Positions 1 through 64,000 of a stretch of 64,000 bases of DNA are shown piece by piece. How positions within the stretch are numbered: position 1 is the first letter of the stretch; every line of letters starts with the position of its first letter. The stretch is from the NCBI GenBank assembly GCA_942159475.1, contig OW804096.1:12263871-12327870 (forward strand), given 5' to 3'. A model generated the notes under the pieces. It saw only the letters and a program-made list of their open reading frames with translations. It made no database searches and had not been told where the DNA came from. This stretch comes from Sthenelais limicola (lineage: Eukaryota > Annelida > Polychaeta > Phyllodocida > Sigalionidae). The translations under genes and the position numbers were made by a program.

Positions 1-820
1 CCCATTAGGCATACATCATACGTAATAACCTATAAAGCAAACAGTCATATTACTTATGAAGGCCATACAGACATTGACATTTAACATGAACACATATGCT
101 TGTTAGTATTCACACTTACTGCAGTGCAGCAGTTCTCCTCAGCATTACACATATTGAATTACAAAATTGTTCCTTTATGTTCTTACTATCCACATTGTAT
201 TTATTGTGGATTTACGACATTCAAGGCTCTGTACAAAGTTGTAACAAAAAAAGGATTTTTACTGGCTGCATGTACAGGGCTCTAATTGTCAAGATGGCTT
301 ACATGGATCTCAAGTGAGGTTACATGGGTATTGTTTTCCCAAAGATAACTTTTTTCAAGGAAGTGATTTTGACGCCATTTCAATGCTATTCCATTCAGAA
401 GATTGCACATGCTTCGACCCACTTACAGCAGCTGGGCTGTACTGGGCTGATGCAATGTCACTGAGGGGAGTGAAGGGGAAGGGAGGGGAGGAATTGAATA
501 GAAACTACATGCTGAGAATTACTACCCGTTAGACAGGGGGCATCCAGTCCTAAATTAAAATACATAAGTTCAGTCTACACATAAGTCCAGTCTCTTCTGT
601 ACTTGGTTTCATAGTAAACCCCGTTCTATACTTTATCTAGTTCTGTAAAGCACGGGTTTAAATCCTGTTTAGGTCTGTAGCTTGTGTAAGGGCATACTCT
701 GGAAGACCTGTTATGAAGTCAGAATGTGTATGTTTTAGTTGCAATAAAGCATAAATATCCATCTATCAGAATGTGGATTAACCATTGTACGTTTTAGTTG
801 CAAAAAGCATAGATCTATCC
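1..820. other. No recognised feature
   Basis: AT-rich unique-looking sequence. A TTTTAGTTGCAATAAAGCAT word recurs imperfectly at 734 and 793. No convincing exon. Confidence 0.5.
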
Positions 821-821
821 A

Positions 822-1139
822 TCTGACGTTTTGCAGTCTTAATGGAATTATCATGGCACTTTATTTTATCGGTACTTTTGTCCCCTTATACTACGACTTG
901 TCGACATCAGAGGTAACATATGCTATATTTAATGCTGTATTTTGTTAACTTGAAATTTATTTTGTATATATCATAATACATCTCATAATACTTCTCTCGA
1001 TCAGCTTGGACTGAGATATAATGTAATTGTTACACAATGTCTTAGCTGAATAAAAAATTTAAAACAAACAAACTTTGGGGTTTGAGGTGAGAGGCTTTTC
1101 CTCCGTTTGAAGGGACCCTCTCATCTTTGGGCCTAGACT
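822..1139 (-). mobile_element. Family B element, interrupted
   Basis: 822-862 (TTTTGCAGTCTTAATGG) and 1077-1139 (GAGGTGAGAGGC to GGGCCTAGACTG) are the two sides of one family B copy split by the retroposon tail. The far end is missing. Confidence 0.7.
863..1071 (+). mobile_element. 5'-truncated retroposon tail inserted in a family B copy
   Basis: About 209 bases ending GAATAAAAAATTTAAAACA, flanked by ACTTT at 858-862 and 1072-1076. It splits a family B element whose sequence resumes on each side. The 3' AATAAA and A-rich end show plus orientation. Confidence 0.65.
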
Positions 1140-1148
1140 GAGTAAGAA

Positions 1149-1329
1149 CCTGCATACACACAGCCTATTTGCCTCCCGATTGCCCCCCGATTCGGGTCCC
1201 CTGATGAATCCTAGGATTTCATTTCCAATCCTGGTTGATGTTATTTCAAAAATATAAACCAGGATTTGAAATGAAACCATAGGATTCATCATGGGGCAAT
1301 CGGGGGCCAATCGGCTGTGTGTGTGCAGG
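1149..1329. mobile_element. Foldback element with ~85-bp inverted arms
   Basis: CCTGCATACACACAGCC at the left is mirrored by GGCTGTGTGTGTGCAGG at the right. Inner parts match too: GATGAATCCTAGGATTTC against GAAACCATAGGATTCATC, and AATCCTGGTT against AACCAGGATT. Only about 20 bases separate the arms. No target duplication was seen. Confidence 0.75.
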
Positions 1330-1341
1330 GTTTAAGGATAA

Positions 1342-1576
1342 GGGTCAGATTTTCATAAAATGTACAATTCGCCTTCACCAAACCTACCAAATAACCCACA
1401 TTTCAGACAAAAATCAGGTTCAAAATACAGTTCAACATAACCAGACAGATTTATTGAATGAATACAGTACAGAATACACTCAGGTATACCTAATATTGAT
1501 CAATTTTCACTCTAATTTAGCAGAATTTGATAAATGTGTAGAACTGTAGATGGTGCATTTTCTGAAAATCTGACCC
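1342..1576 (-). mobile_element. Family A MITE
   Basis: Family A reference: ~235 bp, no coding capacity, TIR GGGTCAGATTTTCAG continuing into AAAATGTACAATT. In this copy both ends are intact, and ATAA flanks it at 1338-1341 and 1577-1580 as a 4-bp target duplication. Confidence 0.85.
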
Positions 1577-2032
1577 ATAAGTCATGCAACAGGCCCCAGC
1601 CTTGATGCGAGGAGCGAATGCAATTTGCCTTATGATCCTTTACAACTGGAGACAACAGTAAAGTAGTGTTAAGACAGACAAGGTAGCACCAGTAAAACCT
1701 GCACCGACTTATGGCACCAATATCAGACCATCAGAGTAAAGATGAATATTTGATTCTCTGCTGCTGTAAGATGTTCCACAGCTCCCGTGCCATCATGTCT
1801 TCATGTAGTATCATGTCATAACGCCAATCTATAGGTCTTAGTATTAAAATTAGTCCAAAAACATTCTGTATATTAATATTGTCCTTATGTAATTAATGTA
1901 ACTTATGTAACCATATGTGTGTGATTGTTCTAAAGGTAGATGTTCGTTATGGACATATAGACTCTTAATTTTGTATGTTCTGCTTCTAATTGATGTTGTT
2001 ATCAATGTGTATATCAAGGTAACCGGTTTTGT

Positions 2033-2230
2033 TTTTTTTGTTTTTTTTTATTAGAAACGTTTATTAATCGATACACAAAATAATATGACAATATACAATC
2101 TATTCTTGCAGAGTACAGTGACATGTGTATAATTGGTAGGAAATGAGCCTCATAGACATAGGCTGAAAATATCATACATGTATAAGAGATTACAATAAAT
2201 ATTAAAAGAAAACAAACAAACAAATGTGAC
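2033..2230 (-). mobile_element. Possible 5'-truncated LINE 3' end
   Basis: On the minus strand the sequence runs through AATAAACG into an A/C tail at 2033-2050, much like the tail of the NADAR LINE. The body is AT-rich and too short to assign. Confidence 0.35.
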
Positions 2231-2233
2231 TTA

Positions 2234-2382
2234 AAATGTGATCCGTTTTTAGGAAAATGAGGGGGTCATAAGTCGCAAAATATGGATTTTGAGCTATCAT
2301 ATTTGAAAAGAGGAGATCAAGCCGACTCCAATGATAGTTAACACAGGACACCTAATATGTATTTCTATATTCTAACTGTGGG
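2234..2382 (+). mobile_element. Family C element, truncated
   Basis: Family C left part: GGAAAATGAG, CATAAGTCGCAAAA, then TTGAAAAGAGGAGATCAAGC. It breaks off at 2382, where a family B fragment begins. Confidence 0.75.
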
Positions 2383-2434
2383 ACGAGAGGCTTTCCCTTC
2401 ATTTGAAGGGACTCGCTCAACTTTGGGCCTAGAC
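2383..2434 (-). mobile_element. Family B fragment
   Basis: GACGAGAGGCTTTCCC to TTGGGCCTAGACTG, the terminal ~50 bases of family B, abutting the family C fragment. Confidence 0.7.
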
Positions 2435-2684
2435 TGTATACAGAAGTGCTGAAATACAGTAATATAAGTGGAGTGGAATAAAATGCGATGAAATAAAGAT
2501 CTAGAAGGATGGAACAAGATGGAACTAAAATAACTACACAGTTATAATTTGTGTTTGTTTGAGAAATACCAGAGGAGGCAGCAATAAGTAATCAAGTTTG
2601 CTGAGGATTTTCTAGTATTTCCAATCCATTGTTTGCTCTGCCGGTTCAGTTCTTAAATAAATACAGATTTTGCCTCTTATTTAT

Positions 2685-2914
2685 GGGTCAGATCCTCAAA
2701 AAATGCACAATTGGCCTTCACATATCCTCCCAAATAACCCAAATTTGAGAATAAAATCAGGTTCATAATACGGTTCAACATAACCAGACAGATTTATTGA
2801 ACGAATACAATACATAATACACTCAGATATACTCAGTATTTATCATGTTTCACTCTAGCAGAGTTTGATAGATGTGTAGAACTGTAGATCGTGCATTTTC
2901 TGAAAATCTTACCC
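2685..2914 (-). mobile_element. Family A MITE
   Basis: Left end GGGTCAGATCCTCA, right end GAAAATCTTACCC; both ends slightly diverged. The flanks are TTAT and TATA, so the target duplication is unclear. Confidence 0.8.
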
Positions 2915-3216
2915 TATATCCATTATTCAATCGATTTTGTTTTCTACCAGGATGTTCCACAGATGCATTAAATGACATGTTCCAGCATTATCATGTCATT
3001 ATCATGTGATAATGCCAATCTTATTATAGATCTAACCCTCATAATATGACGTAAACCCATAATTTGAAACAGGCTGATTCAATGAAGATCCTTCATCTCT
3101 TTTATTGCAAATTGGTTCCATTTCCCTCGGATGGGACTCATAAATAATCAACTCCACAAACTCAGGGCTATAGATCTGTATATCGCTGGCGTTGGGAGAA
3201 TGGTAGAATATGTGTA

Positions 3217-3437
3217 TACAATCTAAGCCCAAATATGAGAAAGTCCCTTCAAACGGAGGGAAAGCCTCTCGCCTCAAACCGCAAAGTGCCATCATAATTC
3301 CATCAAGACCGCAAAATGTCATTATAATCCCATTAGAACGCCCAGTCATAGGCCAGGAAACCGATAAGCGAAGTAGGCGTCCAATCACTGACATTCCATT
3401 CTTATCTGATCAGAGGGTTTGTACCTGGAGTGTATAG
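3217..3437 (+). mobile_element. Family B element, complete
   Basis: Family B reference: ~220 bp, ends related to CAGTCTAGGCCCAAA in inverted orientation, internal CTTCAAACGGAGGGAAAGCC, AAGTGCCAT and GGAAACCGATAAGCGAAG. This copy runs from CAATCTAAGCCCAAA to ACCTGGAGTGTATAG. Confidence 0.75.
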
Positions 3438-3439
3438 AA

Positions 3440-3995
3440 CGCGATGAAAAATACCCTTTGAAATATTTTATTCATTTATAGTTTCCTTAATTTGTCAAAA
3501 TACAAAAAAATATATATAAACCGTAGAAGAAGGCTTGTTCTTCAAATTGATGGATACTTATCAACAGGTCCTGCCATGGAAATTAAGTATGAGAAATGAT
3601 GAAAATTATATATAGAATATTATAGAATTAATAAACTCCTCCTTGATAATGGGCGTATGTTGCCCGAAACGTCGGAACCCCAAACAAAACCAACACCTAA
3701 ATGCCCCAAGTCCTGTTGTTTCCTTGTTCGGGATTGAATTCACTCCCTTCGAATTTATTATAAAATTATATGATAAGGAAAGTAATAATAATAGTTCTTT
3801 ATTATGTTGTCGAATTTTGGCTTATTTGTGATTCCTTTAAAGCATTTGAAAATGGTGCAATATTGGCTGCATGAATGATGCTTTAGACCGAGCTCTGGAC
3901 TAGTTCCTTGTCAGCGTCACGTGACACGGAACAGACGCTGGCGCATGTCAGATGCAACAGGGGGATTATGGGTCAGCCACAACCATCAGAACAAT
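3440..3995. other. No recognised gene
   Basis: AT-rich. The word GATAATGGGCGTATGTTGCC with CGAAACGTCGGAA at 3644-3672 looks like part of a dispersed repeat or exon fragment but is too short to place. Confidence 0.4.
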
Positions 3996-4045
3996 GCCCC
4001 CTCCCACCCCCACCCCCCACCCCCACCCCCACCCCACCACCCCAC
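3996..4045 (+). repeat. C-rich microsatellite (ACCCCC)n
   Basis: Runs of C broken by single A bases, about 50 bp, followed by three GAAATAT units at 4050-4072. Confidence 0.9.
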
Positions 4046-4950
4046 CAACATGAAATATGAAATATGAAATATGGCCTGGAATGGAATCATCACTATTCCC
4101 CATCGTTCGTCCTTATAACAAATGTTGATTTGCTGAGAAATAATGCTGATAAGGGACATCATTGGCTCGCTCATGCTGGCTTCTGTCACAGATTCCATCA
4201 GTAATTTTAGAAAATATCTGGAGAGTGAAAGGGATGGGTTTAAGGGGGTGATTATGGGTTTAAAACCCTTCTTTTCAAAGTCATCATGTTGGAGGGGTAT
4301 TTTACATTAATAAAATTAATGAAATAATTTATTCTTACCTATCATGTGCTGAATAACTACAAAAACAATTATTATATACAAATTATATGCTTTTACACTA
4401 GATACTAATAACACTCTAAACATAATTATAATTATGATATCATTTATTGCTTTCAAGTATGATGATCTATAGTTTCGACATTATCGTCTTCAGTATGTAT
4501 AGCACACATATTTCGCCTAGAATTACCGTAAATTGACGAAATTTTGTAGGAGACCCGAGCCCCCTTGCATTCCCTTGCGATATTCCTTTTTAAGGGATAG
4601 ATAAATGGTAAAATAGACCGCTGAATCATGGACGAATATTTCTTTAAACCTTCAACAAAATATAGAAATAAGATCAGATGTTATAGAATAATCGCAAGTA
4701 CTTTTTCCATTATTTTTCCATTTGTTTTCAAATATGTCACTAGAATTTGTGAAATCCTTTTACACCGACTATACAATATAGACGGATCTTCCCGCACCCC
4801 ATATTGGATCTGGGATAGGTTTGGATAGCTATCTCTTCCCAATCATCTCCCCCCCTCCCCCCACCCTCCCCCTCCCCCTCCCCCATGCTGGAGGAAGGGT
4901 AATTTCTATTAGTGCCTCCTCCTCCTGTAGTCATGCGACATGGGATGATC
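4046..4950. other. No recognised gene; pyrimidine runs at the end
   Basis: AT-rich to 4830, then C/T-rich runs at 4845-4885 leading into the GA tract. Confidence 0.4.
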
Positions 4951-5512
4951 ATCTCTTGATCTGGGGGAATCCCCGTGCCACGGGTGGAGAGGAGGCAGAT
5001 GACAGGGCCAGATAGCGTGGGGTGGGGGGGGGGGCAGGATGGGGGGAGGACGGGGGTAGAGGAGGAAGGGGGGGGGGAGGAGGAGGAGGAGGAGGAAGAG
5101 GAGGAGGAAGAGGAGGAGGAAGAGGAGGAGGCGGAGGATGACGAGAGAGAAGACGAGGTGGAGGAGAGGGAGGAGTAGGAGGAGGGGGAGGACGGGGAGG
5201 GGGAGAGAAGATCGAGAAGGAGGATGCGGGGAAGAGGGTAGGAGGTGGGGGGGGGGGGCTTGGAGGAAGAGGAAGGGGAAGAGGGGTAAGAGGAAGAGGG
5301 GTATTATATAGGAGCAGAAGGTGGAAGAGAAAGAGGAAGAAAAGGAGGAGGAGAACGATGGGGAGGGGGAACATGAGGAGGGGAAAAGGAAGCTTAGAAG
5401 AGGAAGGAGGAGGTGGAACAGAGGGATAGGTATAGGGCGGGTGAGGGAAGGTGGACGGAGGGAAGAAGAAGAAGAAGAAGAAGAAGAGACGAATACGGAG
5501 GAGGAGCAATGT
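4950..5512. repeat. Polypurine tract (GA-rich)
   Basis: About 560 bases of nearly pure purine on the plus strand, chiefly GAGGAG and GGGG runs. It explains the long Pro/Ser-rich and Glu-rich open frames here. Confidence 0.95.
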
Positions 5513-5513
5513 A

Positions 5514-5693
5514 TAGTTGAACCTCTCTATTGAGACCACCCTTGGGACTAAGAGAAACTGGTCTTAATAGCGAGGTGATCTCATTAGAGGGGCTAATCTA
5601 ATAAGAGAAAAGAGCAATTTGGGACTGAGAGAAACTGGTCTTAATAGAGGGGTAGTCTCTATAGAGAGGTGGTCTTTATGCGAGGTTCCACTG
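5514..5693. mobile_element. Family E: Tc1/pogo-like MITE
   Basis: Starts AGTTGAACCTCTCTA and ends GAGGTTCCACTG with TA on each side, the TIR type CAGTGGAACCTC seen in mariner/pogo-derived short elements. The inside carries two copies of GAGAAACTGGTCTTAATAG. Confidence 0.7.
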
Positions 5694-6191
5694 TATATGA
5701 TGAAGAGAAAAGGGCGAAGAGGTGAATTAAAGAGAAAGATGTGAAGGATGAGGTTTGTTGAATCACCCGTCCGCTGGATGTATGGGGGGAGGGGAGGGGA
5801 GGGGGGAGATGTCAAGGGTAGATAACAAGGGGGAGGAGGCTGGAGGAAGAGACATGGAGAGCGTGTACATGCTGCACTGCATGACTAACCCTACAGTGGA
5901 TCCAGCCTAAGTTGGACCTCGCATATTCATACCGCATCCACCCACTCAAACCCTCCCCACCAACCAGGAGGAGTGTGGGCCATGTTGTGGTGACCTAGGG
6001 CGGGTAGAATGACAACAGGCACCACGAGGCCCCATGTGTTGCACTCATCTACAAGCTAGCACACAGTGCCACTGGTATCTACATCTTTTTAACAAACAAA
6101 ACAATTGCACTAACTAAGAGATTAATCCCTTACCTTGTCAGCCTACTACCTAAACTATTGCAGTAGTTCACATCCCAGATCTACCTCTTGA

Positions 6192-6373
6192 TCACTTGGT
6201 GTTGATGCTGGATTCGCCAACTTTCAGGCAAGCAGCAGTTTTCTTGATCCATGAGTCTGCTGCTGGTGTACCTAATTTAGGGGTGACACCTTCGAAATAT
6301 TCAGAAGCATTGTATATAAGCTGTCTAGCTTGACTGTTCAGAGGTTTCCCTCTTTTCAATGCTTCAGCCATTT
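6192..6373 (-). other. Possible exon with a helix-turn-helix start, unrecognised
   Basis: From an internal ATG at 6373 the frame reads MAEALKRGKPLNSQARQLIY, then a Phe-rich bend and KKTAACLKVGESSI. This pattern (conserved QAR-x-hydrophobic-Y, then a KTA-x-x-L-x-V-x-x-SSI turn) resembles the N-terminal DNA-binding part of some transposase-derived invertebrate proteins. The frame stops at TGA after INTK; a GTGATC just before it could be a splice donor. The frame is also open upstream to 6674 with a hydrophobic stretch, which may be chance. I cannot name it. Confidence 0.25.
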
Positions 6374-6674
6374 TCGTTGAATAATTCCAATCAATCACAG
6401 GAGTATATAAATAAAAAATCCAGAAATAGGGTATACAAAATGTAATGTAAAATTCCCTAAAAAAGACTAGCTTTGAAGAATATTCACAGAGATGAAACTG
6501 TGGTACACACAAGCATGGAAGCAGAAGTGTGAATGACCATGTACTAAGACCAAGGAGAGATACTCCCAGGAAAATGAGGCAGCACATGGTTATTTCTTGT
6601 CTGCCTTGCTTTTTAAAATATTCACCTTTATTAAAATTTCTCTCCCAATATTTCTCATAAAATGCACTAGCCAT

Positions 6675-8097
6675 GAGCTATAATTACTATATCATGATAT
6701 CATATTCATAAAGAAATCATATTTGGATAAGGATTTAAATACATTATTTTATATTTTTAATTTGTAAAAGAATCTCATAGTCAGGGATCTCCCTTCAGAG
6801 CCCATGTTGGAATTCTTTCATTCCACAAAATGTTGTGGTATGGTTAGCTATGGTTTGGCTATCAGTAGACTGATAGAACAGGCCAAATATCACAGATTGG
6901 GGTGTAGAACTGTCAACAAAGCTATCAAGAAGGTAGTAAAAAGGCCTTTCAGAGAATTCTTTATGAAGGCAGAGGTTAAAGTCTTGTCAAATGATACAAG
7001 ATCATAGGGACACACTATGCCTGCTTGCAAGGGAGTGACAAATGACCAACAGACGGTTTAGGCACCACATCACCCTAGTGTATAGTCTATTCAGAATCCC
7101 CTGCTTGTCCCCAGATCAAACTTTAATTTTCTATGAAAGTTATTGCAACACAATTAAATTATAATTTGCTCCAAGGAAAATCGCCCCTATCAGCCAAGCA
7201 CATGTCATTGTTTGTTATTGCTAACATGTGGCCCCTGTGAGTGACACACACACAGAGCCAGGCATTGGCTCAATGTAGGTCGCCTGAGCCCTCTGCCCCT
7301 CCTCCCGCTATAATGAGGACCAACTTAGACTGGATGCACTGTACATGTATAGTACCGTGGCCCAACACACTCAGTACCACTCCTCAGGGACCTGAAACAG
7401 CAAGCTTGTATAGGCCTACATGTACGCTTTTTACATTGGTAAATACTTCAGGTCCCCTTCATATATAGACAAAAGATGCCAATACAATAGTTTCTCTTTA
7501 CTTTGAAATATCCCATGACGTCTTGTAATTGATATGGTGTTTAAAGACAGTTACATTTTGTAATTCTAGAAAGAAAGTTCAAGACCCTTATAATCAGAAA
7601 GTCTTTCTATACACATAACTTAAGTTGGACTGGTGAAAATAGATTTGCTTGTTTTATTTACTTAACCTGATAAAGTAAATTGAATAATGAAGTAAGGTGA
7701 CTGTAAATGAAATAAAAAAAAAAGAAAAAAAACACTAAATACCAACAAGACCAAATTTATTATCTTTATTCATGGAATCACCACTTAAATTCCTGCTTCC
7801 CCGATATACAATGGTTAAATCCCCCTCTATACCACTTATTGTATGTGCCAGTGAACGTTATCAATACTTGCCGGTGTTGTATGTTAATACAAGAATTGGA
7901 AGCCTATTGGAAGCCTAATCAGTCGCGATAATATGTGAAAACAGCACAGGAAAGGAATTCGCTGGGGCTCCGAAATATATGGACTTTTATGAAGCCTTGT
8001 AGCAACAAAATAAAACGAAATGAATATCTCCAAAATTTGGTCAAATGACTTTTAGATGGGATGGAAAAGAATGGAACAAAAAGTTAAAAAATCTTTA
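6675..8097. other. No recognised feature
   Basis: Mixed-composition sequence with an A-rich run at 7711-7732 after AATAAA, perhaps a worn retroposon tail. The open frame at 6804-7007 has no recognisable motif. Confidence 0.4.
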
Positions 8098-8262
8098 CAC
8101 TCTAGGCCCAAACCCCTAGATCAGATAGTATAATGGTATGTCAGCCAACTTCGCTAATCGGTTTCCTGGCCTAAGACTCAGCGTTTTAATGGGAACATAA
8201 TGACATTTCGCGGTCTTACTGGAATTACAATGACAGTTTGCAACTTTGGGCCTAGACTGGGG
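8098..8262 (-). mobile_element. Family B element
   Basis: ACACTCTAGGCCCAAA at the left and TTTGGGCCTAGACTGG at the right, with CGCTAATCGGTTTCCTGGCC inside. It is shortened relative to the complete copies. Confidence 0.75.
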
Positions 8263-9199
8263 CTCAGAGCTCTATATATTCAATATCTTTTGGAGGACAT
8301 TTTTTAAGAAAACCTTCGTCAAATGACGTTTAAATGGGTTGGAAAAGAATAGAACAGAAAATATGTTGGCTGAGGGTGCAGCTTTGACTCTTGAGCCACC
8401 GTACATGATGAATAAAACACATTTCCTTATGGTGGCTCAAAACATCTGGACTAGATTTGGATGAAATGAAATGGATACCTACCAGTAGGATGTACTCTCC
8501 CCATGCCAGTCCCCTCTCATCCCTTTTTATTCGCTTTCATCCGATCACGACTGATATCAACTTGGAGATGTAGCTGTATTTTTTATTTATAATAATTTAT
8601 TACTATTTTATATCGCTAAAGGCAGATGGTAGAGCCTGTAAGTCGGGTCGAGGAGTTGAGTGGTGAAAGGTTAGACGCCATCTTGATGAAAGAAGAGTAA
8701 ATCGAGGGAAAAATGGAATTTGTGGTTGATGACTATTTGTCTCTTTTTGTGATTTATAAAGTCTATGAGAGGGACTGAGAGGTGGTAGGATGGTAACGGG
8801 TAAGGCATCGGTCTGTTTATGAGTCAGTTTCGCTCTGGAATAAACATTTTCTTAAATTTATAATTAGGAAGAAAAATGTTGATAGGAAACCAACTATCTT
8901 TTCCTTCCCCTTTGGTTCAATATATACGGTGGCATAAACATTATATCTATTACAAATTAAACAAAACATAGAATGGAACTTAATTTTTCAAGGTAATATG
9001 TATTGGACGAGATTCCGCATATAAACCTTAGTGACTGAATTGCCATGAAGTATTTAAAAACCACAAGGAAAACCGAGTTAAGATTATAATAAAAGCGTTA
9101 TATTTCGCTTATTTAAAGAATTTTGCTTTTCCCAATCCAATGTAGTAGCAGTATTTACTCGATTCATGCGATACTACCACTTTTGTTTGCTTGCTTGTT
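8263..9199. other. No recognised feature
   Basis: AT-rich; the TTTAGATGGGATGGAAAAGA word at 8051 returns as TTTAAATGGGTTGGAAAAGA at 8329, so a diverged local duplication is likely. Confidence 0.4.
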
Positions 9200-9360
9200 T
9201 GTTTCTTTTTTTCCTTCTTTATTCGACAAGATATCATACAGGGGACGATGATGTCAGCTTATACCTAGTAATGACATTTAACATAAAGTACAACAAAAGA
9301 TCTATAACATTCCATATGGAGTACCTCATGCTTAGGGCAGGCTTACGTTAATAAACATAC
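9200..9360 (-). mobile_element. Possible LINE 3' remnant
   Basis: The minus strand reads GAATAAAGAAGGAAAAAAAG, an AATAAA plus A-rich end, after AT-rich sequence. Too short to classify. Confidence 0.3.
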
Positions 9361-9518
9361 ACATCCACGTTAATGGTTACATTTCAATATAAGAACTAAA
9401 GAAGGACAAAATAAGATTTGATAAGAATATTTTGGGGGTTTTGAAATACAATTAAAAGACAAGAGATGACAATAAATGATTAAAAAGAACTAAAGTAGTA
9501 GTGTTCTTCTCATCTAAT

Positions 9519-9571
9519 GGGTAAGATTTTCAGAAAATGTACAATTGTACATTTTCTGGCGATTGCTGCCC
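9519..9571. mobile_element. Solo-TIR family A derivative, 53 bp
   Basis: The two family A ends joined directly: GGGTAAGATTTTCAG at one side, TGGCGATTGCTGCCC at the other, meeting at ACAATTGTAC. The whole interior is missing. The two ends are of the two different terminal types. Confidence 0.75.
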
Positions 9572-9655
9572 TGGCACATTCTACAAATGTATCTCTTACT
9601 TTGATTTAGAAAGATCTTCCCCCAAAGGTGTTATATTATATAGTCTTCGTATAAT

Positions 9656-9865
9656 GGTTCAGATGGTCAGAAAATCAATGGCTCTACGCATTAGTAAATT
9701 CAGTTAAATTAAGCTGATAAATACTAGGTTTATCTGAGTATATTTGGTGTTGCAATGTTTCAATTAATGTGTTTGGTTTTGTTGAACTGTTCTTCATTTT
9801 TGGCTTACATTTGACTAATTTGTGAGAAATGAAGGCAAATTGTACATTTTCTGACGACTTTACCC
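9656..9865 (+). mobile_element. Family A MITE, diverged
   Basis: GGTTCAGATGGTCAG to TGACGACTTTACCC, with TAAATACTAGG and TATATTTGGTGTTGC inside. Confidence 0.7.
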
Positions 9866-10084
9866 TAAATAGCCTAACAATAGGAAGGCAGGAGGAGTGC
9901 GTCACAATAGGTCAAGAGTTAGGTGACACCTAATATCAGGTGTCACAAGGCAGTGACAGAGTGACAGCCAGGCCGGAAGAGGAGGGGCTTCAGCGTGTAA
10001 TATCCCGCCCCAAGTACTTGATGACGTAACTTAATGGCATGGTCAGAAGTCTATAGGTGCCTCCCACCCAGTCTGGGCTCTAGT

Positions 10085-10319
10085 GGGTCAGATTTTCAGA
10101 AAATGCACAATCTACATTTCTACACATCCCTCAAATTCTGCTAATTTAGAGTGAAAAATGATAACTACTGATTATATTTGAGTGTATTCTGTATTGTATT
10201 CATTCAATAAATCTGTCTGGTTATGTTGAACTGTATTTCAAACCTAATTTTCTTTTTAAATGTCGGTTATTTAAGAGGATTAGTGAAGGCGAATTGTACA
10301 TTTTCTGAAGATCTAACCC
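10085..10319 (+). mobile_element. Family A MITE
   Basis: GGGTCAGATTTTCAG to GAAGATCTAACCC, full length. Ends on a short tandem CTATGGCGAG array. Confidence 0.85.
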
Positions 10320-10321
10320 CT

Positions 10322-10660
10322 ATGGCGAGCTATGGCGAGTTATGGCGAGGGTCATAAATTAAATAGTTAGAGATATCTCCAAATATTTGGAGATATCGCT
10401 AACTCTGTTATTGGTATCCATAAATGCATTATAAATATTGATGATACTATTTTAGATATTAGATATATATTATCTGGAAAGGAAAAATGATATCAAAATC
10501 TGTAATGCATTTATAGATATTGATAAATGCAATACAGATTTCGACAATGATATGATATGTAATGTAGTTACCAATATCTGTAATGTACTTACCGATATAT
10601 CCCTTTATAGATATCTCCAAATAAAGCTATTAGAGATATCTGCAAAATTTGAGAGACCTG
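10322..10660. repeat. AT-rich block with palindromes and GATATCTCC words
   Basis: Starts with three TATGGCGAG units, then a 38-bp palindrome at 10366-10403 (one mismatch pair, centre CAAATATTTG). Words TAATGCATT, ATAGATATTGATAAATGC and AATATCTGTAATG recur, and GATATCTCCAAAT returns at 10610. No coding potential. Confidence 0.7.
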
Positions 10661-11226
10661 TTAATACAAAAACCAAAATATATGGTCCCTATCTAAACTC
10701 TAACATTCAACTTATCTAGATGTCACTTTTGTTATAGTATTATGTTTAAATAAATAGGAATTAAATAAACTCTTTGGAGCGCCCCTGAAAACTGAATTGT
10801 AGTGGGGTTTGTCCTAAAAGTGATTCAGAAAACATTTTGGTCTAAACAGAAATAGGCAAAATCTTCCTCACAAAAACACAATTCAGTTGGGAACAAGAAA
10901 GGAAATAGGAGAAAATGGAGGAGGAGCATTTCACAGTTGTTCCTTACAAACCACTAGCGACACTCCGCGGGCTGACGATTAATGATTCAATTTACGATTA
11001 CAAGGTGATGTGGAGTGACAGCCTCCCATCAGTGGTCAGCTAATGGTCAGTCAGGGCTGCCCTCTCACTGCTTGACCCCTCCCTAGTGCCACATTGTCCA
11101 CCGCAACTACCTCGCAAACTGGACGTTAGGGGGCACTGACAGAAGCTCTCGCACCTTCTCGTTCAAGTCTCGCGTGAATGGATTGGAACAAGAGACATCT
11201 GCTTTGTTGTACGTTTCTGTATTAAA
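10661..11226. other. No recognised feature
   Basis: Moderate GC from 10940 to 11160; no repeat or exon recognised. Confidence 0.4.
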
Positions 11227-11459
11227 GGGTGAAGTCTGCAGAAAATGGACAATTGGCAGCTCTACACAAAACTGAGTAAATTCTGCTATTTATTCAGATT
11301 TGACAGGAAGATGACAAATACTAGGTATATCTGAGTATATTTGGTATTGTCTTGATTCTAGTAGTCTGTTCGATTATGTGAAGCTGTATTTAGTCCTAAA
11401 TTTAGTTTGTTTGAGAGGAATTTAGAAAGCGGATTGTAAATTTGTTGACGATTTGACCC
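11227..11459 (+). mobile_element. Family A MITE
   Basis: GGGTGAAGTCTGCAG at the left, GACGATTTGACCC at the right; the interior is family A but diverged. Confidence 0.8.
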
Positions 11460-11524
11460 ATGAGCCCGCGATTGTCATGGCCCGAAATCGTAGCAAATGG
11501 AAGCTGTAAATTTGAGGTTGGGCG

Positions 11525-11562
11525 TGGGGGAGGTGTGTGTGGGGGGGGGGGGGGGGGGAAAG
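11525..11562 (+). repeat. G-run microsatellite
   Basis: GTGGGGGAGG, a (TG)n stretch, then about 18 consecutive G. Confidence 0.9.
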
Positions 11563-11639
11563 AAGGAGTGGGGGTGAATGATGGTGATAAACTGATCTCA
11601 TTGAAAGTAGTAGTACGATAGAGACGAGGGACTTTAGGG

Positions 11640-12640
11640 TAATGGGTTCAGGAGGAGTCAAGAGAGAGGGGCAGAGAGAGAGAGGCAGGGGGAGGCAGGG
11701 GGAGGCAGAGAGAGGCAGAGAGAGAAAGGCAGGGGGAGGGAGGTAGAGAGAGGCAGAGAGAGAGAGGCAGGGAGAGGGAGGCAGAGAGAGGCAGAGAGAG
11801 AGAGAGGCAGGGGGAGGGAGGCAGAGAGAGGCAGAGAGAGAGAGGCAGGGGGAGGGAGGTAGAGAGAGGCAGAGAGAGAGAGGCAGGGAGAGGGAGGCAG
11901 AGAGAGGCAGAGAGAGGCAGAGAGAGGCAGAGAGAGAGGCAGTGGGAGGGAGGCAGAGAGAAGCAGAGAGAAGCAGAGAGAGGCAGAGAGAGAGAGGCAG
12001 GGGGAGGGAGGCAGAGAGAGGCAGAGAGAGGCAGAGAGAGAGGCAGGGGGAGAGGGGCAGGGGGAGGGAGGCAGAGAGAAGCAGAGAAGCAGAGAGAGGC
12101 AGAGACAGAGAGGCAGGGTGAGGCAGAGGGAAGCAGAGAGAGGCAGAGAGAGAGAGAGGCAGGGGGAGGGAGGCAGAGAGAGGCAGAGAGAGGCAGAGAG
12201 AGAGAGAGGCAGGGGGAGGGAGGCAGAGAGAGGCAGAGAGAGGCAGAGAGAGAGAGAGGCAGGGGGAGGGAGGCAGAGAGAGGCAGAGAGAGAGAGAGGC
12301 AGGGGGAGGGAGGCAGAGAGAGGCAGAGAGAGGCAGAGAGAAGAAGAGAAGCAGAGAGAGGCAGAGAGAGAGAGAGAGGCAGGGGGAGGGAGGCAGAGAG
12401 AGGCAGAGAGAGGCAGAGAGAAGAAGAGAGGCAGAGAGAGGCAGAGAGAGAGGGCCTGAGGCAGGGGGAGGGAGGCAGAGAGAGGCAGAGAGAGGCAGAG
12501 AGAGGCAGGGGGAGGGAGGCAGAGAGAGGCACTCAGGCAGAGAGAGGCAGAGAGAGGCAGAGAGAGGCAGAGACAGAGAGGCAGGGGGAGGCAGGGGAAG
12601 GCAGGGGCAAGCAGAGAGAACCAGAGAGAGAGAGATGAAG
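11640..12640. repeat. 1-kb polypurine minisatellite (GAGGCAGAGA)n
   Basis: Units of GAGAGGCAGAGAGAG and GGCAGGGGGAGGGAG alternate for about 1 kb with almost no pyrimidine except one C per unit. All frames lack stops on one strand, which creates artefactual Ser/Leu/Pro-rich ORFs. Confidence 0.95.
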
Positions 12641-13301
12641 AAAGATAAGGCAAAGAGAAGGAGAAGGATGTTACAGCAAGAAAAAGGGAGAGAAGCAAAT
12701 AAGAGGAAGATTTACACCATTTCAACCATTAAGTCAATACAAACGAAAATGAAAGATTTTGGAAAAGCAAATATTCAAGTTGTGTTTGAAGATCTACATA
12801 ATAATAATGCAAAAATAATTATGAAAGATATCGAAGCCAAGAAATTGACCTTAGAAAGCAGAACAATCTCGATAATTAACGTTCATGTTAGTGTCATTTC
12901 TAATCTCTCCTTCTCCCTTATTATCACTCTCACATCTAGAGCCTCGAGCAGATATCATTAATATAACGCGAAATTAACAAAAAGTGATCTAATAACAAGT
13001 ACAAACCAACATGAGAGAGAATGATTAAGAAGGCATGACTGATTACTATACAAAACGCCTATGTGGGCAAGTCAAAAACCACCACCTCAACCACACAGGC
13101 TTTTTGTCTGGTCACGGTTGCGGTACGACTTTCAACTTTTTCACATTTTTGTTCAAATCTTTGTCAGAATTTGCTCTAGGTGTGCTCGGATCAGACAAGG
13201 CTGATGAAATTGACAAACGAGGGGCATTGTATTAGTGTAGGTAGTGGGTCGGGACGGCAAGATGGGTTCAAATGGTGTTTATTCAATCAACTTTATAATA
13301 C
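12641..13301. other. No recognised feature
   Basis: AT-rich sequence after the polypurine tract; short open frames without motifs. Confidence 0.4.
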
Positions 13302-13523
13302 GGTCGGATTTTCAGAAAATGTACAATTGGCAGATCAACACATTTAGTAAATTCTGCTAAATTAGACCGACAAATCGTCAACACTAGGTATATCTGACTA
13401 TATTTAGTATTGCCTTGATTCAAACAATATGTTTGGTTATGTTGAAATGTATTTTGAACCTGATTTTTTCTTATTTAAGAGGATTGGTGAAGGCGAATTG
13501 TACATTTTCTGGCGATTTCATCC
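13302..13523 (+). mobile_element. Family A MITE
   Basis: GGTCGGATTTTCAG at the left, TGGCGATTTCATCC at the right: one end of each terminal type. Confidence 0.85.
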
Positions 13524-13658
13524 AATAGTTTATTATCAGCAGTCAGTTCAAATAGGAGGCATACGTTCGAACAAATAGATCCCATGTCTCTCTGTACTAA
13601 CAAGAAAACCTTGAATTCGTTTATAATTCATCCAGACATCTGAACGTAATGATTATAC

Positions 13659-13736
13659 AGTCTAGGTCCAAATTTGACAGAGTCCCTCGCCTCAAACCGC
13701 AAAGTGCCATTATAATTCCATTAAGACATTTAGTCT
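13659..13736 (+). mobile_element. Family B fragment
   Basis: AGTCTAGGTCCAAATTTGA, then CTCAAACCGCAAAGTGCC and ATTCCATTAAGAC; the right half is missing. Confidence 0.7.
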
Positions 13737-13875
13737 TTTGACGAAAACTTTCGAAAATCTGCACAGGTAATGCAGAGGTATTTTGATCAAGTCCAATCAA
13801 AACGTTAAACAAATGAGCCAAGCAATTCCTGTTATGGACAATTGAGCTTAATACTTAATTTCCGGGGTAGTTTGA

Positions 13876-14111
13876 GCGTCAGATTTTCAGAAAATGTACA
13901 ATTCAACTTCAACAATATTCTCAAATAACCCGAATTTCAGACCAAAATAAAGTTCAAAATACAGTTCAACCTAACCAAACAGATTGCAAGAATCAATGCA
14001 ATACCATTATATACTCGAATTTACCAAGTATTGACCAAATTGCAGTCTGATTTAGCAGGATTAACTAAATGTGTACAGCTGCCAATTGTACATTTTCGGA
14101 AAATCTGACCC
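13876..14111 (-). mobile_element. Family A MITE
   Basis: GCGTCAGATTTTCAG to GGAAAATCTGACCC, full length. Confidence 0.85.
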
Positions 14112-14568
14112 AGATGCTCCGATGGTCGGACTCATTAGAACATTTGCTCCAAGGGTCGAGGGAGCAAGGTAAGCATTTTAATGAGGGGGGAAGGGTGGGG
14201 AGGGGAAGACTAACAAAAAAATTAAATCAAATAAATATGAATCCAGAACTAGAGCCATGAAGGCGTGGGGGTTTAGGGCTTTACAGCTATAGATGGAGGA
14301 CTTAAAAGGGGACAATAAAGATTGCATTTTATTTTAATCAAGGACACCAATAATGATTGATATATTGCTAGGAAATTAGCATCACTATATCGTACAAACA
14401 ATTATTTTCGGATAATCAATTTAGTAGTTTAGTCTAGTAGAATCTAGAAGTTTTTTTTGGACAAAATGTTATTCAGGATTAATCAAACAGATACACTCTC
14501 ACAAAAAATTGATTATATTTGTGACTTTCGTTGTGTTTTCGTTTAATTTATTATATTTCTGTTGAAGC
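14112..14568. other. No recognised feature
   Basis: Purine-rich to 14215, then AT-rich. Nothing supported. Confidence 0.4.
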
Positions 14569-14772
14569 TGCACTCTCAGCTAACGTCGGTCAAGGACTGA
14601 ACATTTTCTGCTTTTCGTTCCCGTCTTTTCCAAAACATCTAAAAGTCATTTGACCAAATTTGTGACCAATTTTGTCTAGTTATTATTGGCTTCAAAAACA
14701 TCCCCATTTGTATTTGGAAGACCCGCCCAATTCCATTCCAGTGAAGACTTCACTTATTATCGCCGTGAGCCT
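14569..14772 (+). repeat. Family F dispersed repeat
   Basis: Family F reference: begins AAGCTGCACTCTCAGCTAA, contains AAAAGTCATTTGACCAAA and GGAAGACCCGCCCAATTCC, ends near CTTCACTTATTATCGCC. I see no TIR or tail, so its class is open. Confidence 0.6.
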
Positions 14773-14878
14773 AGAATATGTAACGATTTCCCAAACTTCT
14801 TTTAAAGTTATATGCCTCTGTATCATCACAATTTCCTAAACTACTATCCATATCATCACACTTGTTCCTAGACATAAA

Positions 14879-15114
14879 GGGGTCAATTTTTCAGAAAATA
14901 TACAATTGGTAGCTGTATACATGTAGTACAATCTGCTAAATCAGGCTGCAATTTGGTCAATACTAGGTAAATATGAGTATATTCGGCATTGCATTGATTC
15001 TAGGAACCTGTTTGGTTAGGTTGAACTGTATTTTGAACTTAATTTTCGTCTAAAATTTGGGTTATTTGAGAAGATTGGTGAAGGTAAATTGTACATTTTC
15101 TGGTGACTTCACCC
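14879..15114 (+). mobile_element. Family A MITE
   Basis: GGGTCAATTTTTCAG at the left, TGGTGACTTCACCC at the right: mixed terminal types, full length. Confidence 0.85.
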
Positions 15115-15599
15115 ATATGCCTCTGTATCATCCCCATTTCATAAACTACTATCCATAATATTCACACCTGTTCCTTTACATCTATACCTGCCCCAACACT
15201 CTCTGTATTTAACCTCTAATTATGATACACCACAAATAACCTTCAAATCACAATAATTAATCAGCTGTGAGGACTACTACAAGTTCACGACCTATAGCCG
15301 CATGCTACTTCTGTGGCTGCGGTGCGGCTGAAAGCTCTTTTTGAGGTAACCCTAGTAACAATGCAGCCGTAGCCGCCGTAGGCAGCGTTACGTGAACGTA
15401 ACAATAGACGTAACAATGGGCGTCACGCTGGGAAATCCGGGGTCTCGGCCACAAAGCCCCACAGGTGAGGCAAGAGCACAGGCGCCGCACTGACAATTGG
15501 CGAGCTGCCAAATCTGTGACAGGTGATGACATAATTAGGTCGTCATTAATTAAAAGATGGGCATGCGTGGAAGACATATCTCAGGTTGCGTTAAAAATG
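15115..15599. other. No recognised gene
   Basis: GC rises at 15300-15500 with several CpG (GCAGCCGTAGCCGCCGTAGG) and AACGTAACAATAGACGTAAC direct repeats at about 15394; no exon could be supported. Confidence 0.35.
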
Positions 15600-16280
15600 C
15601 GTTTCTCTCTCTCTGGGAGACTCTTTGTTTGTCTCGATCTCTTTCTGTCTTTTTTGTGTCTCCGCATCCCACTTAATTCTCTCTCTCTCTCTTTCTCTCT
15701 CTCTCTCCCTCTTTCTCTTTTTCTCTCTCCCTCTTCCTCTCTCCCTCTCTCCCTCTTTTCTCTCTCTCCTTATGTCTCTTTCTCTCTCTCCCTCTCTCCC
15801 TCTCTCTCTCTCTGCTCTCCCCCTCCCTCTCTCTCCCTCTTTCTCTCCCTCTGTTCCTCTCACCCTCTCTCTCCTTCTCTCTCTGTTCCTCTCTCTCTCT
15901 CCCTCTCTCTCTCTCCCTCTCTCTCTCCTTCTCTCTCTCTTCCTCTTTCTCCCCCTCTATCTCTCCCTATCTCCCCCTCTATCTCTCCCTATCTCTCCCT
16001 CTATCTCTCTCTCCCCCTCTCCTCTCCCTCTCTCCCTCCCCCCTCTCTCTCCCTCTCTCCTTCACTCTCTCTCTCTCTAGTATGTTTCATTCTCTTTCTA
16101 ACCACCTAAGGTCTCTCCTTCTCCATCTGCTTTCTCTGCCCTGTCTCTCTCTGTCTTCTCTATGTCTCTCTCGTTCTCCTTTCTCTCAATCGCCTGTCTT
16201 CTCTCTCTCTCTCTTATCTTCCGAAGTTATAATATTATTCTTTCTTCTCTGTCCCTCTGCTCTCTCTTTTTCCTGCCCCT
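15600..16280. repeat. Polypyrimidine tract (CT)n
   Basis: Dense CTCTCTCT and CCCTCTCT to about 16080, then more diffuse to 16280. It accounts for the Ser/Leu-rich open frames. Confidence 0.95.
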
Positions 16281-16687
16281 CTCCCCCTTGTGTACGTTTT
16301 TCTGCACCCACTAATCCTCTGGTCCGTGTGCCCAGTCACATACGTAGGATTAGAACTCACTCAGAGAAATTTGATTTGTGTGTTTTTGTCACGTTATTGT
16401 GGTTCACTCCCAAGTCGGAGAGGGAGAATCAATAGCCTTAGAGGATTCATCTCACCAACATCACTAAAAAATAAAATAATATAAAAAGGTTATACAAAAT
16501 GTATAAAGATATATAAGAAAGTTTTTCCATTGAACTTAGAAATACATGTATGGAATATGAGGAAAGTAGGCTATTCACCAAAGGGTCTGAGGCAGCTTAG
16601 CAAATGGAATAGAAATAGAAGTATATGGCATTGGCATTGCATTGTCATTGTGATGCAAGCATATATAGACACATGCAGTAGAACCTG

Positions 16688-16800
16688 GGGCCTGTTGCAT
16701 AAGAAATCTTTCTTTGGTTGTTTATTCTTTGCTTAGTCGGGAATGCAGGAATGAGAATTCAGAATTGTCTCTATACATAGCGAATTCCTTACCTAAAGTA
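16688..16800 (+). mobile_element. Family G element, partial
   Basis: Family G reference: GGGGCCTGTTGCATAAGAAA, then CTTTGCTTAGTCGGGAATG and GCGAATTCCTTACC, as also seen at 36506. Only the left side is present; a family C end follows directly. Confidence 0.5.
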
Positions 16801-16875
16801 ATATGACGATATCTCAAAATCCATTTTTTGCGACTTGTGACTGATTTTCCTGGAACACATCACATTTGTGACCAA
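16800..16875 (-). mobile_element. Family C terminal fragment
   Basis: GATATCTCAAAATCC, TTTTTTGCGACTTGTGACT and CTGGAACACATCACAT, one end of family C. Confidence 0.7.
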
Positions 16876-16971
16876 TAAAACTATTCAGAAATTAGAAGAA
16901 AAGATTCAAGACGGCCCACAAACAAAATTACAAAAAGGTTTCTAATGCTCTGCCCAGGCCACACAAGATAT

Positions 16972-17285
16972 GTGCTGTTTTTCAGGAAAATGAGTCGCAA
17001 CATTGTTATTTTTCAATGTATTTTATTCGCAGAATGTATTTGTGGGAATGGTTCTAATTTTGGGGTGCTTAACGCTGTTTATAGCATAAATACATGTACC
17101 AAATTCTAGGACTGTGTATTAAATATATCCATGCATTTCTAAGCTCATCCTATAGAGTATATTTTCTCCTTACTGTTTACTTCATTGGAATCCACTTGAT
17201 CTCATCTTTCTAAATATGATGGTATCTCAACGTCCATTTTTTACGACTTGTGACTTTCACAACACATCATAATTATAAGACACAC
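16972..17285 (-). mobile_element. Family C element, diverged
   Basis: TTTTCAGGAAAATGAGTCGC at the left and CGACTTGTGACTTTCACAAC at the right are the inverted ends. The interior matches the TATTTTCTCC and GGAATCCACTTGATCTC words of other copies. Confidence 0.65.
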
Positions 17286-17880
17286 TAAGCGAGCTCAGGT
17301 AGACCAAAGCCACCCCCACATCCTCCCTGTCCCTCCACTCTTCCTCCCGTATCGCTTTACTCAAAGAAATATAATGAAGCAGTTCAGGAACCTGGCGTTA
17401 TGTCTGTGTGTCTCCGTTACCATGACCACGCGTCTCTCACTACGATCGTTCTTGGACAATACCTGGGTGGGTCAGGGTATCAGAATGTGTACCGTTGGTT
17501 TTCTTTTGTTCAAATTGTTTTTTAAAACAGAAACCATCTCATTTTACAATGGTTTTCGTCGGAGGCCTTTTGTCTGTATATATCAATAATCACTTTCTTG
17601 CGATAGGGCATTATGAACTACTGTTGTTAAATGTCTTTGGCCTGTAAGTGAATAAAAAAAAAAAAAAAAAAAAAAAATTATAATTTGCTAGCATTTATTT
17701 ACACTAATTGTCCTTGGTGAAGTATCTATTATGTGTTGAAACCTCTCCAAACTAAAAGTAAAAACTAAAGTAAAAGCTTTGAAAAGTAAATCTCTATACT
17801 TGCTATTCTGAACGATTTAGCTCTCACCACATTGAGGAATGTGCTGCTTAATTAAGCGTTTAAGGTACTATGATTAAGCG
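17286..17880. other. No recognised gene; one poly(A) run
   Basis: Contains the A-tail described separately. The stretch 17700-17880 is AT-rich. Confidence 0.4.
17648..17678 (+). repeat. Poly(A) run after AATAAA
   Basis: GTGAATAAA leads into about 25 A. This is the likely 3' end of a short retroposed sequence on the plus strand; its body (about 17380-17647) was not recognised. Confidence 0.5.
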
Positions 17881-18354
17881 TTAGAAAATGTTCAATTGGC
17901 AACTCTACACATTACGCTTAGTAGATTCTGGAAAATGATACATACTAGCTCTATATACTAGCTCTATACCTCATTGTATTTGGTATTTCGTCGATTAAAC
18001 CAATCTCTTCAGATATGGGTCAGATTTTCAGAAAATGTACAATTCACCTTCACCAATTCTCTCAAATAACCCAAATTTCAGACGAAAATAAAGTTCAAAA
18101 TAGGGTTCAACCTAACCAAATAGATTGCTTCAATCAATGCAATGCCGAATGTACTCGAATTTACCTACTATTGACCAAATTGCAGCCTAATTTTACACAA
18201 TTTACTAAATGTGTAGAGCTGCCAATTGTACATTTTCTGAAAATCTGACCCATATAATGAACTGTAGGCTATTTTGAATCATTTTTTTCTTAAAATGTGG
18301 GTTATTTTAGAGGGTTGGCGAAGGCGAATTGTACATTTTCTGATGACTTCACCC
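17881..18354 (+). mobile_element. Family A MITE (outer), split by another family A copy
   Basis: 17881-18016 and 18256-18354 join into one family A copy once the inner element and one ATAT are removed; the junction then reads as the family consensus with the same number of bases. Confidence 0.85.
18017..18251 (-). mobile_element. Family A MITE (inner), 235 bp, TSD ATAT
   Basis: Perfect-type ends GGGTCAGATTTTCAG and CTGAAAATCTGACCC, with ATAT at 18013-18016 and 18252-18255. It lies inside another family A copy, which supplies the empty site. Confidence 0.9.
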
Positions 18355-18561
18355 TTTAAACTTCTACTAAGGAAGCTGTAATATTGAGGACACGACAGTA
18401 CCCCATCTCAAGTTCAGAAAAGAGAACAAGCGAGATGGTGGGAGAAGAGGTTACAGGTAAAATGGTGATTAGTTTTGAATCATGGGTTAATGAAGACGGT
18501 CTCTGGGTCGGGGGATTTCCTCATAAATATCTGGCATGGGATCAGTCAAAGAGACATTACT

Positions 18562-18668
18562 TTCCAGGCTCAGAGTCCACAAATTCCCTTTAAACTGAGG
18601 GAAAGCATTTCGCTCGCTCCTGAACGCCAAAATGCCATTAGAATCCCATTAAGACGCCGAGTGTTGAA
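18562..18668 (+). mobile_element. Family B fragment
   Basis: CTCAGAGTCCACAAATTCCC, GAGGGAAAGCATTTCGC and CCATTAAGACGCCGAGT; left two-thirds of family B. Confidence 0.65.
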
Positions 18669-19337
18669 TTGCCAATATGTCCTTCTAGTTTCTGGAACTC
18701 TGGATCTCCTAAATGGTAGCTTTGTCAGTCTTGTAGGTAGAGACTCGTGTTGAAATGATTTCTTCTAAGTCATGGAGGTACCAAGACCGGGCCTGTTCTT
18801 CACCAGTGATAGGTATGAAGACAAGAGAAGTCGTAGTTGATGATTCTGTAGTTTATTGTAGAATGAAGTGTAGTAAGGTATGCTTACTGAACATGGGTAC
18901 ATGTGAACTATATATACTGTTGGATGCAAGCAACGTTCAAAAAATAGCAACGTTTAGAATGTTCTAGTTGGATCCAGGTCTATCATGTGGATCTTTTTCA
19001 GAGGGAAGATCCATGTGGTAGATGATGGAATGATCCAGAAGGATCCTGATCATTGATGATGCAATGTACATGAAGGTTCTAGATCATGGTAGAAGTACCC
19101 GTCAACATAAGGTTGACATCATGTATATTAAAGAATTAATTAAACCGTTACCTTTATTATCATTATAATCATTAGTTATTCATAATCATAAATCATATTA
19201 ATTAAGGTTATGCCTTGTTACATAATCATACAAGGCCGGATATGACACTATGGCCAGGAAAGCCTTCATTGCAGCACTGCACTATCTGATCGGATAGTCT
19301 CTTATCATTATCTACCTGTTTGTTAGTTTCGCGTTAT
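18669..19337. other. No recognised feature
   Basis: GATCC-rich stretch at 18968-19050 with GGATCC and GATCCAGAAGGATCC words, then AT-rich. No exon. Confidence 0.4.
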
Positions 19338-19575
19338 GGGTCAGATTTTCAGAAAATGTACAATTGGCAGCTGTACACATTTACTATTCTGCTAAATTAG
19401 GCTGAAAAAATCAGGAATACCGAGTATATTTGAGTATATTTAGCATCGAGTTGATTTAAAGTATCAGTTAATTCTGTTATGTTAAACTGCATTTTGAAGC
19501 TCATTTTCGTCTGAAATTTGGGTTATTTGAGGGGATTGGTGAAGGTGAATTATACATTTTCTGAAAATCTGACCC
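19338..19575 (+). mobile_element. Family A MITE
   Basis: Both ends of the GGGTCAGATTTTCAG type, with TTAT at 19334-19337 and 19576-19579. Confidence 0.88.
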
Positions 19576-19880
19576 TTATACTAATGATATTTGAACGTTC
19601 TAGCTAGGCGTGAGATGAGATCAAGTTTTATCATTTTGATTCTCCCAAATTATCGAGGAGATGAAACAAAAATATTCAAATGATATATATTGTTGTTGCA
19701 CCCTCTTTATTGCATCTCTCATGCAGTATGCAGGCCATATGTAATAAAGGATTGGATCTGACTGGAAATGTAACCCAAGTTTATAATTCCGGTGCCACAA
19801 AGACCCCACACCACTAAAGTACACCTCCCATACTCCCACTGTTATAGGGCCAGTGCGTACACTCTGCGACTCTACACATT

Positions 19881-20485
19881 TGAGTGAGTGAGTGAGTGAG
19901 TGAGTGAGTGAGACTGGTTGCTTTACGCCCTTATCAACACATTGAAAGGTTATATCAAGGGCAGGAGAGCTGAGAGGGAGTGAGTGAGTGAGTGAGATTG
20001 GTTGCTTTACGCCCTTATCAACACATTGAAAGGTTATATCAAGGGCAGGAGAGCTGAGAGGGAGTGAGTGAGATTGGTTGCTTTACGCCCTTATCAACAC
20101 ATTGAAAGGTTATATCAAGGGCAGGAGAGCTGAGAGGGAGTGAGTGAGTGAGTGAGATTGGTTGCTTTACGCCCTTATCAACACATTGAAAGGTTATATC
20201 AAGGGCAGGAGAGCTGAGAGGGAGTGAGTGAGTGAGATTGGTTGCTTTACGCCCTTATCAACACATTGAAGGTTATATCAAGGGCAGGAGAGCTGAGAGG
20301 GAGTGAGTGAGATTGGTTGCTTTACGCCTTTATCAACACATTGAAGGTTATATCAAGGGCGGGAGAGCTGAGAGGGAGTGAGTGAGTGTGATTGGTTGAT
20401 TTACGCCCTTATCAACACATTGAAGATGGTTATATTGATCAACGAGTGTACTCATTGGTTATATCAAGGCAGGGAGAGCTGAGAG
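19881..20485 (+). repeat. Family H minisatellite, unit 1, about seven copies
   Basis: A ~78-93-bp unit: variable (GAGT)n, then GGTTGCTTTACGCCC, TTATCAACACATTGAA, GGTTATATCAAGGGC and AGGAGAGCTGAGAGGGA. The last copies are more diverged. The (GAGT)n-TTTACGCC plan recalls repeats common in molluscs. Confidence 0.9.
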
Positions 20486-20672
20486 GGAGGCAGTTTATCA
20501 TCATACCCAGGAAATTGAGATAGAGAAGAAGGGAGAGAGAGACAGAGAAAAGAGACAGAGAAAAGAGACAGAAAGGCACTTTATGGTCATACCCAGGAAA
20601 TAGAGATAGAGAAGAAGGGAGAGAGAGACAGAGAAAAGGGACGGACAGGCACTTTATGGTCTTGCCCAGGAC
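20486..20672 (+). repeat. Family H minisatellite, unit 2
   Basis: About 2.3 copies of an ~80-bp unit: TTTATGGTCATACCCAGGAA, ATAGAGATAGAGAAGAAGG and a GAGAGACAGAGAAAAG stretch, ending TCTTGCCCAGGACCAA. The same two units in the same relative order occur inverted at 38916-39241. Confidence 0.85.
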
Positions 20673-20689
20673 CAAGCCACACCTTCTAT

Positions 20690-21085
20690 AATTCCCCTAA
20701 ATTTGGCTAAAAATGATAAATAGTTAAATACTATGTAGGCTATATTTGAATATATATTTTGCATTGCTTTGGTTACATGACCTGTTTTGTTATGTTTAAT
20801 TTCATCCTCATTTTTTTGTCTTCAATAGATTTATTTGGGGGGATTAGTGAAGGTGAATTGTACATGCTGCTGATGCCCAGACCTATTGGCTGCCAGCCAG
20901 AATGGGTTAGACTAAAATTGAGCAGAGAACGACTGAAATTAGGCTGAAAATGATAAATACTATGTATATTTGAATAATTATGTATTGAATTGCTTTGATT
21001 TCATTATTTGCTTTGTTATGTTGAACTGTACTTTTAACCTCACGTTTTTCTCAATATAAATTTATTTAAGGCGATTAGTGAACTG
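20690..21085 (+). mobile_element. Two degenerate family A-related copies around a ~70-bp repeat
   Basis: 20690-20865 and 20935-21085 keep GATAAATACTATGTA, TTGCTTTG and GAACTGTACTTTTAACC, but lack clean ends. Between them, TGATGCCCAGACCTATTGGC to GAGCAGAGAACGACTGA (20870-20935) recurs at 21672-21740. Confidence 0.55.
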
Positions 21086-21086
21086 T

Positions 21087-21295
21087 CTAGGCCCACAGTT
21101 AAGTGAATCCCTTCAAACGAAGAGAAAGCTAAACCTCAAACCGCCAAGTGCCATTATAATTCCATTAAGACCGCAAATTGACATTATATTGCCATCAAAA
21201 CGCCGAGTCTTAAGCCAGGAAACCGATTAGCGAAGTAGGCGTCCAATCACTGACACACCATTCTTATCTGATCTGAGGGTTGGACCTAGAGTGTG
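21087..21295 (+). mobile_element. Family B element, complete
   Basis: CTGTCTAGGCCCACAGTTA at the left to TTGGACCTAGAGTGTG at the right, with all internal family B blocks. Confidence 0.8.
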
Positions 21296-21306
21296 AAGGT
21301 GAATTA

Positions 21307-21662
21307 ATAGGGGAGTTGCATGTGCCACTGCGCATGTCTCTTACAGTGCATCCTGGGATGGATTCTGATGAAATCTGACATACAAATATTATGCAACATT
21401 TTTATCGAAAATTACAACACTGTTTTCACCAATATCATAACTTTTATAAATGACCTATGAAAACCAATTGCATGATGGGAAAGATGGGGACTAGTATTAT
21501 GTTAACATGTATAACACATGAATATTGACATTAGAACATTAGAACATTATTACATATTCCATGCGGAAGAAAGCATGTTTTCTATAGATTTTACACTGTA
21601 CCATTAGTCCCATAATTCCATGCGAATCAAGATTCAAAATAGCAGTTATGCAAATCCCCTAT
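21307..21662 (-). mobile_element. Family D element
   Basis: Family D reference: ~355-390 bp, ends ATAGGGGAGTTGCATG inverted. Internal words here: CCAATATCATAACTTTTATA, TGCATGATGGGAAAG and TCCCATAATTCCATGCG. The right end is diverged (GCAAATCCCCTATT). Confidence 0.75.
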
Positions 21663-21910
21663 TGAACATGTTGCTGATGCCCAGACCTATTGGCTGGCAG
21701 CCCGCGTGCGTTAGCCTCAAATTGAGCAGAGAACGACTGACAGCGCCCTCTATTGGCATCACATGGTAGCTCCTCAGTACAGGTAATTCAACGCATGCGC
21801 GTAAGGTAGTGTTGGGTAAACAACTTCCGTCTGAATGAAGACCAGATATTTGTTGCAAAAGAGAGTTTTCCCACTTTTTGGAAACAGATCGGGATCTCTT
21901 GAGTTTGTGG

Positions 21911-21955
21911 TGTGTGTGTGTGTGTGTGAGTGGTGGGGGGAGGGGGGTCATTATT
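21911..21955 (+). repeat. (TG)n and G-rich microsatellite
   Basis: GTGTGTGTGTGTGTGTGAG then GGGGGGAGGGGGG. Confidence 0.9.
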
Positions 21956-22424
21956 TGTAGAAAACCATGGATAACCTCAGTCCCAAAATGTGTTTCCGGT
22001 TTACCACCCCGCCCCCCACCCACACCTACCTATTCAGGTAAATCAATCAGATACACGCTGTGATTTTCGTTGTGTCCTGAAAAAAGGTCAATTATCGCAG
22101 AGAGAGAGTTAGTTGATGTTGTTTCTACAAAATTGCGTTTATACAGTACAGTCATTTAGATGGTGATAATATTAACAATAATTATATAAACAATTAATTA
22201 ATTATGGAGACAAAGTAATATCAACTATTGAAGCAGTGTAAGCCCATTTATTATACACCCATTGCTCTGAAAACAACGTATCTAGAGTGATTTACGCATA
22301 GCGCATATTTCACTAGTGATTTACGTGAGGTTGTCATGGCAACCAATCTGGGTTTTTTTGCTTAAATTACCGGTAAAATTCAAATTTATGACTCGATTTT
22401 TTTTTCTATTTTCATGATTGAAAA

Positions 22425-22545
22425 CATGTATAATAAATCTGTTAACTAACGAGTTGGTTTCAGTCGCTTAGAATATTGCACTCGTGCAATAATCACGCTC
22501 GTTTAACCAACTCGTTAGTTAACCCGTATTTATCGCACCCGTGCC
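22425..22545. mobile_element. Foldback/palindromic element
   Basis: GTTAACTAACGAGTTGGTT (22441-22459) is mirrored by AACCAACTCGTTAGTTAAC (22505-22523); the flanks AATAAATCT and CGTATTTAT extend the pairing. A second inner palindrome, TATTGCAC-TC-GTGCAATA, sits at the centre. Confidence 0.8.
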
Positions 22546-23037
22546 CTGCTGGTCATAACCTCTCCACAAGATCATGATCCGCTTAGAGACGCCGCCCGCT
22601 TTTTTCTTCTTCAGGCCTTGACTTTTTCCCCTCTCTCCTGGAACACTGAGCTACAATTTCAGCCAATCTCAAATATCTGAAACCTGTCCTGTCTGCCCTG
22701 AAAAAAAAACTGTCAAAAATAATGAAAGGATTGCCAGGAATTTCTAAAAATGAAACCCATCCTCGCGAGGAACATTTAGTAACATTAGATGGCTTCCCGT
22801 CAAATTATCCTCGCTGCCCAAAGTTTGGTAAAAATTTGACGCAAAATATTTCATTTAATGACTTCCATGATGGGTGCTTTTACCGAATTTCCAACTTAAA
22901 ATGACCCCGTTGTTCTTATATTTCCTAAGTCCACATGTATTGAGTTAAAATAGTTGATTCGCCATCAAACAAAGTGACGGGTGATTTTAGCGCTTTATTT
23001 GGGATTGGTGTGAAGTGAGGTGAGGAGAGGTGCTTTG
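22546..23037. other. No recognised feature
   Basis: Unique-looking; a short A-run at 22700. The open frame at 22722-22904 has no motif. Confidence 0.4.
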
Positions 23038-23552
23038 TTGGAGTGAATTAAGGGGAATACAGACAAACACAGGCTTCTAGACGCCTCGCCAATCCGGACG
23101 CCTCACAAATAGGGACCTTTTCTATTTTAGCTGAAAATATAAAATCGAGACAGACAGACCGACAGAAAGAGAGACAGGCAGGGGGACATACAGAGAGAGA
23201 GAGAGACTCAGAGAGAGACTCAGAGAGAGGGACAGGGGGATAGAGAGAGGGGGATAGAGAGAGGGGGAGAGAGAGAGGGGGAGAGAGAGAGAGAGGGGGA
23301 GACTCAGAGAGAGAGACAGGGGGATAGAGAGAGGGGGAGAGAGAGAGGGAGAGAGAGAGGGAGACTCAGAAAGAGAGAGGGAGAGAGGGGGAGAGAGAGA
23401 GACTCGTGAGAGAGAGAGAGACAGGGGGATAGAGAGAGGGGGAGAGAGAGGGAGAGAGAGAGAGGGAGAGAGAGAGGGAGAGAGAGAGGGAGAGAGAGAG
23501 GGAGACTCAGAAAGAGAGAGGGAGCGATAGAGAGAGGGAGAGAGAGAGGGAC

Positions 23553-23587
<35 letters not shown>

Positions 23588-23600
23588 CAGAGGGGGCATT
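23038..23600 (+). repeat. Duplicated segment plus GA array, copy 1
   Basis: Unique part AAGGGGAATACAGACAAACA, GGCTTCTAGACGCC and CTGAAAATATAAAA (23045-23145), followed by GA-rich array 23155-23597 with GGGGGATAGAGAGA and GGGGAGACTCAGAGA units. Confidence 0.85.
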
Positions 23601-23679
23601 TGATTTGAAAATATTTTATTCAGGATCTAATACATTTCCATACATAAAGCATAATTATAAAGATTCGTTGTAGTAAATT

Positions 23680-24235
23680 AAGGGGAATACAGACAAGCAC
23701 AGGCTTCTAGACGCCTCACAAATCCGGACACCTCACATAAAGGGACTACAGTGGAACTTCTATAAAGACCACCTCATTATAGAGACCACCTCTCTATTAA
23801 GACAAGTTTTCTCAGTCCTGAATTATTCCCCCTTATTAGATTTAGAGCCCTCTAAAGACACCATCTCACTATGAGACCAAAACACATTCAGTTCCAAGGG
23901 TGGTCTTAGTAGATAGGTTCCCCTGTATTTCTATTTCAACTGAAAATATAAAACCGGCGATTATAGAAAGAGAGAGAGAGAGAGAGAGAGGCAGAGGGAG
24001 AGAGGGAAGATGAGACAGGGGACAGAGAGAGTAGGAGAGAGAGGGAGAAAAGGAGGGGGGAGTGGAGAGAAGACAGACAAGGGGAGAGCAGTGAGGGAGG
24101 AGAAGCGAGAGAGAGAGGAGAGGACAAGGAGGAGAGGAGAGAGGGACATGTGGACAGAGAGACGGAGGGAGATGGAGGGACAAAGAGTGAGGAGAGAGTC
24201 ACAGAGACAGAAGGGGTTGAGAGACTGCCTCCATA
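23680..24235 (+). repeat. Duplicated segment plus GA array, copy 2
   Basis: Repeats the unique part of copy 1 with few changes, interrupted by a family E element, then a second GA-rich array (23965-24230). Confidence 0.85.
23749..23925. mobile_element. Family E: Tc1/pogo-like MITE, TA duplication
   Basis: CAGTGGAACTTCTATAAAG to TAGGTTCCCCTG, flanked by TA at 23747-23748 and 23926-23927. The uninterrupted copy at 23038 shows the empty site. Length 177 bp. Confidence 0.8.
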
Positions 24236-24503
24236 CAGAGGGTGGACATGGAGATGGATAAGTAGAAGTAGCGTATAGGTGAGGTGGGGGCTGTGTATTG
24301 TCACCGTGTGCGATATGATCAGGGAGAGCTGTCAGGTCATGATTAAGCTGTACTCAGTTATTGACTGCCTACCATACATCATTATGTCCTTTAGCTTAAT
24401 CCCTCATGTGTGCATGACCAAGGTAAACAATAAACCTTCAGCCTACAGAGCATCCCCCACCCCCACCCCCTCCTCACACACACATTTCTGTGATTCACTC
24501 TCT

Positions 24504-24732
24504 GGGTCAGATTTTCAGAAAATGTACAATTGGCAGCTGTACACATTTAGTAAATTCTGCTAAATTAGCCTGCAATTTGGTCAATACTAGGTAAATTCGA
24601 GTATATTCGGCATTGCATTGATTCTAGCAATATGTTTAATTAGGTTGAACTGTATTTTGAACTATATTTTCGCCTGAAATTTGGGTTATTTGAGAGGATT
24701 GGTGAATTTTACATTTTCTGGCGATTTCACCC
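24504..24732 (+). mobile_element. Family A MITE
   Basis: GGGTCAGATTTTCAG left, TGGCGATTTCACCC right: clean example of the two different end types in one copy. Confidence 0.88.
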
Positions 24733-25025
24733 ATGTGTGAAAAGTTACCCTGTCTTCCCCGTTCTTCTGTTTTGAGGTAAATACTATTTTTTAGGCACAA
24801 TATCTTTTTAGGCAAAATGTTTCTTTCTCTATCGGTATCTCATTCTCTCTGCCAGCCTGCCTTCCTGCCTGTCTGTCTGTCTGTCTGCCCCAACTCTCTC
24901 GCTCCCTCTTCTTCCCTTTCTCCCTGTCACTCCCTTCCTCTATTGTTTATGACAACATTACATATTACCAACAACAACACACTTTAACGGTTGAGAGGGT
25001 GACACGCGGAACCCCCAACCTCACA

Positions 25026-25090
25026 TTAAAGGCCCATTCACATTACAACGGCCGATTGGTGTACGGCCGACGCACGGCAAAAAACACAAT
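25026..25090 (+). mobile_element. Left TIR arm of a DNA element split by the LINE
   Basis: Begins AGGCCCATTCACATTACAAC. The reverse complement of 30197-30243 begins AGGACCATTCACATTGCCAC, so the two sites look like the inverted ends of one element, with the LINE between them. Confidence 0.6.
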
Positions 25091-25125
25091 GTTAAATTCA
25101 AATTCAAATTCAAATTCAAAAATCC

Positions 25126-25131
25126 TTTATT
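25126..25131 (-). promoter_or_regulatory. Poly(A) signal AATAAA of the LINE at 25-30 kb
   Basis: AATAAAGG immediately precedes the TTTGAA microsatellite tail at 25094-25122, the standard 3' signature for this type of element. Confidence 0.7.
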
Positions 25132-25356
25132 GCTGATGGAATGTACAATGCGGTGGCTCAGGTCTAGAATTCTAGGTCTCCCGAAGAGTGCCGATAAGGT
25201 TTTTGACTTATTAACAGAAAGTTGCAAATTGGTACAAAGTGTTTACATAATACAGGTAATGCAAGAGATGTGATGAGATGTGAGATGGTTATTTACATTG
25301 TGAAAAGGATGTAAATTCATGTCAATATTTGCTAATAGTAACATCAGGTTGACTGA

Positions 25357-25617
25357 CCAACTTGTGAGATTTGCAGAATTCTCACCATTAAAATGTCAAG
25401 CAAGTGGACCAATATTTGTCCATTCAGACTCAAATTATCAGTACATGTCATAGAGGTGACATTTAGTCTAGTATTAAATACACCAACTTGTGAGATTGCA
25501 GAAGTCTCAATATTAAAATGTCAAGCAAGTAGACCAACATTTGTCCATTCAGACTCAGATTATCAGTACATGACATATAGGTGGCTTTAGTCTATAATTA
25601 AATACACTTAATGATCA
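25357..25617 (-). repeat. Two-copy tandem duplication in the LINE 3' UTR
   Basis: The segment with CCAACTTGTGAGAT, TTAAAATGTCAAGCAAGT and ATTATCAGTACATG occurs twice about 130 bases apart with few differences. Confidence 0.85.
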
Positions 25618-26011
25618 TTACAATATTGATATTAATCATTATTGATATTAATCATACAGGGTAATAGGCCGAAAGTATGAGGGTAACTAAAACAAGTTGC
25701 TCTCACTTTGCAGCCTTAACATGTTACTTTGACTATTCGTTATTCAGTATTCGTGACACTAAACCGAACATGACATACACACCAATATGTATGACCATTT
25801 TAGTTAAATTGAGGAATGAGCTATATGTGATCTACATACAATACAAGTTGTTACAAATGCATGCTACATAAGGCACAGGTTGAGATAGGGCGAGTATTTA
25901 CACCCACCATTTAAAATATAGAAGTGTGGTAATACAAATATGAATACAGATATATATATAAGTACATAAGTGCAGAAGGGGAGGCAAGGTACCCAGCTGA
26001 TAATCTTATAT

Positions 26012-28966
26012 CTAAAAGGGGGATAGAAGACGTTCAGTGTATTTCTTGAACGCATATTTGTCTTCTATTCTATGTGCTTCCGAACTGAGGTTATTCCATC
26101 GAGTTTGTGCTTTATAAATTACTGAATCAGTAATTTTTGTTAATTTAGAGTTGAGGACTATTAAATTTCGTTTGCCACTGGCATGACTTCTCGTTGGGAG
26201 AAGTCTAGTGTCCAGGTTCAATGGGCTTTGGGCTAGGTAACGGGCTATGTCAAGGATATGCTTATTTCTTCTCACCTGTAACGGCCAAATATTTAAAAGT
26301 TTGTGTTCCTCATCCACGTTATCATATTTTGTTTTATTGAAAATTATCCTCAAAGCTAGGTTTTGCTGGGTTTGCAATTTCTGTAGTAATGTCTTAGGGG
26401 CGGAATCATAAATAAAATCACAAAAATCAAGGTTAGGCAAGATGGCCATCTTGTAGAGATCATGCTTAGCTTTGGGGGTCAGTGCACTCCTCGCTCTATA
26501 AAGTAATCTAATTTTAGACGTAACTAGTTTTAATGTGTTTTGGACATGCGGTTTAAAAGTTAGAAGATCATCCAGTATAAAGCCTAAGTACTTATACTCG
26601 TGAACTTCCTCTAAAATCGATTTGCCCAAAGTGAGGGAATGATTTGAGTTTTGAGGTGTACATTTGGAGGCACGACTGACCGCGAACGACATTGACTTAC
26701 ACTTTGTAGCATTCAGAGACAATTTGTTAATGGCACACCAAGAGTTTACACTTTTCAGGTCCTCCTGGAGGTAATAATGTAAGGTGTCACTATTTTGATG
26801 ATGGTAAAAGAGAACTGTATCGTCCGCATAGTGTTGAATACTTGCGTGCTTGATAACAGATTGCAAATCATTGATGTAGATAGTAAATAATATGGGACCC
26901 AGGATAGTGCCTTGAGGTACACCACAAGTGACAGTCCCTTCTTTAGATCGAAGGCCATTTACAGTAACAAATTGATTTCTGTTTTTTAAATAGTTAGAAA
27001 ACCAGAGCAGCTCCATACCATGTATTCCATATAGCTCTAATTTATTTAATAAAATCGAATGATGAACCGTGTCGAATGCTTTGCTAAAGTCTAAGAAAAC
27101 TGTTTTGTTAAGTAATTTTTTATTAAGATTTGTATAAATTTTGTTAAGAAAGTCAATTTGTGCTTGCTGGATGGAGTGCTCTGGTCTAAAACCATATTGG
27201 TTGGGGCTGAACAGACCGTTCTTTTCAAAATGATTTGAAAGCTGAGTCTGCACAACTTTTTCCAAGATTTTGGCCGGGAGGGAAATACACGATATTGGCC
27301 TGTAATTGTTGGTGGCCATCTTGCCACCTGCCTTGTAAAGAGGTGTAACTCGGGCTATCTTAAAACAGTTAGGTACCTTGCCCAATAGTAAGGAAACGTT
27401 GACAATATGAGTAAATTGATCAGTCAATGATAACAGGCATGATTTCAAAATTGGTGCTGGAAGGTATTCGATTCCAGAGTTCTTGGATGCATCGATTTTA
27501 GCTATAATTTTATGTAACTCAGTTGGGGTGATTTCTGAAAACTGAAATTCAGGTACAATTCTGGAGGAGTCCATGATATCAATAGGGTTTGGAGGGAGTG
27601 AGTCAGTCAGCGGGGGAATTTTTTCAGCTAGATTGGGACCCACATTCAAAAAGAAATCGTTGAATGCGTCAGGGACTTCCGAGGAGTCGATCATTTGACC
27701 ATCCTTTTCAATGTTAATAGGGTTACTCTTTTTTATCTTATCTGGGCTTATCAGTGGGCGTAGGAAGTCCCAATACTTTTTGGGATTTTTATCATGAAAT
27801 TCAAGATTAGCTTTGATATAATCAGCTTTAGCAGCTCTACTTCTGCGATTTGTTTGACTTCGCAAAAGTCTAGCCTTCTGCAAAGTTTCAATATTCTTGG
27901 TCTTTTTCGCCTCTCGGAAGAGCTTGTCCCGCTTATTCATTAACTGCACTAGATCATCTGTCATCCACTTTGGTTTTGTTCTGACCTGCCGAAACTCCTT
28001 AAGTGGGCACATTTTATCAAGGTAAAATGTGATAGCGCCTAATAGAAGCTCCCAGCATTTTTCGGGGTCTGGGGTATTATAAAAGGATTTCCAGTCAAGA
28101 TTTAATAGGATTTCATTGAGGACTCTTTGGTCCAGGAACCTAGTGCTTCTGGCCCAAAAGGTCTCCACATTGTACCGATTTCGTGCCTTCTTTCTTGTTA
28201 AGAAAATTGGGAAGTGATCTGATATACAAATATCCAATATTCCAGCTGTATTTACATGCGGAGAGTTCGAGTAGAAATGATCAATGGTCGTCTGCGATTT
28301 GAGAGTGGATCTGGTGGGTTTCTTTATATATTGAGTTAGCGAATAACTATCTATTAGGTTCCTTATTTCAGAGGAGAGATTGGTTTTTGAACTTTTGATT
28401 ACATTAAAGTCCAAGTTAAAGTCCCCCATAAGGTATAATTCATGAGAGCTGTTAATTTTAGATAAAATGTTTTGCAGGCTTTCAACTAGTGCTGTAGTAC
28501 AGCCGCTAGGCGGCCTGTAAACATTCAGAATAGTACATCCTTTATTGAAACCTTTCTTAATGAAAGCAACTTGCACCTCTAAATCTTTGTTTGAGACGTT
28601 TAGCTCCTTATAAATTTCAGTATCCACTACCAGACCATTCCTGAAATACATGCAGAGACCGCCACCTCTCTTTCTGACCTTCCTATCTAATCTATACAGA
28701 GAATAATTTTGGAGCTGTAATAAGTTATCATGTGTGCTCGAGTTAAGCCACGTTTCACTAAATCCAATGATATCAATATCAGAGTCACTAGTGAGCAACT
28801 CGATTTGTTCTATATGCTTATAAAGGCTCCTAATATTCCAGGAAACCAACTTGATTCCCTTTAAACGTTTTAGGTCGTCAAAGGAATGTAGCAGGGTGCT
28901 ACCCACGTCCGAATTCATGAGAATTCGATCTTCCTTTGACGCACCAACAACTAGAGGAACAGGCAT
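26012..28966 (-). CDS. LINE ORF2: endonuclease-reverse transcriptase, CR1/L2-group, second family
   Basis: An uninterrupted 984-residue ORF. Residues about 36-257 are the EEP endonuclease: N44 in SWNIRS, E71 in SETWLN, D182/N184 in GDFNLD, and S249-D250-H251. Residues about 535-800 are the reverse transcriptase: NNYRPISCISLP, DFSKAFD at 626-632, GVPQGTILGP from 682, YADD at 713-716 and YKYLGFILD. The C-terminal part (TLLQKLQTQQNLALRIIF) is the usual post-RT region of CR1/L2-type proteins. It differs throughout from the other LINE protein in the window, so it is another family. No frameshift or stop is visible and all catalytic residues are present. There is no ORF1 upstream, so the copy is probably 5'-truncated but could still supply protein in trans. 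The start used is the first ATG; a second one is at residue 17. Confidence 0.95.
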   Translation of the reverse strand: MPVPLVVGASKEDRILMNSDVGSTLLHSFDDLKRLKGIKLVSWNIRSLYKHIEQIELLTSDSDIDIIGFSETWLNSSTHDNLLQLQNYSLYRLDRKVRKRGGGLCMYFRNGLVVDTEIYKELNVSNKDLEVQVAFIKKGFNKGCTILNVYRPPSGCTTALVESLQNILSKINSSHELYLMGDFNLDFNVIKSSKTNLSSEIRNLIDSYSLTQYIKKPTRSTLKSQTTIDHFYSNSPHVNTAGILDICISDHFPIFLTRKKARNRYNVETFWARSTRFLDQRVLNEILLNLDWKSFYNTPDPEKCWELLLGAITFYLDKMCPLKEFRQVRTKPKWMTDDLVQLMNKRDKLFREAKKTKNIETLQKARLLRSQTNRRSRAAKADYIKANLEFHDKNPKKYWDFLRPLISPDKIKKSNPINIEKDGQMIDSSEVPDAFNDFFLNVGPNLAEKIPPLTDSLPPNPIDIMDSSRIVPEFQFSEITPTELHKIIAKIDASKNSGIEYLPAPILKSCLLSLTDQFTHIVNVSLLLGKVPNCFKIARVTPLYKAGGKMATNNYRPISCISLPAKILEKVVQTQLSNHFEKNGLFSPNQYGFRPEHSIQQAQIDFLNKIYTNLNKKLLNKTVFLDFSKAFDTVHHSILLNKLELYGIHGMELLWFSNYLKNRNQFVTVNGLRSKEGTVTCGVPQGTILGPILFTIYINDLQSVIKHASIQHYADDTVLFYHHQNSDTLHYYLQEDLKSVNSWCAINKLSLNATKCKSMSFAVSRASKCTPQNSNHSLTLGKSILEEVHEYKYLGFILDDLLTFKPHVQNTLKLVTSKIRLLYRARSALTPKAKHDLYKMAILPNLDFCDFIYDSAPKTLLQKLQTQQNLALRIIFNKTKYDNVDEEHKLLNIWPLQVRRNKHILDIARYLAQSPLNLDTRLLPTRSHASGKRNLIVLNSKLTKITDSVIYKAQTRWNNLSSEAHRIEDKYAFKKYTERLLSPF

Positions 28967-29659
28967 TGGTAAATAGCAGTACCGAACAAAATATTGATAC
29001 TGCTAATAGCATCAAGGACCAAAGAGACAGGGAAATAGTTAATTATTTACATTCTTCAATCTATTTCTTGCTGCCATAAATTTTACAAAAAAAGTTTTTT
29101 CACAGAATTTTCATCAGAACAACAAATTATCATTAATCCTTCTTTTTCATTAGTAACAACATGTTTGGGAAAGTTCATTGGGCTGCTGTAATCAATGCAC
29201 ATATTCAATAAAGATTATTACAAGTTAATGGGTTGATCATTATGAGATAATTCACGCGGTGAGACTATTCATGAGGTAGAGTAGCATGACAATATTAATA
29301 TTATTATAAGTTGTGTAGTTATATAATTCAATAAACACATTCATGCGTGATACATCAATGGCATTCAGCGATCATTTGAAACCTTCACCGGCTCAGACAG
29401 TAATTAGAACGGTGATACCCAGTAACACATTATATTTTATTTTATTTTATTTTAGTTGAAAGTCCAGACTCATCGATCTTAATCGATGAATGTCTCTAAT
29501 CACTGAATATACAATGCAGAGTTTGTATTACAGATAGGGGTTCAGATTTTCATAGTAACTGTTAAGTCCTATGAACTCATACAAACTATCTATACTGTCT
29601 AGATTAGGTCGGCCATTACCTATCACCTCCATTGTTTGTTGAATAAACAAAATCATTGT

Positions 29660-30110
29660 TTAATTACCTAATTACTTCGAGTTTTGACACGCAACATATC
29701 AATATTCAAAATGGCGAGAAGGGGAAGGAGCACTAAGACCAGTTGTTCCTCAACCTTCAGACCTATCCTAATTAGATTAGCGTCATAGTGTTTACATTGA
29801 TTAGAGTGCAACAGTTCAATATTGAATGTATCGAGTTTTAACATATGACATATCAATATTCCGAAATAGCGAGAAGGGGAAGGAGTACTAAGACCAGTTG
29901 TTCCTCAACCTTCAAACCCGTCAGAATTTGACTAGTGTATAGAGAGTAACAGTTACAAATATCGAAACCACATATGATATATCAACATTCCGAAATAGTG
30001 AGAAGGGGAAGGAGTACTAAGACCAGTTGTTCCTCAACCTTCAAACTCGTCAGAATTTGACTAGTGTATTGAGTAATAGTTACAAATATTGAAACCACAG
30101 CAATATGGAT
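29660..30110 (-). repeat. Three tandem units upstream of the LINE ORF
   Basis: Each unit holds GCGAGAAGGGGAAGGAG, then CTAAGACCAGTTGTTCCTC and AACCTTCA, at about 29713, 29870 and 29998, separated by AT-rich sequence. The last two also share GTCAGAATTTGACTAGTG. They lie 5' of the coding region in element orientation and may be leader or promoter repeats. Confidence 0.8.
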
Positions 30111-30191
30111 GAAGTCCTGGCTCAATTGAGCACTCAAAGATAGAGTAAAATCGGCTGCAACAATTAACACCCAGAAAAATATTTAAGAATA

Positions 30192-30245
30192 AATTATTAC
30201 AGCCGGCTAGTATCGGCCGGCTGGTCGTGGCAATGTGAATGGTCC
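30192..30245 (-). mobile_element. Right TIR arm of the DNA element split by the LINE
   Basis: Ends GGCAATGTGAATGGTCCT, complementary to the left arm at 25026. A GCCGGC-rich subterminal stretch (30203-30226) has a counterpart GGCCGATTGG in the left arm. Confidence 0.6.
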
Positions 30246-30720
30246 TCAAGTCTTAGAAACACAGAAGAAAAAGTAAAACTAGGGTAGTGACAGTGGCAGT
30301 GACAGTGGTGGAAGCTGTGTATTGTCAGTGGGCGCGATATGACCAGTGTGTGCTGTCAGGTACTGATTAAGCTGTCAGTGCGGGGGTAATAACATTAAAC
30401 AGCCATTAATTTCTTAATCTTGCTCTGTCACGCTGATGAGCAAAACTCATTGATATTCTTACCTCGCGGCGCTCCCCTCCGTGTCATCCCAGGGTCAATA
30501 AACACCGCTACTTTCTCCTACCTCCTTTCTTCCTACTCTGTCTGTCTTTCTCTTTCTCTCTGTTAGGCCAACAGAAATAGGTGTGTTTCCTATATTTCAT
30601 AACCATAGTTGTTTCCAACGAGGGAAATGTGCTTTTTGACAATCCCAGGATAAAAAAAAAGAGTAAGGCATGGTAAACAAAATCAGGTATGGTCAAAACA
30701 ATTTCTAGGTAGGGGGAGGT

Positions 30721-30757
30721 TTTTCTAGGTAGGTGGGAGGGGGGGGGGGAGGGATCA
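30721..30757 (+). repeat. G-rich microsatellite
   Basis: TTTTTCTAGGTAGG precedes a run of about 12 G with single A or T interruptions. Confidence 0.85.
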
Positions 30758-30851
30758 GAAACACCTATTTTGTTTGGCCTTATATAGTTGGTCCAATTGC
30801 TGTGTCTTGGCTCTCCCCGCCCTTTGCTATGCACTATCCTTGCCATCTGTT

Positions 30852-31025
30852 AAAGCTGCACTCTCAGTTAACATGTCAAAAACTAAAGATGTTCTTCTTT
30901 TGGTTCTTTTGGTTCTGTTTCTGTTTATAAGTGGGGTGCAAAACAACTATTTTTATTACATGTGTATGATAAAAATTCGAACTGGAGTTTCTTTTAGCTT
31001 TCAGACACCTTTTGACGATTCAAAA
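30852..31025 (+). repeat. Family F repeat, diverged
   Basis: AAAGCTGCACTCTCAGTTAA, then the GATGTTCTTCTTTTGG region; the later half is poorly kept. Confidence 0.5.
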
Positions 31026-33192
31026 CCCAAAACAAAGGTTTATATATATATATCAATATTTTGTCTATGCCAGGGGCATATATAATAAATAGTGAATGGA
31101 ACTCGGTACAATTGAATATTTATTGGACTTGATTGCTACGCACACTCCTCCAATATATATTCAGTTACTAGCACCTCGTTCCATTCTCTCTATTTATCTA
31201 ACTGAAATGCTGCAGGATTTTGTGCATTGGTAAGATTGTGTTCGTCGAAATAGCTGAGAATATAGCTTCTATATGTCTGCCGTTTCACATATTATCCTTT
31301 CTAAATATTGTGTCTCTCTGCCTTTTCATCTATCTTTCCCTCCCTTCCACTGTATTATTTGATCTCCCTGCCGCGTTCATATTCTAAGTGTTCTTTCTGA
31401 AATTTTCTTTCATGTACGAAAGTAAAAGCCTTTAAAAGAAATGCACTATAACATACATGCACATGGTGAATGCAACGCGTTTTAGACGCTCTATAGATAC
31501 TCGTTGGTGAATGTAAATGCACTGTGTGGGGCTAGACTACAGTACTTGAGAGAAGTTATTTCCCCATTACACCCTTCTACAATTGCCAGAGAGGGGTGTA
31601 AGAATCTAACGAAGAGCCGCCAACAAAACGCATTTCTAATCAAAGTTACACACCGCATTGTTGTTCATTTCAACGAGTTAATTACTGACATAATGACCCA
31701 CTCGGTAAACTGACCATTGTACTGACCAGCCACCCCCTGTGGTGGTGGGATACAGGGTGGACAGGGTTAAAGTTAAAGCAAAGCTGCTTGACCATCCGAC
31801 TAAATTTAAGCTGCGATGGATTTTATGAATGGAATTAAAGGTGTGGGCGATTGTAATAGTTTAACTGCCAAAAGTATGTGTGTGTATTTGGTTGGTTATT
31901 CAGCCTTGCAAGGATAAACTAATATTTGGAAGTAATTGCTGACATTTTTCCAATAAATGTCATCCAGTTAAGTCAATATGAATGACTATATTTTACATTG
32001 GTTAGAAACTAATTAGACCATATCTTATTTATTTATTAATTAAAAAGTATGTCTTTACTTTTTTTCCCAAATGCTTATAACTTTTTTTGCCCATGGGTTA
32101 AAGCGTTGCACCGGACAGATCTGAAATCAGGAGATTCAGGAGATATAGAATCACTCAAAAAAACGTCGTATGGACGCCAAAGCAAGGTTCACCTCCCTGG
32201 CCACTAGACTATTATGAAAATCAACAAAATATAAAAAATATAAGTATAAAGACCAACATAACGTCAGATCTCGCGGTGAGCATTGAAATTTGAGATTTTT
32301 GTCCCAAGATTTCGACCATAATCTGGTCTTCCTCAGGGGTAAAAAGAGGTACAATAACGTAATGAATTGTATTATATAGTTTTGTAGGTGTAGCATGATA
32401 TATATAGCATGACGTAACACATCAAAAGGCCTAATAGATTTGTGTGATGGCAAGTACCACTGTCAATAACCCACACCATCCCACACTGGGTTAATTAGTC
32501 ACCAGAGTACGTGCTTAGTACATTGTGCATTGTGCATTGTGCTACATGTAATTATACACTATATACCTCCCATTGCTACTTGACCATCAACTCAAAGCAG
32601 TGTTTTACAGGAAGGAAATGCGGGGGCGCTTATTCAATCCGGTTCAGTCTGTAGTACAAAGTCACGAGCCTACCTGCTTAGTACATTGTACTACCTATAG
32701 TGCCTCCTATTGGGAGACAGGTGTGTGTTGGGGGTGGGGGGTGGGGGGAGGGGTCCAGCATGATCCCTGGTCGACATAGAAAAAAGGAAACCATTGAAAT
32801 AACATAGCTTTTGAAGATCTATAAATTCGCATCAGTACAAAAAGGTTGTAGCCAATATTTTGTCATTTTTCAGGAGAGGCAAAAGAAAGTTGCAAACTGA
32901 TTTAAGGTGGTATCTGCCAGATACAACCTTATGAAACTGTATGTAGGCGTTTGTATTGGGAGTGCAGATCTATACAGCAGTTTTGCATGGACAAGTTCTT
33001 AACTATGGGACCCCAAAAGTGAAGAAACCCACATTTGGACAATTTGTCAGAACCTTACGACCTTTTTGCACTGACGCTACGTACTGTAATGTATTTAGTA
33101 ACTAACAAACAAAAAGTTAATTTGTTATCGTAAAAATAATGGCTGATAGCCCTGTTTGTTTCCAAATTCCATCAAGTCAATCCAATGTCAAT
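31026..33192. other. No recognised gene
   Basis: Largely AT-rich. Minor items: (AT)n at 31044, tandem GCATTGTGCATTGTGCATTG at 32521, a G-rich run at 32736-32753, and CAGTTTTGCATGG unique sequence. No exon or element recognised. Confidence 0.4.
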
Positions 33193-33375
33193 TAAAGCTG
33201 CACCCTCAGCTAAAATCAGTTGCTAAAGATGTTTGATCTTTTGTTCAGCTATGTTCCAACCCATCTAAGAGTCATCTCACCAAAATTGTGGAAAATTTTG
33301 ACTACGTTTTTGCTGCAGACCTCCTTAAAAGATTTATTTCGGTGAGCCGCCAAAATCCTTTCCTGAATTGACTGT
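33193..33375 (+). repeat. Family F repeat
   Basis: AAAGCTGCACCCTCAGCTAA, GAGTCATCTCACCAAAATTG and GGTGAGCCGCCAAAATCC. Related to 14569 and more closely to 54893. Confidence 0.6.
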
Positions 33376-33520
33376 GGATGCTGCTTTGAATAAAGATACA
33401 GGCAAAGCAGCAGCTTGAGGAAGTAATTAACCAACAACCGAAGCTAAATTAATTACACTTGTGTTAGAAACGATAGAAAATCCCCAATTAACCAGTCAGA
33501 AATTCCTATCACAAATACAA

Positions 33521-33755
33521 GGGCCAAATTTTCAGAAAATGCACAATTGGCAGATCAACACATTTAGTAAATTCTTCTAAATTAGACTGAAAAATCATCA
33601 ACACTAGGTATATCTGAGTATATTTAGTATTGCCTTGATTCAAGCAATCTGTCTGGTTATGTTGAACTGTATTTTGAACCTGATTTTTGTCTTAAATTTG
33701 GTTTATTTGAAAGGATTGGCGGAGACGAATTGTACATTTTCTGACAATTTCACCC
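33521..33755 (+). mobile_element. Family A MITE
   Basis: GGGCCAAATTTTCAG left, TGACAATTTCACCC right; interior close to consensus. Confidence 0.85.
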
Positions 33756-34038
33756 ACAACATCCTCTCAATATCCACCATCCAACAACGACTTAATTAGT
33801 CACGATAGAGGCTGGTCAGTATTGTGCTGGCCAGACGGGGGTGTTGGTCAGTGTGTCCAGTATAATAGCCCCTACTGCCCAGTGGTCAGCATATTGCTAC
33901 TATTGTAAGCTTAATCTGCTTAGGGTGCTTAAGATTAATGGTGTGGATTACAGGTGTTAATGATCTCATCAGAGGCATGATAATCCCTCATAATCCCCGC
34001 ATTTTGGTAGCACGTGCGAACCCCATCAGCTGGGGATT

Positions 34039-34192
34039 AGGGATCGGGGGGGGGGGGGTTAGAGTGAGGGGTGAAGGGTGAGGGGTAGAAGGTGAAGGGT
34101 AGGTGAGGGTAGGGGTGGAAGTACTAGAGGTGAGGTGAGGGGGAGGATAGAGGTGAGGTGAGGGGGGGGGGGGGTAGAGGGGAGGGGAGTGG
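34039..34192 (+). repeat. G-rich tract with GTGAGGGG units
   Basis: Two runs of 9-10 G separated by GGTGAGGG, GTAGGGGT and GAGGTGAGG motifs. Confidence 0.9.
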
Positions 34193-34230
34193 GAAGGTAA
34201 GTTGAATCGGTTGGAAGAGGGCATATCTGT

Positions 34231-34655
34231 TATGTATTTTTTGGAGGAGATGAGTCACAAGCCGCAAAAAATGGATTTTGAGATATCACCATATTTGAAA
34301 AGAGGAGATCAAGCTGATTCCAATGATAGCAAACAGTCTAATAATCTAATAAGTATTTCTATATTTTAAGTTTGATATATTTGTTTTTGAAAAATGACTT
34401 TGCACTATTTCTTTGGAGCAATAACCATTAAAGTAATTAAATGTACTCTATTAGATGATCCTAGAAATGTATAGATATATTTAATACAATGTCTTGAAAT
34501 TTGTTACATTTTATCTTGCTATGGACAGCGTTAATCACACCAAAAATTATAACATTCCCACAAAGAGATCTTGTGAATAAAACACTTTGAAAAATAGCAA
34601 TTTGCGACTTGTGACTCATTTTCCTGAAAATAAAATACACATTTGGAACACATAT
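34231..34655 (+). mobile_element. Family C element, complete
   Basis: Family C reference: ~400 bp, ends TCAGGAAAATGAGTCACAAG inverted. Here GATGAGTCACAAGCCGCAAA at the left and GCGACTTGTGACTCATTTTC at the right, with GAAAAGAGGAGATCAAGC inside. Confidence 0.8.
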
Positions 34656-34669
34656 CATATTATATAGAG

Positions 34670-34905
34670 CTGCACAATATTACGATCTTTTTCAGACTCA
34701 AAGCGGCTCTACACAAGTAAATCTAGCTAAATTGACTAAGAAATGACAACAGTTATGTCGTATAATTATATGGCATATTTGAATGATTCAAAAAATCCTG
34801 TTTGGTTATGTTATTTTATATTCTGAACCATATTCTCATTTTAAATCTGGGTTATTTGAGAGGATCTGTGAAGGCTCATTGGACATTTTCTGGCGAATTC
34901 AACCA
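34670..34905 (+). mobile_element. Family A-related copy, diverged
   Basis: Keeps GGCTCTACACAAGTAAAT, CCTGTTTGGTTATGTT and GGGTTATTTGAGAGGAT; right end TGGCGAATTCAACC. Confidence 0.6.
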
Positions 34906-34955
34906 TACAAAACACTGTCTAGAATCTGTGTTTGATAGAAGATATCCTTCCATAT

Positions 34956-35176
34956 GGGTGAAGTCAACTGAATATGTACAATTCTCCCTCACCAATCTTC
35001 TCAAATTACCCAAATTTCAAACCAAAAAGGGGTTGGAAATAGAATTCAACAAAACTAAACAAACCTTTTACACCAATCCAATACCACATATACTAGGATA
35101 TACCCAGTATTTACAATTCCTCAGCCAAATTTAGCAGAATATAATAAACTGTATACATATTCTGACGATCTGGCCC
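34956..35176 (-). mobile_element. Family A MITE, TSD ATAT
   Basis: GGGTGAAGTCAACTG left, GACGATCTGGCCC right, with ATAT at 34952-34955 and 35177-35180. Confidence 0.8.
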
Positions 35177-35334
35177 ATATAATGATATATGATCTACTGC
35201 CTCTACTGTACATACTATATACTACATACACGCGGTATATGAAGGGGAAAAATGAAGCCTTGCCAATACACACATGTGCAGCATTTTACTTTTCCGTCAC
35301 GTAAGCAGCCTCGGCGTCTTAAAGGCCGCTTGTG

Positions 35335-35690
35335 GGTCAGATTTTCAGAAAATGTACATTCTTCCGCTCTACTAATGTAGTGACTTCTGCCAAATTGGAC
35401 TGGAGAATTATGAATATGCTATATATCCGAGTATCTTTCGCCTTCACCAATTCTTCTAAATAACTCACATTTTAGACAAAAGTAAGGTTCAATATACAGT
35501 TCAAGTAAGCAAACCAAACAGATTATGTTAATCACTGTAATATCAGATATACTCTGATATACCTTATATTTATCATTCTTTTTAATATTATTCTTTAGAA
35601 TAAGGAACTACAGTTTACGAGAATTAACTAAATATGTAGAACTGCCCATTCACTTTAGGCCCAAACACTCAGATCTGACCCCTGTGTTGT
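35335..35690. mobile_element. Chimeric family A: two half copies head to tail
   Basis: 35335-35440 reads in the plus direction (GGGTCAGATTTTCAG to ATCCGAGTATCTTTC). From 35441 it switches to the minus direction (GCCTTCACCAATTCTTC) and runs to about 35660. The right TIR is lost. Confidence 0.65.
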
Positions 35691-35882
35691 AAGTGTAGGT
35701 CTCCATTGCAATGAAGGGTTAAAGGAGTTGGGGGGTCGGTGGGAATTAACTAGAATCTATATAATATGGCAGATGTTGAAAACAACAATCTGATTTCCTT
35801 AGTAAGAACGACTAAGGATAGTATTGGAAGGGGTGTCGTCAGGGCATCGCTCATAGGATTGACATAATTCGTTACCTCCCAC

Positions 35883-36271
35883 AATAGGGGAGTTGCATAG
35901 CCGCCATTTTGAATCTTGATTCGCATGGAATTATGGGAGTATGGGTACAGTATAAAATCTAAAGAAAACATGTCATGGAATTATGGGACTAATGGTACCG
36001 TCTAAAATGTATGCCATGTTCATCATAATATATTCATCAATGCCCTAATGTCAATATCCATATGTTGTACATGTTTCCATGACACAAGTCCCCTTCTTTC
36101 CCATCATGCATTTGGTTTTCATAGATCATTTATACAAGATCTGATATTGGTGAAAACATTGTTGCAATTTTCGATAAAAATGTTGCGAAATATTTGCATG
36201 TCAGATTTCAACAGAATCCGTCCCAGCATGCACTGTGACAGACATGCGCAGTGAGACATGCAACTCCCCTA
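35883..36271 (+). mobile_element. Family D element, complete
   Basis: AATAGGGGAGTTGCATAG at the left, ATGCAACTCCCCTATT at the right. Contains CCGCCATTTTGAATCTTGAT and GCATGCACTGTGACAGACAT. Confidence 0.85.
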
Positions 36272-36505
36272 TTGACATGATCTGTTGTCTAAAATATCTT
36301 AAAAAGAAAACAATACCTATGACGAATAAGAAAACATGTCCGTCTGAAGATGATGACGTATGCTTATGTCTGTTGATGTATCTATGTTTTATAGATGTTA
36401 AATTATCCTGAGGTTTTGGATATGTAAAGTATTAGCTGTTCTGAGGAGGGGGAATTTTCTTTTTAATCCTCAATTTCCTGCAATGACTCATACCTTAAAA
36501 CCCTT

Positions 36506-36945
36506 AGGGGGCCGTTGCATACGAAATCCTTACTTAAAATGTTCTTCGCTAAGCATATTTTCTCGTCCTTAGGTAGGAAATGTAGGAACGAAAGTTAGCA
36601 TTGTCTGTAAAGCACATTCCTTCTCTAAAGGTTCCTGACCAGCTGCTTATGAGGAAACGTAGCTAAGGATCGAACAACTTATTGGGTGAAATCGCCAGAT
36701 AATTCGTCTTCACCATTCCACTCAAATAACCCAAATTTAGGATATAAATCAGGTTCTAAATTCAGTTCAACCTAACCAAACAGATTGCTAGGATCTGCAA
36801 TGCAATGCCGAATATACTCGAATTTACATAGTATTGGCAACATTGCAGCCTGACTTAGTTAATTTTACTATATATGAGTACAGCTGCCAATTGTACATTT
36901 TCTGAGAATCTGACCCTATTAAGCAAGGATTTGTTCCCCTTTGAA
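36506..36945 (+). mobile_element. Family G element split by a family A MITE
   Basis: GGGGGCCGTTGCATACGAAA, AATCCTTACTTAAA and GAGGAAACGTAGCTAAGGAT lie left; AAGCAAGGATTTGTTCCCC lies right of the family A copy. Confidence 0.6.
36684..36916 (-). mobile_element. Family A MITE inside family G, TSD TATT
   Basis: GGGTGAAATCGCCAG left, GAGAATCTGACCC right, with TATT at 36680-36683 and 36917-36920. Confidence 0.85.
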
Positions 36946-36962
36946 CACTTCGATCTCTAACA

Positions 36963-37196
36963 GGGTAAGATCTTCAGAAAATGCACAATCTACAGCCATA
37001 CACATCTATTAAATTCTGCTAAATTAGAGTGAAAATTGATAAATGCTAGGTATATATAAGTATATGTTATATTGTATTCATTCAATAAATCTGTCTGGTT
37101 ATGTTGAACTGCAATTTGAACCTAATTCTCTTCTTAAATTTGGTTTATTTGAGAGGATTGATGAAGTACAATTGTGCATTTTCTGAAAACCTAACA
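36963..37196 (+). mobile_element. Family A MITE
   Basis: GGGTAAGATCTTCAG left; right end CTGAAAACCTAACAC is worn. Confidence 0.8.
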
Positions 37197-37642
37197 CAAC
37201 AGCCCCCTTCCCTCTCGCCAACTCTGAACATCCAACAAAACCTATTTCCAGCCATCGGCTATCAAAGCAAAAACTGACTCGCTCCTCTGAAAGGCTTTCC
37301 GTGTTTCCACGGCCCAATTCGCAGCTTCATATTTGATTTCAAGCAAAATTTCGCAAGAGCACACACAGTGTTATCCATAAGGGTAAGAAAAAGGGCTTAA
37401 TTATCCTCCTGCTTCGTTAAAAAATGCCCAATGCATAGCCCCATTCCCTCAAGTGGTGGAAATTCACATCCGAAATCCATCAATTGGGAATTTCTGGGTG
37501 AATCATATTGTTAGCGGAAGTAGGAGGAGTCTGAGAACTTAAGGCGAAGTGTCTATTAATAGATATATTGTATTGACCTCGGTTTGAATCATAATTCGCA
37601 AAGGATTATGGAATCGTTCAAATATAGGCTCAAACACCATAT

Positions 37643-37877
37643 GGGTCAGATTTTCAGAAAATGTACAATTGGCAGATCAACATATTTGGTAAATTCTGCT
37701 AAATTGGACTTAAAAATCATCAACATAAGGTATATATGGTTATATTTGGTATTGCCTTGATTCAAGCAGTCTGTTTGGTTATGTTGAACAGTATTTTGAA
37801 CCTGATTTTTGTCTTGGATTTGGGTCATTTGAGAGAATTTGTGAAGGTGGACTGTACATTTTCTGAAAATCCGACCC
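37643..37877 (+). mobile_element. Family A MITE, TSD ATAT
   Basis: Both ends of the GGGTCAGATTTTCAG type; 235 bp; ATAT at 37639-37642 and 37878-37881. Confidence 0.9.
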
Positions 37878-37889
37878 ATATATGCCATT

Positions 37890-38020
37890 TAGTAACTTCT
37901 GCTAAATTAAACTGACAAAATGATATAAATTTCTTTATATCGGAATACATTTGGTATTGTGTATTGGCGTTGATTCAAACAATCTGTTCAGCTATGTTGA
38001 ACTTTATTTGGATTTGAATT
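37890..38020 (+). mobile_element. Family A fragment
   Basis: ATTTAGTAACTTCTGCTAAA to TATGTTGAACTTTATTTGG; both ends missing. Confidence 0.6.
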
Positions 38021-38388
38021 GTATTTTCCCTAAGGTTCCCCAAAACTCCAGTCATTTCTTGCGTTTTTGTCACGCGTGAGAAGTCAAATTTTTACAATGT
38101 CAGGGTGAAAACATGTTTTTTGATAAGTATGAAGAAAAAAAATGAAAGAAAACAATATACTTTAATCGGTACACTTTCCATAAGTAATGTCCAACATGAA
38201 ATAAATGTCAGCAGAAATCTGTGATTGATTGTACAATTTCAGGAGTTTTGAGCCATAATCTAAGGCACGATTTCCCCGATTTTCGCCTGATTAAACCTCA
38301 TTACGCTTGAAACAGGACAGTTGAGACTTGCGAAAACAGTAGATTTGTATCCACAATAAATGATTGAATTCAGCTTTTAGGTAGAATG

Positions 38389-38600
38389 GAATAGAATAGA
38401 ATATTTTTTATTTGTCCAATAAGAGAGATTTACCTTTGTATTAGCAGGTTAGACAAACGGATCGACATTTATATTACATACCTATGTGCCAAGCAATAAT
38501 TCAAAGCATGTCCTCCAGCTGTTACCCTAATTTGGAATAGGATAGAGTTGCTAAAGAGGGCTACTTTTAAGCTCACTTTGTTGGATAGATATAATATCTA
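38389..38600 (-). mobile_element. LINE 3' end with (ATTCT)n tail
   Basis: The minus strand reads GACAAATAAAAAATATTC then a short ATTCT microsatellite, the CR1/L2 style of 3' end. The body upstream (to about 38600) was not recognised. Confidence 0.45.
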
Positions 38601-38822
38601 ACGACTAGTGGACTCTTCCAGTTTTTAGCCATTCAGTACAGAAGGCTCAACATGTAAGGATGGCATCTAATGACAGAGACACGATCTGTGTGACTAGGAT
38701 TTGCATTTATCATCAGTCATATAACAAAATATATTATTATATGTCACAATAGAGGGAGTGAATAGGATTCATCTCCTTAGTTCGATGTACTCATCAACAA
38801 TTCAAAATACATGTGCACATCT
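38601..38822. other. No recognised feature
   Basis: AT-rich spacer before the family D copy. Confidence 0.4.
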
Positions 38823-39380
38823 TATAGGAGAGTTGCATGTCCGCCATCTTGAATCTCGATTCGCATGGAACTATGGGAGTTGTATGTCTGTAAAGCCTAT
38901 AGAACGTATGTTATGATTGGTCCTGGGTAAGACGATAAAGTGCCTTTCTGTCTCTTTTTCTCTGTCTCTCTCTCCATTCTTCCCTATCTCTATTTCCTGG
39001 GTATGGCCATCAAGTGCCTTTCTGTCTCTTTTGCTCTGTCTCTGTCTCCCTTCTTCTCTATCTCTATTTCCTGGGTATGACCATAAAGTGCCTTTCTGTC
39101 TCTTTTTCTCTGTCTCTCTCTCCATTCTTCTCTATCTCTAATTCGGGGGTAAGATCATAAACTGCCTCCCTCTCAGCTCTCCCGCCCTTGATATAACCTT
39201 CAATGTGTTGATAAGAGCAACCAATCTCACTCGCTCGCATCTTATGTTCAGCATGGAAATTCTACAATGAATTTGAATTGATGAAAACAGCCATGTGTTT
39301 TACAAGTTTCCATAAAACAAGATTTCATCTTTCCCATCATGCATAATAGACATGCACATGGATACATGGAAATCTCCTAA
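38823..39380 (+). mobile_element. Family D element interrupted by a family H element
   Basis: 38823-38915 (AGGAGAGTTGCATGTCCGCC) and 39242-39380 (TTATGTTCAGCATGG to AATCTCCTAA) are the two parts of one family D copy. Confidence 0.75.
38916..39241 (-). mobile_element. Family H composite element, TSD TTATG
   Basis: 326 bp: ATTGGTCCTGGGTAAGAC, three ~80-bp unit-2 repeats (GTGCCTTTCTGTCTCTTTT), then one unit-1 copy ending AACCAATCTCACTCGCTCGC. TTATG stands at 38911-38915 and 39242-39246. Confidence 0.75.
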
Positions 39381-40704
39381 TGAATCAGAATTTGGATAAA
39401 ATATTGAAACAAAATTCAAAATACACAGTGACACAACACCTTAAAAGCCGACCTATAGGAGAGCAAAACATCCCCATGCAAGCAATAGCTTTCCACTTAA
39501 TATTTATGAAGGAAACAGTGCACTGAGACCTTATTTCCAGTCAATTCCGGATACTCAGGGGTCCCTCTAGAGGGCGTTGTGAGCGAACACGTGGGCAATG
39601 GAACAAGGCACAGGGTTCACCTTTTACAAGCCACGGGGTGGTTGGGAGGTTTGGTGAAAAGAAAGATCAAGAACGAGTTCAAGGGTCAGGTTTATAAGAT
39701 GTGTACACTTGTATTGTTACAAGAGATTACTCGATATTACAAACATTTTATAGAAGAAAAATGTTCCTATCAATGTTTACTTCAATGTTTCAAGCTCCAA
39801 CGATTTGATGCATAAAATTTGACCTAATTTGGGAAACAAAAACCATCAAATTGAACCTAGAATCAAGAGGAAAATAAGGACAAATGCAGGCATTGGAAAT
39901 TTGTATTGCTCTAGTACATGAATCCAAATTATAGATAAATAAAATATAAATATTACAATTCTGTAATGAATATATACAGTTGCTCCCATGAATTATAATT
40001 GCAGAAATCTGTAAACTCGACCTTTAATGGTAGAATTTACTCAATGCATATTGTCATATATAGATTATGAGTATTGTCCTCCCCATCAAAAACATCAGAT
40101 GCAGCTTTAATTCCAATAAAATGTAAGGAATTGTGAACTGCAGCCAATTGTCCATCTAAGGGAAGCCTGGCCCATAAATTGGCCGTTGATATATTGGCCT
40201 CCTTGGTGGTGGGACTTTGTAGTGGGGCTGCTGGGATGATGGATGAACCAATCACCTCCTCTGTCCTTAACCCCTCTCCATCTTACAGTGGCCAGGCCTA
40301 CAATTCCTCCTTAAAGGCCGAGGGGTTGTAGGGACTGTGAACGGGCGAGGGATTCGGGTGGTTTTTCCTACCAAATGTCCCGCCAAACTGTTTGCCCTTG
40401 TTTTTTTTATCGGCTTTTTAAAATTCTGAAAAGCATTGATGTGAAAATTGAAAAAAAGAACTGGGAAGATGGATGGATGGGGTGAACTGACCTAATCGTC
40501 CAGATGCTATCACTTTTTTAAATATTGAACATAAATGGTCGGAGTTTAGAGTTACTCCAAAATCGGAGTGTGAGGGAAAAACCTATTGGTTCTACTCTTA
40601 CGTCTTGATCGGACTGCAGTGAGCTGCCATCCACGGAGAAAGGTCCTTGTCCGGAGCCTCAGTAGCTCTATTGCCAGGCCCCTCCTTGTCAGCTCCTATA
40701 TACA
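39381..40704. other. No recognised gene
   Basis: Mixed composition. A minus-strand frame at 40037-40255 (NLWARLPLDGQLAAVHNSL within it) looks exon-like but has no family match that I know and no clear splice sites. Confidence 0.35.
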
Positions 40705-40937
40705 GTCTAGGTCCAAAGTTGAGAGAGTCCTCCAAACGGAGGGAAAGCATCTAAAACTGCAAAGTGCCATCATAATTCATAATTCCATTCCAAACTCTCA
40801 TTATATTCCCATTAAAACGCCGATTCATACATATTGACATTTTGCGGTCTTAATGGAATTATAATGGCACTTTGTGCTTTGAGGTGAGAGGCTTTCCCTT
40901 CGTTTGAAGGGACTCTCTCAACTTTAGGCCTAGACTG
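40705..40937. mobile_element. Family B head-to-head foldback
   Basis: AGTCTAGGTCCAAAGTTGAG (left) and CTCAACTTTAGGCCTAGACT (right) are inverted copies of the same family B end, as are the adjoining AAACGGAGGGAAAGC and GCTTTCCCTTCGTTT. Confidence 0.8.
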
Positions 40938-40993
40938 AAAAGACCCTGCCCTTGAATGGTTTGACTGTCATGCCTATTGTGGATGTAACATGT

Positions 40994-41260
40994 GGGTCAG
41001 ATTTCCAGAAAATTACAATTCGACTTCACCAATCTTCTCAAGTAACCCCAATTTCAGACGAAAATAAAGTTTAAAATACAGTTCAACCTAACCAAACAGA
41101 TTGCTAGAATCAATGCAATGCCGAATATTCTCGAATTTACCTACTATTGACCAAATTGCAGCCTAATTTGGGCGCATTAGAAGAACCTGGAAGTTACCCA
41201 GTGTAAATAAAAAAAACAAAAAAACAATTTAGCAGAATTTGTGGATGTTCAACCGCTCTT
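40994..41260 (-). mobile_element. Family A MITE carrying a small retroposon
   Basis: GGGTCAGATTTCCAG left; internal sequence normal to GCAGCCTAATTT, then a 56-bp insertion, then AGCAGAATTTG; the right TIR is lost. Confidence 0.8.
41170..41225 (+). mobile_element. 56-bp retroposed tail, TSD AATTT
   Basis: GGCGCATTAGAAGAACC to GTAAATAAAAAAAACA, with AATAAA and an A-rich 3' end, flanked by AATTT at 41165-41169 and 41226-41230. The family A consensus has a single AATTT here. Confidence 0.75.
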
Positions 41261-41515
41261 AGTTTGTGCTGCATTTGAGTGACGGTTGATGTGACAGAGA
41301 TATAGTTTGACTCACTCTGAGGTCACATCTTCCAGTGACACTTTGCAATTAAGCAGCTGTGGTCTTTTGCACAAAACCTACTCAGAGCTCATATGTTCAT
41401 TCAGTTGGTACTATTTAGTCTAAAGTGGCCTTCTTCAAGTTCCATTTCAAGCTGCATTCTGAGCTATTGCAACAACAACAATCTCACCAAAGTTTACTCA
41501 TTGTTTAACCTATAC

Positions 41516-41743
41516 GGGTCAGATTTCCGAAAATCTACAATTGGCAGCTGTAGATATTTAGTAAATTCTGTCAAATTAGTCTGAAATTTGGTCACTGCTA
41601 GGCAAATTCGAGTATATTCGGTATTGCATTGATTCTAGCAATCTGTTTGGTTAAAATACATTTTGAGAGTCATTTCTGTCTTAAATTTGCGTTTTTTGAT
41701 AGGATTGGTGAAGACGAATTGTACATTTTCTGAAAATCTGACC
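41516..41743 (+). mobile_element. Family A MITE, TSD ATAC
   Basis: GGGTCAGATTTCCG left, CTGAAAATCTGACC right; ATAC at 41512-41515 and 41744-41747. Confidence 0.85.
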
Positions 41744-41771
41744 ATACACATATTGTCCTTCATCAATCCCC

Positions 41772-41879
41772 TCAGAATATACTCAGATATGCCTAGTATT
41801 TATCATTTTTCACTCTAATTTAGCAGAATTTGATAGATGTATAGATCTGTAGATTGTACATTTTCTGAGAATCTGACCC
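41772..41879 (-). mobile_element. Family A fragment
   Basis: ATATACTCAGATATGCC to GAGAATCTGACCC; left half missing. Confidence 0.7.
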
Positions 41880-42143
41880 ACTAGGGCACGACCGTTTCAT
41901 TGTGCGGGTCATCTGGGGAAGAAAACTAAAAGGAGGATCAATAAATAATTTGTTATTACCTTTTTCCAATTACCTGGGCGAAATTACCCCAGGTGTGGTT
42001 TAAAAAACGCGTTTAATTTCCCACAAGATATTGCTTGGCTCGTCCGCAATAACTCTCTGTTATTTATTCCTATATTCGTGTATCGGTTTATGCTAATAAT
42101 AATTCAATTAGATGGAAATATGAGATTTTTAGGGGGAAACATT

Positions 42144-42557
42144 TGTGATGCGTTTCAGGAAAATGAGTCATAAGTCGCAAAAAATAGATTTTGATATACC
42201 ATTATATTTGAAAAGAGGAGATCAAGCCGATCCCAATGGTAGTAAACATTAAGGACATTAAATAAGAACTTCTATATTTTAAGTTTTATATTTCTATTTC
42301 TAAAAAAAATGTTTTCAATATTTTTAGGTGAACAATTACTAGTAAAGTAGGTAATTATACTCCATAGGATGCTCTAGGAAATGCATGAATATATTAATAC
42401 ACTATCCTGAAATTTGGTCCATGTATTCATAAGACCTATCTCACTAGATACCCAAAAAAATGAAAACATTCCAAAAAGGAGATCTTGTGAATAAATGTCT
42501 TTTAAAAATATGAATCTTGCGACTTGTGACTCATTTTCCTGAAACACATCACATTTG
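42144..42557 (+). mobile_element. Family C element, complete
   Basis: GTTTCAGGAAAATGAGTCAT left, ATGAGTCACAAGTCGCAAG in reverse at the right. AACACATCACATTTGGG follows the right end. Confidence 0.85.
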
Positions 42558-42675
42558 GGAAGTTTCATATACGCTATATAGATATGAGTGTGTTCCGTCT
42601 CATGATAGATCCTTACAATCTTCACAAAGTTCTTTCCTAAGCTACTTTCCCTTACTTAGGAAAGGACTTTCAATA

Positions 42676-42985
42676 TGGGACGTCCGCCATCTTGAATCTT
42701 GGCTCACTTTTTTTAAGGGACTGATGGTACAGTGTGAAATCTATAGAAAACATGTTATGTTCAGCATGAAATATTTATCGGTGCTCTAATGTAAATTAAT
42801 GTGATTTGCATAACACAAGCCTCTTTCTCTGACATCATTCATTTCGGTTTTCATAGATCCTTTATACATGATATTGGTGAAAACACTCTTGCAATCTTTG
42901 ATAAAAAATGTTGCTAAATATTTGTATTTCAAACCCGAACTGAATCTATCCCAGCATGCGCAGTGGCACATGCAAATACCCTATT
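42676..42985 (+). mobile_element. Family D element, worn
   Basis: GGGACGTCCGCCATCTTGAA to GGCACATGCAAATACCCTAT. The two tips differ from consensus. Confidence 0.7.
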
Positions 42986-43335
42986 GTAAGAATTAAAATT
43001 AACATTATGTGAATAGTAAATTCCCTTCTCAAAGTCCCTTAACAGCTACTCGGCAAGGAAACGGAAAATATGAAGTGGGTCACATTTTCAAATAATGTAC
43101 AATTCGTCTATAGCCAAAATAACCCACATTTAAGACAGAAACTAGCTTTAAAAAGGAGTTAAACATAACAGAACTGATACTTTAAATCAATGCAATACCA
43201 AATGTACTCAGATATACCCGGTATTCATCATTTTTCAGCCTAATTTAGCAGAATTCCCTAAATGTGTACAGCTGCTAATTGTACATTTTCTGAAAATCCA
43301 AGTAAAACCCAAGTAAGGATTTCTTATGAAACAAA
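42986..43335 (+). mobile_element. Family G element with a nested family A copy
   Basis: TTCCCTTCTCAAAGTCCC and GGCAAGGAAACGG lie left of the family A copy at 43077; AAGTAAGGATTTCTTATGAA lies right. AAGT on both sides may be the duplication. Confidence 0.5.
43077..43304 (-). mobile_element. Family A MITE
   Basis: GGGTCACATTTTCAAATAAT left; right end CTGAAAATCC is shortened. Interior normal. Confidence 0.8.
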
Positions 43336-43762
43336 ATGCACACTTGCACCGTGTTTATTTCCTTAAAGAGATCCATTGATCACGTGCTGATTGTGATAGG
43401 CTTGCGAGCGCCTTGCAAGGGTCTTGCGAGGGTCTTGCGAGGAGGAGGTGCAGTCTGGGGTACTCAAAGCTAATAGTAATTGAAGGTTATACTGCCAGAC
43501 ACCTGACATGAATGCTTCAAGACCTCTCAAAGGTTCCTATCTAAATGTCGGGAAGACATTTGTCACTACCGAGACAGTGGCCCTCACTAGCATTGACATG
43601 CCACGACTTGATAGTAACAAAGCACCTGAAAGACTTATAGTAAAGTCTGGATCGACATTTTGCATGTAACATAGGATACTTGTGTTCCAATGAAACCTTT
43701 TTTTATGGTTGAACTTTTGTTATGGTTCTATCTTGCTCGAATCCTGGGAATTTTTATAAGGG

Positions 43763-43925
43763 CGAAGTTGCTAGAAAATGTACAATTCTCCCTCACCAAT
43801 CTCCCCAGATAACCCACATTTAAGATAGAATTGAGGTTCAAAAGACAGTTTAACATAACCGAAAAGGATATTTCAAATCAATGCACTACCAAATATCTAT
43901 ACCAACCAGTAATTATCATTTTCAG
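43763..43925 (-). mobile_element. Family A MITE, 3' truncated
   Basis: GGGCGAAGTTGCTAG left end, then CCCTCACCAATCTCCCC; stops near TTATCATTTTCAG. Confidence 0.75.
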
Positions 43926-43954
43926 GATTTTCAAGATCACTTTAAGATGACTAC

Positions 43955-44107
43955 TCTTTGTTCCCCTATTTTTTAAACCTTATTGAAAGTCTTTTGACTG
44001 AAATTGTGGACGAATTTGTTCGATTATTTTCGCTCCATAAAAGTCCACGTTTATGTTCCTTATACTTTGCTATAGTGCATTCACCTATTATCGTCACTAT
44101 CACACTC
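43955..44107 (+). repeat. Family F repeat, 5' truncated
   Basis: TTTGTTCCCCTATTTTT, GTCTTTTGACTGAAATTGTG and ATTCACCTATTATCG. Confidence 0.55.
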
Positions 44108-45072
44108 TAAGAAATGGTTGGGAAATCTCAGGGGGCACCTTTATTTTCACACTACTTCAGCGCAATTTTTCTTGTTGCTTGTGATACTTCAGGCAGGACT
44201 GTGAAAATCCAAACGCCCCGGGAAAGTACACAGGGCCCCTGTCAAATAAGCAGTGCGAGGGTTCCCCCTGTGATATCTAGCACGTTGGTCCTGTGAAAGT
44301 CCTGCCACAGTCCTGTACTTTATCTGTCATATACATGTATGCTATGATTCTGAGTTACAGTCCTCTAATATGTATTGCCCATAATTTATATACACATGTA
44401 TAATTTATATACTTTATATTTAATATGTGGGTTAATGTTGGGTTTCTTTTGGTACCATTCACACAGTGGGAATACAATCATATCAATTAAAGGCAACATA
44501 AATTCTTACCAGAGGGAGATATATACCAGGTTTAGTTAGTGTTCATGTGCCAAACACCCATCGCCATTCCTGTAGAGGCATGCAGGACTGCTGCATCTTA
44601 AACTATAAATCTTTGGTATTATGCAATACCCTACTGGTAGTGCTACCGGGCGTTTTGGGAAGCTTCCATTTGAAAAAAGCCTAACCAACGGTCTCACAAG
44701 CAGTGGGGGACAGAGCCCTAATTTTCGCGCCAACTATATACAGACAAAGGAAGACCCAAATAGTGAAGACAAAGAACCAGCTAGACCAAGCATCCGCTCA
44801 GATTTGTGTACATCTTACTTGACCACATCTCCCAAGTTTCTTGGATATTTTCTTTGAATTATGGAGAGGACAGGGAGGATGGGGAGGACGGAGAGTGTGA
44901 GGACGAATCCGGGGATGAATTCAGAAATTGAATTCTTTATCTGGTAAGTAATATCTCTAGGTAAGCGGGTATTTAGAGTTTGGCCACTCTTCTAGTGGTG
45001 TAAACTGAGAGAAAATCCATGCTTGACGTACTGTGTTATGTACACCAACTAGTTTTGAAATGTATTAAGAAT
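44108..45072. other. No recognised gene; possible splice donor
   Basis: A frame at 44621-44857 reads GSATGRFGKLPFEKSLTNGL without a known match. An ATG frame from 44862 ends at TTTATCTGGTAAGT (44943), a good donor consensus, but upstream and downstream exons cannot be shown. Confidence 0.3.
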
Positions 45073-45130
45073 ATGTATGAAGAATTGCATCGAATTTAGC
45101 TGTGTTTTATTCCTTACAGAAGCTGATCGA
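45073..45130 (+). repeat. Splice-acceptor-like duplicated segment, copy 1
   Basis: TTTAGCTGTGTTTTATTCCT then TACAGAAGCTGAT, repeated at 45588-45632. It reads like a branch/polypyrimidine/AG acceptor; a GTAAGT stands at 44943 upstream. No frame supports an exon firmly. Confidence 0.45.
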
Positions 45131-45584
45131 TAGGATTTTACTTATTCAAGCGATATTTAAACAGAAGTGAATTGGTACCTAGAGTCCCCCAGCACAGAAA
45201 CATGGAGGTAAACCCAACTCTGTATAGTTTTTAAAAATCTAATGTGTGGACCAGTTCTACTCCTCCACAGCTATCTTCTTTTGATACAACACATTATGTG
45301 AAGGTTTGACATTCAGAGGTTAGTAACATTTGGTATATATTTCATGTATGTGTATTATTTGTTGTGTGGCGAAATATTATATATTTATGTTCATTCATTT
45401 ACCTTGTTATAGGAAAGTATTATTTCTTCTGAACCCATGTGTATTCTTCATTTATTCTCATCCATATGTCCAAATATATACACCATACATGTTTATCATT
45501 TTCCTTGTTTCCTCAAACAAACTTGCAATTTGGCCAGTCTACAGAAAAATATACTCCCATTGAAATGTAACATTAACAATTGTA

Positions 45585-45635
45585 GATGAATGGCATCGAA
45601 TATAGCTGTATTTTATTCCTTACAGAAGCTGATAT
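45585..45635 (+). repeat. Splice-acceptor-like duplicated segment, copy 2
   Basis: GGCATCGAATATAGCTGTAT then TTTATTCCTTACAGAAGC, near-identical to the copy 500 bases upstream. Confidence 0.45.
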
Positions 45636-46228
45636 GTGAAGAAGTACACCAACAAGAAATGATAAACCAAAATGATGAAATGATGATTTTTTGAGCATAA
45701 ATAAAAGAATTGCATGGGGGGGGGCAAACATTAAAAGTAAAATTCCGATTCTCATGCGTAAAAGTGCGTCATTATGTCTGCGAAAACCACTACCCTTTCC
45801 TGGGAAACCCCATCGTATATCTGTAGTAATGTGCGGGGGAAGCGCTGCACTTTCCCACAGGGGCAACTGTACTTTCCCACAGGGTATACTGCGTTTTCCC
45901 GGTGCTGCGTTCTACAGGGGGGATAAAATCGCAGGTCCACAAATATTACGCGGGAAAGCTGGCATCCCAGATTCCATGGGATACCTTGACTTTCGCACGG
46001 GGAAAGCGCATTCCTTTATAACAGTGCACCCGCTTTTGTTTCAATCGCTTCAATTTCAAATCCTTGTGAGTAGCTTATAACAGCAGCAACATATTGATAG
46101 CATTAGCCATGTAGGTCTAATGAGTCGATTTGGTAAGGTTTAGACCCGTCCAAATCCTTTCTTATGATGACTTCACTTATTATCGCTCACCAGTGGCTGT
46201 TATCGCTTGACTGTCTCTATTTCAAACT
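45636..46228. other. Unassigned, locally GC-richer, with TTTCCCACAGGG words
   Basis: 45690-46010 has a 129-codon open frame on the plus strand with no recognised motif and repeated CTTTCCCACAGGG words at 45849 and 45870. A family F end (GATGACTTCACTTATTATCG) lies at 46167. Confidence 0.35.
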
Positions 46229-46575
46229 CTTGTATAAACATATAACAGCAGCAGAATATTGATGAATCCAGTCCTATAAGTCATAATATGAGTAACTCTT
46301 GTAGAAACATATAGGCCAAAAAGCAGCAGGATAGTGATACATTCAGTCCTATAAGTCATAATATGAGTAACTCTTGTATAAACCTATAACAGCGGCAGAA
46401 TATTGATACATCCAGTCCTATAAGTCATGATATGAGTAACTCTTGTATAAACATATAACAGCAGCAGAATATTGATACATCCAGTCCTATAAGTCATGAT
46501 ATGAGTAACTCTTGTATAAAAATATAACAGCAGCAGAATATTGATACATCCAGTCCTATAAGTCATAATATGAGT
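46229..46575 (+). repeat. Tandem array, five ~69-bp units
   Basis: Unit: AACTCTTGTATAAACATATA, ACAGCAGCAGAATATTGATA, CATCCAGTCCTATAAGTCAT, AATATGAGT. The second unit has a short insertion. A related single unit lies at 46055-46100. Confidence 0.9.
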
Positions 46576-46974
46576 AAACTTGGTAAGATTAAGCTAGGCA
46601 TAATAGCCGAGAATGCGGCTTTAAGAAAGCATAGAGACCATTAAAATCAGGTCCAATACATACAGGACCGTCAATTCCCTCCAGTCCAGTGTGAGAGGTG
46701 AGTGGCTCTCAGTCACTTCCTCATCTGTTGTTGAGCAGCTCAGAAAGTGCAACAGGAGCAGTACAAATGGTCTCAGTGGACCCCACCTCACCTCCTCCAT
46801 CCCTTCATAAAACCCCAGTCTAAAACCAATCACTTCCCAGCACTGAGAGAAAAGCACAAGTCCCAAAAGATTTGACTGATCGCGTCTGGACGGTTATCCA
46901 TGGGCCAGTAGGGCAGGATTGAGATGTGCTGGGATTTCAGGTGGGACTGAGAGGTTCTTGCCCCCCCCCCCCCT
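46576..46974. other. No recognised feature
   Basis: Moderate GC, no exon or repeat recognised; C-run at 46961. Confidence 0.4.
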
Positions 46975-47387
46975 AATATGTGATCCGATTTAGGAAAATG
47001 AGACTTAAGTCGCAAAATATGGATTTTGTGATATCACCATATTTGAAAAGAGGAGATCAAGCTGATTCCAATGATAGTAAAGACTAAGGACACCTAATAA
47101 GTATTTCTATATATTTTAAGTTTGATATTTTTATTTTTGAAAAAAAAAGTTTGCAATGTTTTTAGATGGGTAATTACCAGTAGATAACTTAATATACTCC
47201 ATACACAGGCCTTCAGAACGCAAGGATATACAATGTCCTGAAACTTGTTACATGGAGTTATATGACAATAAGTGCTACACCACCTAATAATCAGAACATT
47301 TCAATAAAGAAATCCTGTGGAAAAATTACTTTGAGAAATATCAATTTTGTGACTTGTGACTCATTTTACTGGAACACATCACATATT
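46975..47387 (+). mobile_element. Family C element, complete
   Basis: TTTAGGAAAATGAGACTTAA left, GTGACTTGTGACTCATTTTA right. A C-run (46961-46973) precedes it. Confidence 0.8.
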
Positions 47388-47614
47388 TTGTCTTTTCTCA
47401 TAATTCTCAACTCTTCTTATTCCAATTTTAGTCACATTAATTAATTACTTGACAGACAGTTAATTTGAACAAATGAACATCGTTTGCAATTGTCGTGAGA
47501 AGGACATGACCTATGATATTGATGACATTAATTAAGCTATCAAGAATTAATGGGATTTTCACAAATGGAACTCATATTAATTGCATTAAATCCTTGGGTC
47601 CATTGGGGCTATAT

Positions 47615-47871
47615 GGGTGAAGTCACCACAAAATGCACAATTCACCTTCACCAATCCTCTCAAATAACCCAAATTTCAAACGAAAATAAATTTCAAAAGA
47701 CAGTTCAACCTAACCAAACAAGATTGCTAGAATCAATGCAATGCCACATATACTCAAATTTACCTATAATATGGTCAATACTATACTATTGACCAAATCG
47801 CAGCCTAATTTAGCCGAATTTACTAAATATATACACAGCTGCCAATTGTACATTATCTGAAAATCTGACTC
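47615..47871 (-). mobile_element. Family A MITE, TSD ATAT
   Basis: GGGTGAAGTCACCACAAAA left, CTGAAAATCTGACTC right; ATAT at 47611-47614 and 47872-47875. Slightly long through an internal TATAATATGGTCAATAC duplication. Confidence 0.85.
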
Positions 47872-47875
47872 ATAT

Positions 47876-48119
47876 GACCTGCGGCAAATATTGCATGTAA
47901 CACACAAATCATGCGATGCAGAATTATCGCATCTCCACCAGAAAATGAAAATAAAATGAATAATATTTGTACAACTTGTTCCTCAAATATCTTGTCATAT
48001 GCGATACATTGAAGGAAACTGAGGCTTATATTTTAGGAAAATAAATTGAGTCAGACTTTCTCGGTTGCATAGAGCTTTCAACAGGATTGGAGGGAAAACT
48101 TAAGCGAGTGGGTAGTGTT
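47876..48119. other. No recognised feature
   Basis: AT-rich spacer between a family A copy and a LINE-like tail. Confidence 0.4.
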
Positions 48120-48310
48120 TAGACTCGATATTATGTTATGTGATGTAAATATATTATGTAAAGTTGAGTACTGAATAAAATATTTTACAAACAATCAATT
48201 TCAAATAATAGTGCAGAGACAGGAGAGGAAATACGAGAACTATTGCTCAGTTTTCAATAAAACTCATTTAAGATAATGTTATTTCAAAATAAAGGAATTG
48301 AATTGAATCC
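48120..48310 (+). mobile_element. LINE-like 3' end with (AATTG)n tail
   Basis: AT-rich sequence ending AAATAAAGGAATTGAATTGA, an AATAAA plus short-repeat tail on the plus strand. Body not recognised. Confidence 0.45.
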
Positions 48311-48655
48311 AGAATATTACCCTGAACCCTGACTATTCAACTCTCACCCCTTTCCCACCGCGTCCTCCCTTCCTCCCTTCAAATAAATGTCTGTACCCCC
48401 CACCCCCACCCCTAGCGATAGAACACGGGAAGGAAGGAGATGCTAAAGGAAGAGGTTCCCCGGATGTTCCCAGACGTAGCTTTAAACCGGAAGGAGCCAA
48501 GGAATGAATTGAGAATGATTGCGCATGCGTGCAGGGAACGCGAGGGCTCAATTGTGACCTTGACCTTGGCCGAGGGGTCACGTGAACAGCTGTCATGAGC
48601 TTGGTCTGGATCTGCGTAACAAAAGGGCGCGGGTTTGATGGGGGCAGCGTTCAAT

Positions 48656-48889
48656 GGAGTCACATTTTCAGAAATGTACAATTCACCTTCACCAATCCTC
48701 TCAAATAACCCACATTTAAGACAGAAATGAGCTTCAAAATGCAGTTTAACAAAACAGAAGTGATACTTTAAATCAATGCGATACCAAATATACTCAGGTA
48801 TACCCAAAATTTATCATTTTTAGCAGAATTTAGCAGAAATTACTAAATATGTAGAGCTGCCAATTGTACATTTTCTGGAAATCTGACCC
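48656..48889 (-). mobile_element. Family A MITE
   Basis: GAGTCACATTTTCAG left, TGGAAATCTGACCC right; full length. Confidence 0.8.
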
Positions 48890-49090
48890 ATTGACAAGGT
48901 GACGGGATGACCATCACGGCATCTGGGGAAACAACCCTGGAATTCCTCTCGCAGGAACCGTCTGGGGATGAGAGATGGCGAGGGAGATGTCCTGCTCTCT
49001 AATGAGGAGGGCAATTTGGAAATGAATATGTTTACTAGCTTGAGAATGCATGGAGTGATAGAACAATGGACGCCATCTGAGGTGGTTTGA

Positions 49091-49546
49091 GGGAGAGATC
49101 GTCAGAAAATGTACAATTCACTTTCACCAATAGACCTACTCTCAAATGATCCAAATTTAAGAGAAAGTTGACGTTCAAAATACAGTTTAATACAATGAAA
49201 GAGACATTTTTCTCATCAACAAAATGCCAAAGATACTCTGATATACCCATTATTCATATTTTTTCAGTCTAATTTAGCAGAAGTTACCAAATTTGTAGAG
49301 CTGCCGAATGTGCATTTTCCGAAAATCTGAATCTAGTAAACTGCTAAAGAATAGCTAAAGAATAATATTAAAAAGGATGATAAATATAGGGTATATCTGA
49401 GTATATCTGATATTACAGGGATTAACAGAATCTGTTTGGTTCACTTACGTTGAACTATATATTGAACCTGATTTTTGTTTAAAATTTGGGTTATTTAGAA
49501 GAATTGGTGAAAGGCGAATTGTAGATGTTCTTACAACCTGACCCTC
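49091..49546. mobile_element. Two adjacent family A copies in opposite orientation
   Basis: 49091-49333 runs minus (GGGAGAGATCGTCAG to CCGAAAATCTGAATC); 49336-49546 runs plus, lacks its left end, and ends TTACAACCTGACCC. Confidence 0.75.
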
Positions 49547-49639
49547 ATATGTTTTTAAGGCCATGAATATTTGGACATACATGTCTCTCAATCCATAAAC
49601 ATTCACAAGAACATTAAAAGTCCTGTACAAATCAACAGA

Positions 49640-49693
49640 TTATTTGAGAGGATTGGTGAAAGCGAATTGTATATTTTCTGGCGGCCTGACCCA
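49640..49693 (+). mobile_element. Family A terminal fragment
   Basis: TTATTTGAGAGGATTGGTG to TGGCGGCCTGACCC only. Confidence 0.7.
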
Positions 49694-50219
49694 TTGTAAC
49701 ATGTTAATAAATGCAGTTCCGTCTACAATATTCTAAATTAAGACTGAAAAAAAGTATAAAAACAGCAAAATTTTAAATTTTTAAATTTCTGAAAATTTAA
49801 TTGTCTCTAATCATATATATAACTGAAACAAAACGCTGGAAAGAATTGTCAATTGACTTTAGCAGCCATCCAAACCCATGCCCAATACCTTTTATTTCAT
49901 TTCATATTTTAGGTACAATTTTGCTCTGGTAATAAATTACCATTTATAAACATTTCTATAAATTTATATGAATTCAAAACCTTGGAGAAATGGTCAATGC
50001 TTTTGCACAACCACACCCATAAGAAATGTCGGTGCTTTTTACTTTTTACATTTTCTACAAACATTTAAATAAATGTTTTAAAAGGAGAACTACCAACTGT
50101 TCAGATACTCTTATAGTTCAATTCGTGAGACTTTTATACAAATCTGTAACACTAGGGATTATGGGTAATTCATGTAACATTCAAACTCAGCCATTATGTA
50201 GTCATTGTACTTCATCTAT
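49694..50219. other. No recognised feature
   Basis: Strongly AT-rich; ATTTTAAATTTTTAAATTTC near 49770. Nothing coding. Confidence 0.4.
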
Positions 50220-50442
50220 GGGACAGATTTTCAGAAAATGTACAATTGACAGCTGTACACATTTCGTAAATTCTGCTAAAGTAGGCTGCAATTCGATCAA
50301 TAATTGGTAAATTCGTGCATATTCGGCATTGCATTGATTCTAGCAATCAGTTTGGTTAGGATGAACTTTATTTTCGTCATAAATTTGGGTTATTTGAGAA
50401 GATTGGCAAAGTTGAATTCTACATTTTCTGAAAATCTGACCC
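50220..50442 (+). mobile_element. Family A MITE
   Basis: GGGACAGATTTTCAG left, CTGAAAATCTGACCC right. Flanks CTAT and TTAT, a probable diverged 4-bp duplication. Confidence 0.85.
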
Positions 50443-50730
50443 TTATATAAATGATACATATTTAACGTTGGATATAATTGCCAATTCTCCTGCTCGCCCC
50501 CACCCCTCACCCCTAAGAGACATCACTACCTGCTCCTGTAATGTTCAATGCATTTTCTATGAGCAGCTCACGGTGCTTTGTGCACTGGGCCTTCATCTCC
50601 CACATCCAGGGTACAGAGCACCTCACACTGTCACCCACGGCTGCTGATGTTTCATGTAATTCTCTTGTCTAAACCTTGAATAGAAAGAGTCACATCGCAT
50701 TCTCTCCCCCCGCCTCCTCCTCCCCATGAT

Positions 50731-50970
50731 GGGACAGATTTTCAGAAAATGCACAATCTGCAGTTCTACATATCTATCAAATTCTGCTAAATTAAAGTAA
50801 AAATTGATAAATACTAGGTATATCTGAGTGTATTCTGTATTGTATTCATTCAATAATTCTGTCTGGTTATGTTGAACTGTATTTTGAACGTGATTTTCGT
50901 CTTAAAATAATATGGGTTATTTGAGAGGATTGGTGAAGGTGAATTGTACATTTTCTGAAGATCTGACACC
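50731..50970 (+). mobile_element. Family A MITE
   Basis: GGGACAGATTTTCAG left, GAAGATCTGACACC right; full length. Confidence 0.82.
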
Positions 50971-52687
50971 CCCCTCCTCGTCCTCTTTCTTGTTCCTTCT
51001 CCCCATTTCTTGTTCATCCCTTGTCCAAACAAAACAGACACTGCACACGCAGCTGAGGATTTGGGAAATGGGGAAAAGAGGTTTTGAGACTAGCTTGATC
51101 TTAAGAATTCACTTTTGATGACTCAATCGTGTTGTAATGTTTAGAGGATGTGATAAATGGGTTATGTAATAACAGTTTTGAATGGTCATATTATGATCTC
51201 CTATCTATGCTGATGCGAATAGTCACTACAGGAAATAGTGCAAATGATTTAATATAATAACAATAGCAATTGGGTTCTTATTTGGCAATATGCCTCACAT
51301 TGTATTGTGATCGAATCCCACTATATATATGTCCTACTTTTGATGGTGGATTTAGCTTATAATCGTCTTTGCGACAATTTTCAGATGTATCACTAAGTTG
51401 ATAATCCAAGCTATTAAAGTACCTTTCCTAGTATGCTATATCAGGGAATATTTGTGGACTAATGGAACACGTGTATGTTATGATGGAAGAAATTATAAGC
51501 GTAAAATTGTATCGTAAATTATTATTATTTAGGATGCAATGGAAGACCTACTTTGGAGAAGTTTCTGCCCTTTTGGTGCTATGTAACTGCTATTGAAACA
51601 TGAATATAAAAAAAAGAATATGCGACAAAATCATGATTTACTCATGAATGATCCAGGTAGCTCTTCACAAAGGGCAAACGTGTGATTGACTCACTTGAGA
51701 TATTTATTGACATTCATAATTATATGCTTTATGGATAAGTAACAATTGACCTTAATGAGTTATTTATGCTTGCACGTAGATAATTTGATGCAGCTTCTAA
51801 TGAGAACGTAACTTTATTAACAAAAGAATGAGGGTTTTTTTTCTGAAAAAGAAACAAAATATTGGAGTGATTTTCGACTTGATAGAAAACATCAGGCTGC
51901 TACATCAAGAGCAGATTCTTTAATTCTTTAACCTTATCATTTAAAACTTTATGTCTATTTTACTATTCTCTCTTAAGTACTCTTTAAATTAATTATTTAT
52001 CGATTTTATTTTAGATCTAATGCCAAATAAAACTCCCTGGCAGAATGTGAAAAAAATAAATCACAGACATGAAATAGGGAGGTTCAGCAAGTCTAACCTA
52101 TACGTAAACGCATCCGTATCTCTGATATACTAACATATCTTAAAAGGAAGAAAGAGGTTCATCAAAACATGGCGGGAAAAACATAACGTAACATCAAGCA
52201 AAATGTTTCATCTCAAAATTTATTTTTTATACATAAAATTGTGACGTAATTCACAAAATAAGATACGGATACGGTTACGTAATTGAGATAGGTTTGCTTG
52301 TGGAACCTCCCTGATACCTTACACGCACATGTCTATGCCTAGACGCCATAATCTTGATCTGAAAAGGCAAATAGGTCCCCATCAGGGCACTCCCCCCCCA
52401 GCTCCCCCTCCCCCGCCCCTCTTAAAAAATCCCAGGTCCCACGCCCATCATGAATCTTAATGTTGTGTCTGAGACAGCTGCAAAACTAACAACAAGCATG
52501 ATTACTCATCCCACCCAAACCTGATATCTTCCCTGGCCCAATTATTGCTCAGTTTTTAAATTAGGCCTGGCCTCACCTCTCTTAGCCTTGGCCTAACCCG
52601 CTAATCCCTCTCGCCTTGTGACGGTTATCCCATGACAATGGCCACACAACACCTTCGTCTTCATTCTGGCTACAATTCCCTGCATGG
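50971..52687. other. Longest stretch without a recognised element
   Basis: About 1.7 kb, AT-rich, ending in a C-rich run at 52389-52418. No exon, TIR or tail that I could support. Confidence 0.4.
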
Positions 52688-52917
52688 TAAGGGCGTTGGA
52701 AAATGTACAATTCACCTTCACCAATTCTCTAATCGAATTTATCAAATGTAAGACAATAAATACAGTTCAATATAACCGAAGAAACGCGTTCTTATCCACA
52801 CAATATCAAATATAATTCTCCGATATAGGTATTCTTGATCATTTTCCAGCCTAATTTAGCAGAATTTGGTAAATGTGTAGAGCAGCCAATTGTGCGTTTT
52901 CTGACGATCTGACCCAC
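52688..52917 (-). mobile_element. Family A MITE, worn
   Basis: AAGGGCGTTGGAAAATG left, TGACGATCTGACCC right. Confidence 0.75.
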
Positions 52918-53099
52918 CCATGTATACATTCTTCACCTCCCCTCCTGACCTCTCCCTCTCTATTATTCTCTCTTTCCCCTCACATTTGTACAATGGTTGA
53001 TACAAGGCTTAAGAGGTCAAGGGTTTTCATGGAGTTTCTCCTAGAAATGCTCTGGGAATTAGTTTCTAACATTGATGTATGGAAATAATTGATGAAAAC

Positions 53100-53633
53100 A
53101 GCATAGAATGTTTTTTCCTTACCCGAACAGATCATTGAATGAACGCATTTCCAAATACACTCAAATATACCTGGAAGTTATCATATTTTTTTTCGAGCCA
53201 AATTTATAGCAGAATTTACTAAATTCGTAGTGCTGCCAAATGTACAATTTTCGACGATCTGCCCCTTATGAGTTAGATCTTCAGAAAACGTACAATTGGC
53301 CTTCACCAATCCTCGCAAATAATCCAAATTTAAGACGAAACTTAGTTTCAAAATACAGTTCAACATAACCAGACAGATTTATTGAATGAATACAATACAG
53401 AATACACTCCGATTTGCCTAACATTTATTATTTTTTCCTCTAATCTAGCAGAACTTGAGAGATATGTAGAAATGTACATTGTGCATTTTCGGAAAATCTG
53501 ACCCAAGAAGACAAATATTTTTACAGAATACATTCAGATATACCTCTTATTCATCAATTTTCACTCTAATTTATCAGATCTTGATAGATGTGCAGAACCG
53601 TAAATTGTGCTTTTTCTGAGAATCTGCCCCTTA
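53100..53633 (-). mobile_element. Three consecutive family A copies
   Basis: 53100-53267 (left end lost, ends CGACGATCTGCCCC), 53272-53503 (GAGTTAGATCTTCAG to GAAAATCTGACCC, full) and 53515-53633 (right half, ends GAGAATCTGCCCC). All in minus orientation. Confidence 0.75.
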
Positions 53634-53953
53634 TATGGGTTGCGCTGTAAGGTCATGTATGGATGCATCACTCACACATACCTATACCCCCTGACACCTG
53701 GAGGAAAGCCCGCGTTCCCCGGGCGTTCTCCGCACGTGCATGCCCTATAGCACCCCCCCCCCCTCACCCCTGCCTACCACAGGGATCCATCATCTTACCT
53801 CCAGCTATTTATATGAGTTTTTCCTTCTCCTCTGATCTCTGCATTGAACCCTAATTTCTCCTACATTCTTGTGCTCCGTAATCGCATAATTCCCCTTTCC
53901 TGCCAATCTGTCTTATGATATTTAGACCTAACTGTTCATCGGTATATGGACCA
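53634..53953. other. No recognised feature
   Basis: Moderate GC with a C-run at 53753-53763. Confidence 0.4.
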
Positions 53954-54412
53954 GGGCTTCAGGAAGTGTACAATTGACAGTCTACACCTTTGGTACAGTC
54001 TCCTTAATTGGGTCAGATCTTCAGAAAATGTACAATTCGCAGCTGTACACATTTAATGAATTCTCTTAAATTAGACTGAAATTTGCTGAATGCTAGGTAA
54101 ATTGGCATTGCATTGATTCTAGCAATCTGTTTGGTCAGGTTGAACTGCATTTTAAAAGTTATTTTTGTCTTAAATTTGAGTTATTTGATAGGTTTGGGGA
54201 AGACGAATTGTACATTTTCTGGCGATTTCACCGAATTAGGCTGAAAATGATGAATACTGGGTATATCTGAGTATATTGCGTTGATTCAAGATATCTGTAT
54301 GGTTATGCTTTATTTTATTATAACTGTTTTTTTAACCTGATTTTTGTCATAAATGTGGGTAATTACAGAGGATTGGTGAAAGCGAATTGTACATTTTTTG
54401 GCGCCCTGACTC
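53954..54412 (+). mobile_element. Family A MITE (outer), split by another family A copy
   Basis: 53954-54009 and 54238-54412 form one copy once the inner element and one AATT are removed. Right end TTGGCGCCCTGACTC. Confidence 0.8.
54010..54233 (+). mobile_element. Family A MITE (inner), TSD AATT
   Basis: GGGTCAGATCTTCAG left, TGGCGATTTCACCG right, with AATT at 54006-54009 and 54234-54237. The outer copy would otherwise read CTTAATTAGGCTG, as in the consensus. Confidence 0.85.
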
Positions 54413-54543
54413 TTATACCAACACAGAGTTAAAGTTGTTATTACGAGTACGAGAATACAAAAAATATCATTACCAAGCTTAGGCAGCTGGGTAACAGCTT
54501 TTATCATATTAATCAATCATCCTAAATCAAAGAACTCATATAT

Positions 54544-54768
54544 GGGTCAGATTTTCAGAAAATGTACAATTCACCTTCACCAGTCTCGCAAATTTCAGAC
54601 GAAAATAATGTTCAAAATACAGTTCAACCTAACCAAACAGATTGCTAGAATCAATGCAATGCCGAATATACTCGAATTTACCTAGTATTGACCACATTGC
54701 AGCCTGATTTTGCAGAATTTACTAAATGTGCAGAGCTGCCAATTGTACATTTTCTGAAATTCTGACCC
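54544..54768 (-). mobile_element. Family A MITE, TSD ATAT
   Basis: GGGTCAGATTTTCAG left, CTGAAATTCTGACCC right; ATAT at 54540-54543 and 54769-54772. Confidence 0.88.
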
Positions 54769-54892
54769 ATATGACTTTTTGTTCTGCTCTCACCCTGTTG
54801 CTGAACCCTAATTCCTAACAAGCCCTTGTACTCAGTAATCACATTACTTCCCATCATTAAAATTCGGTTTCATGCCACTTTGAACCAAGGAG

Positions 54893-55097
54893 AAAGCTGC
54901 ATTCTCAGTTAGCATTGGTCCAAAAGTTTTCTACTTTTTATTGGTCCATTTAGCCACAGTTCTGGAGGATTTTACCGGGCCGTTGTTGCTGCAGGGCGTC
55001 ATTAAGTCTTTTTACGCTATATTTCGGTGGCCCGCCGAAATCTTTTGCTGCATTATCATCACTCAACGGCTCTCCAATCCTGCTCTTGAAATCCCTG
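54893..55097 (+). repeat. Family F repeat adjoining the LINE 3' end
   Basis: AAAGCTGCATTCTCAGTTAG, TTCGGTGGCCCGCCGAAATC and CAACGGCTCTCC; the LINE poly(A) follows at 55098. Confidence 0.6.
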
Positions 55098-55122
55098 TTT
55101 TTTTTTGTTTTTTTTTACTGAT

Positions 55123-55128
55123 TTTATT
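55123..55128 (-). promoter_or_regulatory. Poly(A) signal AATAAA of the NADAR LINE
   Basis: AATAAA on the minus strand about 6 bases before the A-rich tail. This spacing is short for cleavage-polyadenylation but normal for LINE 3' ends. Confidence 0.7.
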
Positions 55129-55517
55129 TATCCAGCTTCTCAAAACAAATACACATGATATAGTCGAGAACAGGTAACACAATACAGATTCTGTGGCGTT
55201 CCACCTGCTGCTGCAGTCTACTTTAGATTAACATATCCGGTTAGAAATAATACTACGTTTCCGGTGAATTAGTCGATACGGTATAATATAGTACAGAGCA
55301 TGGTAAAAAAACAATGGTTACAAACAAGGTTTACATAATGGTAATGATGACTTACAGATTTGTTACAGTACACACAATGCAGTGAGAGGTAACTTCGTAC
55401 CTCCAACAGTGTGCAATGAAAGAATTAGAGATGTACAATATAGATAGAGTGTTGTTGTAGCAGAGAGTGATTAGACAGCAATACTAAGTTGGTGTCTGCC
55501 TAAAAGAGAGAGCTATG

Positions 55518-58500
55518 TTACTGATCTGATTTTAGCATGATTAGGGCTTTGTTTTTAAATGTTCTTGAATCTTGTTCATTTTTTATTGCCTTTGGTAGCT
55601 CGTTCCAAAGTGTACCTCCAGAGAAGGCAGGCGTGCGTCTGCACGCCTCCCTTTTTGGGCGAGGGATCGGGAGGTTATAGATGGAGGAGGCCCTAGTGTC
55701 TCTGGTTTTGTTAGAGGTAGATGGGTTGGGGGGGGGACCGCTGTGGGCCCTTCTGTGCATAAGGAGGAGGAGTTGGAGGGTGCGCCTAGATTGTAGGGGG
55801 AGGAGATTGTATTTGGACATAATATTGTCCACATTGCTGGTTCTCTTTGATAGAGAGGCAATGCGGACTGCTCTCCTGAGTGTTCTTTCCAGTTTTTCTT
55901 TAGATGTGGCATTTGCCATGTCCAGAAAGCAGGAATTGAATTCTAGGTGTGGGAGGATCGTAGTTTTAAGAATTCTGAAGGCTATTTTTTGCGAAAGGAA
56001 GGGTCGGATTCTTGCAAATGTGGCCATAGCCGCATTTGCGTTCCGGAGAGTCAGTTTAATTTGTTGGGTTGATTTCAGGTGGTCGTCAATTGTGGACCCT
56101 AGGTATTTAAACTCGTTTACTATGGCAATTGGGGCGCCATTGATGACAAATTGTAGTGGGCTGCACTGGGGAGGGGTTCTGGGTTTTGGGGGAGGGAATA
56201 GTACCATGACTTTAGTTTTTTGTGCATTGATCGTCAGTTTGTTTATTCCACACCAGTTTTCTAGGTGTGGGATAGACATAGAGAGGACCCTTGCAGCATC
56301 GTCGATGGTTTCGGCAGAAGTGTATAGGACGGTATCATCAGCATAGAGTTGACAGGAGATGGGAGAGGGGTTGGTGGAGGTGATGTAGGAGGGAAGGGAG
56401 TTGATATAGAGGTTGAATAGGAGAGGGCCAAGGATGGACCCCTGAGGGACGCCTGTGGAGAGAGAGGCTTGGGGGGATAGAGTATCCCCAATCTTTGTTT
56501 TCTGTGATCTTCCATTGAGGTAGCTGGAATACCATGATATGGTTTCTGGGTGGAAGTTTATGGCCGAGAGTTTATTGGTCAGAATTGAGTGGTCTATTGT
56601 GTCGAAAGCTTTTTTCATGTCGATAAAGAGGGCTATTGTTGATTGTTTGTTGTTGCAGTTGTTAGTGATGTCGTCTATGATTTCAGAGATAGCTATTTGG
56701 GTTGATCTTCCTTTGCGAAAACCAAACTGTTTCGGATGTAGGAGGCCAAAAGATTCAAGGTGATCGTAAGTCTGGGAGTGCACAATGCGTTCTAGTACTT
56801 TACCCGGGACAGGTAGGAGTGAGATTGGCCTAAGATCAGAAGGAGACTGTGGAGATTTTACTTTTGGAAGCGGGACAACGGTTGCTACTTTCCAGGCCTT
56901 TGGGAAGATCGCAGTTTCAATTGAGGATGAGAATAGATGGGTGAATTGCGGCAGCAGGACCTGCATGGCAATCTTGAGCAGTCTAGTGTTAAGATTGGGG
57001 ATGCCAGAGGGCTTTTTAATGTCCAGGCTATCTACAATTTCAGCTACTTCTTGTTCAGGGATAGGTTTGAGTGTGAATAAGGGTGTCGAGGTTTGGGTGA
57101 GAGGGTTCAGGTCGGGAGTGGTGAGGGGTGGTGGGTTTGGGATGGCGTTAGCTAATTTCGGGCCAATATTGGCGAAGAAAGAGTTCACATGAGAGGGGAG
57201 GTCATGAGTTTTAATTCCAGGTAGGGAGAACATCGCTTTACCCTTCTTACTGGGTAGGAGCTTTTTCATTTCAAGCCAGAATTTAGATGGATCACTAGCA
57301 TGATTATCAAGATAGGTCGAAATGTAATGTTTTCTGGATGATCTAATGAGGGAGTTAACCTTGTTTCTAAGGGCTCTACTAAGATCCCACACATTAGGGT
57401 CGTTGAGGATTCTCGCTTTGCGGAGGAAATAGTTTCTGTCTGCTATTGCTTCCAGAATTTCAGTGTTGATCCATGGGGGATTCGAGGAGGGGAGCCGTAT
57501 TTGAGTGATAGGGCAGATCTGATCGGCAGCAGATACTATGTGAGAGTAGAGAGAATCCCAGATGTCATCTGGGTTGTTTGAGGTGGATATGTCCGGGGGG
57601 TTGGATAGAAGAAGATTCTTATATGTGTCATAGGAGAAATTACGAAAGGATCTGCCATGTTTGGTGACCATTGGGGTTAAGCGTTTTTCTTTTTTCCTGA
57701 GGAGAAATACTGGTTGGTGGTCACTGATATTTGTCATCAGAACACCTGATTTCGATACGTATTTTATATTTGAGAAGATTAAGTCAATAGTGGTGGAGGA
57801 CAATTTTGATACTCTGGTAAATTCAGAGATGTGTTGGGTCAGATGGTGTTGTTGGGCCCAGTTGGCTAGTTCAGTTTTGGCTGGTTTAGCTGAGGACATG
57901 TCTACGTTTAGGTCCCCGAGAATTAGCAGTTCATGTTTTTCTAAGTCATGTATGTTACTGAGGGATTCGTTCAGATAGGATATGAAAGGTGGGATTGTTG
58001 TGGAGGGAGGGCGGTAGATGTTTGCCACTATGATGGGTTTGAGATTTGGGTGGCGAATGGTAAACCATTGGGCCTCAACTATATGGGAGGATTGATTGAG
58101 GTGAGAGAGTGAGAGTGAGTCTACAGTAAGATTTGATTTTACATAGACTGCGACACCACCACCCCTGGGGACAGTCCCAGAAGTAATGTAAGTGCGGTCA
58201 AGTCTGTGTAGGTCGTAGCCTTGTAGGCTGAGTTGACTGTCAGAGGTTGTGTCAGTAAGCCATGACTCAGAGATAGAAATTACATCAATGCCCGAATCAT
58301 GGAATTCAGCAATAAATGGGGCATAGTTCTTAATTAGGCTCCTAATGTTTAGGTGTAAGAAACTGATACCCCTTTCCTTGCCAAGGTCCTTAGGGGACCT
58401 GATTTGGGGTTTGGCAGTAGGTGGCTGCTTGCTTTTCTTAATTCCTCTACGGCGAGGGCGATTTTTCCTCACATGAGGGTGATTACGAATTATGGGTGCA

Positions 58501-58559
58501 GGTACAGAGGGAGCAGTGCTCCCTGAGTATGTCCCCATGCTAGTGCCTTGGCTCGGCAT
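55518..58559 (-). CDS. LINE ORF2: endonuclease-reverse transcriptase, CR1-group
   Basis: An uninterrupted 1,013-residue ORF with the two enzymes of a non-LTR retrotransposon. Residues about 64-290 are an apurinic-like (EEP) endonuclease that would nick target DNA: N71 in HLNIRS, E98 in SESWL, D216/N218 in GDLNVD, and S279-D280-H281. Residues about 555-830 are the reverse transcriptase: DMKKAFD at 647-653, GVPQGSILGP from 703 and the catalytic YADD at 739-742, then KYLG in the thumb-proximal region. The N-terminus (31-44) is Arg/Lys-rich and could bind nucleic acid or act as a nuclear signal. There is no RNase H or zinc-knuckle region that I can see. The EEP-plus-RT plan and an esterase-like domain upstream fit the CR1/L2 group of the Jockey superfamily; I cannot place the clade. 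All catalytic motifs are present and no stop or frameshift is seen, so the copy may be young. The start chosen is the first ATG. Confidence 0.95.
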   Translation of the reverse strand: MPSQGTSMGTYSGSTAPSVPAPIIRNHPHVRKNRPRRRGIKKSKQPPTAKPQIRSPKDLGKERGISFLHLNIRSLIKNYAPFIAEFHDSGIDVISISESWLTDTTSDSQLSLQGYDLHRLDRTYITSGTVPRGGGVAVYVKSNLTVDSLSLSHLNQSSHIVEAQWFTIRHPNLKPIIVANIYRPPSTTIPPFISYLNESLSNIHDLEKHELLILGDLNVDMSSAKPAKTELANWAQQHHLTQHISEFTRVSKLSSTTIDLIFSNIKYVSKSGVLMTNISDHQPVFLLRKKEKRLTPMVTKHGRSFRNFSYDTYKNLLLSNPPDISTSNNPDDIWDSLYSHIVSAADQICPITQIRLPSSNPPWINTEILEAIADRNYFLRKARILNDPNVWDLSRALRNKVNSLIRSSRKHYISTYLDNHASDPSKFWLEMKKLLPSKKGKAMFSLPGIKTHDLPSHVNSFFANIGPKLANAIPNPPPLTTPDLNPLTQTSTPLFTLKPIPEQEVAEIVDSLDIKKPSGIPNLNTRLLKIAMQVLLPQFTHLFSSSIETAIFPKAWKVATVVPLPKVKSPQSPSDLRPISLLPVPGKVLERIVHSQTYDHLESFGLLHPKQFGFRKGRSTQIAISEIIDDITNNCNNKQSTIALFIDMKKAFDTIDHSILTNKLSAINFHPETISWYSSYLNGRSQKTKIGDTLSPQASLSTGVPQGSILGPLLFNLYINSLPSYITSTNPSPISCQLYADDTVLYTSAETIDDAARVLSMSIPHLENWCGINKLTINAQKTKVMVLFPPPKPRTPPQCSPLQFVINGAPIAIVNEFKYLGSTIDDHLKSTQQIKLTLRNANAAMATFARIRPFLSQKIAFRILKTTILPHLEFNSCFLDMANATSKEKLERTLRRAVRIASLSKRTSNVDNIMSKYNLLPLQSRRTLQLLLLMHRRAHSGPPPNPSTSNKTRDTRASSIYNLPIPRPKREACRRTPAFSGGTLWNELPKAIKNEQDSRTFKNKALIMLKSDQ

Positions 58560-58779
58560 ATTCTAGGTAATGCGGTTTCTGAGCTAGAATTTGGTGCCCA
58601 ATAAATGCTTATAATCGTAATAAGCTAAGTACAATGAAAAATCAGCGCTGTGTGATAAGATAGGAGTGATGGGTGATGGGATGAGTGGGTGAGGGAGGCA
58701 TACCTCTGCCCCTTGGGCAGTGGGTTTGCGTGTGAGCAAAGGGTGTCGGACAGGGGAATAAATTCCCCTGTCCGAGGTA

Positions 58780-59600
58780 GGGTTGGTTAGTGCAGAGGAA
58801 CTATATCCTTGCTCAGACCTACCCTATGGACGGTACATTAGTTTGATACAAATAGGTACATCAGGTGCATCAAAAAATGCTGCTAGTAATAGAAAGGTTC
58901 GTTGTAATCTGAAGACTGGTGGAGAGGAACTATATCCTGTCGCATTCCTTGATTATGTTATAGCTTTGACAAGATAATTAAACATGCAATAGACTAGATC
59001 ATGGTTTCGATGCAAACAAATTCATACATTTTATCACATGTGATACTGGTTAGTGGGGGGCACGAGGGGGATCAGAGATGTCTGAGAGGAACTGTATCCT
59101 ATCAGACTACCGATCACCCCCCCATCCTCCTGATTGATAAAGTAAATATATGTTACTAGCAGAGCTAGAGTAAAACCCATTACGATGATATGCATATACA
59201 GTTAAATTCAGTTCATGACAATACATGAGATTCTAGGTAGTAGGAGGTATGAGGGGGAGCAGAGGTGTCGGAGAGGAACTGTATCCTATCAGACTACCGA
59301 TCACCCCCCCCATCCTCTTGATAGGGATTCAAATGTATGATTACTAGCAGAGCTAGAGTAAAACCGTTTACAGTGATATACATATACAGAGAAAAATGTG
59401 GTACAATATAATGAGATTCTAGTTACATTCGTGTGACGCTTATCAACCAGATATGCATATACAGTCAAATCATTACAAATGTAATGCAATACATGAGATT
59501 CCATTTATAAGGAGGCAGAGGGGGATCAGGGGTGTCGGAGAGGAACTGTATCCTCTTTAGAGCACCGAATACCCTCCCATTCTCCTCACAGGGATAGCAA
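58780..59600 (-). repeat. Tandem repeats in the ORF1-ORF2 spacer
   Basis: A block containing GAGAGGAACTGTATCCT (plus strand) recurs at about 58793, 58920, 59090, 59270 and 59540, mostly followed by a C-run and CATCCTC, and between the later copies by TTACTAGCAGAGCTAGAGTAA and an ATGCATATACAG stretch. Copies are diverged and spaced 127-270 bases apart. Inside a LINE such arrays can be promoter or translation elements for the downstream ORF; nothing here proves that. Confidence 0.75.
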
Positions 59601-59886
59601 TTTCACATATTACTTAGAAAGGTTATGGGGGAACGACCCATTATATAACATATAATATTGGTGTGATGTTCATCACGAGATATCCATGTGTTTAGATGCG
59701 CATGTCTGGGTAATTAAATAAATAGATTAGTACAGTGTTGTCAGTAGACAGTTCTAGAGTAATAACCTGCTATTATATGTATGATACAATATACTTATGA
59801 CAAACAGTAATTGTGAACTAAACACATAATTATGAACTATATACAGGGTAGTAAATACGGCGATCTAGACAATTGACGGGTATTTT

Positions 59887-60591
59887 TTATGTTAGAAGAG
59901 AGTTAGAAGAGATAGCACGGACGATGTTTGCTGCCCAGTTCCGTTTTGCGGAATTAGTTAGGTGGCAGCCATCACTTAGTCTTTCGTATCTGTGCTTGAA
60001 AGATCCATTTGGTTTCCTTTTGTGCACCACAGTGGAGAGGTAAGGCGTAAGTGACTTGTTTGCTTTGTTGAAGGTTGAGATTTGGTGGTTTAAATCTAAT
60101 ATTGTCTCATTGAGGGTGTCTTGTTGGTGGTGGGTGACACCCTCTGGTAGTCGATTATAGGTGGCAAGGTTGACACCGGGGAACTGGGCAAATGCTACCT
60201 TCGCTTGGGGAGCAATGCGGGTCGTTGCATGGAAGCATAGTGCTATGTTGTTTGTAATAGTAGAGATTGCTTCATTAGGTGAGTTGTGTGCAAAATTCAC
60301 CTTTCAGGTGAAGAATGGCCGTTGAGTGATTGGGTCAAAGGATTCAACTTTTATTCTTTCTGTTACTTCGCAAATGCCATTAATAAATAATATCAGAGAT
60401 GGTTTATAAGAGAGGATGGTTTGCTTGGCTCTGTTGAGTGCTGTGATGTAACTTGCACCACCAAAGGAGAGGAGAATGTGGTTATTACTATTTAGGCCAT
60501 GTGAGTTCAGGAAGGTTTGTAGCCCTTTACCCCTAGAATCACTGATGATGAGTGTTCTGTAACCATGGGGGATGGATAGTGTTTGAGGCAT
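59887..60591 (-). pseudogene. SGNH/GDSL esterase-like ORF of the LINE, one in-frame TGA
   Basis: This frame starts at an ATG overlapping the last 53 bases of the NADAR ORF, in +1 phase. It runs 95 codons, hits TGA (60304-60306), then continues open for 138 more codons. The conceptual product has SGNH hydrolase signatures in order: LIISDSRG with the likely nucleophile S19; the block II Gly in SFGGAS; INGICE with N71; and SDGCHLT with D207 and H210, as in the DxxH block. CR1 ORF1 proteins are known to carry esterase domains of this type, thought to help with lipid or membrane contact. The frame change and the TGA together suggest decay of a domain once fused to ORF1; a separate overlapping ORF, or +1 slippage at the CCC-C run near 60575, are alternatives. 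The TGA has no readthrough context I recognise. Confidence 0.72.
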
Positions 60592-63193
60592 GGTTGTGCG
60601 AGATAAAGTTTGAAAGAATAGGTAGCAGGAGATGTTGGATTAAATGACTAAACTCACTATTGGTCGTTTGACTGTTTTGTGCTGCGTATTGCGGAGGATA
60701 GTAGTGAGGGAGTGCAGTTGGTTGAGGCGGTCCTGAGCACGGGGCCGACAGCCCGGTTGGCGGTAGAGGAGGGGCCTGGTGTCCGGGTGTCGGTGGTGTT
60801 AGAGCGTGCTGTGGTGGAGATGAGGCCTGTGGGAGCCAGGCAGGGCTCGGTGGGTATGGTGGCGGTGGATGTTGTGGTGCCCTCGGTAGGTGCAAGGCTG
60901 CGAGCGTCGTTGTTGGAGGGGCAGCGTGCTGGGCTTGGTATAGATGGAGTGTATTCTCCTGCATAGGTTGGTGCTGTGGCGAGTGCTTACCAGCAGTTAC
61001 GTTGGCGTAAGTGTGCCGGTCGTTGCCGGGGTGGGCTCCGGGTGAGTGTTTCAGGTCGTTCGTTGAACCAGGGTATGGGCCTAGTAGTCCTGGTTGTGAA
61101 GCGATGTAGGGCGGGGGCCTACTTGGCTGGATTTTGGAGGATTGTTTGGTGAAGGCTGAAGTGTGCTTGGCCGAGAATGTAGGGGGCAGGACTTGTGTGC
61201 TGACCGAGTGAGGTGGTTGAGAAGTATGCTGACTTAGTGGGCGTGGCGTATCGATGCGCCTGCGCGTCCTGGGTTTGGCTTGCTTCAATGTGTGCGTGAC
61301 TGTATTTATTCCAACTAAGGCCGGCCCATTTCGGTGTGGCTTGTCATTGGGGTAGTTTGATTGGCTTGAGTTAGGTAGTCTCTCATTGGTTGAGGTGATA
61401 GGTGGAGGACACCTGTGGTGTGGATGATGTGTTGTTACATTGACATTGCTGGGGGTAACTGTAATGGGCGGTGTGTTCACACCGTCACGTGGGGTGCTAT
61501 CTTTAACCTGGTTGGTTGCTGGGTGAGAGGGGGAGGTGTTGTTTATGTTGCCCGTGTTGGATTGTGCGGTGAGTGCTGAGTCGATCGTGCCAGGATGTGT
61601 GGGAGTTGCTATTGTTTGTGGGTTTGTGGAGGGCCGATTGTGGGCGCCTTGAAGTCTGGGTGCAGTGTATTCTTGTTCGATATGGAGGTGGCCATAGATT
61701 TCCCGGGGAATAGTGGGGAGAAACTGCTGGGTGGGTAATTCATTCCTTAGGCAGGTTAATAAATTCCCCAATCTATTTTCTCCGGGATAAGATTTGTGAG
61801 AATGAATATCGACATTCCTGATGCCGATACCCCAGAAATTATCGGTTGTCTTCTCTAATAAAGATCTGGGAGCTGTGGCAGCTAGGGCTGCAGCTAGGTG
61901 GGGATTTTGAAGAAATTTTGCTCTAATTAGACCTTCCATAGTTTGGAGTTTAATGTTGTCCCACTCAGCTGATTTCAATTCTGAGCCCAGTTGTTTTTGT
62001 TCAAAAGGATTCTTGGAGGCATAGATCTTAGTAGCGATATCGATTGAAGGTGATTTGAGAAATAGGGCTTTCTGATGCTGATAGCCTTTTTCGACAGAGT
62101 CATATGGGATGTCATTGAAAGTGAAGTGGCATTCAAACATGTTAGAGAGGAAGCTTTGTGGTGAAGAGAAATAGATAGCTTCATCATTGCCAAAATTAGC
62201 AATGTTGTGTGGTTTTAGGTTTGAGGGAACCTGTTGCAGATTGGTTAGTTGGTAAGATTGGTCATTGAGAATTAACTCATGCTGGAGGAGCTGTGAAGGA
62301 ACTTTATCCTTCCTCGCTTTGGCACAGATGATTCCAGCAGTTTTTCTAAGAGATATAGTTTTTTGACCCACTATGTCATTAACTGACATGTTGAAGGATT
62401 TCAGGATGTTTGCTCTATTATCACAAATAGCTTTGGCAGTTGAATGGCGAACAAATTTGATAGTAGCGACATGTAGTTTCGTCACATTGTCTTGAGTAAT
62501 GCTGTAATTACTAATGTCTAATGGATGGAATTGGATGTTTGCTCGAGAGCAGATTTGATGTAAGAGTTCATAAATGACTACATCTTCAGGTACACCCGAA
62601 ATTGTTATTGATTGTTCGAATGTGGAGTTAAATACACTTTCTAACCTTTCGTCGAGTTGAGAAATCTGGTGCTGCATGACTAGTAAAGAGTTCCATGGAG
62701 GTTGAGTATAGTCCAGTGGGCTCTTTAGAGTTGTTGGCGACGGGCCTTGAGATTCACAGAGGCCGTTGGAGACAGTGTTGTTTGCGGGAGCTGTGCTTGC
62801 TTGAGCCGTTGGTGATGGTCGCTTGGCCCCTTCATCGATGTTCGCCAGTAGCATCCCCCGTAGAGTTGCAATCTCAGCACGTAACTTATCCAATTCATTT
62901 GAATTAGAATCACTAGTGGTATTCTCTTGCTTATCCTTATCATGCTGGGTCATTATGACGAGAGTAGGTTGATCTACTTCTGTAATTCCATCGCTATCTA
63001 GAGAGTCAAAAGGGTCCCTAGTATATAAGAGACCTTCAGTGCTGGCGGCGGGGCTGGTAGGTAGGCGTCCGTTGTCGCCATCTTGGAACGCTGAGTTTAG
63101 TGGTGTTGATGTGCGGATAGGAGAGTTTCCTACTAATTCCTGAGAATCAACCACTACAATAGAATTATAGTGCGCCATTGTTGTAAAGAACAC
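60539..63193 (-). CDS. LINE ORF1: coiled coil, RRM-like, NADAR domain, Pro-rich tail
   Basis: An 884-residue ORF upstream of the EEP-RT ORF on the same strand. Residues 97-118 (NELDKLRAEIATLRGMLL) look like a short coiled coil. Residues about 195-290 begin ITISGVPED and resemble the RRM-like fold of LINE ORF1 proteins. Residues about 339-487 match the NADAR domain: FLSNMF (348-353), SVEKGYQHQKAL with E368, FWGIG (453-457) and GENRLG (471-476). Known NADAR proteins (YbiA family) hydrolyse N-glycosidic bonds in riboflavin-pathway intermediates or remove ADP-ribose from nucleic acid. Residues about 515-850 are low-complexity, rich in Pro, Ser, Thr and His. ORF1 proteins usually coat the element RNA; a glycosidase activity here is inference. 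A second in-frame ATG is at residue 6. The ORF ends in the frame next to the esterase-like reading frame, overlapping it by 53 bases. Confidence 0.88.
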   Translation of the reverse strand: MFFTTMAHYNSIVVVDSQELVGNSPIRTSTPLNSAFQDGDNGRLPTSPAASTEGLLYTRDPFDSLDSDGITEVDQPTLVIMTQHDKDKQENTTSDSNSNELDKLRAEIATLRGMLLANIDEGAKRPSPTAQASTAPANNTVSNGLCESQGPSPTTLKSPLDYTQPPWNSLLVMQHQISQLDERLESVFNSTFEQSITISGVPEDVVIYELLHQICSRANIQFHPLDISNYSITQDNVTKLHVATIKFVRHSTAKAICDNRANILKSFNMSVNDIVGQKTISLRKTAGIICAKARKDKVPSQLLQHELILNDQSYQLTNLQQVPSNLKPHNIANFGNDEAIYFSSPQSFLSNMFECHFTFNDIPYDSVEKGYQHQKALFLKSPSIDIATKIYASKNPFEQKQLGSELKSAEWDNIKLQTMEGLIRAKFLQNPHLAAALAATAPRSLLEKTTDNFWGIGIRNVDIHSHKSYPGENRLGNLLTCLRNELPTQQFLPTIPREIYGHLHIEQEYTAPRLQGAHNRPSTNPQTIATPTHPGTIDSALTAQSNTGNINNTSPSHPATNQVKDSTPRDGVNTPPITVTPSNVNVTTHHPHHRCPPPITSTNERLPNSSQSNYPNDKPHRNGPALVGINTVTHTLKQAKPRTRRRIDTPRPLSQHTSQPPHSVSTQVLPPTFSAKHTSAFTKQSSKIQPSRPPPYIASQPGLLGPYPGSTNDLKHSPGAHPGNDRHTYANVTAGKHSPQHQPMQENTLHLYQAQHAAPPTTTLAALHLPRAPQHPPPPYPPSPAWLPQASSPPQHALTPPTPGHQAPPLPPTGLSAPCSGPPQPTALPHYYPPQYAAQNSQTTNSEFSHLIQHLLLPILSNFISHNHASNTIHPPWLQNTHHQ
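61733..62179 (-). other. NADAR domain inside LINE ORF1
   Basis: Residues 339-487 of the ORF1 protein. In order: an aromatic strand then the FxSNM turn; YDSVEKGYQHQKAL, equivalent to the PSVEHAYQAQKA block that carries the catalytic Glu in YbiA-type proteins; KNPFEQKQLG, equivalent to the P-x-E-A-K-x-x-G helix; WDNIKLQTMEGLIRAKFLQN, the conserved W-x(7)-M-x(3)-L-x-x-KF block; LLEKTTDNFWGIG; and GENRLGNLL near the end. Every block of the family that I know is present and in order, with no gap, so the fold and active site appear intact. I made the assignment by eye, without a profile search. Confidence 0.88.
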
Positions 63194-63399
63194 AATTGCG
63201 CATCGAATGAAGTATAGTAGAGTGAGGTATGAAGATAATTGACGGTGATAATCCTAATAATGCACACAGCGCTGTGCGGGCACGTCTTACTCGTGCGACA
63301 TCTTAGACCTCTACTCGAAGAGCTATATTTCTATGGCAGCAAGTTATTCGCAATTCATTGAGACTTAGTTTATCATAATGAATGGGCATGCAGCTATAA

Positions 63400-63567
63400 A
63401 ACGTATATAGATGGAACATAGCAAGGGGGAAGTCTGTACACTTGTTATTGACCGAGGGAGTGCGGGAAGTTAGAGGGCGTTAGCCCGAGATCCTCCGCAC
63501 TCCCGAGGTCACTAACAAGTGTACAGACTTCCCCCGAGCTTTGTTCTATATTTATTACACCCCATTA
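63400..63567. mobile_element. Foldback element with ~80-bp arms
   Basis: GGGGGAAGTCTGTACACTTG (63429-63448) is mirrored by CAAGTGTACAGACTTCCCCC at 63516-63535. The pairing extends inward to GGGCGTTAGCCC at the centre and outward into GTATATAGATGGAACA against TGTTCTATATTTATTAC. It lies just upstream of the NADAR LINE. Confidence 0.8.
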
Positions 63568-63933
63568 GTGAATAAAAAATAGAAATAAATGAAAATTAAA
63601 TAAGTAATTTCAGTTTTAGCGGACCTACTTGTTGTATGCGCCAAGGGTGACATAATTTACATGTATGCACCACCTTGAGCAAGTGTGACATACGATGCTG
63701 AAGGTATAGGCAACTGCAGCACAGGGGTGTAATAAAACGCATAGTAAGTACTAGTAGTAGTGCATAACACCAGTCCATGCTAATGTTACCTGTCCATGCT
63801 AATGTTTCTTGCTCTAGACATGCTGGAATATTGATATGAATATTATGTGAACTAGAGAATCAACAGTCGGCACCGTTAGCACACTTCCCCAACAACTCCT
63901 GATATGGAAAGGCTCGCATAAAGTTCTGCATGT
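63568..63933. other. No recognised feature
   Basis: AT-rich. A short tandem GTCCATGCTAATGTT is present at 63773 and 63792. Confidence 0.4.
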
Positions 63934-64000
63934 GGGTCAGTACATCTCTATCAATATATCTCTATCAATCCTCTCAAATAACCCACATTTAAGAGGAAAA
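63934..64000 (-). mobile_element. Family A MITE, cut by the window end
   Basis: GGGTCAGTACATCTC, then CAATCCTCTCAAATAACCC and ACATTTAAGAGG to the last base. Confidence 0.75.

Follow-up and report, generated by a model that had tools for sequence, protein, structure and literature searches.

Organization of the element

The window, the whole stretch of 64,000 nucleotides that was analysed, contains a LINE copy of about 8.2 kb (55099-63306) on the reverse strand, as are the features of the element described below. ORF1 is a 904-residue open frame with its first methionine at residue 26 (60542-63253). It holds the end of a coiled coil, an RRM and a presumed C-terminal domain (CTD) at residues ~185-350 (62204-62701; located by profile A8 and the structural model), followed by a NADAR domain at residues 364-506 (61736-62164; hmmscan) and a tail rich in proline, threonine and serine (60542-61735; delimited by sequence and dN/dS). 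The end of ORF1 is overlapped in another frame by ORF1b (59887-60591), an SGNH-esterase-like frame with one in-frame TGA in this copy. A non-coding gap with five hairpins (58563-59886) leads to ORF2 (55518-58562), whose 1014 residues comprise an EEP endonuclease (Exo_endo_phos, E 2.3e-9) and a reverse transcriptase (RT) with GVPQGS and YADD motifs (RVT_1, E 2.1e-38).

The boundaries of the element are common to other copies. The 5' boundary near 63306 (63301-63313 in four alignments) was recovered in the window and four other copies with unrelated flanks, and the 3' end with its poly(A) near 55099 is shared by the window copy and three others, the stretch compared for the fourth stopping short of the 3' end. 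Shared boundaries and unrelated flanks establish the window copy as a full-length LINE. Four further full-length ORF1 copies in the genome are 99-100% identical to it over 903-904 residues and free of stops, which suggests that the element moved recently. A search for a target-site duplication of the window copy gave nothing convincing, the longest exact match between flanks being 10 nt and lying away from the boundaries. Immediately 5' of the LINE, the flank carries a 61-nt inverted repeat (63405-63465 and 63495-63555; 85% complementary, spacing 29 nt) that looks like a small foldback element. In the flanks of the C9 copy (L064 and L065), inspected by eye, part of the 5' flanking sequence reappears in inverted orientation on the 3' side, giving the impression that this copy is seated in a palindromic element.

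The NADAR domain and its pocket

PF08719 (NADAR) matched ORF1 residues 364-506 with 96.6 bits (E 2.4e-27; cut-off 35.1), while the remaining three Pfam matches fell under their cut-offs. The NCBIfam model TIGR02464, an equivalog model for a riboflavin-intermediate N-glycosidase, scored 79.8 bits (cut-off 73.7), and the sequence matches in the PDB (E up to 1) were Escherichia coli YbiA (2b3w, E 2.1e-7) and the NADAR of P. nicotianae (8bau, E 8.2e-7). At the sequence level these E-values exclude a chance assignment, and the domain is predicted to have the YbiA fold.

Residues are numbered here by the stop-to-stop frame of ORF1, and pocket positions follow section 12 of PMC11543638, transferred through the alignment with 8bau. 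In that alignment E43 corresponds to E388, K50 to K395, K75 to K420, G78 to G423, W89 to W431, E125 to E467, D130 to D471 and W133 to W474. E467, the counterpart of the catalytic E125 and mark of the YbiA subfamily, sits in the segment LLEKTTDNFW. R79 and R93 are replaced by S424 and K435, and specificity may therefore differ from that of 8bau. We examined conservation in 35 NADAR sequences, 24 from the Sthenelais limicola genome (window included) and 11 others. The equivalents of E43 and E125 are kept in all 35; that of K50 is always K or R; that of D130 is D in 34 and N in L052; and that of W133 is W in 32, with F in the other three. The glutamate of GENRLG (E492) varies widely among relatives. 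A K-to-R change at the K50 place of the E. coli C7 NADAR kept activity in vitro but lost antitoxin function, as PMC11543638 describes it.

A preliminary description of this DNA had proposed a NADAR domain inside a LINE ORF1 protein and suggested that a profile search and an inspection of the pocket be used as checks. The profile search upheld the domain; the pocket proved to be a full active site (E388, K395, E467, D471, W474); and, since the 904-residue frame lies 5' of the endonuclease-reverse transcriptase frame, the assignment to LINE ORF1 stands. The sequence blocks it had named are all present in order, except that the helix reads W-x7-M-x2-L-x3-KF rather than W-x7-M-x3-L-x2-KF. Its residue numbers run 20 below the stop-to-stop count, so that its E368 is E388, the match of E43.

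ORF1 outside the NADAR domain

The pre-NADAR stretch of the window ORF1, used alone, found nothing relevant in the PDB. Profile A8, built from 14 such stretches, had human LINE-1 ORF1p (2yko) as its best PDB match, with a modest E of 1.5e-4 over the coiled coil and RRM, stopping short of the CTD. Members of A8 were compared with Pfam, and a LINE ORF1 model was not among the 25 families listed. In the structural model a helix is followed by a beta-alpha-beta-beta-alpha block of modest confidence (pLDDT 51-74); pLDDT is under 50 at residues 105-166 of the model, and in its part for the presumed CTD. For that CTD region, a LINE ORF1p structure was not among the matches listed. The modest match suggests that the coiled coil and RRM are homologous to those of LINE-1 ORF1p, a Type II ORF1 trait.

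A protein search with ORF1 residues 185-515 plus P0002 returned 27 proteins. Eight of them (P0004, P0007, P0008, P0009, P0013, P0014, P0015 and P0021) unite a coiled coil with an RRM-like stretch and a NADAR at the C-terminus, as judged by eye and alignment A6, and because of them the architecture seems recurrent outside the Sthenelais limicola genome. P0009 matched Transposase_22 just below its cut-off (E 1.8e-4; 22.2 bits against 22.4); at E up to 1 this family was absent from the other seven (for P0004, among the best 25 of 45 matches). P0004 aligns with LINE-1 ORF1p (E 0.013). We also noted P0017 (316 residues), in which RNase H (E 2.2e-24) precedes NADAR (E 2.4e-44), perhaps another retroelement capture of the domain.

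The SGNH-like frame and the hairpins

The small SGNH-like frame lies in a different frame from ORF1 and overlaps its end or comes closely after it, or nearly so. A motif script found it in the window copy and in 13 of the 23 loci described below, in one case with only 124 residues, and frames of 250-252 residues are intact in L059, L060 and L061. Within L039-L058 the motif occurs in 10 of 20 loci, being absent from L039, L041, L045, L046, L048, L050, L052 and L055, and also from L040 and L056. Eleven aligned frames have DSRG, G, GIC and DGxH in common: the Ser of block I, the Gly of block II and the D-x-x-H of block V are invariant, and Cys takes the place of the Asn expected in block III. Their profile had the GDSL lipase 3p94 as best PDB match at an E of only 0.21, and Lipase_GDSL_2 matched two of the 11 (best E 0.006). 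Given this Cys and the weak GDSL matches, we label ORF1b SGNH-like and do not classify it as an SGNH esterase.

The five hairpins of the gap (58795-58809, 58924-58938, 59086-59100, 59273-59287 and 59540-59554) have tips AGGATAYAGTTCCTC. Allowing up to two mismatches, their pattern has six matches in the window, the sixth in ORF1, against a chance mean of 0.31. The same gap holds five, four and three hairpins in L059, L060 and L061, respectively, their stems diverged and mostly still pairing; the pattern had no matches in 200 kb of 20 other loci. Fold z-scores of the five are -2.9, -1.8, -3.3, -0.4 and -6.3, the last stretch including another hairpin. A role as packaging or ORF2-translation signal is possible.

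NADAR loci and LINE lineages in the genome

A NADAR search of the genome (1.13 Gb, 161 contigs) gave 5561 first-look candidates. The best 150 were scored; all exceeded the cut-off and 148 had no internal stop, an intactness that describes a biased sample because these are the best of 5561 and not random picks. Twenty loci (L039-L058) were chosen from the 150 for spread and, with the relatives of the window element L059, L060 and L061, make up a set of 23. An RT segment lies in frames downstream of NADAR in 18 of the 20; L040 has endonuclease and RT fragments only, and L056 (C1:94855254-94855679) is a stand-alone NADAR frame of 162 residues with no RT match in 10 kb. Two further stand-alone frames of 162 residues lie on C1, and frames of this type may be a host NADAR gene or copies of an exon. 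Searching the genome with ORF1 gave 53 matches from 50 candidates scored out of 18904. Below the near-identical copies these include many frames of 750-904 residues with 27-72% identity, some with stops.

Trees of RT and NADAR recovered the same four lineages among the rows in common: the window element with L059, L060 and L061 (lineage 1); L042, L054 and L058 (lineage 2); L047, L051 and L053 (lineage 3); and L041, L045, L046, L048, L050, L052 and L055 (lineage 4). L039, L040, L043, L044 and L057 were left out of the RT comparison, their RT pieces being too short. The concordance of lineages indicates that NADAR was inherited with the element within them. The deep joins differ, the RT tree uniting lineages 2 and 3 (97/97) and the NADAR tree lineages 3 and 4 (89/88), so that exchange or poor resolution is possible. 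As for the history of NADAR gain, deep nodes are weak and three of the six rows with another ORF1 are less than half filled. The split in the RT tree largely matches presence and absence of the SGNH-like frame (two changes).

The motif GVPQGS is typical of the Jockey superfamily (CR1, L2), and RQGC of L1/Tx1, Tx1 belonging to the L1 group. GVPQGS was found in 16 of 19 RT rows; L052 has GVAQGS, a second LINE in the window has GVPQGT, and for L045 the script gave no match. The GVPQGS of the window element stands against TRQGC in human L1, and the RT domain of the element scored 64 bits to L1 and 225 bits to that second LINE. These clade motifs offer a lead to a placement in the Jockey superfamily (CR1/L2). 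The second LINE has an open ORF2 of 996 residues (26015-29002, reverse strand), 33% identical to that of the NADAR element, and no frame over 118 residues in the 5 kb upstream.

Selection on the domain

We computed pairwise Nei-Gojobori dN/dS for 17 pairs, in which NADAR dS was usable in five, saturated in 11 and zero in one. NADAR ratios were 0.06 (window-L060), 0.08 (L059-L060), 0.04 (L041-L046), 0.07 (L044-L053, with dS of 3.18, near saturation) and 0.08 (L045-L048); those of the tail, in the same order, were 0.43, 0.37, 0.31, 0.22 and 0.34, and 0.39 for the window against L059. In a codon bootstrap of four pairs, NADAR and tail intervals did not overlap within any pair (NADAR upper ends 0.09-0.18, tail lower ends 0.18-0.32); lower bounds are pulled down by the zero value given to resamples with saturated dS. 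Although dS is uneven along ORF1 (for window-L060, ~0.6 in the tail and the N-terminus and 1.2-1.3 in RRM and NADAR), the contrast between NADAR and tail holds, because dN alone shows it (0.082 against 0.241 in that pair). Taking L060 and L059 together, dS against the window ORF1 is 0.56-0.77 in the N-terminal part and tail and 1.2 or more in RRM and NADAR, so that the former reach roughly half of the latter or less; composition, constraint or recombination may lie behind the difference.

In unsaturated pairs, dN/dS was 0.08-0.09 for RT and 0.08-0.17 for the endonuclease. For the SGNH-like frame past its overlap the values were 0.11-0.14, and for the second half of the frame in the window copy itself 0.06-0.07. 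These comparisons indicate strong purifying selection on NADAR, with constraint about like that of the reverse transcriptase, and because it is kept about as strictly the domain probably matters for LINE jumping. The checks across copies and for adjoining RT frames that the preliminary description had suggested therefore came out in its favor, in five usable pairs (0.04-0.08) and in 18 of 20 fetched loci, and the one-off capture of a host exon that it had set as the contrary outcome is not what we found: NADAR persists in related copies as well as in divergent LINE lineages within the genome.

Function of the NADAR-bearing ORF1 protein

We see an even chance that ORF1 combines a coiled-coil/RRM protein that packages RNA with a catalytically competent NADAR that erases ADP-ribose from nucleic acid against host ADP-ribosyltransferases. 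The NADARs tested in PMC11543638 and PMC11125620 remove ADP-ribose from guanine in DNA. Carried by ORF1p, the domain would be positioned on the LINE RNA and close to target-primed cDNA, and would hydrolyse ADP-ribose from element RNA, cDNA or nicked target, undoing modification by host enzymes. Because the pocket is strictly conserved, catalysis on ADP-ribosylated nucleic acid is the simplest explanation, and counter-defence would be the most attractive reason for a NADAR on this protein. What the analysis shows is the NADAR domain with its predicted fold and pocket residues, its place in a LINE that has near-identical copies, and strong purifying selection; activity, substrate and a counter-defence purpose are inferred. 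Against this explanation stand the replacement of R79 and R93 of the P. nicotianae pocket by S424 and K435, the score of TIGR02464 above its cut-off, the usable NADAR dS in five of 17 pairs (3.18 in one) and the differing deep joins of the two trees. We also propose, tentatively and as something rather unlikely, that the host ADP-ribosylates guanine of retrotransposon cDNA, RNA or nicked target as a defence, and that LINE lineages survive through the eraser on ORF1p. Such a conflict would resemble that of DarT and NADAR, with a eukaryotic genome on one side and its retrotransposons on the other.

The same pocket could serve other ends. The equivalog match to a riboflavin-intermediate N-glycosidase would fit a NADAR with small-molecule substrates or a part in RNA repair, one that disposes of ADP-ribose derivatives, NAD-type caps or further N-glycosides in the vicinity of the RNP. 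A link between NADARs and RNA repair has been drawn (PMC9503650), and NADAR residues are required in the essential trans-splicing protein SNA-3 of nematodes (PMC9303266). We regard this as unlikely, for a domain joined to an RNA-packaging protein would be expected to work on nucleic acid or on something bound to the RNP, and metabolic clean-up need not ride on an RNP. That location would also suit a binding module that recognizes ADP-ribose and recruits the RNP to chromatin or DNA nicks bearing this modification, so that target-primed reverse transcription can take place there, especially as conserved residues also touch the ligand (PMC11543638, section 12). Nevertheless, retention of both glutamates in 35 of 35 sequences seems to exceed the needs of binding alone, and the NADAR/YbiA proteins in the tests described in PMC11125620 all hydrolysed guanosine-ADP-ribose, which makes a pure reader distinctly unlikely. 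Removal of ADP-ribose from proteins (ORF1p, ORF2p or PARP-modified chromatin proteins) is less probable still: for Macro and NADAR domains of animal RNA viruses, the proposed target is macromolecular ADP-ribosylation (PMC9503650), but de-ADP-ribosylation by NADAR is documented, in the sources cited here, on guanine in nucleic acid. Finally, the stand-alone frame L056 provides a possible source for passive capture of a functionless host exon, to which we assign a very small probability given dN/dS of 0.04-0.08, the several LINE lineages with the domain and the long open frames.

If removal of ADP-ribose from nucleic acid is indeed its task, the ORF1p of these LINEs would be an enzyme-bearing RNP protein, and one could test directly whether ADP-ribosylation of nucleic acid holds eukaryotic retrotransposons in check. 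The proposed substrate, ADP-ribosyl-guanine, is assayable at once.

Comparison with known systems

The ORF1 NADAR shares its predicted fold with 8bau and 2b3w, and E43, K50, E125, D130 and W133 of 8bau with the former; these are stand-alone enzymes, whereas the ORF1 NADAR is part of a LINE protein. Animal positive-strand RNA viruses likewise carry NADARs, within their polyproteins; these RNA-based selfish elements use an RNA-dependent RNA polymerase where the LINE uses target-primed reverse transcription (PMC9503650). Capture by a retrotransposon is also seen in Ectocarpus, where PMC12477816, which suggests RNA processing, reports NADAR in Gypsy Pol, although that is an LTR element of a brown alga with the domain in the N-terminal region of Pol. 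In CR1/L2 LINEs whose ORF1 encodes an esterase, ZfL2-1 among them, an SGNH-type domain is likewise encoded ahead of ORF2 (PMC3905857, PMC4120745). Relative to the descriptions in those sources, the SGNH-like frame of the window element is separate and overlapping, follows a coiled-coil/RRM/NADAR ORF1, and has Cys at the expected block III Asn. Table 1 of the survey by Metcalfe and Casane, on ORF1 domains of 448 Jockey-superfamily elements, is without NADAR (PMC4120745).

A further close parallel is found in Crassostrea gigas. One sentence in PMC12477816 reports NADAR-like domains in ORF1 of several of its Tx1 LINEs, and the preliminary description, which knew of no standard LINE description with this domain, is corrected on that point; beyond that source, our search of open-licence papers found none that appears to link NADAR to LINEs. 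Both cases place a YbiA-family NADAR in a LINE ORF1 protein. The oyster elements are assigned to Tx1, whereas the RTs studied here have GVPQGS, against TRQGC in human L1, and the overlapping SGNH-like frame sets the window element apart from the oyster LINEs as that sentence presents them. To that account we add the analysis of selection and of the active site, and we find that an architecture mentioned only briefly in the literature makes up a large family in one genome at least.
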